Shown: positions 1 to 64,000 of the stretch, piece by piece | How positions within the stretch are numbered: position 1 is the first letter of the stretch | How the letters are laid out: every line of letters starts with the position of its first letter | Assembly (NCBI RefSeq): GCF_037975245.1 | Contig: NC_092579.1 | Location: 8,464,001 to 8,528,000, forward strand | DNA: 64,000 bases | From: Apostichopus japonicus | Taxonomy: Eukaryota > Echinodermata > Holothuroidea > Aspidochirotida > Stichopodidae | Reading direction: 5' to 3' | Made by a program: the position numbers and the translations under genes | The notes under the pieces: generated by a model | What the model was told of the DNA's origin: nothing | Seen by the model: the letters and a program-made list of their open reading frames with translations, nothing else | Database searches by the model: none

Positions 1-109
1 GCCGGGACATATTTGCACAATTTAATAGAGTCTATCTCTTCGAGAAAAAGAAACTACAAATTGCAATGTGGGTATTCTTTATAATCTCGCCACGTGTTAT
101 TTCTCACAG
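1..109 (+). CDS. possible upstream exon of the GRL-like gene (partial)
   Basis: The frame starting at base 3 is open from the window edge to beyond base 150 and encodes a charged stretch, then a hydrophobic one (core IAMWVFFIISP). This resembles the loop-to-membrane transition expected upstream of the next exon. Candidate donors in the required phase lie near bases 92 and 109, and neither is a strong consensus. The open frame and phase are seen; membership in the gene is inferred. It could be chance. Confidence 0.3.
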
Positions 110-755
110 TATAATATATTCAATGTTATCAAACCCACCCAGTTACAGCGCCCCCCCCCCTCCCCCGCCCTCTTCCCACCGGCAAATGGATGTGAATAAG
201 GGGAATACTTCCATCAGATTATAAAAGTACACATGCTGACCACTCCTTCCTGTTCATGTATCGATTATATTAAACATAAGAAAAAACATTATTCTCTTAC
301 ATAATTATATATTCGATGTCTTCGGAATATTTTGAATTCTGCAACCATTTTCTATGCGTTATTTTCATCCTTGGCTCAGCAACTGGCTGATATCACATCA
401 TGTGACTATTTCTGACAATCTGTTATTTTCTTCAATAAATGGATTATGTATATAGACTTTATTAGCACACGTGCACGAATCCATGTGTAGTAAATCTATA
501 CACCATCGGAGGGTAAAGAGAGGGAGGCGGCTGCTGTTGCCATAGGTAACAAATCAGACTTGATTGTAGTCGAGCTAACAAACTTAAATTGCTATGGTGA
601 TTTTGGCAGTATATGAGCTATTTAAAATCATCAGCTCAAAAAGATGATTCACGACAGTTTACAATGTACGATTTTTTTTCTTTCAACAAAATTAAAAAAT
701 AATTAACGATTAACTAGCTATACGATATATTTTGTTGTTGTTCTTTGTATTTCAG

Positions 756-1061
756 GTATATCTGCTTGGAATCATCCAGGGAGTTGGTTTCTATCTACAA
801 CGATCGTATTTGGAGCCATTTCGGTGTTGATTTACGATTTCTGTTACTACGTCCATGACATTGATATTTCACGCCAAGGTCTTCATATTTTATCATACGG
901 CATATTTTTACTGATACTGCTTCAGTTTCCTGCTTTTAACTTTCTGTCTAAAGTAATGAGTGCCGCTTTCCAACAAAACCTAGCATGCTCATCGTGGACA
1001 ATGGTCTTTAACGCACGGTACATCACTAAACGGCTTCAGTTTATTGGATTTGCACAGAAAG
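756..1061 (+). CDS. GRL-like receptor, internal exon
   Basis: The exon is bounded by TTTCAG at its 5' side and G|GTCAGT at its 3' side, phase 1 at both ends, and encodes about 102 residues. It begins ISAWNHPGSW and contains two hydrophobic helices, around TTIVFGAISVLIY and ILSYGIFLLILLQF, followed by a basic loop ending ITKRLQFIGFAQK. With the last exon this gives a multi-pass membrane protein. No signal peptide or initiator Met is in the window, so the N-terminus lies upstream. I favour a gustatory-receptor-like 7TM protein from the helix pattern and the C-terminus of the next exon. Another multi-pass family is possible. Confidence 0.55.
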
Positions 1062-1741
1062 GTCAGTGTGTATAAGATATCCTCCAATAGCTTTCAAAAG
1101 TGAATGCTTTATAGACTTAATAGCTAATGAATGCGATCGAAACTGATATATATTTACGTTAGGAACGTTATAATAAACATATCTAGTCAGAAAGTTCCTT
1201 CAACGTTTCGTGACGATCGCACCGAGAGCTTGGCGATTTTTGTTTTTGCCTAAGTTCTAAAGTTCTAAACCGAATCGTGGCACAAAAAAAGGAGACTGAA
1301 TTATTTTGACCAACATTAGAATATTGATAAGATACTAAGGGGGTAAAGTACGGGGAGTGGGGGTGGAGGGATACGTATACAATGAATCCTACCAAATTTC
1401 CTAAGATATTTAGGATGTGTAAGCGGACATAATTACCAATAAAGAAACGGACAGTTTCCTCTGAAGGAAAGAAAGAAATAGTGACATCCATGAATGGAGA
1501 CAATCTGCTGTAATCCATACGACCATTGTCTTTCTCTATCCTTTGTATTTCGAATTATGGATAATATCAGTATCATACATTTTCTGTAATATATATATAT
1601 TCGACGGATGCGTCGATAGGGAAATGACGTCAGCAGGAACTTGATGACAGGTTTACACTGTATCGTTCAATGTTATATCAGAATCTAATAATTATAACAC
1701 CGATCTAATTATGTTTTTTTCTCTCTCTCTCTCTCAAACAG

Positions 1742-2143
1742 GTATCCCAGGCAAGGCTTTACTAACGGCCTGCTTCGTGTTACCTCCGATGGCAGCTGCG
1801 TATCGTGGATTTGTATACTTTCATTTTATGGGTTTCTTAACGACACATGCATTCATATCGGTTATTTGCTGCGGTGTGATCATGTTTCTGAGTGCCGTCT
1901 TCCAGTATGTAGTGTATCTGACCAGACTCTCCTTCCAACGGCAGTTTTATTTGATATCCAAATACATCGCGATACATGGAAGAGATATCGACTCTTGTCG
2001 ACAAGTACTCGGCCACGCTATTCAAGACTTTAATTGTTTCCAACAATACATCGCGATATACTTGGTGTATTTCACAACCATTATGACGTTGGGAGTTACC
2101 ACTGTTTGTGTGTGGCAGTATCTATTTAAGATGGCGCTATGTG
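1742..2143 (+). CDS. GRL-like receptor, last exon, 5' half (interrupted)
   Basis: The acceptor is a CT-rich tract ending in AAACAG, and the phase (1) matches the upstream exon. It encodes about 134 residues starting IPGKALLTACFVLPP, with hydrophobic segments around FVLPPMAAAYRGFVYF, HAFISVICCGVIMFLSAVFQYVVYL and YLVYFTTIMTLGVTTVCVWQYLF. The reading frame then runs into the inserted element at 2144 and reaches a stop at 2290-2292, so the allele as read would encode a truncated protein unless the insert is removed or spliced. The exon resumes in the same frame at 3785. Confidence 0.6.
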
Positions 2144-3778
2144 TATGGAACGCCAAAAGGACCACAGTGACATGTACCACTACTAATTTGACATGTACTA
2201 CTACTAATTCGAAGTGTACTACTACTAATTTGAAGTGTAATACATGTAAAATGTCGCGTACTACTACTAATTCGAAGTGTACTACATCTTAAATGTCGCG
2301 TACTACTACTAATTCGAAGTGTACTACATCTAAAAAGTCACGTACTACTACTAAATTGGAGAGATGGCGCTATTCACAATCTTTCCGATACCATGTCATC
2401 GAGTTGCGCATCTGCATTAAAATAATGATGAAGAAAACATATTCTTCAATACTCTGTTGATTCAAATGTCTATTTTACAGTTTATACCTTTAGGGTCTGT
2501 GGCAAATATAGAAAATAGCATGTACTTTGGCACAGCTGGGGAATAAAAAGCATTCTTGACATTTCAATGACGGGGAAATTGCTGCTTGTGAATAATAATG
2601 TGTATAACAATTTTAAGAGTTAAAAACTGAAGCTACATTAAGCACATTCTTGGGGATCGATGGTTCCACCTGCTGGGGCTTCGAAAACTTGTTGCTTTGC
2701 CACCACTGGATTTTATTTGTGTGATGCCCAATGGTCACAGACAATGGTGATTATAGTATTAGTAATGAAGGCAAGGAGAAGGGGAACATTCAGGAAGACT
2801 GACACGTACATATATACTCCTAATCCTACGCATACTAAGCTCTGCATATACACACATTACTGTGCCAAAATCTAAATTTAAACGGTAACGTATATTTGGG
2901 CTCTTAAGTTATGCTCGGAATTAATCCATGACCTAGTACTTTAGTAGGCCTATATTCAGGCCATTTGTAGAACACCTAAAATGCATACGGTACTAGACCT
3001 GTATATAATTTAAACAAGTAGCAGTTTTGGAATATCATTTAAATTAGACACTATCGGCCTAGCCGCAGCTTGGCCTAGCATATAGAAAAAGTCTAGGAAG
3101 CCTAACTTTAGCTCATTAACAGTAGCACCTCACCGGTCTTTTCTGAATGTAAAGCAGCCTTTTGCGTTTGGGCGCCGTTTTCTATTTTTGTGACATGTTC
3201 ATCGAGTTTTTTACATATATATATATATATATATATATATCAAATACACCAGTTTTTTAACTCTTAAAATTGTTATACCCACTATTATTCACAAGCAGCA
3301 ATTTCCCCGTCATTGAAATGTCAAGAATGCTTTAGATTTCCCAGCTGTGCTTAACTATATGCTATTTTCTATATTTGCCACAGACCTTAAAGGTATAAAC
3401 TGTAAAATAGACATTTGAATCAACAGAGTATTGAAGAATATGTTTTCTTCATCGTTATTTTAATGCAGATGCGCAACTCGATGACATGGTATCGGAAAGA
3501 TTGTGAATAGCGCCATCTCTCCAATTTAGTAGTAGTACGTGACTTTTTAGATGTAGTACACTTCGAATTAGTAGTAGTACGCGACATTTTAGATGTAGTA
3601 CACTTCGAATTAGTAGTAGTACGCGACATTTTAGATGTAGTACACTTCGAATTAGTAGTAGTACGCGACATTTTACATGTATTACACTTCAAATTAGTAG
3701 TAGTACACTTCGAATTAGTAGTAGTACATGTCAAATTAGTAGTGGTACATGTCACTGTGGTCCTTTTGGCGTTCCATA
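2144..3778. mobile_element. 1.6-kb long-inverted-repeat (foldback/MITE-like) element inserted in a coding exon
   Basis: The ends are inverted copies starting TATGGAACGCCAAAAGG. The target hexamer TATGTG is present on both sides (2138-2143 and 3779-3784). The arms are long: about 2144-2630 on the left and 3250-3778 on the right. Each carries a 42-bp tandem unit (two to three copies) that reads openly as a Thr/Ser/Lys/Cys-rich peptide. The interior (2631-3249) is AT-rich with a TA microsatellite and has no transposase-like frame. This is a non-autonomous element of unassigned superfamily. Using only a TA duplication would not restore the host frame, whereas the hexamer does, which supports a 6-bp duplication. 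Confidence 0.85.
3217..3240. repeat. (TA)n microsatellite
   Basis: A run of alternating T and A lies in the interior of the long-inverted-repeat element. Confidence 0.9.
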
Positions 3779-3784
3779 TATGTG

Positions 3785-4161
3785 AGGACCACCCTGACAG
3801 TAAAGCCCAAAACATTAGTTTGCACGTGAATATACTCTGTTGGGCAAACATTTCAATCTCGTTTATACTGGTCATATGGTCAATCGGAAGCTTGGACGTC
3901 TCTCACGTCATCGATCAATTCCGAAGGTCACTCATTACCATGAAGACAAGTGCGAAAGCGGTAGAGAAAATCCTCGAATTTGTGGAAAGCTCAAGAGTAA
4001 GGCCAAGAATGGGAGTTACTACAACGATGGTATCATCGCTCATCAGTATGTTCGTGGCTTTGAAAATTGGACAGGAACAAAGCGTATTTTATTTTGAACA
4101 AATGCCGAATTGCACCAGCCATCATGGCGGTATAGGCTATAGTACCACACTTCAACCCTAA
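3785..4161 (+). CDS. GRL-like receptor, last exon, 3' half, with stop codon
   Basis: Once the element and one copy of its 6-bp target duplication are ignored, the frame continues from ..ALC into EDHPDSKAQNISLHV and ends at a TAA (4159-4161). It holds a hydrophobic helix (CWANISISFILVIWSIGSL), then a long helical loop (VIDQFRRSLITMKTSAKAVEK), then a last membrane helix (TTTMVSSLISMFVALKIGQ). A final helix with Thr near its start and Gln near its end, preceded by a basic helical loop, is the layout of the insect Gr/GRL C-terminus. That is recognition of a pattern, not a database match. No AATAAA was found in the next 240 bases. Confidence 0.55.
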
Positions 4162-5070
4162 ATGCGTATAATATATATTTATTTTACAAAGTTATCACAA
4201 AAATAATATATTATATAGGCCTATGGGCGATACATGCATGCAGCCAACAAAATGATCATATACCTCAGTCGGATTTATATATAAATATATTGAAGAAAAA
4301 CTTTAATGATCAAATGTACATTATTCAAATAATTCATAAATACATCAAAACATATCAACTCTGGTTTATCAACATTTTTTCTTCGCTTTTCTGTTGAGCT
4401 GCAATGGGTTGCGAAATCTCGTACAGCGAATTACCACTACAGACATATATAGGCCCGTATAGCCTGACCGGAACATGGGAACCGAAAATCCCCCCCCCCC
4501 CCACGGTCCGTACAAAATTACTGGCTGTTATCCTACAATTTGTGTCACCATCATGTCTACCAGACAAAACCTCAAGATTAAAGACCCAAGTCTGTCCCCT
4601 ACCTTACACAGTTGCCCCCCCCCCCCCCAACTCAGAATTTCTTTATACTGTAGCCTTCACATATACACTTGATCTACTTTGCATATGAATCGGGTGTGTC
4701 GTTGGCCTAGATATCTCCTACCCTTCTATCAACCCATTTCTCCCACCTCTTTCCCTCTCCTCACCATCATTTTGAACTGCTGTTATATACAAGCCCTTTA
4801 TTTGTTGTTATTCTATAAGAACTCAAGCCGAGTGCTCCCTCAGAAGAGTCGCATATCAAGGTCGGACCTAGGAATATATAAAGAAGAAAGTGTGACCCTG
4901 GGGTCGATAATATCGGTTGCAAATTTCCCCCTCCCCAAACCAGAAATAGTTTAGTCGTCTAATGATATATTCTGAGAGTTATTTGAACTATTAATTTCGT
5001 CTAAAGGCAAGCATTGTGCTCATAACTACTGTTATTGTTGTGTGTGTCAGGTTGAAAAGTTGGTGGGGGG
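4162..5070. other. region without a supported gene; poly-C tracts
   Basis: Downstream of the GRL-like gene. Two homopolymeric C tracts (about 4489-4502 and 4615-4628) lie in a pyrimidine-rich stretch. Short open frames here are low-complexity and show no recognisable domain. Confidence 0.5.
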
Positions 5071-5249
5071 CAGAGCCGTATATAGAGAGAGTTTGGCCAA
5101 CTGGCGATTTGTGACGTCACACGCAAACCATGGGCATCAAAATAGGTCCAGATGTCGTTACCAGTTGCGCGAAACACGAAACACATCACACACAATAGTA
5201 TATCAGCTTTGCACACTGTGCTCGTTGCGAACAAACGAAGCGACTCAGA

Positions 5250-5295
5250 ATGTCAGATTTTGACAGGCATACGAGGAACAAAATGGATATCAGGT
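5250..5295 (+). CDS. possible short first exon inside the 4.6-kb element
   Basis: An ATG opens the short frame MSDFDRHTRNKMDIR and ends at a good donor (CAG|GTAATG). It lies about 180 bases downstream of a TATATAGAGAG motif in the terminal repeat. It could be a transposon-encoded first exon. No continuation was identified. Confidence 0.2.
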
Positions 5296-5574
5296 AATGA
5301 ATTAGAGTATGCGTTAGTTAATGACATTTACGTTTATCTTCACACCTGAAATGCATAGAAAACTAGCTGAAAACCTGTCATTACACTTGTTTATTTTACG
5401 CCTCATACTAGTACTAGTCCTACTTTAGTCGTACAAACGAAAAGCACACATCACAGTCCTGGCTAGGCTAGATTACAGACGCACAACTATAGCATCAGGC
5501 CTACATTAATAGATCCTTCAATTAAATAGAGTAGGCCTACACATAAAATGAAAATTTATGCTTCACTGATCTTT

Positions 5575-5890
5575 TCAGGTTTGCCAAAAGTAGTTGTACC
5601 AGAGGTCATTGTCCTAAACTCCAGAAGTTAAAAGTAGGATTAATATTCGGCATAACTTTTTCTCTAAAGTCTAATACAAGGGTTGTGAATGGATGGAATG
5701 GTTTGCCTGAGAAGGTTGAATTGCAAGTAGTGTGAATGGGTTTAAGAATGCTTTGGATGAGTACATTAAGCATTGTAATTGGGTATGACATTTGATGTCC
5801 TCGGTTTTATTCCTCTCATATAGCCTTAGGGTCCTTAATGGGGACTTGAGTGTCCCTCCTGGTCTTTTTTTCTACTAAACTAAACTATAT
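5575..5890 (+). mobile_element. 3' tail of a CR1/L2-like LINE (truncated, frameshifted)
   Basis: The frame reads RGHCPKLQKLKVG, then RVVNGWNGLPEKVE, and after a one-base frameshift near 5732 VNGFKNALDEYIKHCNWV and a stop. The order R-V-V-N-x-W-N-x-L-P followed by V-N-x-F-K-x-x-L-D is the usual C-terminal end of reverse transcriptases of non-LTR (CR1/L2-type) elements. A short 3' region with a TAAACTAAACT-type end follows. Only the tail is present, as expected for 5'-truncated copies, and it lies inside the 4.6-kb element. Confidence 0.7.
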
Positions 5891-8800
5891 ACTTGAGTGT
5901 AGGAGTTAGCAATAGTTGGGAGTCTGTGGGCAAACCTAAGACTGATATTGTGGTGTTAATTTCTCAGGAATGTAGTACTAGGCAATAGTAGGTGCAATAG
6001 ATTGAATGGATCTGTTGAGAAAAAAAAAACCTGCAACAACTGAATACTGGTGTATGTTGTAGCTTATGTATTTTCCATTAACATATATACTATACAGTCA
6101 TGTCCTTAATAAGGTTTCATGGATCACACTGACATAGTGTGCCTACTTATCAGTGCTGTCAACTGAGCACAGGGCTGATGACATCATTCAGTTTGTTATT
6201 ATGCAGACAGCAAATGGCCATAATGATAATTATTAATTGTTACTTATTCTTCATACTGCCCTTACTGGCCTAACCTGAACAGTGATGTATCAAAATGCAA
6301 GAAGTCGTTAAGCTTTTCATTTAAGAATCGTTTCAGCCTGTCCTATTTCAAACATATGATTGGCAGGTTTCCACGTTACATAGCTTATCAAAATGGAGCT
6401 GTTCTGTAAAGCAAGAAATTCACACATATGCATGCATACAGTACAAACACACTCATATAACAATTTCTGAATATCTTTTCAGCTGCCCAAAGGTACTTGA
6501 ATGCAAGCTCTGTTGGGTGAATTAAACAACCCTCATTGTACTCTTTTATTATGGTCGGCTTAGCTGGAACCAGCAATGATGGTGATGTGGATTTGACAGT
6601 ACCTAGACAAGAGTTCAATAGCTGCTTTGTGTTGAAGTGGGTTCAACTTGCTCAAGGCCATGACAGGATGAGACTCGACATCAGGATGAATTATCTGTTG
6701 CAGAGCTCTATATACCAGGCAGTTGTTAAAACATCCATTGGGTGACCCTCACAGTCTACCAGGCACTGCATCACAGAAGCAAAATGAAGTGTGTGTGATA
6801 CCTTCATCTTATGGGAGTGGAATGGTATCAGTGTGGCCTCTGTCAATTTGGCTTCAAGTCTTTGTTTTCTTGAAAGCTGAGAAGATCTTTCAGTGGTTTC
6901 ACACTGACCTCTGTACTTGACAACTCATGTGTATTTGCCAGCTCAGGAGGAAGCCAGATTTTAACTACATTAACCAATGCTGACTTTTTTTGGACATGTG
7001 GTACATCTGCAAGGAGGTGAAGGAAGCAGTTGCATGGATGTGGAATCTTGATGATAGTCTGGCAGTCTTATCCACAGATTATCCCAAAGCTTCTCCACAT
7101 TGCCACATTCAGAACTTATTACATTGATAAACTTGAAACTTGCAGGAATCTAACCAAGCACCCATCAGGGGAATTTGTTTGTATAATTATTGAAAGCTGT
7201 GACCTTCTTATGTGACAGATTAATGTGAAATATAGGGCAGTAGATTACCTTGTAAATGAACCTTGTCATTTGTTTGATTGTATCTAATGTTTGCAAAATT
7301 TAAAGTTGCATGCTACCAATTGAAACATAATTCTTTCTCTATTAATGGGATATAAATACTTCTCCCCAAAGGGTGTGAAGACTCCCTCAAAAAGAAACGT
7401 CTCATGCCCGTTATCTGACCTAGTTTCGAATGCGGTGTAACAGAAGTGTTAGACACCACCATTGATCCCAGATAATACACACACAGCTTGCTACCATCTG
7501 TAAATAGACATTAGTGTACATACAGTCAATACAAACATCACGGTCAATACCCACAACACAGTGCACATAGCAGCGTGGACATCTCAGGTCTAGATAAAAG
7601 ATAACAAGGTATCAGGTTTCATTACTGTCTGCATTTTGTAGCGACACAAAAAAAAACTTCACTTGCAAGCAACGGAAAGTAAACTTTTTCAGAGCGTGGC
7701 ATGCGGTTTAGGGCGAGTCTTCAATACATTTAAATATACTGCATCGGTTGTTGTCACTTGATCATTTGCTTGTGTGTGAGCTAAACAGCTTAAATAATAT
7801 GTAAAAAAAATAATACAAACTTTCAAATTGCCAGATATTTACTGGCTCAAAATTATTATCCAATCATGATTTGATGCTATCCTTGAGTCCATTATTCAGA
7901 TGATGAGGCAGATTCCCTTCAACTCTCCATGATGAAGGTAAAACCTTATATCTTAACCAACTGCCATTGAGTGTCCATTTGAAAGTTTCAAACACACAAG
8001 TGCATTGATTAAAACAAAGACTTTATTGCTGTGGTTGCAGGAACTAGATTTCAGTCTAATAGTCACTCACCAGGTTCGTCTTTATCACAGTCTGCTAACT
8101 GTGGCTTTTTATGTTAGGAGTTTTTCTTCAGAGCACATGTCACCTTTGATTTGTAAAAAAAGTCCTGAAATTCAGGGAGTTGTAATTTATTGTCTAAAGA
8201 TAATTTTAAAAGTTTTATTTTAACTTCAATCGTCAATGTGGGCGTCAATTAGGGGAATAAGGAGTTACTGATGCAATGAGTTTCTGGCGTAAGTGCATTT
8301 ATAATGTGTTCAAACTTGAAAGATGTATCATACTGCACCCCCACCCCCCTCTTAATTTGCACTCCGTTGGAATGCACTGACAGTTTTGCTTTTTAATGAA
8401 ATACCAGTTAACACTAAATTTTCAAATCAATTCAAGTCTTGCTTTAAAACAGTCAAACGAAACCGTGCATTGCCCAAGCTAGGCCTACGCAATATTTTGA
8501 ACATTTCTTTATCAACATGTGGTGACAGGGCTCTTTAAGATAATTCAGTGACCAAGACAAGAGTGTAGGGTAGTCTTTGCAATAAGCATAACTAAGGCTA
8601 GGCTACCAGTACCATAATGAGCCTTGGCCTAGTGGTCTTTGAAATGTAGCCTAGGCCCCTGCTACTTTGATAAGTGATAGTTGACTGCATCCAAATTAAA
8701 CCAAGGCCTAGGCTATACTTTTGAAGAAGAATAAATTAGGCTGAATTCATGTTAGCCTAAAAAGGCTAGGCCAATGCTGACAATTAACACAAACCAAGAT

Positions 8801-9647
8801 CATTTAACCATTTGGGCACTTGTTTATGGCATACTAAAAGGGTCTATATAATTAGGCCTGTATGTGTACACAACCCACAAGTTGCCAATGAGTATAGACC
8901 TAGCCTAACTAGTTTAGGCCTAGGCTACTTTGTTTTCCTTAGGCCTAGTTTAATTGGGCCTTATACTGTGCCATATTATGTAATGTGCTATAACAGTTGT
9001 AGTAATAGCAAGAATGGTCCAGGTCTAACTAAGCCCAGGCTTAACTTATGCTTCGGGCTTAACTTAGGATTAGGGCTTTACGTTATGCCTAGCCCACCCT
9101 TTTACATTAAACTAAAAGTTATACTTTTTTAGGCTAGGCATAGCCTATGCATACAATAACTGGGAATTAGGATAGCTATATGTGCGACTGAAACTGCCAT
9201 GCCTACTATTAGGAGAGCTGGCATAATGAAATCGAATTTGTGGATCGTAAAACGAGAGAGAATAGCCATGAATGTAATTACAGAAACCAGTCTGAACGTA
9301 AAATTCTCGCATTGCTGGTACATTACTCGTATTACACTAGGGCCTATGGCTATGGGCCTAGGCTACACAGACTTTTTTCATTAGATCTCCATCTTGTTCT
9401 TTCTACTTCCAAAAAATTCCTCTTCTTTTATGGTCAGTCGGAAAATCAAACAACAATATCCATGTTCTGACCGATTGCAGCATCCCCAGCACCATTTCTT
9501 TCATAATTTCGTACTTTTTTCGTGTACACAAACGATAGTATATACACTGTGAGTATGCGTGTCGCCTGCTATAAAGTTTTCAAGTGGACCTATTTTACCA
9601 CCCTGTGTGGGCGTTGTCCCTCTCGACCAATCCAAATCGGTTACATG
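5891..9647. other. interior of the 4.6-kb element without recognised genes
   Basis: The longest open stretches are about 60-106 codons and carry no recognisable motif. From about 8460 to 9370 the sequence is dense in AGGCCTA/TAGGCC motifs, which open chance frames on both strands. Confidence 0.4.
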
Positions 9648-9686
9648 GTTGGCCAAACTCTCTCTATATACGGCTCTGGTGGGGGG

Positions 9687-10542
9687 GGGGGAGGAGTGCG
9701 CCCCACCGAATCTTCTTCCCCGTGGATATGCGCCTTCATATGGTTGAAGTGGAAATATTGTCATCCCTCAATATGGGATGAATGACTAATTCAGTAAGAA
9801 AACGTTGATATTAGAGTTGAAAAACAATCTATTTAATAAAGTCATCAATTTGTTCCAAGTTCATATTGAGTTCTTAATTTGCATGACCACCCAACCTCAA
9901 AATATGTGACTGCATGGACGTACCGTGATGGAAACGTTTGTGGGATAAATTGTATATTTAAAAATCGACATCTCAGCAATAATAATCTAGCTAAGTTTGC
10001 GTTAGTCATAGGTCAATTTGCCTACATAACAAAAACATGTATATGTTTAGTTCCTGCCTATCATATAGGACAAGACATGTGGGACAAAGTCCGCATTATG
10101 TTATTGCAAGATATACCAGATAAAATCATTTTACAGATTACATGGTGTGTTAAAGTGAATTACGGAAGTCCGTTGAAGTTTTACAACTAAACAATGACGT
10201 CATCGGAAATCCTGTGGAGTTGAACACCAACTTTATAGGCTAATTGAATAGCATGGGAAAGTTCACAACGCTTTATGTTCATTTATAAAGGCGTCTCTGT
10301 TATATATAGGATCGATTAATATATAGTACCGTACATACCTTCTTCTGCCCCAGCAAATTCCCATTATCTGCAATATACAGTTTTTATGTAGGATTGTAGA
10401 ATATAACTCTCTTAAATTATAATTTAACAACATGGTTATGACATTAATAACATGCCACTGGCCAAAACCATTAAAGGAGCTTTATGTGATATTGTATACT
10501 GTAGTTATAGCAATTCTCATATATGAAATTCCATGGATAACT
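9687..10542. other. region without a supported gene
   Basis: A 103-codon open frame at 9879-10190 has balanced composition but no recognised domain, splice context or upstream TATA box. Nothing else stands out. Confidence 0.35.
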
Positions 10543-10864
10543 TTAAAGAGGTTATGAAATGGACAAAAAAAAAATCTTTATCATCGTATTCTGTACAATC
10601 GTAGCTTTCCAATGATACCCAATTTGTGTCAACCGAAGCTTGCATCCTCGAGGAATAAACGATCAAAAATTCGAGGTTAATAAAAACTTTCTAAAAGTTG
10701 TTGATTTTACTGTAATGCGGCGTGACGTCAGTCGAGGAACTCAGCTCACTCCCGAGACGCTATGTTTACATTCTTAAACGTCTGAGAACACAGTGCTCCG
10801 TAGTAATTGAGACTTGGTGTTTGGAGTTTTGTTTTTACGTAAATTTATCTCGTAACTGTTAAAT

Positions 10865-10951
10865 ATGCCGAGCCGATATGTGGTATCAGGTTGCTCCACC
10901 ACAAGTAAAGACGGATTTCTACTGCAAGCTTTTCCAAAAGATGACAGAAAT
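10865..10951 (+). pseudogene. THAP-domain N-terminus, truncated
   Basis: The frame begins MPSRYVVSGCSTTSKDGF and continues to an AFPKDDR motif before a stop. Met-Pro at the start, the paired cysteine position (here Tyr replaces the first Cys, and the second Cys is kept), and F-P-K-D at the expected distance are the signature of the C2CH THAP zinc finger. The remaining Trp, Cys and His are not seen in frame, so this is a broken first exon of the element's transposase. Confidence 0.5.
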
Positions 10952-11456
10952 TGAAGAATTTGAACACGTCTCGCTCAAAACACTACACATACACAACGTT
11001 ACGAGTACCTGTAGGCCTATACCAGGGAGTTGTCCCATAACAACTCCCTGCCTATACTGTTGCCAAATTACTTGTTATGACCATAGCCTAGGCAGGCTAG
11101 GCCTCCTTCATACAGCAAATGACGATTTTTTTTTTTGGTTATCTAATATTTTGCACAAAACTTAAAGCCAGTTGGTTTTAGAACAATCAATACTAGATCT
11201 GCAAGTTTTCTTTTGTGGTAAAACTGGCGTTGTGTTGTGATTTTACGTAACAGTTGGATGATACAATTACACGGGCTAGCCTGTTAAACAACGTCTATAT
11301 AAGTTTGGTCTAGACCCCATGTTAGCACTACTCTATAGAACTATAGGGTTGCACTGTACAGAATGTCACATTTTCCTTGCACTGTAAGACACAAAATTCT
11401 AGAAGCTTCGCTACTAAGTTCAGTAGCAGGATCATCGACATTCGAGATAATTTAAA

Positions 11457-11625
11457 TCATATGATGGTCTTAATAACGGTGGTTTTGTTTATGCTCAACC
11501 GACCAGTTTCGGTTCAGGGTCTTCCAAACGTTCTGCTCGGGGACTTCGATCGGCAGCGACGCGTCTCGGCCATCAGGATCGTTTTACAATTCTTCTGCAA
11601 GGGCAAGGGCGGCGGAACCGGGGGG
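11457..11625 (+). CDS. unassigned open frame with a signal-peptide-like start
   Basis: From a Met at 11461 the frame has a hydrophobic core (MVLITVVLFML) and a small-residue end (VSVQG), then about 40 residues up to the border of the inserted 647-bp element. Removing that element brings a stop within a few codons. I do not recognise the family, and it may be fortuitous within the Kolobok-like element. Confidence 0.2.
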
Positions 11626-12250
11626 GGCACAGGGAGCACGTGCCCCCGCTTTTCCTCAGGTTAAAAATGTGCCCCTTTTCTACATAAAAATTGAGGTGTC
11701 TCAAGTTAGCAAGAGGCCAGGGAACCAGAATGAACACTCGGGAAGGGCCGTTTCCAGCCATCTGAGGGGTTTGTAAAACCAACAATTTTCTTGTACGCTC
11801 CGCGCCAACCGATGGTGGCGCTCCGCTCAGATAGTCGTGCATACAACTTTGCAAATCCTGACTACGCCCCTGACTTTAATGAATTTCTGTGGGTCAAACT
11901 CAAAGCTATTTCGAATGGAAAAAAATTGTTAAGATATTGACAAGAAATAAACTCTAATTCGGAATATTCCTACATTAGCAACTAGCATGATTTCACCTCA
12001 TTTTGTCTCAAAAGAAAACGTGTTCCTTGTTTCCCAATTTGCACATTGGATATTGCAGTGCTAGTATGCTTTTTTTCCTTGCGGGGGGGGGGGGGGGGGT
12101 TGATGGAGTGATGTGTATACGCAAATAACTTAATACAATAAGAGTTATCAAGGGTACTAAATACAAGGCTGCATCAGTCCAATCGAATTTCTGCAAAGTG
12201 CCCTTTGATATCGGTGCCCTCCCAGATTAAAAGTACTTCCGCCGCCCTTG
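11604..12250. mobile_element. 647-bp hAT-type non-autonomous element
   Basis: Perfect 14-bp inverted ends CAAGGGCGGCGGAA (11604-11617 and 12237-12250) are flanked by the octamer TGCAAGGG (11596-11603 and 12251-12258). The interior carries, on the minus strand, the repeat block GGAGCGCCACC...GTTGGCGCG that recurs near 14190 and 15160, and a long G run at 12083-12100. No transposase is present. It is nested in the Kolobok-like element and so is younger than it. Confidence 0.8.
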
Positions 12251-12351
12251 TGCAAGGGGCTCAATTGATAGGGAAAAACACCGATAATATCTTCGTCACC
12301 CTCGAAAACTATTTCCTCATCTTCTTCCTCAAGAAAAATTATTTTCGTCAA
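12157..12351 (-). pseudogene. acidic open frame of the Kolobok-like element, cut by the 647-bp insertion
   Basis: On the minus strand the frame begins MTKIIFLEEEDEEIVFEG and reads through GVFPYQLSPL to the insertion border. After the inserted copy is skipped it continues only a few codons to a stop. An acidic stretch followed by a P-Y-x-x-x-P motif recalls small proteins carried by some transposons, but I cannot name the family. Confidence 0.25.
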
Positions 12352-12722
12352 AGCTTACGAAAGGCCTGAGAGGTGAGGTCCTATTTCCTTGGAATCGGAA
12401 GATTCGGGAGAAGATATTTTCAATTGATGAGAAGAGTGTTGTGGTTACATGTAGTATAGTAAACTGTGTAACGCCGTATCGGTAAACAGCGGGGAGTCGG
12501 CTTTGGCTGAAATGGTTCCTTTGACTGACGTCAGATGAACTGCGGTGGGCAGCTTTGCTTTTTTTTACGAGTGGCAGCTCGAGAGGTCTCTAGGGAATAC
12601 TTTGACAGCGAATTTCTGGCGTTTGAAGCCGTATTTACGGAAAGTTGTGCATTGGTGGTGTTGTAGTAATGTAGATAAACCATTCCAAGACATGAAAATT
12701 TTTCATTTCATAACCTCTTTAA

Positions 12723-13930
12723 AACTCTAAATAATGGAGGTATAAATGATCAGGTAGATTTTGTCACACTGATTGATGCGCCATATTGTTTTTAATTTTA
12801 TCCTAAAAACCATTCCATATATTTGTTCTATATATATTTTTTATTTGGATTAATGGAATAATTTTGAATTATGTATTAATTGTTACAGTTGAAGATCTCA
12901 CGTTGATCTTCATTCGTGGCCCCTGTTCAAGAAATATACAATTAATGTGTTACCTGTATCTACTAATGAGTGCAGTATGAGTGCACTATAATTACTATAA
13001 TCGATAATTAATATTCTTCATTACCAAACAGGATCAACGCATCATTATACAAGCATAAATTTGACAATGTTATCATACTATACCGTAATGAGTCTAGTCT
13101 ATAGCCCATAGAACAAACCAATATCACAGTTGCTCAAAGTGTGTTCATCCCTTTAGAGGGCGGTAGACTCCCAACTCAAAACCAACCAGATGTCAAATTC
13201 CCCTGACTACATTACTTTTTGAAAATGGCTTTTGAGTTGGGGCAATAGTTTCTCGTGCCGTTATCCTGATTTTGGCTATGTTCTTTGTTGGTTGGGATTG
13301 GGGGAGGGGGGGGGGGGTTGATAGCGACAGTAAGAATTGACGGTTGTCTCCTAAATTCTTTTTCATTTTTCCAACCATAAAGAACGATTTCATATAAAAC
13401 TCACATCATATTTTCTTAATGTTAGCTTGCTATGTTCGAAACAAAGGAACGGTAGGAAACACTGAAACCTAAAGAAAGAACACATGTCAGCTGCTTCAAA
13501 TATTAAGGGAAGAATAATGAAGTTTCCGCCCGTTGGAAATAGTAGACCACAGATGATCGCTTATAATATATAATACTAAATGCCTTAACTAGAAATTTAA
13601 CAATATCAAATAGTTTTCGCACAACCCGATCCTTCAGCAGTAATATTCAGACAACAAGTAAACAATTAAAACACAAATTGATTGTTTACAAACATTATTG
13701 ATTGACACAATCAGAGCATTTAAAGCTAGCCGAAAAAAAAGAGCCCAGCCATTTAAGGAGGAGATTTTTAACATATAATTGCGCTGAGAATATACATTTG
13801 ACCTTTAACCACATGACTTTTGAGCTCAGTTCCCATGATGGCAACCACATATTTTGATAGTACCTGATATTTTCACTTATGCATGTGAACGTTTTATGTC
13901 TATTCACTGTTCCCCTAGAGAGTTATATTA
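12723..13930. other. region without a supported gene
   Basis: AT-rich unique-looking sequence with a G-run near 13303-13318. The open frames here are short and featureless. Confidence 0.4.
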
Positions 13931-13939
13931 AATTTAGCC

Positions 13940-14125
13940 TATGACCTATGACCTATCGCCTTTGGTTCCGGGGGTCTGCGAGACACAAGGGTTCACCCCG
14001 GGTTGCCTTCCCACCAAGCTTGAAGAAAATCGGTCCTGCCGTTTAGGTATAGATTTTGACACAAAGTTGAACACACACACGGACACGTTTTGACCACTCC
14101 CTCACTCATGGACTTCCATTCACCC
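13940..14125 (+). repeat. probable retroelement 3' end fragment
   Basis: A GACCTATGACCTAT repeat is followed by a block encoding an L-x-x-K-I-G-P-A-V-like phrase and an ACACACACACGGACAC run. This combination is common at the degenerate 3' ends of interspersed elements in invertebrate genomes. The family is not assigned. Confidence 0.3.
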
Positions 14126-14135
14126 ACTGCTATCC

Positions 14136-14985
14136 CATGGGCGGCGATCCGTACTTCCGAGTGGGGGGATATGACCTTGTTGACTATCTAAGCGTAGCGC
14201 CACCATGGGTTGGCGCGAAGCGTACAAGAAAATTTTGGGATTTACAAACCCTCTAGATGGCCGGAAACGGCACTTCCCGAGGTTTCCAAGCGGCATATAC
14301 CCAACATTAAAATAGGGATATCATGTCCGAAATATCTCATAATCAGGATCCAAAATACTTTTTTTTTTAATTTCGGGTGTTATTTTGGGAAAATTGCCCC
14401 TGTCAATCTTGTTTCAGGCGCTACGTTAGAATGTTCGAGAGCTCTTTTATATTATTCGATGAAGAAAATGGCCTCATGCAGGCTATTATAGGCCTATACA
14501 CATGCAATACACAATTACACATAGTTACATTCCTAGGTACCGATTAATAGGGCATCCAGGTGAAACGTGTATTAAGCATTACCCTTGTAACATGAGATTC
14601 TCAGCTGTTCGAGGGAACATGTAGGCATACAATAGTGTAGGCCTACTATAGGGCCTATATGAATACTATGAGGGTGCAAATATGTACTATATCAATACCG
14701 TGGGCGCAATAATACATTTTGTTGTTATAGGGCCAATGAAGCTCACAGTCAACTATTCTTGCTTTATAAAGACGGTTTATTTGAAAAGATCGCACTGCGT
14801 TTATGGTAGGCGAGAAATGAAGCTAAAAAGAGCCGTACATTCACGATGATACATAAATGTAGGCATGAAAAAAATTCTTATCCCTGGCATTTGGTGGGGG
14901 GGGGGGGGATATGGTGTATTACATCCCCTCCACCCATTTTCATGGGGGGATATATCCCCCCTTCCCCCAAGGATCGCCGCCCATG
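14136..14985. mobile_element. 850-bp hAT-like MITE (GGGCGGCGAT family)
   Basis: Perfect 15-bp inverted ends CATGGGCGGCGATCC (14136-14150 and 14971-14985) are flanked by the octamer TGCTATCC (14128-14135 and 14986-14993). Subterminal blocks pair GGGGGGATAT with ATATCCCCCC. The left part holds the GGTTGGCGCGAAGCGTACAA block shared with two other elements in this window. No transposase is present. Confidence 0.8.
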
Positions 14986-15075
14986 TGCTATCCCACCATG
15001 GGGAACCTCCCGACTGTAGCTACTCATGAAATTAACCGTTACCATGGTAACTGATACCATGGCATCCGACATAGC

Positions 15076-16737
15076 CAGGGGCGGCGATTTGTTTCAAATA
15101 TTGGGTACAGGCGCGTATCCAGGATTTTGTAACCGGGGAGCGCGAATAACTATCAAAGCGGAGCGCCACCATTGGTTGGCGCGCAGCGTACAAAAATATT
15201 TCTGGTTTTGATAGCCCCCCATATCACCGGAAATGGCACTTCTCGGGCTTGAAAATGACCAACCAGATGTACACTATTGCCTGAGAACCAGGTTTTTCCC
15301 AATAGTTTTTTTGCATTCATAACCATTTTCAAGAGTGTCACACATCATGTTCGACCTCATCGCATCTCCTGTGGATGATTGCTTTCGTAGGTTATTACTA
15401 CGTTACGGCCCTCAATACCCTTCAGCCACACTGTTCAAGGTTTTAAGCCCATTATTTGTTCAGAATTTGAATAATAAATTCACTTCAAAACATACCTATA
15501 ATGTTGCACAATATATGAACAACCAATATAGAAAACCCCCCTTCAACCCCTAACAGACCGGCCAAAATTGCATGAGTAGAGGGAAGTATGATGAAAAATG
15601 TTGGTCAGGGAATTTTCAAAAATTCAGACAAAGTTAATTTATTGGTGTACAAATATTAAAACCTCTTATAAAGGCTACTCTAAAACTTCGATATCATAAC
15701 TCCCCCTTTCAGTGTCGAAAAAATGTTAAAAACTGTTGTATTTTAGCATGGTAATTTGTCAGTGCTCATTTGATCTTGAATACTCGTCAGCTCCGTTAAC
15801 TCGATTATAATCGTAGTAACATTCAGGCCTACTGATTCAGCATTTACTTAGTTTGCCAGATGAAATTAGCTAATTTTAGCCTATAGCCTATTACAAGCCT
15901 ACAGTTGGCCACTGCGTAATAAAATACATATGAAGCTGAGCTAGCAATCGTACTTGATACGCACGTCCTATAAATATGTATTACACTGCGATAACGATAT
16001 TTGTTTTTAGGCCACTGCACATCTGGCTGTCTTACAAAATATGAAAGTTTATATTGTCCATCAGTAAAGTTCGTCAAATGTATTAAAGTCCAGACATTGG
16101 ACAATTAACAAGTATCATCCTACTGGAAATTTTTTAAAAGAGCGCTTTATTTTTGTTTTTCTGATATATTATGTAAAAGAACCTGTAAAGGAATTCAAAG
16201 AGGAAACAAAATCTGCTGATAATATGATTTCATATGAAAATGATGAACTGGCAACACATTGTACCAGGTCGCAACTAAGGACCTTCAATCGTTCAAAATT
16301 ATCTCAAAGGGGAGGGGGACACCTCCTCTCCTTAGACCCCTCCCCATATCAATCACAAAATGTCCCCCCCCCCCCTGTTCAAATTCCTGGCTGCGTCGCT
16401 GTATACGATTGTACGTACTTACACTCATACACAAGAGATGTACAGACATTATGATAGTAATCGTGAGTGACAACATGCTGTACGGTCACAGGTCATAGAA
16501 ACGACCACGAAGAGTCATTTACTTCATGCAGCATGTGTTGGATGGAGTTTAGCCACCGCCAAATATGATTTGGATTAATAATCCCACGCATTATTTTCTA
16601 TTTATAGCAACACAAAAATACTATGCCACCAAATATTGGGGGGATATTAGATACTATATCCCCCCACATAAAATATTGGGGGGGACATGTCCCCCCCCCC
16701 CCCGTACGCCCCCCCCCCCCCATGATCGCCGCCCATG
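15076..16737. mobile_element. 1.66-kb hAT-like element related to the previous one
   Basis: The left end CAGGGGCGGCGAT and right end (inverted) CATGGGCGGCGAT differ by one base. The flanking octamers differ by one base too: GACATAGC (15068-15075) and GACATGGC (16738-16745). It shares the GGAGCGCCACCATTGGTTGG block (15160) with its neighbours. Poly-C and poly-G tracts at 16362-16375 and 16691-16721 flank subterminal ATCCCCCCA-type blocks. The mismatches in both ends and target copies suggest an older insertion than the 14-kb one. Confidence 0.65.
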
Positions 16738-16745
16738 GACATGGC

Positions 16746-17452
16746 TGTATATATCCTACCTGGCAAAAGAACTACAATATTTAAAAATGAAAAAGATTGT
16801 TCATTGAGGTTCTTTTACGATTTTCATGTGCTGCCATCTATTCTTTAAAAAGTTGTACAGGCTGCCAAACTGCATATTCATCAGTACCACGTGACGAAAA
16901 CAGCTGCTCTGTGTATGTTGTTTTGACAGTTGAAATTCCTGTCTCATCGCTACAGACGCTCTTCGCCCAGTAACCGACGTCCAAAGTAAATTGGGTTTCT
17001 AGAAAATGTTGATCTAGGACAACGTAAACGTGTACAGGATTGGTTTAATCGAGTATTTGCAACTAACTTTAATTAAATGAAATGATCGGTAAGTATTACA
17101 AATTTGTGAAAATACCATCTTTTTGTGTTCAGTTGATAGTCTCGTGGAGACAAATGTTAATGGATTTAAAGGAAAATAACGTGTGTAGTATGCAATATGG
17201 ATAGGCGTAAGTTAGTAGGCCACTGAGTACTGTATTAACGTTAGTATAACCGTCCAATGTAGTTAGTAATAGGTATATAATACACATGCTACTGTAGTGT
17301 AACTTGTAACCGCTGGTGGTAATACTAGCCGACTAGTGATAGTTGCTGAAAGTAAGCAGTAAAAGGGCAAACGTTAGGTACGAAAATCGTGCCAAGTTTC
17401 CATTGTCAAATGTTTCCCAACTTATCGTGTGTTTATGTTCTTAATATCTACT
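16746..17452. other. region without a supported gene
   Basis: Mostly unique AT-rich sequence between two transposon clusters. No coding or structural signal was recognised. Confidence 0.35.
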
Positions 17453-17832
17453 GGCATAAAACAAAGTGGCTATTCTTACGAAGAGTCGTAAGAATAATTT
17501 CCGACTACGCATGCGCAGTTGCTATTTTTATGACCAGGGCCCCGTTCCAAAAAGAGTTACGCTTGATCTTAAGTTTGATCCATCGTGCGTAAGTCAGCTG
17601 ATCGAGCGTAAGTTTGATATCAACCTTATCTCCGTTCCACAAAGAAACTTACGCTTGATATCAAGCGTAAGTTCGATCCAATCATGCGTAAATTTAAGTA
17701 GTGATCCAGATCATTCGTAAGTATGATACTTTGCTATGGTAAGCAATTGATATACAATTTGTTTAGTTTCTTACTGTTTACAACTTTACATGTAGATGTA
17801 ATAAAATGTAAATTTTATATACTTGTGCACAA

Positions 17833-18930
17833 ATGGCGTTATATTTGTATCAGCAAGCTGGTCAACAACGTAATTATCGAATTTATCGTCGAATTCTACC
17901 AAGAGAGAGAATTTTTAGAGACAGACGGCAGCCTTTTGAACTTTACAATGATACCTTTAGATAAAGGTTTACTAGGCTAGGCTGTATGACTTTGGCCAAG
18001 TTAGAACATCCCACCAACAGAAGTAGGGCTCAGTCGGCCAGTTTGCAGGTTATCAATGCACTAAGATTTCATGAATTACGATCAAAATGTGCCTTAGCAG
18101 AGTGTGCCTCTTTACACGGATGCAGCAAGTCATCTGCCTCACGGGCATTGAGGAGGGTTACAAGTGCATTGGTTCAATACGAAATGATGAAATTAAGTTC
18201 CTAACCACTCCAGCCTGTGACCAAGGCTCGAGGGAGTTATTTTTTGGTAGCAGGATTTCCGCAGGTTGTGGGTACAGTATATGGGACATTGATTGGAATT
18301 CACGGTTGTAACTATGGGCCGGATGAGTATGTATTTGTTAGCTGTACAGGTAGACATGCAATCAATGTACAGTTAATTTGTAGTGCAAAATACAAAATCA
18401 TAAATGTTGTAGCACGGTGGCCATGACAGTATGTGAAAGCCTTGTTAGGAGACAGTTTGAGGACCACCAACTTCAAGGGATACTTCTTGGGGATTCTGGT
18501 TATCCTCTACAGCCGTGGCTGATGACGCCTATTCAGAACTCTAAGAGACCTCATTCAATAAGTAAGCTTATAAAAACCAAAAAATATCGAGATATGGTAT
18601 CATATCTATATGGTATCTATTTATATACCGCTATAGATTTGTCCAAAAAGCACACACACAAAATCACAAACTCAATAGTATCAGTTATTACTGTATATTG
18701 TAGTTCACCATACGGACAAAAATAGACATAAATTACTTTAATAGTGAACAATGAAATAAACAGCTGTCTTCAAATTTATAGTTATTCTTTAATTGCAGTG
18801 CTCAGACAAGGACACAAGCCAAGATTGAGCATGTCAACAGCCAGCTGAAGAACAAATTTTGATGTCTGCTTGGCGATGGCATGCAAATAGAACCAAAACT
18901 CTCCCCCTATCCTTGTTTACTTAAAAAGAG
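17833..18930 (+). pseudogene. HARBI1-type Harbinger transposase, degenerate
   Basis: From ATG 17833 the frame reads MALYLYQQAGQQRNYR, then FELYNDTFR, a premature TAA near 17959, and in the same frame LQVINALRFHELRSKCAL and the helix-turn-helix-like GCSKSSASRALRRV. After frameshifts come VAGFPQVVGTVYGTLIGIH, the GRHAINVQLIC strand, and LLGDSGYPLQPWLMTP. These are the DDE nuclease blocks of HARBI1 proteins. After an apparent intron (donor near 18561, acceptor near 18799) a block TRTQAKIEHVNSQLKNKF matches the final helical region. The first catalytic Asp of the usual V-V-G-x-(I/V)-D-G-T is replaced (VYGT). One stop and at least three frameshifts make this non-functional. Confidence 0.85.
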
Positions 18931-20860
18931 GCAAATTGGTTTTGGCTGTATATAGTGTCAGCAAAGAATATGAATGTCATGTCAACCAAACATTTTGCAT
19001 TTTCAAATACCACATGCATTCGAGCAAAAAAAAAACAGTTCTTACATTCTAACATAACAACTTAAAATCGCATTTTGAATTTAATTTAAGTTATATACTT
19101 TTCAAGAAAAAGTCGCCCAGGAAAGAACCTGGGCACGAACACCAAACTACCGAACGACTGATCCACTCTCAACCCTAGTCTCCTTGCATCGGGACTGTGA
19201 CTGTGTGATCATCGTCGGTGTGCGTAACCATTCCCCTCGAAAGAGAACAGATACTAACACATGATCTTAGCAAAAGGGCAGAAAATTAAGTTATGTTGAC
19301 CATCAATTTAGTTCCAGTAGTATACACCCAATAGAAATTTAATATCTAAGGCAGATAGTTTACAAGCTAAAAATTAGTATCTAAAGTTGACCTACAATGC
19401 TGTTACATAATGAACGGTTCAGAAATTACATTCAACTCAAAGATGGTTGGAAAGGCAGTGTACAATCCTTGATCATTAATATTATCTACAACTCCCTCTC
19501 AGATGGTTTTCCTATTCAAGTAGTAGTTCACTTGTATATGCAATAAAGCTACATTAGTAAAAAAAAACCCAATAGGCCTATATTCCACGTAGAAGAGTAC
19601 ACTATAGTGTAGGCTGTGTAGTTATAACAGTGAGACAGTATAACTGGCTTTTTTGGCCTGGAATGAACTGTTGGGGCATGGGTTGACTGCCTGTTTGGTG
19701 ACATAAATTTCTGTTGGTGCATGTGAATCCTGTGAATAGAGCAAATGTAAACAATTGATCAATTACAAGATACTCCTTTAACCCTTCCATTGTGGATGCC
19801 GTCCTCTTTATAAGACATAACAATAGAATTATTGCACATAATTTAAAATTCTATGAAAGGATTTTTTCACTTTGGAAAAAGGTAACTATATTTCCTTTTT
19901 AATCCCTTTATCTTTTTCAAAATTATTCATCAAGGGTACCAAAAACATATTGTGCATGATATTAAGTTGGAGTGCTGTAAGTTTTTCTAGGATTTCACAA
20001 TTTGACTTCTGGTGATCACAAATGACCTTTAACCTCCACCAAAAACCATAGGCTTCTTGTACTCAAATTCAAATTGGGTCTTTTAACATGTATATCAAAA
20101 ATAAATTGTACCTGTGATGACTCGCTTAAAAAGCAGTCAAAGGGTCGGTCTTTGATGTCCCCAGAGCAGGGCCTCGTAAACAGGGCTGTATACAGCTGCT
20201 GGCCCTCCACCTAAAATAAAATGATATGAACAATGTTTATCAATTTGGATTTTACTATGTGTCAAGAAAAATGTGATGGATGTGAGGTGCCAATAAATGC
20301 TATTTACCTGTTGCATGTTTAGCTCTTTGATATTTTTTGGCCAAAATCTTCAAATCTGACCACTTCATTTTTAGTTCAGAAGCAATGTCCAGCTCGACCA
20401 AACAATTTATCACGATTTTCTTTGACAAACTGGCAAAGAATAAACATTTCTTGCCGGGAAGAATTTTCTTCCTGGATTTCTTTCTTTTGAGTTAGACTAG
20501 GAAAAAATGGTTACTGTGAAAATTGTCAAGTTATCATTAACGACTCAAGAACACTGTGCTCTAAACTTAATGAGCCAGCCTTGCCAATACCAGGCTAAAC
20601 CCTGTGACCTCTTTTTTGAGTTCCAACAGTCAATGGCTATAGGCAAGCAGCACACACAGCTGCTCATCCCATTGAACAGCTTTAATTGTAATAACTTCTC
20701 AAGCCATGTCCCTTGAAATATGATCACTTTAAACATGTTTGTATTTTGTAGTAGAGTCCAGCAGCCCGACTTAGCTACTCTGGGCTTGTTTAAGTGGGCA
20801 GATAAAAGTTGCTTGCTTTGTGTGCACCTAGCAAGGAAGGTCCATAATAACAAAAACCCT
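18931..20860. other. Harbinger interior, no recognised gene
   Basis: AT-rich sequence between the transposase remnant and the nested element. Frames of 64-102 codons show no motif. The usual second Harbinger gene (a MYB/SANT protein) was not found here. Confidence 0.35.
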
Positions 20861-21259
20861 ATTTAGGCCATCAGCTGAAGCTCAAAATGTGGCTGTAAAA
20901 TCAGTTTCGTTCCAGCAACACCGGGTCTAGACTTTTAATGCATTTTTGGGTAGTTTAATGCATCACAAACATTATATCAAAAGTTCTCCAACAAATTTCC
21001 TGCAGTATTTTTGTAACGCACCCTTGAAATTGGGTATGTTATGTAGACATTACGTGCTACGATGCTATGTATTAGGAACACATGTGCTAACGTTAGATTT
21101 GGTACAGTGGTGCATACATACCACTCTTTTCTTATATGTTTAATTACGACTGATATATTTTTTTTGTATAATAGTTGGGTCAGGGTTACAAGAATGGTAG
21201 AAGAGGATTCTGGTCTAAGGGTCAGTGAGGGTTGTTTTCAGGCATTTCAAGTTGTGCCC

Positions 21260-21292
21260 TCCCCCCCCCCCCCCCCCCCTCCATTTTCGCCA
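21260..21292. repeat. poly-C tract
   Basis: A C homopolymer of about 19-20 bases and flanking pyrimidines lie in the nested element. Confidence 0.8.
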
Positions 21293-22739
21293 AAATGGTA
21301 AAAAATCACATTTTCAACTTTGAAATATGAAATACAATTTTTGCACATTATAACTTAAGGGTTTTAATTATAAAAAATGTACCACTTTTAATAAACTCAG
21401 ATATAATGCTTTGTAATAAATCAAATATTTTTAGATTTTCCCCCTATGTTATGAATGCATTTCGTCTGTGCATGTATGCGTAAATATACACATATAATGA
21501 AAAGTTCCTCTCCATAATTGTTACACTCTCCATCCAAACTGTCTTACACATGTGACCCCCTCCCCCTCTACTTTACATGTAGCTAAATCCCTAGTTACAG
21601 TGAGATGTGCCAATGCCCCAAGACCAGTGAGTTATTTCTTTTGTATAAATCAATATATAAGTTGGCACACTAAGACATCATGGCATATCGTAGATGTGAA
21701 ATAAAGTTAGTCGGTATATGTCCGTTACCTTAGTACTCTTTCTACAGTCTTCTGCAAAACTAGGTACTTTCTCCATGTTACGGAAACGACATGTTTATAA
21801 TTCGTATTCCTGCAAAAAGTGTTTCCAAGGGATTTAACATATAAAAGAAAAGATCGACAAGGTTTCGAATGGTATTTTGAATAATAATAGTTCTATATTC
21901 TACAAATAATATGAATAATAAAGGTGAATGGTACAAATAAGTGAACAACAAAGACAGTTAACTTAAGCCCCAGATAGAAAGAAATAATGTATCTATTAAG
22001 ACTGGGTCGATACACTCAATGGTGTAGTAGAGCTGGGCCTTTGCGATGATTCAAGATACAGGTTCTTCATCAAAAGGCGCGGCGAGGAATTAATAAGTGA
22101 TTAAAAGTTCATCCAAGGACAGTTGTACTAGTTATAACAGGATCCACTTCAATTCACTGCATGGAAGTCAGATATGGTATGGAAAAGGGAAAGTCCATTC
22201 CGTAGTAGAGGTGAAGATAATTAGATGAAATAAAAGTCACTAAAGACTTGAATATCCTTCAGTCAAAACTTGAACAGATGCACAAAACGTGTTAACAATA
22301 TGAATAAAACAGGTAACGAAATGTTACAGCAACAATAAAGAACCGTGCTATTGGAACAGGGTCAGGGGCGATGGTTCCCCAACAACAGTATATAAACCTC
22401 TGACTGGTTTCAGGACGCGGTATTTGCGTCATCGTCATCAGTAAATGTAGTTGTGAATATGCAAGAGGTAAAGCATGCCCATAACACCCTCCTCCCCCCT
22501 CCCCTCTCAGCAAAAAAAGTGTGATTTGAAGAAAATGTGGATATTTATCATAAGGTGTCTGGTAGGTAGGGTAATCTACGTATAACTACTAATAGCTAAA
22601 ATGAATATATGAATAAGATCATGTTTTCTGGTTCCTTTAAACTCTGGGGAACAAAATAATGACAACATGACTTTGAAAAAGTTAACCCTCTTCACAAACT
22701 TCAAATTTGATTAAAATTTCAGACTAAGATATCAAGATT

Positions 22740-24699
22740 TAACACCATCACAGTTCATCCTCCAAATCATCTTCCCCTGCATCAACAATCTCAACATCTT
22801 CTTGGAAGTTGCTGTAATTTCTATATTTACATAGGTCTGTACACGGTAGTTGTGCATTCATTCAGGAACATCTCCCTTTAAGACATTTGCCGACTCTACA
22901 GCTACTGCTGACACACTGAAGCAAAACATCTGGGTCAGGTGGCTTCGTCATCCAAGTGATTATAAGGTCATCATTTTCAAGTTTCCATCCATGTCCCTCT
23001 GGTGAGAGTGCATCAATCCTTTGCTGCAATGCCCTACTGTGAATAGCAGCCTGGTTGGTGCAGCGCTTAACATGCTGGATCAGAGCATCTTTTGTTGGTG
23101 GTAAACTCTGCTCTGAGGAGGAGATGAACAGAACACCTTGTACCATGAAATTGGATATTTTTGAGTCTCACATTTTATGATGGGGTACCAATATAATTAC
23201 AATTCAGCTAGAAATATGTTGCAAATTACTTTAATAATTTCAATGGAAAGATTAACCTGATATTGCATCTCAAAGCGTTTAGAGAATTTTTTAATTTTCC
23301 TTGGGGGAGGACCCCCATATTCCAAAAGTCCTAGATCCACCCCTGAACACTCAATGAACCACACATTGAAGAGAGTACTTTACCTTTCAAGATCTGTATA
23401 TCTTCCTTGTCAAGAATTGTATCTAGTTCCTTCAACATAGAGAGTGGTACCTCACTTCAATGGCAACACGGTCTTTTCCTCTAATATTCATAAAATCTGG
23501 GCTCATCTTTTTTCCGCTCTGCTGCTTGTCGAAGCAATACTTTAATAAAATGAAATAAAAAAAGCAAATTGTTTTGCATTTTCTGTTGATCAAAATGTAA
23601 GTTTGAACAAATAAGAACTAAGACAATTTTATTTATATACCATGTGATCTGCTCATCTTCTATGGACAAACAAAGACACATTCAAATTTTGCAAACCAGT
23701 GTCATGCAAAAAAGAATTAAAACAGGCTTTTTTTGACAGTACAGTACATTATCTCTTAATGTTATGGTTTAAATTATACAATGGTAGATTATATCTGTTA
23801 CTAATAATAAAGGAGACAGATACTTGTTCATTTTGGTAAAGCTAGACAGGCTGACCATAAGACCTTGCAAACCTAACCTTATTGCACCTTTGTTACACTT
23901 ATTTTTCTAACTAATATAATATCTCTATCATTGAAATAAAGGGCCACAGTAAGAAAACTATGAAGCCTGTATTTAACACTTAGGCTAGTGCCCCAGATGG
24001 AGAATTTGAAACAAATTTCCGTTCCTACCACCTTATAACAAAACAAATCAGATGACCATGCCACTAATTATATTATGTTCAGGTCCAACTCTGTGCCCTT
24101 TGACTTGGATTCTATCCCTCAAGAGCTACTGATCTTGCATTATGCAACTTCTCTTAACACTTCAACTATGCCACAGAAGTACAAGTAGAGTCGTGTAGTA
24201 TGCTTAGGCTTACCTCCATCGAAAGTCTCTGCCTGCTGCAGCTTGTCCTGCACCCGTTTGCAACGCCGAGTAATGTATTGTTTCTTTTCCCACATATAAT
24301 AAATTGAACAGGCAATACACCAGAGCTTCTGCTTGGTTTCCTCGATCTTTTCCGTCAATTCTTCGTTTAAAATCATATGGGGTCACCTCTGGAACTGTCC
24401 GTTTTCTTGCAGCAATGTGCTTGCTATCAATGAACCGCCTGTAACACTTATCGTGGAACCCCATCATACTATGCTGTTGAACACACGCTTGATCGTAGTA
24501 GGCCATGGAGTAATCAGTAGTACGGCGATATCACTGTCTCCGCCGCTGAGATTAAGCCAATTTTTACGCAGGAAGTAACTTTAGTCCATCGTTTATTCGT
24601 CAGTGCCTTGACTGCTTCAAATTTTACAGATTCAATGTGCACTGAGCACTGTAGATTTCCGTGTGTCGGAGACTGACTAGCGCCCGTGGGAGCCGCCAT
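22740..24699 (-). pseudogene. broken transposon-borne gene of an uncharacterised Cys/His-motif family
   Basis: On the minus strand from ATG 24697-24699 (MAAPTGASQSPTHGNLQC) homology can be followed in fragments. A block GFHDKCYRRFIDSKHIAARK sits at 24380-24455. RVQDKLQQAETFDGG ends at a donor-like GTAAGC near 24213. GKDRVAIEVRYHSLC lies near 23430-23490. LPPTKDALIQHVKRCTNQA to the Cys-rich CVSSSCRVGKC end covers 22862-23146. H-x-x-C-Y-x-x-F, K-D-x-V-A-x-E-V-R-Y-H and P-P-T-x-D-A-L-x-x-H are motifs I associate with large uncharacterised proteins common in cnidarian and echinoderm genomes. Several frameshifts and stops separate the blocks. The biochemical role is unknown to me. Confidence 0.55.
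23275..23350 (-). repeat. fragment of a CAGGGGTGGATCTAGG-ended MITE
   Basis: Read on the minus strand, the sequence starts CAGGGGTGGATCTAGGAC and proceeds to a GGGGGTCCTCCCCC block. This is the typical end of many hAT-type MITEs. No partner end was found nearby. Confidence 0.4.
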
Positions 24700-25153
24700 G
24701 TTTGTTGTTTTCTACAAAGATTGCACACAGAACTCATGGCTCATTGGACAATTCATATCACATGGTACAGATATCTCACTGGCGCACAACTTTTGAACGT
24801 AAAACGGCAGGTTTCTTAACATACGCAATAAAAAATATAGTTCGATCTTTCAAGCGGAATTGCAAAAAAACTGCAGGAAAGTACATGGAGAACTTTTGGA
24901 TCATTAATCTTAGTTAATTTATGTATTCAATGCTGTAGAGAAATTTTAGACCCGCAGTTGCTGGAACGAAACAAGCGAATTTCGACCTTCAGCTGATGGC
25001 CTAATTTACCTGCAGTGTTGCCTTTCAAAAAGACGACTTCCGATTTAACAATGCTTTAGGCCTAGACTGAAACAATCCAAAATAAATCAATGTTTTAAAT
25101 CACTAAGGATGTAAACTCCTGGTCAGCTCAAGTTCAGCCAAAAGAAACATAGT

Positions 25154-25200
25154 GTATACCATGGAGCTACAGTATCTGTTTATAAGCTCCATGGGTATAC
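25154..25200. repeat. short inverted repeat (hairpin)
   Basis: The left arm GTATACCATGGAGCT (25154-25168) and right arm AGCTCCATGGGTATAC (25185-25200) pair with one bulged base around a 16-base loop. It lies within Harbinger sequence. Function unknown. Confidence 0.7.
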
Positions 25201-26386
25201 AAATCAGACGTTAGTGTGTGTAGGTTAGGCCCTGTAGACCTACAGTAGGCTATTACTGCTTTTATTTTTGTTTTGTGGACTTTTAAAAAAAATTAGGCTA
25301 GCAAGGCCTTAGTCGGAAGCAAGGTGACTTTCACTTTTGTTCAGAATTAAGCCTATAAGTTTAACTAAATGGGTGCAAGTCCAATAACTATACCTCTCTC
25401 TTTAGTCTGGACTCTGGACTTCATACAGAGTTCCTTACTACGAAATTGTGACAATTTATCAATATCAGTCAATGACCCCACTTGTAATCATTAGCCGGGT
25501 ACCGTTATAGGCCTAAGTATACTTGTATATTCTTGTAATAATAAGGCGTCCGTGTAATAATACAGGCGTATACTTATGTAGTTTATCCTTTATTCAGTAG
25601 TCATTTGCTAATATAAATTTGTGCTACTGCTAGGTCTAAACTTTAGAAAAGACGTAGGCAGGCCTAACGTTGTCCCGTGTATTCCTCTAGGCTCTTGTAC
25701 ATAGCCTACATATAACACTGACTGCCTGTACTAAACTAATTTAACGTACGCAAAGACTACCAAGTTGGCAGATAAAATGCGGTCTACGGAGGATCTTTCA
25801 ATGTTTTTGAGTCATAACACACAACGAACCAGTGCAATAAAATATGGCAAAGGTTATTCTTGTAAAGATTGTGGTTAAATGTTTATTCTGACACATTTAT
25901 CTGATATTTACTCACCATTTTGATGACATATAATGCGCCGACAGGTTGTTCGCCGTGTCAAAACGTCGGAGACACAAGTGATTTGAGGTCACGAAAGGTC
26001 ACAGTAGCCTCGTCCACTAACCAAATATTAATTAAAATCATGCGTAGCGTAAGTTTGATTTTGTGGAACGCTACTTAACGATCGAACTTACGCTACGATC
26101 AATCGCATGAGAATCGAACTTAAGTTTGATCTTAAGATCAAGCGTAAGTTAGTCTTTGTGGAACGGGGCCCAGGAGTACTATTTTTACGACGAGGAGTAA
26201 CAATAATTTCCGGTTAGGATTAGGGTTAGGATTGAGGTTAAGGGATATGTTTAGGGTTAGGGTTACCCCTACTACATGCGCAGTTGCTTTATTTACTTTA
26301 CTGCGCTTGAATTCGCCTTTGTCGTAAGAAAAGTTTATTAATAATTGTTACGACTAGTCGTAAGAATAGCCACGGCCGGCATAAAA

Positions 26387-29029
26387 ATTCTTGTGACTTT
26401 TTCTTTACTGGCAAACCTTGAAATTAACATTTAAGGCATAAGGTATTTAGCCAGTGAAAACTGAAAGCCTGAATTTCGAGAACTGAGGTTGAGTAAATTG
26501 AATCAGTATTATGAAAAACGTGTTGCGCTTTGTGCGCTTGTAAATAAATAACATAAAATATACAGGGTTGGGGATAGGTGACAGGTTATTTATTTGAGAC
26601 AGTGATTGTTAGCAAAAGTACTGTAGTTAGCAGTATATGTTCAGTTGTACTATGGTTACCTCAACATTTTGTCTAGACAGTAAGATTAAGAATATGTTGT
26701 TCCAACAAAGATTCCTTCCTGGGTTACTGCTTGGATAATATCCCTACTAGTGTATCATGTTGACAATTCCGATATTTGCAATATTTGCAATAGGACATTT
26801 AGTTTGTTTTTCTGGTAAGAACAGTACAGTAGTTCATTCATGCCATGACATAGGAACCTGTAAGTACTACTAGATCTAATGTGTGCACTGTAGTTGTTGG
26901 ACAGTTGTAAATTCAGTTTATGTACAAAAAACTTCTAGGATGTTAGCCTGTTTTGTCATGTTGACAAATTGCAAAATCCTGAAAATATTTTTCAAGCTTT
27001 TAATAACACAGCTTGGTATATGTATTGTTAACACTATAAAATGACAGATGACTAGATTTATATGCTACTGTACAGTACTCAAGCAATTTACTTTACAGGA
27101 TGAACTGTGTTTTACATGAATTCAGCATTTTACCGGCATACTAGTGTTTCTGTATACTGAAGTCTAACTCATTTTTTGTATGTTTACAATAACCTGCTAT
27201 TACATGTGTAAACTGTACTGTACCTAGATGGGAAACATGCCAAAAGTAACAGCATTAGTTGCATAGTAAAAGTATCTACATACTGCTCTGTAGCAGGGAA
27301 CTGACTATTTTCAATCTTTTTATGAAATTAACAAAAGTCATGATAAACCTCATGATAAACCTTGTGCAGTAAAAACTGTTACCAAACTGTTAAAGTTTAA
27401 GTCAAATGTTATCTTTTACACTGTAAGTATGTTTACAATAAACTTCTATTGCTGTGTTTGTATGTTGCTAAATGGGCCGCATGCCAAAAGTATTATCATG
27501 TGCTTGGATAATCTTACATACTGCACTGTAACAAAAGTTACTTTTTTTTCAGAGCTCTGTGTTATATAAAATTATTGAAAGTCATGATAAGCCTCATAAA
27601 TTCTAAGTATGTTCAAAATTTGAGTTCTATCAAAGAAGTCAAAGTTCTGTTTCCAGAATAAAATAAGTTCTGTTGGACTAACATTGCAAGCACGCATGCA
27701 TTCTTAAATTGCAAACAGGTTGTACACCTGCTTTGGGCCGTTAAAGTTATACACAGAAACTGCACACACACTATATATACATCTTGATTAAAATTTTTAT
27801 ATCATATTATTATTCTTGTTTTGATATCAATATATTTCTCTGCGGGACATCGTTTCCCAGATTTGCAGTTCTGTTTATATCGATTGTCTGTTCCACTGTC
27901 CTTGGAAATTTGTTAAAATACATAATCATGGAGGTGTTAATCAACAATTGATTTTGATTCTTTCAACATCATTGTTCAAATTGCATAAATTATCATTCTT
28001 CTCAGGCATTTAATGCATGTACAGTGTAGATACTGTACAACTGTGGATCTGTTTAATATTCTAGACATGTCCATACAGTAGCACAGTTCTGCTAATTTAG
28101 GTGTCATTTGTACGCAACAATTCCGCTGGTTCATGAGAAAGTAAATGTAATCAACGCAATTATTGTAACATCAAAACTATCTGTCTGTTTGATTTGAAAA
28201 TTCCAGTACACCTTTTATTTATGTACAAGAAGAAAATGAAAAAATAAATAAAAATGATAAAAAACAAAATAATAACAATTATGAAGAGAACCTGCTACAA
28301 CCTATGTGGTATGAAAGCTGTCAATATTTTAGCAAAGATTCACACTGCCCAGAAGCTCGATTAAGAAGATCAAGGAATCCTTGGCATACAAATTCATATG
28401 TAATAATGAGAGTTATTCACACTTAACATGTTTTATTTCTTATCAATTAGGAGAAACGAATGTTGTAAATTATACACAATTCTGATGATAATTTTGATGA
28501 TGTCTAGTTACAATCTTATCAATCAGTGTACAGGGTACTTGCATACATGTACATGTGCAAACCCTGTCGGCCAGACGGCCACACATGCGCTACAAATATA
28601 CATTATTTAATCTATTGTTTACTTTTGTTTGCCCAAAAAACAACACACCCTTCAAAATAACATTACTGAACAAGCTGTTTAAAAGAAAGATTTGTGCCAA
28701 GATTTGTGAAGGACATACAGTATCTGTATGAATGCTATGTATTTAGATTTTCGTCAATCTTTATTGCAACTCCTTACTGTACTGTAGCTTGGCCTGCATT
28801 TTATTGTCCGTGGTTGCTTGGCATAGAGTAGCCAGATATATTTGTACTGCAATCTGGATTCATATTTCTTTTTGTCATTCAATCCTGCCAAACTGTCTCA
28901 ACCAAGAACTTTGATTGATAATATTACTAGCCGACCTACTTACAGTAGTAGCCTAGATGTACAGTAAGTTTGCACTTTTAGTGATACCAAGGTTGGGCAC
29001 CCATTTGTATACATTTGTATGTATTTTAG
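26387..29029. other. upstream region of the delphilin-like gene
   Basis: No coding exon was recognised. The DNA is AT-rich and unusually rich in TACTGTA/TACAGTA words. A diverged tandem duplication lies at about 27179-27610. The promoter of the delphilin-like gene probably lies here, but no TATA box or CpG-rich block could be singled out. Confidence 0.35.
27179..27610. repeat. diverged two-copy tandem duplication
   Basis: About 27179-27410 and 27426-27610 share the order GTTTACAATAA, ATGCCAAAAGTA, CATACTGC, AAAGTCATGATAA(A/G)CCTCAT. Divergence is substantial, so the duplication is old. Confidence 0.6.
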
Positions 29030-29088
29030 ATCCTCCTGCAAGCAGGAACTTGCGAAAAATGGCTTATCAAAGAAGCAAGCTGACCGAA
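29030..29088 (+). other. GRID2IP: putative 5' exon of the delphilin-like gene
   Basis: The stretch lies between an acceptor (GTATTTTAG) and a strong donor (GAA|GTAAGT). It contains an ATG at 29059 that opens a short frame (MAYQRSKLTE) which, joined to the next exon at 29316, ends at a stop just before the main start codon. It therefore looks like 5' UTR with an upstream ORF. This is an inference from splice signals only. Confidence 0.4.
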
Positions 29089-29180
29089 GTAAGTCTCTTA
29101 CATTCATATTTAAAGTTCATGATTATGAATTGTCAATTGTCAACAACTCTGTAACTGGCTGACATACATTAAACTTGGAG

Positions 29181-29246
29181 TGACCCGAACCGGGGACCTT
29201 ATGATTGGAAGGCACCGGCCTTAACCACTGAGCTAACACTCCACAT
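29181..29246 (-). repeat. tRNA-derived SINE head or tRNA pseudogene
   Basis: On the minus strand a GGAGTGTTAGCTCAGTGG start has a perfect A-box (TAGCTCAGTGG), then a G-GTTCGGGTC B-box-like segment and a closing CACTCC that pairs with GGAGTG. The T-arm and variable loop are shortened, so it cannot be an intact tRNA. It lies between two probable 5' exons of the delphilin-like gene. Confidence 0.6.
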
Positions 29247-29315
29247 TTAAAGTGTACATTAACTGTACAGGTGTATATCTACTATATCTGATCCACGTCT
29301 GTTCTTGTTTTTCAG

Positions 29316-30036
29316 ATTGTTTCGCGATACTATCCTAACAATGTCACATCAGTGATGTGTCCCGCATATTAATAAGATGCCTAGTAAAACACCATCGCGA
29401 ACGTCTGGCAGGTCGTCAAAATCGTCTGCCTCCTCGAGGCCCACTGTGCTCTCATCAAAGTCCTTTCGACGTCCTCGGTCGATGCCCCAAGATAACCGAA
29501 GATGGCCGGAGAGCTTTGGCTTTACAATAGGTGGGGATGCTCCTACCTACATCCTCACGGTGGAACCAGAAAGTCATGCATATTCAGCAGGTCTCCAGCC
29601 AGGCGACCAACTCGTGGAATTACAGAATGAGAACGTGGCGGCCTTGTCGGGCGATGCTGTGAAAGCCTTAGCAAGGCAGTGCAGTAATGTCCCTCCAAGC
29701 ATCGTGGTTGTGTCCTGTGTGAAAACCTGTGAACTTTTACAGGACAAGAATGGCAAATTTGGGATGGGTCTCATCGGTGGCGGGCCAGTCTTCATTGAGA
29801 CAGTCGAGAAGGGCGGGCCGGCGGAAATGGTGGGCCTCTCCGGTGGGGATATGGTACTGGAAATGAATGGCCTGCCCATCAAACATTGCGACGATGCCAA
29901 ACTCTTTAGCGGCTCTAAGAAACTGAAAATGCTAATCATACCAGGTGCGGGTCACACATCGGTGAAAAAGATAGCTCAGCGGTTTGAAGCAAAAGCTCAA
30001 GACAGGAAGCTGCAGGCAATAAACTTCTTTAGAAAG
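29316..30036 (+). CDS. GRID2IP: delphilin-like exon 1: start codon, PDZ1 and PDZ2
   Basis: The acceptor TTTTTCAG precedes 29316 and the donor AAG|GTGAGT follows 30036, phase 0. The ATG at 29377 is the first in the frame, preceded by two in-frame-style stops (TAATAA). The protein opens with a Ser/Arg-rich tail (about 40 residues). Then comes a PDZ with carboxylate loop SFGF (46-49) and AGLQPGDQL, and a second PDZ-like repeat with FGMGLI (128-133) and VGLSGGDMVLEMNG. Both PDZ units lying in one uninterrupted exon is notable. Confidence 0.9.
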
Positions 30037-33000
30037 GTGAGTGTCAAAGACAAACAAATTTAATTATTTCATATCTGTCTTGTCTAGACATTTACGGTTT
30101 GTATCCTGACATAGGTGCACTTAGCTGGCAAACACTTCTAGTTGCTACAGTAGTTTTCCAATTGACCTACTTTTGCATTACCTCCATTCACCTGACCCCC
30201 CCGCCCCCTTACACTTTGGACAATCATGTTCAATCAGTTTCTTCATTTCATTTATTGTTTTCTACGCAAAAGCTAGCATGTTTCAATTAATTCAATTACG
30301 TAAAACTTCTCCTTTTAATTCTGTTTGCGTCTATATGTTTCATCAATTCATGATTTATTGCACTGTGTTATGATTTGCCAGAGATACTACAGTACCTGTG
30401 TAATACTCTGTATAGTATGCTATGTACAGTAAATACAGGGAAATAATTTATGTAGTCTTCAAATTTGCGCAGCATTTTTGAATGCAGTCAAACATTTTAT
30501 TTTATAAAATAATATAAAGTTTCTGCATACATGAACAAAAACAGCACTAGTTACACAATTTTTGCTCTTTTGCCAATATTGTATCAATTTATCATTTTGG
30601 GATGCAATACCAGATCTGGGCAATAGGTGGCATCATACATGAACAAAAACTGCTACACAGTTTTTGCTCTTTTGCCAATATTGTATCAATTTATCATTTT
30701 GGGATGCAATTTACCAGATCCGGGCAATACTGTAGGTGGCATCATACATGAACAAAAACTGCTACACAATTTTTGCTCTTTTGCCAATATTGTATAAATT
30801 TATCATTTTGGGATGCAATTTACCAGATCCGGGCAATACATGTGGGTGGCATCATACAGTACATGTATACAAATTGTGAAGTATACTGTATATGACATCT
30901 CTTTTTAGTGTTTCTGGAATTGAGCAGTACTTAGTTGAAAAGTACAGAAATGTCTTTGAATAACTCAACTCCAGTGTAATTCCCACTGCAGTCATTTGTT
31001 TTGCTCCCAATAAGAATGTGATAATTTATGATAGTTTCTCATTGCTCCAAAAATTGTGACATGCTGAACTTACAATTATCATTCCCTTCTACTGTATGCA
31101 ACAGTAAGAAAATTGACCCGTTACCAACTGACGTACTGTGCTGAGATGATAAACATTTGTTATGACATTGGTTGGTAGTCCCTAGAAAGCAGTTTGTGAG
31201 AATATTGTCACCACAGTTTAAGTAAACTATCAATATATATGATACTTTCAAATGGGGGATGGGCAGAGATGTCGGGGGGGAGGGAGGTGTCGGGGTAAAC
31301 AGCCCCAGTGTCAAGTATTAGGCCCAGAGAAATATGGATGATGTGATTTTATTCCCATTCTCATGAGATACCATCAAAATGAAAAATGACAATTTTAATA
31401 CCCCAAAACTGAAAAATGACAATTTTATAATCAGGCCCCCATGGCACAGCAATTTTCCCTGGTTCCTGGCCTGGCTCTTGATGTGCACCTGGACTCTAAA
31501 CTTGGTTAAAAGAAAGTACAAAACTGTTTCAGTAATAAATGAATTGTATTCACATTTGAAAAGCAACATGGATGACACTGTTGAACGTTTACACTCACTT
31601 TTTGAATGAAAATGAACCGGTCAAGGTAATGACCTAGATTGGACATTATGGGATCTTAGTATATTAAACGTTAAGTCTACTCAAATAGGAACTACAATAA
31701 GAACTGGGCCAATTAAATTACAACTGTACTGAAAGCACTTTTAGAACACTACAGTATCAATTCATCAACAGTATTTGCAGCACACAACGTGCACGCATGT
31801 ACATGCATACTAGATAGACAAATCTACAGTTTAAGTACAGTTAGTTCATTATTGGCTCTCTCTCATGAAAGAATTCCATCCGCATCTAGAAATACTAATT
31901 AACGAAGTACCATTCACTGTTAGTGTACAAGGATGGTAGCATTAAACACACTTAATTAATGTTTTCCATCATACAGCATTAGACTATATAAACATTGCAG
32001 ATGTGTGTGTGTTGTTTCTAACGCACGGTGCTATACTGTAGTTCGTTACGTAAAGTGCCCGTCTACTCGGAAACAGTTCCCACCCAACTGACTCATCTCA
32101 AATCATTTCATTCTGTCACTGGGAGCCAATCAATTCCCTTCGTTAGGGATCCATCTCATACAGTTAAATGCACCTGTTGTACACAGCTATTGTGTACCAG
32201 ACAATAGGCCTTCCATCTTGGCATGGCAAATATATTGATTTTTTGGGAGTTTTCTGATGTACACATAACTGCAGGACTTTAGTACTGTATGATTGTAAAT
32301 AAATTCAAGTTATTCATTTAATTGCACACAGCATTGCAACTAAGCCATAATTAGTTGCAGTAGGCCTACAATAAGAGAACACTGTAAAGCTACTGTACAG
32401 TAGTAGGATTTTTGTTGTTGTTATATCAGAAATCCAGTGATGAGCTTATCCTCTTCCCCTTTTAAGTACAATAGTCTAATAAGTACTACATAGTACAATT
32501 GCCTATTTAACCAAGTTCAGGGCTGTACAGGAAAAGGTACAGTTTATACAGACAATCACAGTAGCTTATATACAGTACTACAGTAAACATTGTAGGCAAC
32601 TTCTTTGTGCAAATTACACTCTCCAAGAAGAATTTCTAGCATCACTGTCAATGCAAATTATAATTTTCCACACGTACAGTAAATTTATTCAAAGTTGACA
32701 AAAATACTTACCTGTACACTAAAAGTAGTAATAACTTTGATAAAAAAAATATGATTGTATTTTGCATTAATGAAAAATGGTAATAAATAATAATTTAATA
32801 ATTGACAGAAAGCACTGTATGATGTACACATGATCCAATGCATACAGAAAAAGGAGAAGAAAATAAAAAAAAAACAAGAAATTTCAACATATATATGCAC
32901 TTGGTATTTTCCATCATTGATTGTTAACCTAATAAGCCAGTTTTTTTTTGCGACAAATTAAGAATGTGATCTTTATTGTGACAATGGGAGCTTATGAGCT

Positions 33001-36000
33001 TTGATATTTTTAGCGCTTACTTTCTTGATGTCCTCAGCTCAACTTAAAATTTCAACTACTGTACTGATGGACAGTTTCTAAAAGAAAGCTACAGTACCAC
33101 TACTGTAGGTAGAAAGCAAACTGTCTATGACTATGCTAATTGTTATACTGTATGTTCTGACAATGTTGTGGAAAGTGACCTTTGAGAAGAATGACTTTTA
33201 TAATCAAAACAGAGATTACAGACTTAACTTATAATATACTAGAAAAAAAAAAATGACTAAAGATTGGATAGAATTTTGCAAACTTTGAAAACTGAGACAC
33301 AGATATACATGTGTACAATAGGTCTCTATTTTGCAACAATTCCTGTTTTAACCAGTTTTCCTGAAGGCTTGATTGGTAACTATGTACAAACAAATCAAAA
33401 AGACAAAATTATATGGATCTACAGGTCTGTATACAGATACGCAGTAAGTGTTCATCACTGACACAGAATTTCATCCGAAGGACATATCTTGCATGATCTT
33501 ACATTATACTGTAAATAGACATCTCTTCAAAGTGACTCATTTTAGTTGATTTTGATAACATTTTCTAACACTGCTTGATGACCTACTGTACAGTAAGCTT
33601 GCCATAAAATGAATAACATACATTAAGTATTTTCTGTAGGTCATTGACACTGATATCCCCTTTTAGCAACAAAGGTGGTTAAATTTGACTTTTCCAGTTT
33701 CATTCATAAATTAAATGAAGCAGAGCTTGAAACTATTAATTAATCAAGACTATTTATATCAAGTTTGAGTGTCATGGTGACAAGAGAGAACATTGATAAT
33801 TTTATCAAATTTTGTTAATGATTTCTTTGTTCAATATTTTATTTGGTTCAATGAAAAAAAATTTTGAATCAGAAATTTGACTCAGTTATTTCTGTTGCAT
33901 GAATTTCTGATTTGGATTTATATAAGCTGTATCCTTAATAATGTACAGTATAGTAAGTAGGTTTGTTTAAAGTGTGGACTTAAAAGAGTAGCCTTCAGTA
34001 CCAAATTTATGATAAAGTATAAAGATGTACAGTAGAGAACTCAAATCATTATTACTTTTTAAGAAAAATCACCCAAGATGGAGCCTGTGCAAAAAATCGA
34101 AACAAACTTGATCCATGCACTCTCAACCCCCAGTTCATTAAGACTGTAAGATGTGGATTTATCACGTGATAAATGTACATCATGTAGACTGCACAAGGTT
34201 CTTGCCTTAACAAAGTTCTGCAGTCCTATGTCCAGAATACTATACTGTTCAGTGCTTACCTTGTCAATTGAACCATGGAGGTAAAACATGATTGAACTAT
34301 ACCTGCCTGTATTGATGAACACATGTATATATAGTACATACTGCGTATAACACAATGCAGACACTTACTGTACCCACTGTATTACTATTACAGCCCTTAC
34401 CTCACAGTAATCCCTTTGGCCTCATGTACAGTAGGTTTAGTAGTAGTAGTCATTTGTGGCTCCTCCATGGACTATGCTGTGATTTAAGTCTGTTGCTATG
34501 GTTTCAGCTTTCAGGGAAGCTGTTGCTATGGTGATGGTAGTATACAGGTGACCTCTCAGCACTTTCACCCTCGGTGGGGTACCACACAGGTTGGAAATTT
34601 ATGGAAAAGAGATGGTATACATAGTAAATACTGAGGAGGTTATATGCATTTTCCTTTAATGTACTTTAATGTACATGCCCTAGTTAACACCATACAGAAT
34701 TACAGACTGAGAACTGATAATGTATTGTGCCAAGAGTGAGATCCCTAAACAGTAGGTGTGTTGACTGACATTAAGACTGCAGTGTGCACAGTTAGTTAGC
34801 GCCAAAACCCCAATTATTACCATTGAGTAAGTAAAGTTATGGCTATAATTCTCTTGTCAACTTTACATTTTGTTCCAGAGGAGAATTCATACTATACCCA
34901 TCACATGTTAAAAGGGATTCAAACATGGAAAAATGAATAAATAGTTGGTCATGAAAAGTGGACTTGTCAAGCAATTGCAATATTAACAGTACTACAGGAC
35001 TTCGCAAACAATAATGAACCAATTTTAGTACTGTACAAATTCAAAGATAATATATAGAGCATTGTTTGTATAGTTCACAGTTCTAACTGTTTTCACTTTC
35101 TGGTAGTTACTGTAATATCAATTTAAAAAAAAAGGGAGAAAGTTAACATCTGTTACACAAACTGTACTAAATTATAATTCCATAGATTGTTGTTCAATAA
35201 TAGCTGCATGCATGCCTGACTGTATGTATCATTATATATGTTTTATTTTTTTTATTTGTTTGTTTGTTTATGTTTATTTATTTTTTTCATTGTTAGAAAG
35301 ACTGCTAAACAGTTAGTACATTATTATATGTCATGCAAGAACTGCAGGAACCAGTTTAAAAAACAAATTTGCCTTTGTATTAAAACCTGATCATCGAGCA
35401 AATCATTTGAGGATTATTATTATTGGAAAATAATTATTAAATATTGAGAAATTAAATTGCTTTCCTACTGTAGAATAACATTGCCACTCAATTTGGCTAC
35501 TGTAACTTGTACAGTTGAGCAACACTTTTTATACAACACAGTGATACATAGCGTGCGTAGACTCTTGTAGTAAGTCCTGTACTTATAAGCAGGGATGTGC
35601 TCAGGAATATTTGAGTGCGGGCAGATCTGTGCAGTAATGTGATCCACGAACTGGGAGAGGGTTCTCAGGGGGGGTAGGGTTCTCAGGGAAGGGATTGGGA
35701 GGGGGTAGGGGAGGGTTCTCGGGGAGGGGTAGGGTTCTCGGGGAGGGGGTAGGGGGAGGGTTCTCGGGGAGGGGGTAGGGGGAGGGTTCTCGGGAGGGGG
35801 TAGGGGAGGGTTCTCGGGGAGGGGGTAGGGGGAGGGTTCTCAGGGTGCAAATGAAGTTTGTTTAGATGGCAAATGGTGCTATCTTTTTTGCTATTCTGGC
35901 TCTAACTTCCGTGCCATGTATTCACCCAAATTTTGGTAATGGTAAAATTTGTTAAATTAATCATAAGAAAAAGTGCAGGGCGGAAATGTTTAAAATAATG

Positions 36001-39000
36001 TTTGTGCTGGGTGGCATTCAGAACTGCAGGGCACAGCCGCCCAGCATGAGCACAAAACTGGTAAGAATGGGGAGGGGGAGGGGACGGTGGCAAATGGACA
36101 ATCACCAATACTGCAACCAAGAATGTTTAGTGGATTACGGGCAGTCTAGCTTACAACATTAGGGAAGAACAAACATATTTTACATGCAAGATCATTCATA
36201 AAAATTGTAATAAAAGCAGGCCATATTTCTTTCATTGAAATTGTACTGTATCTGGTGGTAACTGTGAATTTTAAATATCATAATAAAAACATCAAAAGTT
36301 AAAAAACAAATCTATTGTTTTCATAAACCTCCCAAATTTTATCATTATTCTGTAACCTTTACAGGACTCTGTGCAGCTGTTGTGATAGTACTGAATGTGT
36401 AGTACAGTATAGCAGTCCCTCTGCAGTAAAATACTGTACAGTTACTGCTCGGCAAATTGCCACCTATGTTGTGTAACTTGTGTTGTAAGGTTGAAACTTT
36501 GACAAATTCATTCAGTCTGTTAATGATAATCTTACCACCGTAGAGCTACCGTAATTAGTTTTCAATAATGTAGAGTTTAAAAACTCTACATTATTGAAAA
36601 CTAATTAAACTTGATGTTTTCAACAAGAAGACTAGAGGTGTCTCCCGGGAAATCAATTTGATTTAGTTACGATAGAGTTTTCATTAGAAATCCCACTAAT
36701 TGCTTTGGGTATTTATAATCAGTGTATGTGGTAGATACTTAGCCAAGAACTGTACATGATACATACATTAGTTGTCAACTAATCAGCTGTTTTGCATTGA
36801 CTTTGGTAGACTGGAAGCCAAAGGAAACAACATAAATCATAACCTAATGAGGGCTGTGGCAAGTGATGTAGTCGAACAGACCTAGGAGAGTAAAGTATCA
36901 TTAAAAAAAAAGGATGACAACTCAAATTTATTGATGAAATTTCAAATTTGCTTCTTTTTATCGGGGAGGGGGAGATTGGAAGCCAGTGGGTGGGGGATGG
37001 GAAGGGGAGTAGTGTTATTAGTAAGCACTTTATGAAAGAAACTATGAGTTCTGGGGACATGGCTGCCCGGAAAAGTTTTTGAAAGGTCCTTATGTCAATC
37101 ATCCTAACAATAAATTAGATATGCTATGTTAAATCTAGGTGGAATAACATTTATATGGTGCGATAATTAATGGGTTTTAAAATGTTGGATTGCAATCATT
37201 GAATTTGTATTCTCTCAAAATGTGTTGGTAATATTTTTGTGAGGCGGGCTCAAATAACAGAGAGTTGGCCACTTCACATTATGAATATACATACATACCA
37301 GAGGAATCTATATAAAGGTATCACACTAAATGGAAACACCAAGATGTGCTTGATGTTGGTAATGTTTTTGCGAGGCAGTCGAAAGAAACAGAGAGGTGGC
37401 CTACAGAATGAAAAACCAGGGGAAAGTATATAACAATATCCAACTAAATGGTATCACCAGGTTGTGCTTGGGGTTGGTAATGTGTTTGCGAGGCGGTCGC
37501 AAGAAACAGAGAGGTGGCCACTTCACAAACTGAATGCCAGGGGAAACTATGTTTCACAACGTTCTTCATTCCAAAGTGAACATGTATTCAGAACCAATAT
37601 AAAAGCCTACATGCAGCACATCATGGCTTGCAAGTACGGTATTTATTATACAGTACTGTAGCGACATTGCAGTGAAATGTACAGTAGGCCTACAGTAGTT
37701 TGCAATACACAGAGTAATAGGATTACCACAGTGCTGATCAATGTAAACAAATAGATTACTAGGAGGAAATCCAGAGGTGCCATTTGCCTATACTTGAGGT
37801 CACTAATAGTCTTACCTGCTATGGTGTAATGACTTAAAAATGATGCCTGAAGGAACATTAATATGATAAACAGCTGTACAGTATAGCAATTATAAGAGTA
37901 TTAATGTTAAGAAGTTACTCATTTTGTCTACAATATGTTTTTTTTGGTGCCATAAATTTAGAACCATGTATAGTAAATAAACAGTTCATGTGTGCTGTGG
38001 ATTTATATTCGGTCCTGCATATTGACTGTATGATTCAATGTCTCCATCATATCCAGTGACAATCCAAACCTAAATATGTTCAATTTATGCAACACATGTG
38101 CACTGTATTACAAAACTTTCAGCTAAAACAGTAGTTACAATACCCCATTTTATAATTTCATTTTGTATATTTTGTTGTTATATTCACAGCTTGACTCCGT
38201 ATTTTATGATCAACCTGGCAAGAAAGATGCCCTGGTTAGTTTACTAAAGCAATATGCCAGGGATAAACAAGTGGATAACTTTGGCAGGGCGTTGTCAGCA
38301 TTGCTGGAAACACCCACAGAAAAACAACTTTTAGATAATATCAGGTAAGCCTAGCTACGTAGCAGGACAAATTTGTGGGAATTTTTTTCTTGTTGTCAAT
38401 CTGGCAACAGGGTATTACCTTTTGGTTGTCCAACCTGCTAAATTGGTTTTCCCAAAAAATTGTAGCAAAATTACAATGAATCACCAATATATTCACTGTA
38501 GGAGAGAGGTGTAGGTTTGGTGAATAGAACACCAGCTTTGGTCCTGTTAAACTCCCCTTTGGGTGGACCAAAGGCATTACCACTAGTTTTGTTTTTACTT
38601 TCATTATCTGCAAAGTGATGGAGAGTGATACCAATTTAACTATTTTATCTATATATAGGAGATTATTTACAGTTACAGTACAATGTAATCTGAATTTGAT
38701 GTAAACACATCGTTGTCTGCGAATGACCGCCAAAGCAGAACTTGGTCATCCGAAACAGAAATTGGTTACTCTCAGACCACCGTTAACAATTTGCCGTCTA
38801 CACTGTACATGCATGTGTCAACTGCAAACATTGGTAAAATGAAATTAAAATGTTTACCAACCAGTTGTTCAGACTTAAATAAAATGTATTGTACTTTATG
38901 TTCTTACTGTTGCCAAAATAACTTTGTTTTTATTCAGCGTGAAAATTAATTTAACCCAATCATCCCAGAGTTTTTCAAATATAAATAGATTTGTCAAGTA

Positions 39001-42000
39001 AATTTGTTTCTTGACTCTTTTTGCAGGATTTTTGTACCTCCCAAACATCGAGATAGGTTTGACTTTTTAATTACAAAGAACGCACCATCAAAAGGAAGAA
39101 GGTAAGAGACTGCCTCTTCTTGCGCTCATTGAGCACCCTCCCGGGTGGATATGTACACGTTATAAGTCACCAGATATTAAATTATATGTTTGTTAATTTA
39201 CAATAGTAGTTAAATCCTAGTACAGTGCTCTCATGTAACTACTGTATCTCCCTACTAAACCTGTTTTCATTGAGCCTTACATGCACTTTAAACTCATGTT
39301 ATACTGAAATAGTACCATTCATAAAAAGAAGAAAAAACAAGATTTTGAACATTCAAATAGCTAAAACATATAGCTTTCTGTGGTACAAAACATGTGTGAG
39401 TAGCAATTTGGTCATACTGTTTCAGAAAAGCATTCCCTAGTGTGTGTTCAGTATTCTGTTTATCTCATTTTAGCTTGATCCCATTTGGCATGTTGCCCAA
39501 TTTGTTGTAACTTTGGTAACTGAAGTTTCCCCCTGTAGGGCATTGTCCTGAAAGAAAAACAAGTTTAAGTTCTGGTTTTTGATGCCTGATTAAAAATCCT
39601 TTTTAATCTACCTCACCTGTTATATTTATCTAACAGGATCTTACTGGTAGAGTAATCAATTAAAGTTGTCACTGATGTCATCCTTCTGGAACCTTAAATG
39701 TCCATGCTGTTGGAACTTTGCCAAGTCATCAGAAAAGTTAACAAATTATTAGTGACATATCAAACAATAAGGAGGGAAAGATCCTTCTCAGTTTGCATAT
39801 AGTTGGTAACCTTTTATTGGTGAATAACCTTTTATATATTCATGAGCAGGTCATGAGTCAGCATTCAGAAAACAAGTTTTAAAACAAATTATTGGGACAT
39901 CCAGTAAATGTGGCACTAGCAATTTTGTTTATTTCTTGTGTTTATTTTTTTCATTGAGAAAGAAAGTATACTTTTTTTTTAGCCATCATTTATTGTCAAA
40001 TCTTTTGCCATGATAACAAACTTATGTAAAAACATACTGTATATATGACACTAAAAAACTGTTTGATTAAAACTATTCAATATTCAACGAGCAAGTATAC
40101 TAGTAGTGTTCAGTCTCCCCGACCTCACCAAACATGAAAAGCACAACTTACAGTACAACATAATTAAATATAAATTTACTGAGATGGAAGCTTATAGAAC
40201 ACAAAATCTAAAGCAGGATTGGAAATAAGACGATAAAACAACATTTTACAAAGATAATAATGTATGGGTTGGAAGATGTGGGGCTTGGAAGGGAAGCAAT
40301 GGGGAAAATAATTCTTCCAAATAAGTACTCTAAATGGCAAAATGGTGAAGAGGTAACCAAGTAACCCTTACCAGAAAGCTAAAATAATCCAATAATTTGA
40401 AAGTATAGCCTGCTGTACAATACATATGTGTGCTAGAAGCACAAGGCGTTAGTACATGTGCAGTTATAGTTGAATGTACAGTGTGTGTAATTACAGTGTG
40501 TGTTTTCACTGAAGTCAAGCTGAACCCCAGCTTTCTTTCTTGTTTTGTACAGTTGTGATATTTTTATATTCCAAAATTGTTCTTATCAGCCTCTTTTTCT
40601 TTTGTGCACTTTGCAGATCAATTAAATACATAGCAAGGAATAATTTAGTTTTGAAATTTTGTATACGTATATATCTCATCTTTGTCTCTTATAAAATACT
40701 ACGGTTTCTTCATAACAAACCCCCCCCCCCCCCAAAAAAAAAAAAAAACATGATAGAATGAGCACTTTGGGATACAACACTGGAAAAATTAGTACTCAAT
40801 AATTTGATTATGATGTTCGTTTCTTCACACAATATCTATGTATCATATTTTGATATTTCAGAATTGTTCAGATCAACAGAGCATCAACTGGTGCATTTGG
40901 GTTTGTGTTAGCTGGCGATAAACCAGTCATCGTAGAATCCGTACAGCCCGGTAAGTAGAGATTGCCTGAGTATCAATGCGCAACTCAGGAGAGTTAAAGA
41001 TATGTCACCTTCGTTCAGGGACTTGCAGTGGCATTGCCAGACATTCCCCCTCACTTCTCCTCCCCCTCCTACCCTCTCCTCCCTTCTCCCCCTCCTACCC
41101 TCTCCTCCCTTCTCCCCCTCCTACCCTCTCCTCCCTTCTCCCCCTCCCCTGGGAAGCCACTGTGGACTTGACCTATTGTATAATATAATATTCCCTGAAG
41201 ATGAATTCCACAGATGAGCTACTTGAATCAAAATGTAAATAATATTTCATACTCTCATGCACACTCTTTTTTATCCCCCCACTCATCAGGTGGCCCAGCA
41301 AGCCAGTCAGGGCTACGTCCAGGCGATCGTATCCTTAAACTAGATGGCTACGAAGTCCGGGATCTTACCCACAATGAGCTCATTGCCCTGCTAAGAAAAA
41401 GTGGGGATGAACCTAAAATGGTGGTAGAAACTGGCCCTCCTCTTCCATCTGAGGGTAAGTCCCATTTTCTTCAACGAGAACAATTGTTGAATTAACCAAA
41501 GTTGACTTAGTTCGTCAGGAAACTCCACAGAGCCAACAGTATGACATTTTCATTATTATCCTCCATTTTGAAAAACATTACATATTTTTCTGTTATTACC
41601 TACATTACGGATTCAATAACTGAGTATACCTGCAGTATCCCTGTTCATGTACACTAGGTATAATATACTGCCAGCGCTTTTCCGGATATTATTGTTTTTA
41701 CATAATCCTTGGAGATTAGGGTCACCCTTTTGATGCAAGATTTCTGTTCGAATCAAGGTCAAAGGTCATAGTCTGAGATGTGTATTATTGTGATAATATT
41801 TGTGCAGGTGTAACGTGAAGCGAGTCATCTTTAATAGCTTTTCATTGATTGTTTAATCATGCAGTGGATCCTATGATCATTAACATGATAGGAGGCATTT
41901 GTTATTGCGATCGCTATAAATATTTGAATAGTATTATTGTACGTTTTGTCTCTGCGGTTGCACTGTATGTATTGATAATGTTATGTACTATGAAAACTAA

Positions 42001-45000
42001 AGAGAAGAAAAAGAACTCACAAAATTATCATGAATATTTGTATAAATATCAAATGTGTCAATAAAAGAGATGGGAAAAAAACCAAAAAATTGATAGGAGG
42101 CATTCGTCAACATAATCCTGACACTGCATTTACTCATTGTATGTAAATTACCACATGTATCGTGCATGACAACGATATTGCGTACTTCTCTTTCTCAATC
42201 TCCTGTCTTGATGTCTCCTTCACACAGGTCAGTCTTTGGCTGCTATTTCGATGTCATCGAGTGTCAGTGTGTCCTCGCAGAGCGACACGTCCTCCATGTC
42301 GGGATGGCAGTCTGAGACGTCACACACCACGACGGATGACACCCGCAGCGTCACCACACAGAAGCTGTCTCAGATGGACATGCAGACTCTTGGGAGACGG
42401 TTCAAGGAGATGGTAAGTCTCAGGGATGTGCCCAGGATTTCCTGAGTGCTGGGCATACTGATCGCCGTCCTGAGGGAGGGGGTGCCCCCTCCCATTTGAG
42501 AATTTTTTTTCGATTTTTGAAGGTGCTCACAGATGCCAAATGCTGGCACTTGTGTAGCTTTTGAAGCACATACACGAGTACTAATTTTGCTAACAATTTA
42601 CATTTTTAAATTTTTTTTTAGTGAAATATATTACTTACCAGGTAAAAGTTATTAGTTTGTTTCAAATAGATTTTAAAAGGGACCGATTGAGAGCCGTGAG
42701 TAATGTTTCTCACATGCGTAACTCATGCATTATAAGTCTGTATGGATGATTCTAAGATTAACAAACTTGAGAGTGTTATCTGTAGGGGTTTGTCATCTAT
42801 TGTGTGAGATGGATTTATCTCTCATAATCCAACTAAGTCCTCTTCTTGAGATGGTTAGAAGGACAACAATGTTTCCTTTCTTCAAAATGAAATCAGTCAG
42901 TCATTATAGTCTTTGCGGGGAAAAAGCTATTTTGGTGTTCGAGCAAGGTGAAGAGAGAGGGCAGATGGTGAAGATGCTACTATCTACTTCAGATATATCA
43001 AGAAAGAAAATGATTTACATACAGGCATTTGGTTTGGGCGGATTTGGATTCAATCTTCTTATCATCTTTCCAAAGATCCAAGCTATATATCACCAACCAT
43101 CTAAAAATCTTTATTTGAACAGTGTTGTGAGCATCTCTGATCTATTGTCAGAATTACATGCTCAATAGAGTTTTAAGAGTATTACAACACATTTATGTCG
43201 ATATTCTACCATGCTGATAAAAATAAAGACATCTTTATCAGACAAGGATACTTATTACTGACTGTTGTCTTGTTTGAATAGTTTGGTAAGGTTTTGATCG
43301 TTCAATAAAATGTTCAGTAATATCTTCCTTCTGTCTTTCTGTAGATGGAGCACCACCTTACTCTTCAAGAAAGGAAACTGATGAAGAAAGCTTTGAAGGA
43401 ATATAATCTTAGCAGGTATGTACGGTTAATCCTGGAAGAAACCTTTAAAGGAGCATAATGTTACCAGGTATATGTACGGTAAATCCTGGAAGAAACCTTT
43501 AACGGAGCATAATGTCACCAGGTATATGTACGGTAAATCCTGGAAGAAACCTTTAACGGAGCATAATGTTACCAGGTATATGTACGGTAAATCCTGGAAG
43601 AAACCTTTAAAGGAGCATAATGTTACCAGGTATATGTACGGTAAATCCTGGAAGAAACCTTTAACGGAGCATAATGTTACCAGGTATATGTACAGTAAAT
43701 CCTGGAAGAAACCTTAAAAGGAGCATAATGTTACCAGGTATATGTAGGTTAAATCCTGGAAGAAGGCATTGAAGGAGCATAATGTTAAAAGGTATATGTA
43801 GGTTAAATCCTAGAAGAATGCATTAAAAGAGCATAATGTTACCAGGTATATGTAGGTTAAATCCTAGAAGAATGCATTAAAAGAGCATAATGTTACCAGG
43901 TATATGTAGGTTAAATCCTAGAAGAATGCATTAAAAGAGCATAATGTTACCAGGTATATGTAGGTTAAACCCTAGAAGAAGGCATTAAAGGAGCATAATG
44001 TTACCAGGTATATGTAGGTTAAATCCTAGAAGAATGCATTAAAAGAGCATAATGTTACCAGGTATATGTAGGTTAAACCCTAGAAGAAGGCATTAAAGGA
44101 GCATAATGTCACCAGGTATATGTAGGTTAAACCCTAGAAGAAGGCATTAAAGGAGCATAATGTCACCAGGTATATGTAGGTTAAACCCTAGAAGAAGGCA
44201 TTAAAGGAGCATAATGTCACCAGGTATATGTAGGTTAAACCCTAGAAGAAGGCATTAAAGGAGCATAATGTTACCAGGTATATGTAGGTTAAATCCTAGT
44301 TAGAAAGCTTGTCATTAGAAAAGGAAACTAGATCCTAACTACAAACTAGGCTAAATGAAGTGGGCTGCAACATTATTTAAGCAAGTCACTAACATAAGAA
44401 CAAGTAACGTGAGAGAAAGTTCTCTGTAGTTTTCCCAGTTACGTAGTATTGTATGTACAGAGTTGGAAAACCTTGTAAACCAACCAACCCAGATTTGTGG
44501 GAAGTTCAAGTTTCCCACAGGAAACTGAGAAATAAATAAAATGAAGTAGCTAGAAGTATTGGTACAATAGCAGGGGATTGGAGATACTTAATGCTAAACC
44601 TTGTTCATGAGAAATACAGCAAGGGTTTCCGACCCTGGGTAGACATTATTTGTGGGGGTGGGGGTGGGAAGGGGATTGACGGGCTTTGCCATGTATAACT
44701 TGACCTGACACAGAACTACAATAGTTTACTTTGCTCCTTACGTACCTATCTCCACACAACCTCCATGAGTGAGAGTTCTGAGGTTGTGAGGAGACAGGTA
44801 AGCTCATCACTCATCAAACCTGGTAAGCTTGTGGATAACCAACGCATACAGTGTTACCTGTAGTGGAACAGATGATCGTCTGAGTGTGTTAAATTTACCA
44901 TGGCAACATTGACATACAGTAAATAGAGAATCATTGTGTTATTGTTTTAGATAAGATTACCAAACAAGCGGAGACAATTTCAAAATTGGCCTCAGATTCT

Positions 45001-48000
45001 TTAGACGAGGAATAAATCAAAGCTCTTATTTGATGTATTGTTTTTAACCCCTGCTTCTTAATCAGGCTATTATTCACAGGAAATGATGATGTATCCATTT
45101 GATGATGTATTGCCACATGTTATTAATATTACAGACAATTCACATTTGGTTCAACAACTTCCTCACAGACAAAGTACAGACACTAGATAAGTATCCAATG
45201 TGTCCAATGAAAGATAAGGACCTCTCTCTGCATGTGATTGGTTACATGTAATCTGATTATAACAGACGTCACAATATTACAAAATGTTGGCTTTCTCACA
45301 AGAAACTACCTCACAGAATAGATTTTTGATTACAAAACATAAACCTTTAATGTTTGTATTGTTTAACACATGGGATATATTAATATGCAAAGACCACAGT
45401 ATGCATGTAATATGGATTGGAAGGAATGCATGGTGACTTGTACTGTACTCATATTCCTACTGGAGTACATTTTCCCGTACTCATGCACATGGGTGTTTTC
45501 TTGTAGTGTACTCATATTTATACTGGAGTACATTTTCCCATACACATACACATGGGTGTTTTTTGGTACTGTACTCATATTCATACTGGAGTACATTTCC
45601 CGTACTCATACACATGGGTTTGTTCTTGTGCTGTACTCGTGTTCATACTGGAGTACATTTTCCCGTACTCATGCACATGGGTGTTTTGTTGTACTGTGCT
45701 CATATTCTTACTGGAGTACATTTTCCCGTACACATACACATGGGTGTTTTTTTGTACTGTACTCATATTCTTACTGGAGTACATTTTCCCGTACTCATAC
45801 ACATGGGTTTGTTCTTGTGCTGTACTCATGTTCATACTGGAGTACATTTTCCCGTTCTAATGCACATGGGTGTTTTGTTGTACTGTGCTCATATTCTTAC
45901 TGGAGTACATTTTCCCATACTCATACACATGGGTTTGTTCTGGTACTGGTACTCGATTTCAGCAACATATAATTATCATGTACCTACAAAGTACCTACAA
46001 CTCATACTCATGGCTTTGTACTGATAATTTTGCCAGTACTAGTGGACTTTTACCAGTATTTGTATTAGGGACATTGTACTTACATTACAAGTCTGCTGTA
46101 TTCCATATCTGCAGGAATTTGGATGCTCTTATCGTCGAGATCTTCCCGATCCTGGACACGAATGCCAAGAGGACCATTTGGCCGTACATTGTACAGATCT
46201 TGCCAGAAGAAGAACAGGAAGTTTGTAAAAAGAAAGTTGTCTATTTAATAGACCGGCATACTGCAGGTTTGTTTTACACATTTTACAGTAAATGTCAGAA
46301 ATTTTAGAAATTCAAAGCATTGATGAGTTTAGTTGTGGGTGGCATTTAATCTCTATTTAGCTTGCTTGTCGTTTTTATATGTTCATCTTGTCCACATGTG
46401 AGAATAGTAGCTTAGGTCCTTGACAGTGAACAGGGCTATTGTATGTGCATGCAACCTACAATTTTCGAGGAAGAAAATTCAATTTGAATCATTATTTGTA
46501 GGATTTGATTCTACTTTTGAGTGATATCACCCTTATTACATAATATACAGCTGATTATTCAGTTGTATTGTGATTCCTACTACTAACAATTTTCCTGTGG
46601 GGAAAACCCAAAATGTAAGGCCTGGCTGTCTGCGGGACAACCAGAAAAAATCCTTACAAATTTGTCAGGAGATTTAGTAGAGAATTAAGTACAGATTAGT
46701 AGGTTATTAAGTAGTTGGACAGATATCTCATTGCTTGAGGGGATGCAACAAGCATCTTAACACTGACTGTATAGGTGAGTCTCAGATATATTCTTGTGCA
46801 TTTTGAATAACCAATAGTCTTATTTTATACAGCAAACCAAAGATTGTGATCACATTTACCTCTTCAGTGCTTTGCCTCCCACCTACCGCTCAAGCTGGAA
46901 ACGTTAACAAGCATGCATAAAAGAAACGTTTATTCAATGCTGTTTGTTCCTTAGAGAATGCCAACAATCCTTGTGAATCAATGTATGCTTCAGCATGGTC
47001 GCCTAAGCGTCGTAAAAATAACTGCCACATTTTTATGATTATTATTATTATTGTTTTTATTATGATAGAATATTCATATAACTGTCTATATTATAAAATA
47101 GTGAAATACAACAGAATGGACATAACGATAGATCCAGTCGAAAAAAAAAACACCGAAAAAACAAGCAGGGTTTTGCAATTTAATTTGTCATCTGAAATAA
47201 CCCATTTGTACGCCATTCATAAAGAGCAAACTGACTGGAAGGTTAGTCGGAATTGCCCAACCGCTCAGTTGGGGGGGGGGGGGTGGGGGAGAGATAGAGC
47301 ATATCCCATTCTAACCCAATTATTCAGTCTGCTCAATTGATTTTTGTTTCTTTTCTCTTCTTTTTTGCTTGCTGAAAAGTTCTAAACAATTGTTTTAAGA
47401 AAAAAATATAAGTATAAACATGCAGAAAAAAAGGTAATAATGATAGTAATAATAACAAGATTTGAAGTAGCAAAAATGCCAAACATTGAAAGTACAAGTT
47501 GTGTCAATTTATCATGCAAACATTTGAATTTTACATTTTGCAAGTTAATTCCTATCATCCAATTATTTGCTTCATAATATATATTCCCCCCCCCCCAACT
47601 TAAAACTTAGGTCAGTTTTAATGTAAAATATGAAATGCCTAAACCATGAGGGTCATCAAAATACAAAAGTTATCATTCATGTATTTGAATTTCCACAAAG
47701 GACTACCAGTAATATTGGAAGAACCAGGTACAGTTCTCATATATAATCGTTACTAGCTCAAGCAGATTCTTTGAAACATTTTTTTTTTAAAATTTGATAT
47801 TGCAGCTTTTTTGCAGTTTTATAGTTTCACTCCTGGCCTAGTGTCGATCTGATTTGTTTTACTTTTGGGTTAATGTTCTTCTCTTATACCAAGCCTTATC
47901 AATTATCTGGTTTTTGACCTTTTGATTTTTTCCCTTTTAATTTTTTATCCTTGCTATTTGAATTAGCCCATTTTTTGTTTTAAATACTTTCTCTGAAACC

Positions 48001-51000
48001 CATCTATCTGTTTGGTTAAGAATCACAACAAATCGATTAAATTGATGTAATTCACAGATTTTTTTTCCCAAGAGGAAATAATTTTTTTTTTTCAAGTAAC
48101 AGCCTCAGCTGGTTATTACCTCAGAGATGAGGAGAAGTTGGCAGTCTTGTATATTTTTTCTTCATAAAACATTTTATGAACTGTGAATGGTCAAGTTTGT
48201 AAATTACAACCAACCAATTGGATTGCATATTTCAAAATTTGCCGAAGAACACTTATCCAATCTCAGGAGAAGGGCCAAAAAAATTGAAAATACGGAAAGG
48301 AAAAAACAAAAAGAATAAGAAAAAGCTTTCATGTATCCAAGGTATCTAACTGTTTTCTATGTGATGTAGTACTGTGTCTGTCAAATGGAATATTTTCTCC
48401 TGCAGACTGGGTTATGAATATGGAACATAAACCTCGCAGCTTTCAGAGGTTGCCTAGGGATACAGGTATTAATCATGACAGTTGCATGTTCAGTGATATA
48501 TTATCCTTAGTAGTACAGTACATATGTGTGTGTATCTCTGTAAGGTTTGGTTTAATATATTTGCAACCTCTGGGCTTGAAATAACAGAGAATGGAAGGCA
48601 CATGACCAACTTGCTGCACATGTGTTCAATGCATGTTAAGCCTGCATTTAAATCCCTGAACTTAAAGTGGCAACATAATTGCTTAATAGCAATTTAGTTC
48701 CCTGTTCAAACGAGTAATTATAATCGGTGATTTATTCTGTATCCCCCTCACCCCACCCTTTCAAGCTTTTATTTTGAGCCCTGCAGTGGTGATGCCAAAC
48801 TTTATGGTTATTATTCAGATATTTTTCTGTGAAAAAAAAAAGAGCAGTTCCATTCCAGTGACATTTCTCTTGACTTCAACTACACCTGAACAGACATTTT
48901 GTTGTTTAGTTTGTTGTATTAAGTGTCTCACAAGATATTTAAAGTCCTAAAAAGAAATAGCTTTCCTTACTTCCATAGTAGATGTATCTAGCCTACAGTA
49001 GCCTACTTTACATACAAGAAGGAAGCTCATAAGTCTTTATTGTGGCTAGCTATTGAGGATATCTGTTGACAATTTTTTTCTTTTATATGAAAAGTAAGCC
49101 TTCATATAAAAGATATTGCACAGAAGACTACTTCCGTACAGTAGGAAATTTGTGTGAGGCTAATGGAAGATTATCTTGAAGGTTATCAGCTCATTTAGAT
49201 ATTGTTAAACATTTGTTCCCTCTGTCTTTGGTCAGGACTGCCAATTGGAGGAGAGCAGTACAAAGTTTAAATGCATAGGGTCTAATAGTTGGATATTTCG
49301 AGTGGTAACCATTAAAGTTCGGCATCATCAGGACTGACGTAAATGAGTCAGATGTCTCATATCGTCAGCCAATCCTCAAGCTTCTCACCTGCGGTCTGCT
49401 CTTTCACCTCAGCCTGCTCTCTCTCCTTGCAATCTATGCCTACTCCTCCTCCTCCTACTCCTCCTCACAGATGCCGTTTTCAAAAAGAAACCCCACTCTT
49501 CGGGCTCTCTCCACCCTGACGATGGTATTTCTTTGAACTACGCAAAGTCTCCCTTCTCAAGACGAGGAGCCTCGTATCAGGTTGCACCAACCAGTGGTGA
49601 TGTCATGTTTGGTTTTCAAGATGACTTTGGACAAGGTGAAGAAGGCTAAATTGTTACGTAAAGTAGGCTGCAATATATTCTAATATTAACACTAATCCAA
49701 GCTGTCGAAGAAGTTTCTGAAATACTAACCAGGATGTATCCCTGATTAATTTTTGTACTCTTGTCTTACCACCACCTTTTTTGCCTCTTGGCTCCTCCCT
49801 CCTTGTTTGACCACTTTGCTACGCCCTCTCCCCCCCCAGCCCCTCCCTCACCACTTCCCAATTCACCACCTAAGAAAGAAGCTAGCAGCAAACATCCTAT
49901 TGTCATTTAGTTTATGGATAAGTGAAAGCAAACACAGCCAACGATACCATTATGGACTGGTCTCACAAAAATGTATTTTGTTTTACACTAGTTATTTTTG
50001 GAATGTTGTAGGAATTTCTCATGACCAATTTAATGACCAAAAAGACAAAAACAATCCATGATGAACTAGCACACCTGTGATATGAAACATTTTTGCCACT
50101 CTCCAATGCCAAATCGTGAAATAAAGCATGTTTTACTAAAGTAAACATATGCTTAACTCATGCTGTTTATGGGTTAAAGTTTAACGATTTACAACACAGT
50201 GTAAATTCTTATTCAGTTGATGTCATTAAAGAAGAGGCAGTACAGTACCTCATTGCCTGGCATGTTTTAAAAGCAAACTCCGGTTTGTACCCATTCAAGG
50301 CTGTCTGATCGAAACCTAGCCAACTTAGTCATAGTACAACGCAAAAAAAAAAAAACTTCTCAATTGTGGTTTTCACTTTTCCCTTTGTAAATTGCTTAAA
50401 TTCTTCCCAGTCCTTATATTGTAGTTTGTTCAAACATATCTTCTGTCAGTATGACATGCAATCAAATCGGAGGCATTTATAGGCATGATTCTTTTACGCT
50501 ACAAGAGCTGTATGCTCACCAAGATTTCCTCTCCATCTTTCCTCACCCCCCCACCCCCTCCTCCCCTTCCCCCAAAGAAAATGAAATAACATTCCTGCAA
50601 ATATTTATTAAACTATTTTCAATCATCCTTTCAGCTTTAACTCTTTTAATTCTGCCAAAGTTTATAATTTGCTTTCATTATATTCTTCTTTGCCTGCTTT
50701 TTATTTTGCTTTTCTGTAGTCGGTGAAGCTGCAGATCTTCTCAGTGATCATTGGGAGAGTAGCAGTCAGATATCTAGAAGCTCACGTAGCTGTAAGTAGC
50801 TTTGCCTTCACACCGCTCATCATGCATGCTTGCTCGTTGTGCCAGTTACAGCCTGTGTACATTATTAATCATAGCCTGTCGTGTATAAAGTAGGTAGTGT
50901 TGCATGTTTACATCTAACCAATAAATTATTGTTATGAAACTTTTATTTTTTAAATTTTTTGTTCCCCTTCCTTGTTTGCTCTCATTTTTGTGGGAAAATT

Positions 51001-54000
51001 CTGGCCAGTTTGTGCGGTTTAAATTTTGATGAGCAATTTGGTTTCCCATCAATTGGTGTCTTTCAGTAGCACACTTTTTTTTTTCTTTGCCTGTTGCATG
51101 ATTGGTGACTGAAATGTAAACATCTGCAGTTGCAAATAATTGTTTAAAATTAGCAATTGGTGATGATGATCTGTCCCTCTATTAGTCTCTGAAACTTTGC
51201 ACAAGTTTTACTGTTTTTTTTTATCATTGCTAAAGCCATTAGTGATGACTCATTAAATTTCTTTTGTTTCCTGTGTATTTGTTTATACTTTACTTATTCT
51301 GTACTTTTGTCTATTTTATATTTAATGTACCAATTTCTTATAGTTTGAAAAGCGGCATTATTTCAAGTAAAACTTGAAAGTTGTTTTTTACATTCTGATA
51401 ATTTTGCCTCCTTGCTGGAAGCAAATGAACCTATGTGGTCAGGTTTGGCATGGGTGTCCGTGAACCTTCAGTTGGATTGAAGCCAAAATTGGTATACAGT
51501 TGTTGGTTAACAGCTGGTTCATGTAGGCCTACATTTTTTGTGAACATCCAAAATTCTGGGCCCATTTTTAAGCTGGGTGGGCCCAATTTGTTGTATTTCC
51601 ATCTCAAATGCATGGTGGGACACATTCTTAGGGCCCAAAGTTGTGGGGACCATTCTGGTTCAATTTTTTGGGGCTAGTATTATTTTGGAACCAGTTTGAT
51701 TGGGCCAAACATATTTGCGACCACTTAGGCACAACATTTTTTTCAGGCGAAAATTGTGAAGTTGCAATAACTCCACAAACTAAAAATCGAACCAAACATG
51801 GAATACAGTTTGTTGGTTAATAGCAGATACTTGTGGGCTTAATAAACATTCATTTTATCACCTATGATATTGGGTGATGACATGCAACACTATACTATTC
51901 CACTGCAAGGAGTCCTTTAAGTTGAATGTGAAAATTACAAGTATTAAAATGTAATTCTTTGTGGCTGTTAAACGTGACAAATTTATGGCAAAGTAGAAAA
52001 TACTTGACTTGACTATGTGACTGTAATTTATGTTAATATCATTCCCCTTAAATAGCCTTCAGTCTATGTTGTACATTTCAAAAGTGGTTTCCGTTTTGAA
52101 AAAACCGCATTTAGTTTTGAGGAATGCATTTAGTTTTGAGGAATGACCCTTTAAACATCAGAGTCGCAAGAGTTAAAGCAGCTGGACTATTTAGTAGTCC
52201 CTCAATAGGAAAACATATAACTTTTTATGACCTCAAAGAATATGTTAGTCATGGGACAATTAGCTCACAGTAACATCCTCCCCTCACTCATGGAACTTTG
52301 ATTTGCCTTTAAAAGTCAATGTACAGTGAAACTCTCAAGTCATTGGCATAGGGGTCAATCTTTATTTGGAAGGCCACATTCTAAGGAATGTGTGTGTTTA
52401 ATATTAGTGCAAGGCCTTGTTTGGTTGGCCAGTAGTAAAATCTATAAACTAACGTTACAGCATTCATTTGGTAAATACTATGTTTTCAATAATGTTTTTC
52501 ATCACAAATAATATAATTTTAACCCTCAGATTCTGAAGGGGCCCATCTCATCGGCTCACGCAGGAGACGGGACGACTTTGAAACATCGTTTCCGAGGGCA
52601 ACCGTCAGTGCAGGTAAAAAGCTATAGTCCACACTAATGAAAAAAACCACAAGGAAATGAACTATTCTCTTCCCATCTTACGCGTAACATGCATCAAGAA
52701 TGTGCTGTGTTTCCAACTTATTGCCTGTATCAAACCAATATGCATAATTATACTTCAAAATCCCTTGAAAATGCTTTTCAGAATTTGTGCTGCATTTTAA
52801 TAATTAATGCTATTGCTTTCCTCGCTTATATATTAACAATGACATATTTCAGAAGACTTTCAAGGACCAAGGTTTGATCCGGAAGCCACGGCCATGCCGT
52901 CTCGTAACAAGCTGTCACGACATAGCACGCTAACAGAGCAGGACTTTTACAATGGTGATGATGACGATGATGAGGACATCTTTCCTATTCCAAAGAGGAA
53001 TGGCCAACGGCTAGGTAAATCTAACAACTTGCCATATAAATCTCTCCATTTGAAATTTTAAGTTTAAGGTATCTTTTCTTTGGAAATTTGATTGTTTCCG
53101 TGCCATTTCCTCTACGCTTAGGTATGTATCAGGCATGAGCTTTTTCCGCGAATTGGCGGAATATCTGTGACTCCTTTTCTACCTCCGAGATTTAGACCTC
53201 TCAATGTCCGTATCCTAACACACTGTAGCATACGCAAACTGGAGCCTGTACCGCAATTTTGGCAGAGTTCTGTGATATTTTTTTTTACCCTAGGCTCATC
53301 CCTGATACATGTAGAAATTGAAAATTTGTGTACTGTGTTTGAACATATTTCAAACCAATTTTATTTTTTATGCTATGTACGTTAAATTTAAATCGTATGA
53401 TTTTTGCTTTCGCGCTGGTATTTACTCTAATTACTTGCTGTATTCTTTATTTTGAACATTGGCCTTTGGGTGAAAGTCTAGATTCCCAAACATTCCCATC
53501 TTGTTCTCTTCTCAAGAAAAAAAAAACCCAACCAATTTACTGCTTTGCTCCCCCCTCCCAAATTCTATCCTTTCCTCAATATTTTATAAAGCAAAGCTTA
53601 AGTTTTATAATGCAAGATATGAAGGCCCTGTTTAACCATTGAAATATAATACTCTGTGCTTAAGCCTCTCTTGCAAAAGACACAGGCCATCATACTTGTA
53701 ATATTTCAATTTGAGAATATTAGTTATATTGCAAAAAGGAACTTTTGTGTAAGACCTGCAGAGATGGTCATTTAATTGTATGGTACCATGTTGTATCAGA
53801 TTCTCATTATGGATATGAGAAAAGATGGAGTCTACTTGGCTAGCATTGGTTAATAACAAAAATTGTATTACAGTTGATTTTAAAAGTGAAGATGCAAACT
53901 TGGCTAGTGGTGGTTTATTACAAAATTTTGTATTCAAAGTTTATTATAAATAGTTAATATGCTTATTTGGCCGGGGCTGGTTAATAGCAGTATCTTCATA

Positions 54001-57000
54001 AATGTCAAAGTCAACATTGAAGATGCCTACTTGGCAAACATTGGTTAGTACCAACTTCGTATAAATAGATATATGGAGGTGACTACTTGGCTAGTGCTGG
54101 GTAATAGCCAATTTGTATGAAAGTTGATATTAACAGTGCAAATATCTATCTGGGGTAGGGTTGATTAACAGTAATTGTTGATCAATGTTAACATTAAAGG
54201 AGCCTACTTGGCTTAGCAGTGGGTTAATTAGCAAATTTGTTATGAAAGCTGATTTTAATATTGCAGATGGCTACTTTGCTAGTGCTGGTTTATAACGATG
54301 TTAATACTTTCATACCTTTTCTACAGCATATGTTCTGCATGATTTTAACACCTCAGATGAAGGTATTTAAAAGAGTGATTCTCCTTATGTCACTAATATT
54401 CCATTTTAAGTTGGTCTCTGTGTATCAGTTTTCACCACTAACAACCATTCATACCACCAATGAAGTTTATTTCTTTTCTTTAAGAAATTCATTTCATCTG
54501 ACTTTGTGCAATTTGCCCGACCAGAGTGTTTGTTTGTAGACTGTTCAAATCTTATAACCTAAACAAAAATGGTTGCACCTTCTGCAAAAAAAAGAGGGGG
54601 GGCTAGAGTTACCAATTTCACCACTAACAACCATTCATACACCCAATTAAGTTTATTTCTTTAAGAAATTCATTTCATCTGACTTTGTGCAAGTTGCCCG
54701 ACCAGAGTGTTTGTTTTGTAGACTGTTGAAATCTTATAACCTAAACAAAAATGATTGCACCTTCTGCAAAAAAGAGGGGGGGGGGGCTAGAGTTACCAAT
54801 TTCACCACTAACAACCATTCATACACCCAATTAAGTATATTTCTTTTCTTTAAGAAATTCATTTCATCTGACTTTGTGCAAGTTGCCCGACCAGAGTGTT
54901 TGTTTTGTAGACTGTTGAAATCTTATAACCTAAACAAAAATGGTCGCACCTTGTGCAAAAAAAGGGGGGCTAGAGTTACCGGACGGTACTATTAATTTCT
55001 CTTTAAGATTGATCCTGATAAAGATTGACTTCTTCTTCTGAATAATTTCACTTAGTACTTTGAAACATGTGGATGTAATTGTTTTGACTTTGCTTCAGGG
55101 CATATTTCTATCAATTTAGAGAAAAATATTTCTAGGGCTCGTTTCCCAGCACAATTGTCTGTAACATTGGTTGATGTGGGGAATGTCATTTTCTTAGATT
55201 GGCTGGCCTTCATAACCTCAGTCTTCATGCAATGCTGCTCTCACAGATTGGTGCCAAACTATTGACATTGTGGCCTTTAAAACTTAACTTGCCAGAAATA
55301 TGGAAAACATCGTTTTGGAAACTGTTTTAATCTTTAAGCTGATGCACAGAAGTACCATTACCTTTCTTAGATAATTTGTAAACTGGAATCATTAGGTTTA
55401 CTAATCCATCATCATCACTAATTAAATTTTGATCTAGCTCACCTAGAATGAATATTGCAGTTCTGTCATACCAAGCTAACCCTCTTCCTTCCAATTTCAT
55501 TGAGTGACATAAATTTGGGAGGGATTTCATACTTTCTTTTAATATGAATTAAATTGTGACATTTATGGTAAATGTACCATTATACTTATATGATAAGGTA
55601 CATGACAACATGGAAACTGATTCGCAATTCTGGACCCTCACAGCAAAAAGGGAACAGAAATTTGACAGAGAGGGAGAAAAATAGGGTTGGGCGATATTTG
55701 CTTTTTAACGTCACGATAAATAGTTCAAAAATTATCGCGATATTTCGATAATTACGATAATTTTTCCTTGTTGTTTTTAGTGTGTTCGCAAACACACTAA
55801 AAACAATTGCCGATTTACCACCGGTGTTTTCGCGCAGCGAACACACCAACCCCTGTTGCGTGCGAGCATAATGGCGTGGGGTCAAGGGGCCCGCCTTAGG
55901 GCCCCAGTGGGGTTAAGGGATGGAACCCCTTGTGTGGGGTCCAGGGGCGAAGGCCCCGGAAAATTTTAGTATTTTTGCGTGTCTGGCGATAACAAACTCG
56001 CAGTTGAGGATTCAAAATACTAACAACTTTTTGAATATAAATTGTCACGAAACTGATGAAAATTTGAAAATGACAAGTTAGAGTAGCTATATTATGTGAT
56101 AAAATGAAAAGAGATTTAATCTGTCTTACAATCTTTAAAAAGTTTAACTTACAAAACTGACGATATTATGAAAGAAACTATGTTCGACAAAGCCCCGTTT
56201 CTAGACTGCCTAACAATGAACAGCGTGCACTATACGTACATCAGTTTACAAGTTAACTGCAGTGTTTACCCCTACTTAAATATCACGGTAGGCTACTGTA
56301 CATGTGCTGCGGATTTTCCCAGGTAAATTACCAAACAACCCCCCCTAACACCTGTTTGTTAACATTTTTGGCACGTTTCCAAAAAACTTTTTATGGAGTA
56401 AACTATTTTGACTCCACTCTAGAATTAATTAGGTCAGTCAGTAAAGGATCTATAAAGTTATGCGAAATATTATTTTAGACGTTTAAGAAAATTTATATCC
56501 CCGTAACATTAAGGTAGGTAAAACCATGGAGGTGAAAACACACCTCAAGCCAACCGACTCATCCGCATGAACAAAACAATATGTTCCCCATGATACACGA
56601 GGCACAGTCTATACCATACAGACAGCACGATATCAAGGCCCCAGTAGCTACAGTATGGCCATCTTTATGAAAGTATATCTTGCAATCCCATGTTTTAGGC
56701 CATTTGGCATGATTAACTAAATGCTAAATATTGTTTCCATGTCCTTGTAGAAAACGTCAACTTCGCAAAATACAATTAGTTGTGTTTTTGTTGTTACGTG
56801 AGATTCGTAACCAACGAAGTGGTTAGGCTATGTACTATACTCCTAACTATGGTAGGATATTTATTTTTCCTTTTTTTTGTGGAAATTCTAGAAAATACTT
56901 TCTCTGTTCCCCGCTTAACAGCAGATGTGGTCGTATGGTTTATTCATAAATGGGTGTACTAGAGCCTTGTTTACATGACATTTGTTGCATTTAGCACGAT

Positions 57001-60000
57001 ATGCCAGTTTCGCGTGAATTTTTCGAAAGTATTTTGCTCGATCTTTCGTAAAATTTGAAAGGTGTACCAACTTAATGTTCGTGCACATTTGGTAATTTCT
57101 CTACTGATTTTCGAGGTTTTTTTCTCTATACAGTTAATGTTGTAAAGGACGGGTTTTTTACGAAGTTCAAAAGTCAGTAAATGAAGTTGATAAACTTTAT
57201 TTTGTTTCAACTTTCTTAACCATGGAATGCTAGAATAAACATTTACACATAAAACGGAGAAAGGATAATCGCATTTTTATCCACACTTATTTCAAATTTC
57301 TTTCACAAGAAATTATCGTCATTTGTTCAATCCTCAAAAATATCGTCTTGAAAAAAAATTATCGCGATAATAATAATTTTCGATATATCGCCCAACCCTA
57401 GAGAAAAACAAAACTCAGACTTAACTGTTGTTAGATTAATGAGTTTATAATTGGGATATCTGCCATGGTCATCAGTTGTGTAGTGAATAAATAGCAATAC
57501 AGACTCAATGCTCTATTATCATTAAGCATTGATATATCATTCTTTCGAATTCCCCCTCCCTCCCACCTCCCTCATATCACTTCACTTTAGTACACATGTA
57601 TGCACCACATTTAATAGTGTCTTGTTGAATATTTAATATAAATGTGCACCATTTATAACTAGTATATTTTCATAGCCCAACAGATGTACCACTTAGGACA
57701 ATTAAAAGCTCATTGGTTTGCATAAAATGAGAACCCAAGTTGGAGCATCTTGAAACTGTATTCAAAACAAATATGGTTTGAGAAAGGAATATAAAGTCAT
57801 TATATTGACTTCAAAGTCAATCTTTTATAGAACTGTTTATATTTCGTCAACAAAGAAAATGAGTATGGCATGCCTTCAAAACTTCAGAAATCTTAGAAAG
57901 AAATGTTTAGTACCAATTGGCATCTCAGTTTGCTCGTTCAAATCAGACTGGTACATACAGTAGACTGGTACCAATAAAAGATGTAAATCAGACTGGTTCA
58001 TACAGTGGACTGGTACATACAGTAGACTGATACCAAGAGTAGCTGTAAATCAGACTGGTACATACAGTGGACTGGTACCACCAGTAGCTTTAAATCACAC
58101 TATAGAGAAGAGTGTAATATTTGTGTTTTCATTGTAACCCATCATGACTAATATTATATGCTATTTTGTCTTTAAGAAACTATAAGCTAGCACAATTTAA
58201 GAGCCATTCAGGAGAAACAAAACTTGTGAAGTGGAAGTTGTTATTTTAACTAATATTTCATAATGTTTTCTATTTATCAATCAGTAAAATCTCCTCCATT
58301 TTTTTGTAATAATAGTCTTACTTCAGAAGAGTGCTTCTATTTGCTATATTTGCTTCATTATTCACCTTCTCCCCACCCCCCCATCCCCCATCCCCAAACT
58401 AATACTTTTACTTTTACTCTCCTTGCTCCTGATGCTTCATTCTACCCGCCTCTGCTTTCATCCTGCTTCCTCTTACAGATGATTATCAGATGGATGATAT
58501 CGATAACGGCTATCATCCTGAAGATCACATTATCTATTACAAACCCGTTCTTGCTCGACCCCGCTCCCGGCCTCGCCATACTCGCACCAGCTTTCCCCCT
58601 GATCCTATCCTATCTGAACGTGATATGTACAGAAGATCGGGATTCTACGTCTTCAATCCGTTAGCCGGTAAGTCTTCCTCAGCCAAAACATTTTCCCTTC
58701 GGTGCATACAGGTGTTTTTCACTCATGCTTTCCTTTAAACTGGATTTGTTATTCTGATAGATTCAATGAAATAGGAAAGGAATGGAAAATTGAAAACAGG
58801 AAGGTGGTCCTTTCTGCTCCCTTTATTTCCAAAACTTCTTGTCTGACCAGACAGTGTGAATACAGCTGGATTATTAACTTTAAAATGAAGTTCCATACCA
58901 GAGGCTATTGTGTTGCATTGCTTGAAGATTCCAGTCGTCGGGCTAAAAAAAAAAAAATTGATCAGAATGTGATAGCTTAGTTTAATCAGAAATGAACTGT
59001 AAAATGTTTTCAAGTTGCTGAAATTATGTTACATGTAATAATAAGTTAACTATAAGTCTCTTTGGCAAGCCATTCTCTTCCGTCAGGCCGTGTACTCTTT
59101 GCGAACACCGTGTGTAATCTTGTGAATGGTAGAAATGTGTCAGTGCTTTAGGGGTATTACCATCATGGCAATTAAGAATTGTAATTGTCTTTTTTTCTCC
59201 TTATATAATGGACTAAAAGAAATTGAACAGAGGGGAGAATTGTCTGCAAAATTCCATTTTATATAACGCCTTGCATTGACAGTATATTGATAGCTAAATA
59301 TAGAGTTTGATGTGTTCATTTTTTATGGATCAATAATGAATTAAGTAAAAGTTTTGATGGAAGAAACAAGATGATAATATGCCAGCTGTAGAATGGTAAT
59401 TAATGCCTCTAAGGATGGCAATTAATTCCTCAAAGAATGGTAATTAATTCCTCTAATAATGGTGATTAATTCCTAGAGTAAGGGAAAGGTTTATCAGCAA
59501 AACATGTTAAGTAACTTCAAATGATTGCATCTAGAGAAGGGCAAAGTTTTAAGGATTTATTCTGGTCGGCTGTCCCTCTGACAACCAGACCTTACTGTTT
59601 GGTTGTCCCAACAGCAAAATTTGGTTTCCTGAAAAATGTAGCAATTATCAAGACCAATATGTATGTATGCTGAAGGAAAGAGATGTGTAGGTTTGGTGAA
59701 AAGAACAGCAGCTTTGGGGGTGATACCAATTTATCATTTTACCAATTGGGGTTATGAAATTCAAAATGCAATCTGAATTTGATGTTAACAACTAGTTGGT
59801 TGGATATCAGATTAAATATTTAGACTGTCTCCATCTGGTTTATATCTATAATTCACCTCCAACTCCCCCTCCAACTCCCCCTCTCTCCACCACTGCTCTT
59901 AAACATTCCCTACCGTACCCACTCTTACCACAAGATTAACAGTACTTTGATTGATAGTAATTTCTAGCTATTTTCTGTCCTCTGACATGACCAGTGGTGG

Positions 60001-62955
60001 CAGATCTGGTCAGCGATGATGACGTTGCTAGCACACGCAGCCACCTCTCCCTGCCACGTTCCACTCGGTCGAGTCGGTCGTTGAACAACTTCAACACGGC
60101 TGGCAGATCCCAGAGGTACCACGAATCAAGACCGCAGCATCACTTCCACGATGTCCAACCTCCTCAAGGTTATCAGGATCACGACAGGTCCCATCGAGGT
60201 AGTTTCTCGCCGCAGAACTTTGACGACCTACAGCCGTCTCGGCATTACAGCGACGTGAACTTTGGAACCCGTTCAAACCCAGCTTTCTCCCCTCTGGATT
60301 CGCCGGCGGGTTCCCCTCCGATGTACCGGAGCCAACAGTTGTACGCAAAGATCAAACCGCACCATCATCCAAGTAGGTCTGTAGATCAGGAGAGCCACTC
60401 ATCAAACAACAGACCCAAGCCGTCTGGCATGTCATCGCACTCGTCACCGTTCAGCTCCAGAGAGCCGTCTGTCATCAACGGAAACTTACCACGAGGTTAG
60501 ATTTGATACCAATTTATGCTTCTAATTGTGAGAATGAATGATAATAAAGGATCTATATCTTTATAGGTGCTATATTATGCCAGTTCAGTGTAAAGATTCC
60601 ATTAAATCAGGCAATTGCAGATCACAACCTAATATTCAAGGGTGCAAAGATTAGATTTGCTAAAATTTTGAATCAATCACTTTATTGAGGTTGGTCAGCA
60701 ATTGATGGTGCCTACCTACATACACACCTACCAACACACCTACCTACGTACCTACCTAGTGTTTTGGTGTGAGAAACGGGCTGTATTCATTGATATTTTG
60801 TTATTGTTTTATTGAGGATGGAGGAAGAGGAGGAAAGGGTTTTCATAATTTGAAAATATACCACTAGCTAAATATTTCAAATGAATGTTAAATTTTGTTG
60901 ACAAAATGGAAAGTTAAACTACAGTATACCTCAATGGGGAGCATAAGTGAATCACTTGAATTGAATGTCTGATGTGATGAGTTTGCAAACCTCACACATT
61001 CATATAATTCAACCGTGTATCTTTGATATTCTACAGAACTGCCTTCAGATGAAAGCATTTATCACCAAGTCACAAAGCCAGATAGCCCTCCACCCCCTCC
61101 TCCGCCTCCTCCACCGTCACCACCTGTAGACCTGGTGTCCTCAACATTGCTAGCACCACCACCACCCGCTCCTCCACCCCCACCCCCACCACCACCTCCC
61201 CCACCCCCACCACCACCTCCACCCCCTTCTAATGGTTTCAATAACAACAACAATGGATGGACGACAGCAGGGAAAATGTACGTCAAGAGATTGAATTGGG
61301 AGAAGATTCAAAGTACAGAGGACACCATTTGGAATGCAGTGAGTAACCATTCAGTAAATCTTTTGTTATCTTTTGTAATCTTTTGTAAATCTTTTGTAAT
61401 CTTTTGTAATCTTTTGTAATCTTTGTAATCTTTGTAATCTTTTGTAAATCTTTTGTAAACCATTCAGTTAACTTTTGGAGTGGAGAGAGAATTATTCTAC
61501 TACATTTTTATCTCATACGTATGAAAATATGATGATATTCAACATGGGGGCCTGTAACATGGCAATTTGTTATGTTCACTAATTTATACCATCCGTTAAA
61601 GAGACTTTTCTTTTGTCTCGTGTTAGGAGGCTAGTTTAATTATTACGTCCCCACAGACATGCATGCTTCACTAGCACTTGCCCATATTCAAATTTGTGTT
61701 TCCACACAACGTACACCTTAACTGTTAGTACATACAGTACGGAAACAGGTAATAGCATAGATATCAATTGTTAGTCTTTAAAGGAGTATCACATAGTGTG
61801 TATATCATGGTATTTCATATGGGGGAGGGGGATAGTTTTTAATTTAATTTTTCTTTTATATTTAATATTAAAATAGTTAATTATATAATACTTGAGATAT
61901 TTGCTTTTATATTAAGATATTTTAAGATATTTTCCTCTGACTCATGTACAGCATCAAAGATTGATATTAATATTTTGCCTTTTTATGTTTGCCTTCTGTA
62001 ACTCAGTCCTATGTTTTCCTCTTTTCTGTAGATTGGAGAGGATGAAGCATATCTGCATGAAGTTATCAAACATCTTGAATTAGAAGATAAATTTAGCACC
62101 GTCAGTAAACCAAAACGTAAGTTCATGAAAAAACTGATTAAAAGTACACTGACTTTAAGACACTGATGTTAAATGGTGTCTTTAATGTTGTTTGTTACTT
62201 TTAATCCTCCTTTGTTAAACATCTGGGTTGAAAATACTGACAAGTTCCCCCAAATGAAGTCAAGGAGTTCTCTGACAGTTATTTGTATAATGTTGTAATG
62301 AGAAGGGGAGGGGGGGATGGAGGGGGGAGTAAAAAAAATATATATTAAAAAAATTGTGGCGAGGTCTTTTCACCGACGTCTTGTCCAGAAAAATTATGCC
62401 TTAGTAAGAATTATTCAAATTTTAAAAGATCACTGCTATAAAGATATTATTCAAACACAAAATGAGTTCAATCCACTGCTTTCTGGTATTGAACATTTGT
62501 GGAATGTGTTTACATGATGTTTGTTGCATTTTTGTGAACCTTTGTGTGTAAACTCTTGTTGCAGGAAACCAAACTGACCATACCCCTTCTGCACCAATGC
62601 TTGTAACATGTCAAGTTAAATGACCCCATGATTGTCTTCCATTTATCAAGATGATTCTGTTTCTTTCTAGACCGTTCTTTGGAGAGAGATCTTTGTTGCT
62701 GTTTGTGATTTATATACTAAATATTCTAATGAAAATGTCACATTATTTGAGAGGGAACTATTGCCATGGTAACAGAGACTTTTAGCTTAAAACGTCCGTT
62801 GATTTAGTTATTTCTATGTTACAAATAACAGGTGCAATTGTCACTTTCCAACAGTTGTTCAAACATACCACCCTTTTTGGTCTTTTCAGCTACCAGTCCC
62901 AGGGATAAGAAGGCTCATATCTCTGTTATTAATCACAAGAAAGCTCACAACACTG
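29316..62955 (+). CDS. GRID2IP: delphilin-like PDZ/harmonin-N/formin protein (18 coding exons, 3' end outside the window)
   Basis: The spliced frame starts at ATG 29377 and runs about 1,079 codons to 62955, with consistent phase at all 17 junctions. Approximate domain order: PDZ1 (41-113), PDZ2 (118-189), harmonin-N-like 1 (196-292), PDZ3 (298-376), harmonin-N-like 2 (432-508), a disordered linker rich in Ser, Arg, His and Asp (510-930), FH1 polyproline (about 945-1000) and the start of FH2 (1008 onward). PDZ plus harmonin-N-like plus FH1-FH2 in one protein is diagnostic of delphilin, a postsynaptic scaffold that in vertebrates binds the C-terminus of GluD2 and carries a formin actin-assembly domain. 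Function here is inferred from the family. The missing rest of FH2 should lie just to the right. Confidence 0.9.
30526..30856. repeat. three-copy tandem repeat, unit about 109 bp
   Basis: Each copy starts CATACATGAACAAAAAC and contains TTTTTGCTCTTTTGCCAATA and a GGGCAATA...GGTGGCAT end. Copies begin near 30526, 30635 and 30744 and are very similar, so the array is young. Confidence 0.9.
35587..35640. repeat. interspersed repeat fragment (CAGGGATGTGC family)
   Basis: The block CAGGGATGTGCTCAGGA...GAGTGCGGGCA recurs with few changes just inside the intron after the exon at 42228-42412. It is probably a dispersed element end. Confidence 0.5.
35652..35850. repeat. G-rich minisatellite, unit about 26-28 bp
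   Basis: About seven repeats alternate GGGTTCTCGGGGA with GGGGGTAGGGGGAGGG. Each unit supplies several runs of three or more G on the plus strand, which is G-quadruplex-prone. It lies in intron 1. Confidence 0.9.
36552..36607. repeat. perfect palindrome with 27-bp arms
   Basis: Left arm 36552-36578 and right arm 36581-36607 are exact reverse complements around a two-base centre. The arm starts TAATTAGTTTTCAATAATG. The loop is too short for a microRNA precursor. Confidence 0.95.
37224..37551. repeat. three-copy tandem repeat, unit about 115-125 bp
   Basis: Copies share GTTGGTAATGTTTTTGCGAGG, AACAGAGAG(T/G)TGGCC, CCAG(A/G)GGAA and a CACCA(A/G)G(A/T)TGTGCTTG end. They sit at roughly 37224, 37351 and 37471, moderately diverged. 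Confidence 0.8.
38190..38344 (+). CDS. GRID2IP: delphilin-like exon 2: harmonin-N-like domain 1
   Basis: ATTCACAG acceptor and ATCAG|GTAAGC donor, phase 0 in and 2 out. It encodes LDSVFYDQPGKKDALVSLL and on to ETPTEKQLLDNI, an amphipathic helical segment typical of harmonin-N-like (HHD) bundles. It continues the helix begun at the end of exon 1. Confidence 0.9.
38392..38706. repeat. dispersed repeat, copy A
   Basis: It shares with 59560-59790, in the same orientation, the ordered blocks TTTGGTTGTCC, TTGGTTTTCC/TTTGGTTTCC, GTAGGTTTGGTGAA(T/A)AGAAC, AGCTTTGG, GATACCAATTTA and AATCTGAATTTGATGT. No coding potential was seen. Confidence 0.75.
39027..39101 (+). CDS. GRID2IP: delphilin-like exon 3: HHD1-PDZ3 linker
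   Basis: TTTTGCAG acceptor and AAG|GTAAGA donor, phase 2 in and out. It encodes IFVPPKHRDRFDFLITKN then a basic end. A F-(V/I)-P-x-K-H-R phrase after an HHD is also seen in harmonin and whirlin relatives. Confidence 0.85.
39102..40861. other. intron 3
   Basis: GTAAGA to ATTTCAG. A poly-C/poly-A junction (about 40720-40749) is the only low-complexity feature. No other signal. Confidence 0.6.
40862..40950 (+). CDS. GRID2IP: delphilin-like exon 4: PDZ3, first half
   Basis: ATTTCAG acceptor and CCCG|GTAAGT donor, phase 2 in and 1 out. It encodes IVQINRASTGAFGFVLAG then KPVIVESVQPG. The carboxylate-binding loop is AFGFVL. The PDZ fold is completed by the next exon, with the split before the G-G-P-A turn. 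Confidence 0.92.
41040..41152. repeat. polypyrimidine minisatellite
   Basis: Four copies of a 25-bp CTCCCCCTCCTACCCTCTCCT-like unit, all C/T, lie in the short intron between the two PDZ3 exons. They open chance Pro/Leu/Ser frames. Confidence 0.9.
41290..41454 (+). CDS. GRID2IP: delphilin-like exon 5: PDZ3, second half
   Basis: CTCATCAG acceptor and GAGG|GTAAGT donor, phase 1 in and out. It encodes GGPASQSGLRPGDRILKLDG and then the helix HNELIALLRKSGDEPKMVVE. This is a very standard PDZ second half. Confidence 0.95.
41455..42227. other. intron 5
   Basis: GTAAGT to CACACAG. A 71-codon chance frame at 41849-42064 is not supported. Nothing else. Confidence 0.6.
42228..42412 (+). CDS. GRID2IP: delphilin-like exon 6: Ser/Thr-rich linker and start of harmonin-N-like domain 2
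   Basis: CACACAG acceptor and GAGATG|GTAAGT donor, phase 1 in and 0 out. It encodes a Ser/Thr-rich segment (SVSVSSQSDTSSMSGWQSE) then the helix LSQMDMQTLGRRFKEM, which begins HHD2. Confidence 0.9.
42418..42520. repeat. interspersed repeat next to the exon 6 donor
   Basis: Immediately after GTAAGT comes CTCAGGGATGTGCCCAGGAT..., matching the fragment at 35587, followed by an inverted GAGGGAGGGGGTGCCCCCTC block. It is probably a MITE-like insertion almost abutting the splice donor. Confidence 0.55.
43345..43415 (+). CDS. GRID2IP: delphilin-like exon 7: harmonin-N-like domain 2, middle helix
   Basis: TTTCTGTAG acceptor and AGCAG|GTATGT donor, phase 0 in and 2 out. It encodes MEHHLTLQERKLMKKALK then EYNLS. 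The last 38 bases and the donor are the evident source of the 54-bp array that follows at once. Confidence 0.92.
43416..44300 (+). repeat. 54-bp minisatellite, 16 copies, derived from exon 7 and its splice donor
   Basis: Copies of GCATAATGT(T/C)A recur every 54 bases from 43453 to 44263. Each unit holds AAGAAACCTTTAAAGGAGCA and ACCAGGTATATGTA, which align with the exon 7 end (AAGAAAGCTTTGAAGGAATA) and its donor (AGCAGGTATGTA). The first five units keep an open 18-codon frame (KSWKKPLTEHNVT). Later units form two subtypes with GGTTAAATCCTAG or GGTTAAACCCTAG. Each unit carries a donor-like CAG|GTATAT. Confidence 0.92.
45432..45948. repeat. 63-bp minisatellite, eight copies
   Basis: The unit reads TACTCATATTCATACTGG, AGTACATTTTCCCGTACTC and ACACATGGGTGTTTT in order. 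Since 63 is a multiple of three and the unit lacks stops in several frames, long repetitive open frames appear on both strands (up to 200 codons). They are by-products of the array in intron 7, not genes. Confidence 0.92.
46115..46266 (+). CDS. GRID2IP: delphilin-like exon 8: harmonin-N-like domain 2, end
   Basis: ATCTGCAG acceptor and GCAG|GTTTGT donor, phase 2 in and 1 out. It encodes NLDALIVEIFPILDTNAKRT then IWPYIVQILPEEEQEVCKKK, the last helices of HHD2. Confidence 0.92.
46267..48405. other. intron 8
   Basis: GTTTGT to CCTGCAG. It holds a poly-G run at about 47270-47288 and a poly-C run at about 47586-47596. A 119-codon frame at 46981-47340 is low-complexity. Confidence 0.6.
48406..48465 (+). 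CDS. GRID2IP: delphilin-like exon 9: short linker exon
   Basis: CTCCTGCAG acceptor and ACAG|GTATTA donor, phase 1 in and out. It encodes WVMNMEHKPRSFQRLPRDT. Being short and phase-symmetric, it could be alternatively skipped without a frameshift. Confidence 0.75.
49471..49635 (+). CDS. GRID2IP: delphilin-like exon 10: linker
   Basis: CTCCTCACAG acceptor and CAAG|GTGAAG donor, phase 1 in and out. It encodes AVFKKKPHSSGSLHPDDG and MFGFQDDFGQ. Low-complexity hydrophilic linker with no named domain. Confidence 0.85.
50720..50791 (+). CDS. GRID2IP: delphilin-like exon 11: linker
   Basis: TTTCTGTAG acceptor and AGCT|GTAAGT donor, phase 1 in and out. It encodes GEAADLLSDHWESSSQIS and a Ser/Arg end. 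Confidence 0.82.
50792..52529. other. intron 11
   Basis: GTAAGT to ACCCTCAG. AT-rich. A region around 51430-51730 with GGGCCCAAxTT words may be a diverged repeat. No exon was seen. Confidence 0.5.
52530..52613 (+). CDS. GRID2IP: delphilin-like exon 12: linker
   Basis: ACCCTCAG acceptor and GCAG|GTAAAA donor, phase 1 in and out. It encodes SEGAHLIGSRRRDDFETSFP and ATVSA. Confidence 0.82.
52853..53014 (+). CDS. GRID2IP: delphilin-like exon 13: acidic linker
   Basis: ATATTTCAG acceptor and CTAG|GTAAAT donor, phase 1 in and out. It encodes DFQGPRFDPEATAMPSRN, a LSRHSTLTEQDFYN segment with a possible basophilic kinase site (RHST), an Asp/Glu run, and IFPIPKRNGQRL. Confidence 0.88.
53817..54300. 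repeat. degenerate tandem array, unit about 60-75 bp
   Basis: About seven diverged copies of CTACTTGGCTAG(T/C)(G/A)(C/T)TGGTTAATA, each followed by an ATTTGTAT...GTTGATATTAA-like spacer, lie in intron 13. Confidence 0.7.
54432..54985. repeat. three-copy tandem repeat, unit about 180 bp
   Basis: Each copy runs ACCACTAACAACCATTCATA, GAAATTCATTTCATCTGACT, TTGCCCGACCAGAGTGTTTG, CAAAAAAGAGGGGG, GGCTAGAGTTACC. The A/G tract varies in length between copies. The copies are nearly identical, so the array is recent. Confidence 0.9.
55682..57400. mobile_element. 1.7-kb non-autonomous hAT-type element
   Basis: The inverted ends are TAGGGTTGGGCGATAT (left 55682-55697, right 57385-57400), flanked by a perfect 8-bp duplication GAGAAAAA (55674-55681 and 57401-57408). 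ATTATCGCGATA-type subterminal repeats occur at both ends. No transposase. It sits in intron 13 of the delphilin-like gene. A GC-rich block (about 55860-55970, AAGGGGCCCGCCTTAGGGCC) looks like a different repeat captured inside. Confidence 0.88.
55772..55807. repeat. near-perfect palindrome inside the hAT-type element
   Basis: GTTTTTAGTGTGTTCGC and AACACACTAAAAACAA pair almost completely around TCGCA. It may mark the end of a nested repeat. Confidence 0.7.
57941..58100. repeat. short tandem array (AGACTGGTAC)
   Basis: Units such as TCAGACTGGTACATACAGT and GGACTGGTACCA alternate about six times in intron 13. Confidence 0.8.
58479..58667 (+). CDS. GRID2IP: delphilin-like exon 14: Pro/Arg-rich linker
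   Basis: CTCTTACAG acceptor and GCCG|GTAAGT donor, phase 1 in and out. It encodes DYQMDDIDNGYHPEDHII, then a Pro/Arg stretch (LARPRSRPRHTRTSFPP) and MYRRSGFYVFNPLA. Confidence 0.88.
59395..59478. repeat. four-copy tandem repeat, unit about 24-27 bp
   Basis: Units of ATGGTAATTAATTCCTCTAA and variants in the intron after exon 14. Confidence 0.8.
59560..59790. repeat. dispersed repeat, copy B
   Basis: Same family and orientation as the copy at 38392-38706. The two are diverged and share six ordered blocks, including GTAGGTTTGGTGAA and AATCTGAATTTGATGT. Confidence 0.75.
59995..60495 (+). CDS. GRID2IP: delphilin-like exon 15: large disordered Ser/His/Arg-rich linker
   Basis: GACATGACCAG acceptor and CGAG|GTTAGA donor, phase 1 in and out, 167 codons. 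The product is rich in Ser, Arg, His, Gln and Pro (for example LPRSTRSSRSLNNFN, then SPLDSPAGSPPMY), with possible proline-directed phosphorylation sites. GC content is higher than in neighbours. The donor is a weaker match than others in the gene. Confidence 0.85.
60705..60770. repeat. CCTAC-type microsatellite
   Basis: Runs of CCTACCTACATA/CACACCTACC in the intron before the FH1 exon. Confidence 0.8.
61037..61338 (+). CDS. GRID2IP: delphilin-like exon 16: FH1 polyproline and start of FH2
   Basis: TTCTACAG acceptor and AATGCA|GTGAGT donor, phase 1 in and 0 out. After LPSDESIYHQVTKPDS come two proline blocks, one of about 10 and one of more than 20 residues, separated by VDLVSSTLLA. Mixed CCA/CCC/CCT codons show this is a maintained coding tract. 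It would bind profilin-actin. Then an Asn run and GKMYVKRLNWEKIQSTEDTI, the lasso-like start of FH2 with its L-N-W motif. Confidence 0.95.
61355..61460. repeat. 10-bp tandem repeat next to the exon 16 donor
   Basis: About nine copies of TCTTTTGTAA with small length variants begin only about 15 bases after the splice donor. Confidence 0.9.
62032..62116 (+). CDS. GRID2IP: delphilin-like exon 17: FH2
   Basis: TTTCTGTAG acceptor and AAAC|GTAAGT donor, phase 0 in and 1 out. It encodes IGEDEAYLHEVIKHLELEDK then FSTVSKPK, the segment between the FH2 lasso and linker in formins (L-E-x-x-F-S). Confidence 0.93.
62117..62889. other. intron 17
   Basis: GTAAGT to CTTTTCAG. It has a G-rich stretch at 62305-62327 and no further feature. 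Confidence 0.6.
62890..62955 (+). CDS. GRID2IP: delphilin-like exon 18: FH2, last exon in the window
   Basis: CTTTTCAG acceptor and ACTG|GTAAGT donor, phase 1 in and out. It encodes TSPRDKKAHISVINHKKAHN. The D-x-K-K and H-K-K-A-x-N phrases are characteristic of FH2 in the delphilin/formin group. At least the C-terminal two-thirds of FH2 lies beyond 64000. Confidence 0.92.
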
Positions 62956-63229
62956 GTAAGTATCTGACAGATTTCAGCTTAGGTGGAAAAATGTGTGAAA
63001 TGTAGGCAAAAGATAATACCTGGGAGAAACTTTGGTAGTTTCTGCACGGTAACTTGCATTTCTAAGCTGAGAGAATCGAATAAACTTGGAAGATTGACAA
63101 TCCTATAAGTATCTGTTTGGTACATGAGGTAAATTTATTAACCCAGGAGTTCACTTATTACTTACGTCCTCAACATGCTGGTAGAGTTATCATTAGACCA
63201 AAGTTGTCATAGCTCAACAAATGCTCACT

Positions 63230-63350
63230 GAAATTGTGACATCAGTGTGTGTTATTTAAGATTGGAGGTATAGATGCAATCCACAGTACATTAACTTCAT
63301 AACTTACACATATAGTCATCACCACACCGCAGCTCACACCCGTGCAATAC
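63230..63350 (-). repeat. interspersed repeat, copy 1, next to a tRNA-like block
   Basis: GTGTGTGTTATTTAAGATTGG, GATGCAATCCAC and CACACCGCAGCTC recur in the same order at about 63733-63825. A tRNA-like block lies downstream of each copy. Confidence 0.65.
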
Positions 63351-63424
63351 ACTTTATTAACCTTTCATTAATGGAAGAGAACAGAAAAGAAATTGGGCTA
63401 GAACATGGTATAAAACAGTGACCT

Positions 63425-63480
63425 CTCTGTTACAAGCCCAGCGCTCTACCAAGTGAGATATCCGGCCGGTAGTTGGTAGC
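63425..63480 (-). repeat. tRNA-derived SINE segment
   Basis: On the minus strand, ATATCTCACTTGGTAGAGCG, then CTGGGCTTGTAACAGAGAGG: the D-arm and anticodon arm (TGT, Thr-like) of a tRNA. No complete T-arm follows, so it is not a functional tRNA. Confidence 0.6.
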
Positions 63481-63726
63481 AATGCTAATAATCGTTTCTT
63501 TTCTGGGGGATACCAATCCGAAGCCACAGTATCCTGCATATCGTGGAATCCAGCAATCACACCCCAGTGTCCTTCAATACAACCCAGAAGGCTGAGGGGA
63601 GGGATTGCACAAGTCATTAGGCTTATATAATTGTATAAATAAATGTACATTGGGAAAAACTGACTTGGAAATTTAGATGATGGTAAAGAGCCAAAGAAAG
63701 TTACGGCTGGAACAGGATTGTAACCA

Positions 63727-63895
63727 TTTTGTGACATGAGTGTGTTTTATTTAAGATTGGGGTTTACAGACACAATTCACCAATACAATAATTTCATAAC
63801 TACGCATATCACCACACTACAGCTCTGGGTTACGAGCCAAGCGCTCAACAAACTGAGCTATTCATCCGTTAATTGGTAGCGATCCCTACTTAGCC
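63727..63895 (-). repeat. interspersed repeat, copy 2, with tRNA-derived block
   Basis: It shares the flank described for copy 1, followed on the minus strand by ATAGCTCAGTTTGTTGAGCG and TTGGCTCGTAACCCAGAG (Thr-like anticodon arm, CGT). Two such copies 0.4 kb apart suggest a local duplication of a tRNA-derived SINE. Confidence 0.65.
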
Positions 63896-64000
63896 ATTTC
63901 TTTGCTGGGGGAGGGGGGGGGGTGCAGTCAAAAGCAACAATTACATGAACCCAGAATGTCAGTAATGTGTTCATCAATCAAGTGTAGAGCAGGATGTTAT

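Follow-up and report, generated by a model that had tools for sequence, protein, structure and literature searches.

An intronic minisatellite of a probably delphilin-like gene in Apostichopus japonicus, probably grown from the gene's own exon/intron boundary

The closest precedent for the array described here is the human IFI6 (6-16) gene, in which a minisatellite supplies multiple splice donors, as stated in a title cited in PMC2572611, PMC2915984 and PMC3618361; its downstream repeat units are reported as donors in use in the available text of PMC4526556. Related arrangements are described, in the available text of the respective papers, for several other genes: tandem dual-specific AG/GT sites occur in UBC and VCX3A (PMC10809524), in potato RdRp an intron-exon (acceptor) boundary was duplicated in tandem and gave rise to a new intron (PMC4974935), and the length of an intronic VNTR in ABCA7 correlates with exon skipping (PMC5954066). 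Our search of the open-licence literature found no echinoderm case of such an array. The locus reported here carries a 54-bp repeat in an intron, with a donor-like site in each unit. We consider it probable that this repeat is a locally born, largely neutral intronic minisatellite in which the main donor comes first and the copies are weaker decoys.

The host gene lies on the + strand of the 64-kb stretch of DNA that was analysed (G000:C19:8464001-8528000, the window) and is probably delphilin-like (a delphilin/GRID2IP formin), judging by the domains predicted along it. PDZ domains were found in the reading frames 29356-30063 and 41205-41495 (E-values 3.2e-15 and 1.3e-8), a candidate harmonin-N-like domain would be split across an exon ending at 42412 and the exons 43345-43415 and 46115-46266, and four FH2 pieces lie beyond the window, at a distance of 1.4-3.9 kb and on the same strand. 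GRID2IP/delphilin formins combine PDZ and harmonin-N-like domains, and all nine formin subtypes are retained in echinoderms, according to the available text of PMC5047451. The joined peptide matched whirlin 6fdd weakly (E=0.02), the alignment having a one-residue gap near the exon junction, and the next match was an unrelated beta sliding clamp at 0.18; Pfam returned a single weak match, DUF2100, below its cut-off, and nothing close to a cut-off. Following the topology of harmonin-N domains, we take the exon 43345-43415 to lie at helix 2 of the domain and the exon 46115-46266 to run from helix 3 onwards. The features of the locus are as follows.

43345..43415, + strand: exon of 71 nt ("exon 7" in an earlier numbering) encoding MEHHLTLQERKLMKKALKEYNLSR; acceptor pyrimidine tract of 94%, frame matching both flanking exons
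43383..43415, + strand: unit 0, the 33-nt copy of the unit inside the exon and presumed source of the array; 25-27/33 bases identical to each of the 16 units, TRF start at 43383
43416..43421, + strand: canonical donor GTATGT with G at +5; U1 duplex of -9.7 kcal/mol
43416..44277, + strand: intronic array of 16 units (the first of 52 bp, then fifteen of 54 bp), with AG/GT at each unit end
43416..43737, + strand: proximal block A, units 1-6, delimited on the variant map
43456..43458, + strand: TAA reached in the exon's frame by read-through, 5′ of all decoy donors
43738..44277, + strand: distal block B (units 7-16); stops interrupt each of the three forward frames, and units are identical in sets
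46115..46266, + strand: next exon, 152 nt, encoding NLDALIVEIFPILDTNAKRTIW..., followed by the donor GTTTGT; one of 17 donors (43415) joins to it without a stop

TRF places the 54-bp array at 43383-44308 (17.2 copies, 94% matches), with its first base inside the exon 43345-43415. The units stand head to tail, and their length and number are those of a minisatellite (units of 10-100 bp in many copies). A partial copy follows the 16 full units, to about 44308. Donor-like sites stand at 43415 and then at sixteen positions given by 43467+54n, for a total of 17 AG/GT sites phased on the array (the true donor plus one per unit). The sequence-only reading had the array start at the real donor, with a 54-bp unit and a donor-like CAG/GTATAT in each of 16 units. 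These details need revision: the homologous unit begins 33 nt upstream of the donor, and the real donor is CAG/GTATGT, the G at +5 being kept in none of the 16 decoys. The 16 donor-like sites are all present, and 15 of them read CAG/GTATAT, the remaining one (43791) being AAG/GTATAT. The 54-bp length likewise holds for fifteen of 16 spacings; the first is 52 bp, its unit lacking the AT that converts GTATGT to GTATATGT.

The IFI6 array reportedly spans an exon end and is built from a unit of roughly 12 bp, whereas the unit here measures 54 bp and includes 33 nt of exon. The two loci share minisatellite units that carry donor sites, several of them usable in principle as far as the IFI6 sources state, and here too a donor-like site occurs in every unit with the true donor first. 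They differ in that downstream units are reported as used in IFI6, whereas the copies described here are putative donors, lack the +5 G, and lead to a premature stop in 16 of 16 cases.

As judged from the alignments, the array is an amplified exon/intron boundary. Its derivation from the exon's own end and 5′ splice site, proposed in the sequence-only reading, is borne out by the identity of 25-27 of the exon's last 33 nt (43383-43415) to each of the 16 units. Over the proposed extent of 38 nt, put at about three-quarters identity in that reading, the figure is 66-71% (25-27/38). Local alignment of the exon scored 31 with the block-A consensus, 31 with the block-B consensus and 36 with unit 1; the highest scores among 2000 dinucleotide shuffles each were 24, 28 and 27, respectively. 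These tests covered unit 1 and the two consensuses. In a further survey, 11 array samples from the window were compared with eight rough exon intervals, each extended by 60 bases on either side, with 60 single-base shuffles. The present pair ranked highest (z 7.8), the runner-up was a low-complexity, CT-rich array (z 5.9), and all others reached at most 3.5; within these samples and intervals, the search for other exon-derived arrays thus left the CT-rich array as the only one besides this array above z 3.5.

Two 27-mer patterns, taken from the exon-like and the intron-like parts of the unit and allowed up to 3 mismatches, were searched across the 671.6-Mb genome (35 contigs) and matched 16 and 18 places, of which 16/16 and 15/18 lie inside the array. 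The other 3 places carry 3 mismatches and lie on other contigs; the reversed control of the 18-place pattern gave 2 matches. DNA similarity searches of the same genome, in which very common words were skipped and masked stretches excluded, placed the unit at this locus alone. An origin from a dispersed satellite or transposon was looked for in these searches and none was found, the 3 extra places being set against the 2 of the reversed control; a better match elsewhere than to the exon, which would have counted against exon ancestry, did not turn up within the limits of the searches. That an unrelated intronic satellite came to resemble the exon end by chance gains something from the shortness of the match (33 nt with 6-8 differences). 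We nevertheless regard this as very unlikely, because the alignment scores exceed those of the shuffles, the match is in register with both the array phase and the splice site, the unit has no other home in the genome searches, and the exon-array pair heads the survey (z 7.8 against 5.9 and at most 3.5); on the shuffles and the genome searches, we rejected a chance match.

The pattern of divergence bears on how the array arose. The exon copy differs from the units at 6-8 of 33 positions, four of which set it apart from all 16 units, while units differ from one another at 3.3 positions on average and at 8 at most. A greater distance of the exon from the units than of the units among themselves is expected if the source lies outside the homogenised array. 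Counting against this origin, some unit pairs are up to 8/33 apart, which equals the exon-unit divergence. Identical units occur in sets (8, 9, 10 and 12; 13-15; 11 and 16; 3 and 5), which points to later amplification within the array. We propose that the exon's last 33 nt, the 5′ splice site and some 21 nt of the intron were duplicated in tandem, and that this duplicate, which would be old, diverged before slippage or unequal exchange within the intron multiplied it to 16 copies. We infer both the mechanism of amplification and the direction from exon to array, the latter because this part of the exon contributes to the weak whirlin alignment and shares a reading frame with the exons on either side. 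The case of potato RdRp, as far as its available text goes, is similar in that a boundary-crossing duplication carried splice signals; it differs in that an acceptor boundary was duplicated and a new intron resulted, whereas here a donor boundary is present 16-fold and nothing points to a new intron.

The first donor and its copies differ in predicted strength. The real donor pairs with U1 at -9.7 kcal/mol, fifteen of the decoys at -7.4 and the sixteenth at -5.9. Six donors were assigned in the host gene (30036, 38344, 41454, 42412, 43415 and 46266), all with G at +5, and they were selected partly by consensus, so that a comparison of their +5 G with the decoys is partly circular; a seventh, uncertain candidate near 53014 (GTAAAT, no +5 G) was excluded from that comparison. 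The lack of +5 G and the lower U1 pairing argue for weak use of the decoys. Some use is plausible, because their -7.4 is close to the -7.5 of the next exon's presumed donor. Among the 206 GT sites in 43300-46115, the real donor has the second-best U1 score. Four intron GT sites outscore the decoys, at 44797 (-11.0), 44657 (-9.0), 44663 (-8.5) and 44822 (-8.0), the first of them outscoring the real donor as well, so U1 pairing alone is not decisive for use. The site at 44797 is itself a strong donor motif, CAG/GTAAGC, in the same intron. Splicing would occur mainly at the first donor, which combines the consensus +5 G with the true exon end, and the copies would act as weaker decoy donors.

Use of any decoy would add 13 residues and then a stop midway through the harmonin-N-like domain; the transcript would become a target of decay, or else the protein would be truncated and lack the FH2 part. 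Alternatively, the array could be a functional splice-donor array as in human IFI6. Several units would then serve as donors and create a "poison extension", with which the gene moves between transcripts for the full formin and truncated or decayed ones, perhaps under the control of copy number. This is unlikely in our estimate, although 15 of 16 decoys keep CAG/GTATAT at a U1 energy near that of the next exon's presumed donor, two downstream repeat units of IFI6 are said to be donors in the available text of PMC4526556, and a single uniform stop results from all 16 decoys. The decoys lack the +5 G and the first donor pairs better; the uniform stop is explained by the 52-bp first spacing alone; and the donor columns show no clear excess of conservation. 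On this last point, 15 of the 16 decoys are identical over nine bases, and equally invariant windows occur elsewhere in the unit, at 24% of offsets for 9 columns and at 9% for 12 columns (units 2-16). Since other stretches of the unit are equally constant, the constancy of the donor is weak evidence of selection, and homogenisation explains it without selection.

A more elaborate version, in which 16 donors compete with the true one for U1 and the length of the array sets the share of full-length formin against a PDZ-only or decayed product, strikes us as distinctly improbable. If such a splicing rheostat were true, the AT missing from the first unit would both keep the true donor dominant, through its +5 G, and make each decoy a stop. 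RNA structure that masks the donors was also considered and ruled out, since the array shows no excess folding (z -0.88; 3 of 20 shuffles fold equally well). An effect of an intronic minisatellite on splicing would have a parallel in ABCA7, the exon origin of whose units is not stated in the abstract. A near-neutral array appears to us the most likely state.

Read-through in the exon's frame runs ...NLSR-YVRLILEETFKGA-stop, the TAA at 43456-43458 lying nine bases 5′ of the first decoy donor. It is the first spacing of 52 rather than 54 bp that brings read-through to this TAA. The stop falls 13 residues past the exon's last codon for read-through and for each of the 16 decoy donors; among the 17 donors joined to the exon 46115-46266, the in-frame continuation NLDALIVEIF... 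arises from the donor at 43415 alone. The suggestion of the sequence-only reading that the array lengthens helix 2, or serves to amplify coding helix repeats, is thereby contradicted. Its observation that the proximal units are open stands, with 95 codons at 43430-43717, in a frame that differs from, and is discontinuous with, that of the exon. The units are thus not open in the frame of the preceding exon, as those of a coding tandem repeat would be.

That the units code now or did so recently, providing extra in-frame helix-2 repeats in some isoforms or individuals, is exceedingly improbable. The idea draws on a unit of 54 bp, or 18 codons, on the mostly open homologous frame of block A (43430-43717), and on the likeness of the peptides, KKALKEYNLSR in the exon against KKPLKEHNVTR in unit 1 and KKALKEHNVTR in unit 11. 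The TAA at 43456 in the exon's frame, which none of the 16 decoys avoids, stands against it, as do the stops in the homologous frame of unit 6 and of block B. Differences between the exon and the block-A units show no coding bias (p 0.33-0.59), while those between the exon and block B lean to conservative codons (shuffle p 0.01-0.05 for units 7-16, which are related and hence non-independent). Such a lean might be a trace of former coding in the unit; constraint acting on the evolution of the exon itself is enough to explain it. In this assembly, coding helix amplification is ruled out by frame.

The AG/GT present at every unit boundary is what a dual-specific site requires, and the units could therefore form a ladder of such sites, removed as mini-introns of 52/54 nt or by stepwise (recursive) splicing. 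We see very little chance of this. The bounding of each unit by AG/GT speaks for it, as does human UBC, where a tandem array of AG/GT sites is active in splicing and, in the available text of PMC10809524, is considered as a way in which introns are created. The acceptor side is where the ladder falls short, since pyrimidines make up only 31-38% of the sequence before AG at the exon end and at the unit ends scored, which were five of the 16; the two true acceptors scored alongside them have 94% and 69%. None of these scored unit ends carries the pyrimidine tract of a competent acceptor. In addition, 54 nt is a short intron for most animals. The likeness to UBC and VCX3A, as their available description goes, extends to AG/GT at each tandem-repeat boundary and a unit length that is a multiple of 3. 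The UBC repeat is coding and its sites are used both ways, whereas the array here is intronic and out of frame, with scored ends that lack pyrimidine tracts.

To place the array among other tandem repeats, we took a base-rate sample of 264 kb, made up of the window and 20 fixed samples of 10 kb each, in which arrays of 20-250 bp in three or more copies were counted and overlapping rows merged. Fifteen arrays were kept, and those whose best row had under 3 copies were dropped, for example a 63/189-bp array. A donor-like site that pairs better than the decoys occurs in two of the 14 other arrays (on either strand and at any position relative to exon ends), namely a 113-bp array of three copies (L017; -9.7) and the window array at 41060-41147 (-8.6, minus strand). 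The sample does not show how rare exon-end arrays are. One 10-kb sample (L010, G000:C14:3000001-3010000) is filled by a single 22-bp satellite in about 454 copies. The intron of the 54-bp array contains a second minisatellite, at window positions 45437-45954, with a 63-bp unit in 8.2 copies and a 189-bp higher order; each of its three forward frames contains long open stretches, and its closest match among the rough exon intervals is a weak one (z 3.5, minus strand). At 2144-3778 of the window, two 42-bp minisatellites form inverted copies within long inverted arms (454 nt at 94%; 218 nt at 97%), and the element is perhaps a non-autonomous DNA transposon with subterminal repeats. Elsewhere in the assembly, COX1 pieces are split and repeated on the minus strand of G000:C29:14745-31219, while C35 carries a full-length COX1, open over 517 codons under several mitochondrial codes and, when translated with code 9 (AAA as Asn), echinoderm-like in our judgement; the C29 pieces may represent a second or rearranged mitochondrial contig, or alternatively a nuclear copy.

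The array of A. japonicus is best filed as belonging to an already known kind, IFI6-like, with copies weaker than their source. It offers a clear snapshot of an exon/intron boundary that would have seeded its own minisatellite, and a natural test of spliceosome choice, in which one strong donor faces 16 near-identical weaker ones in a row. Should the decoys be used, splicing would vary with copy number; should they not be, the locus would show how far a donor is protected by its +5 G and its position.
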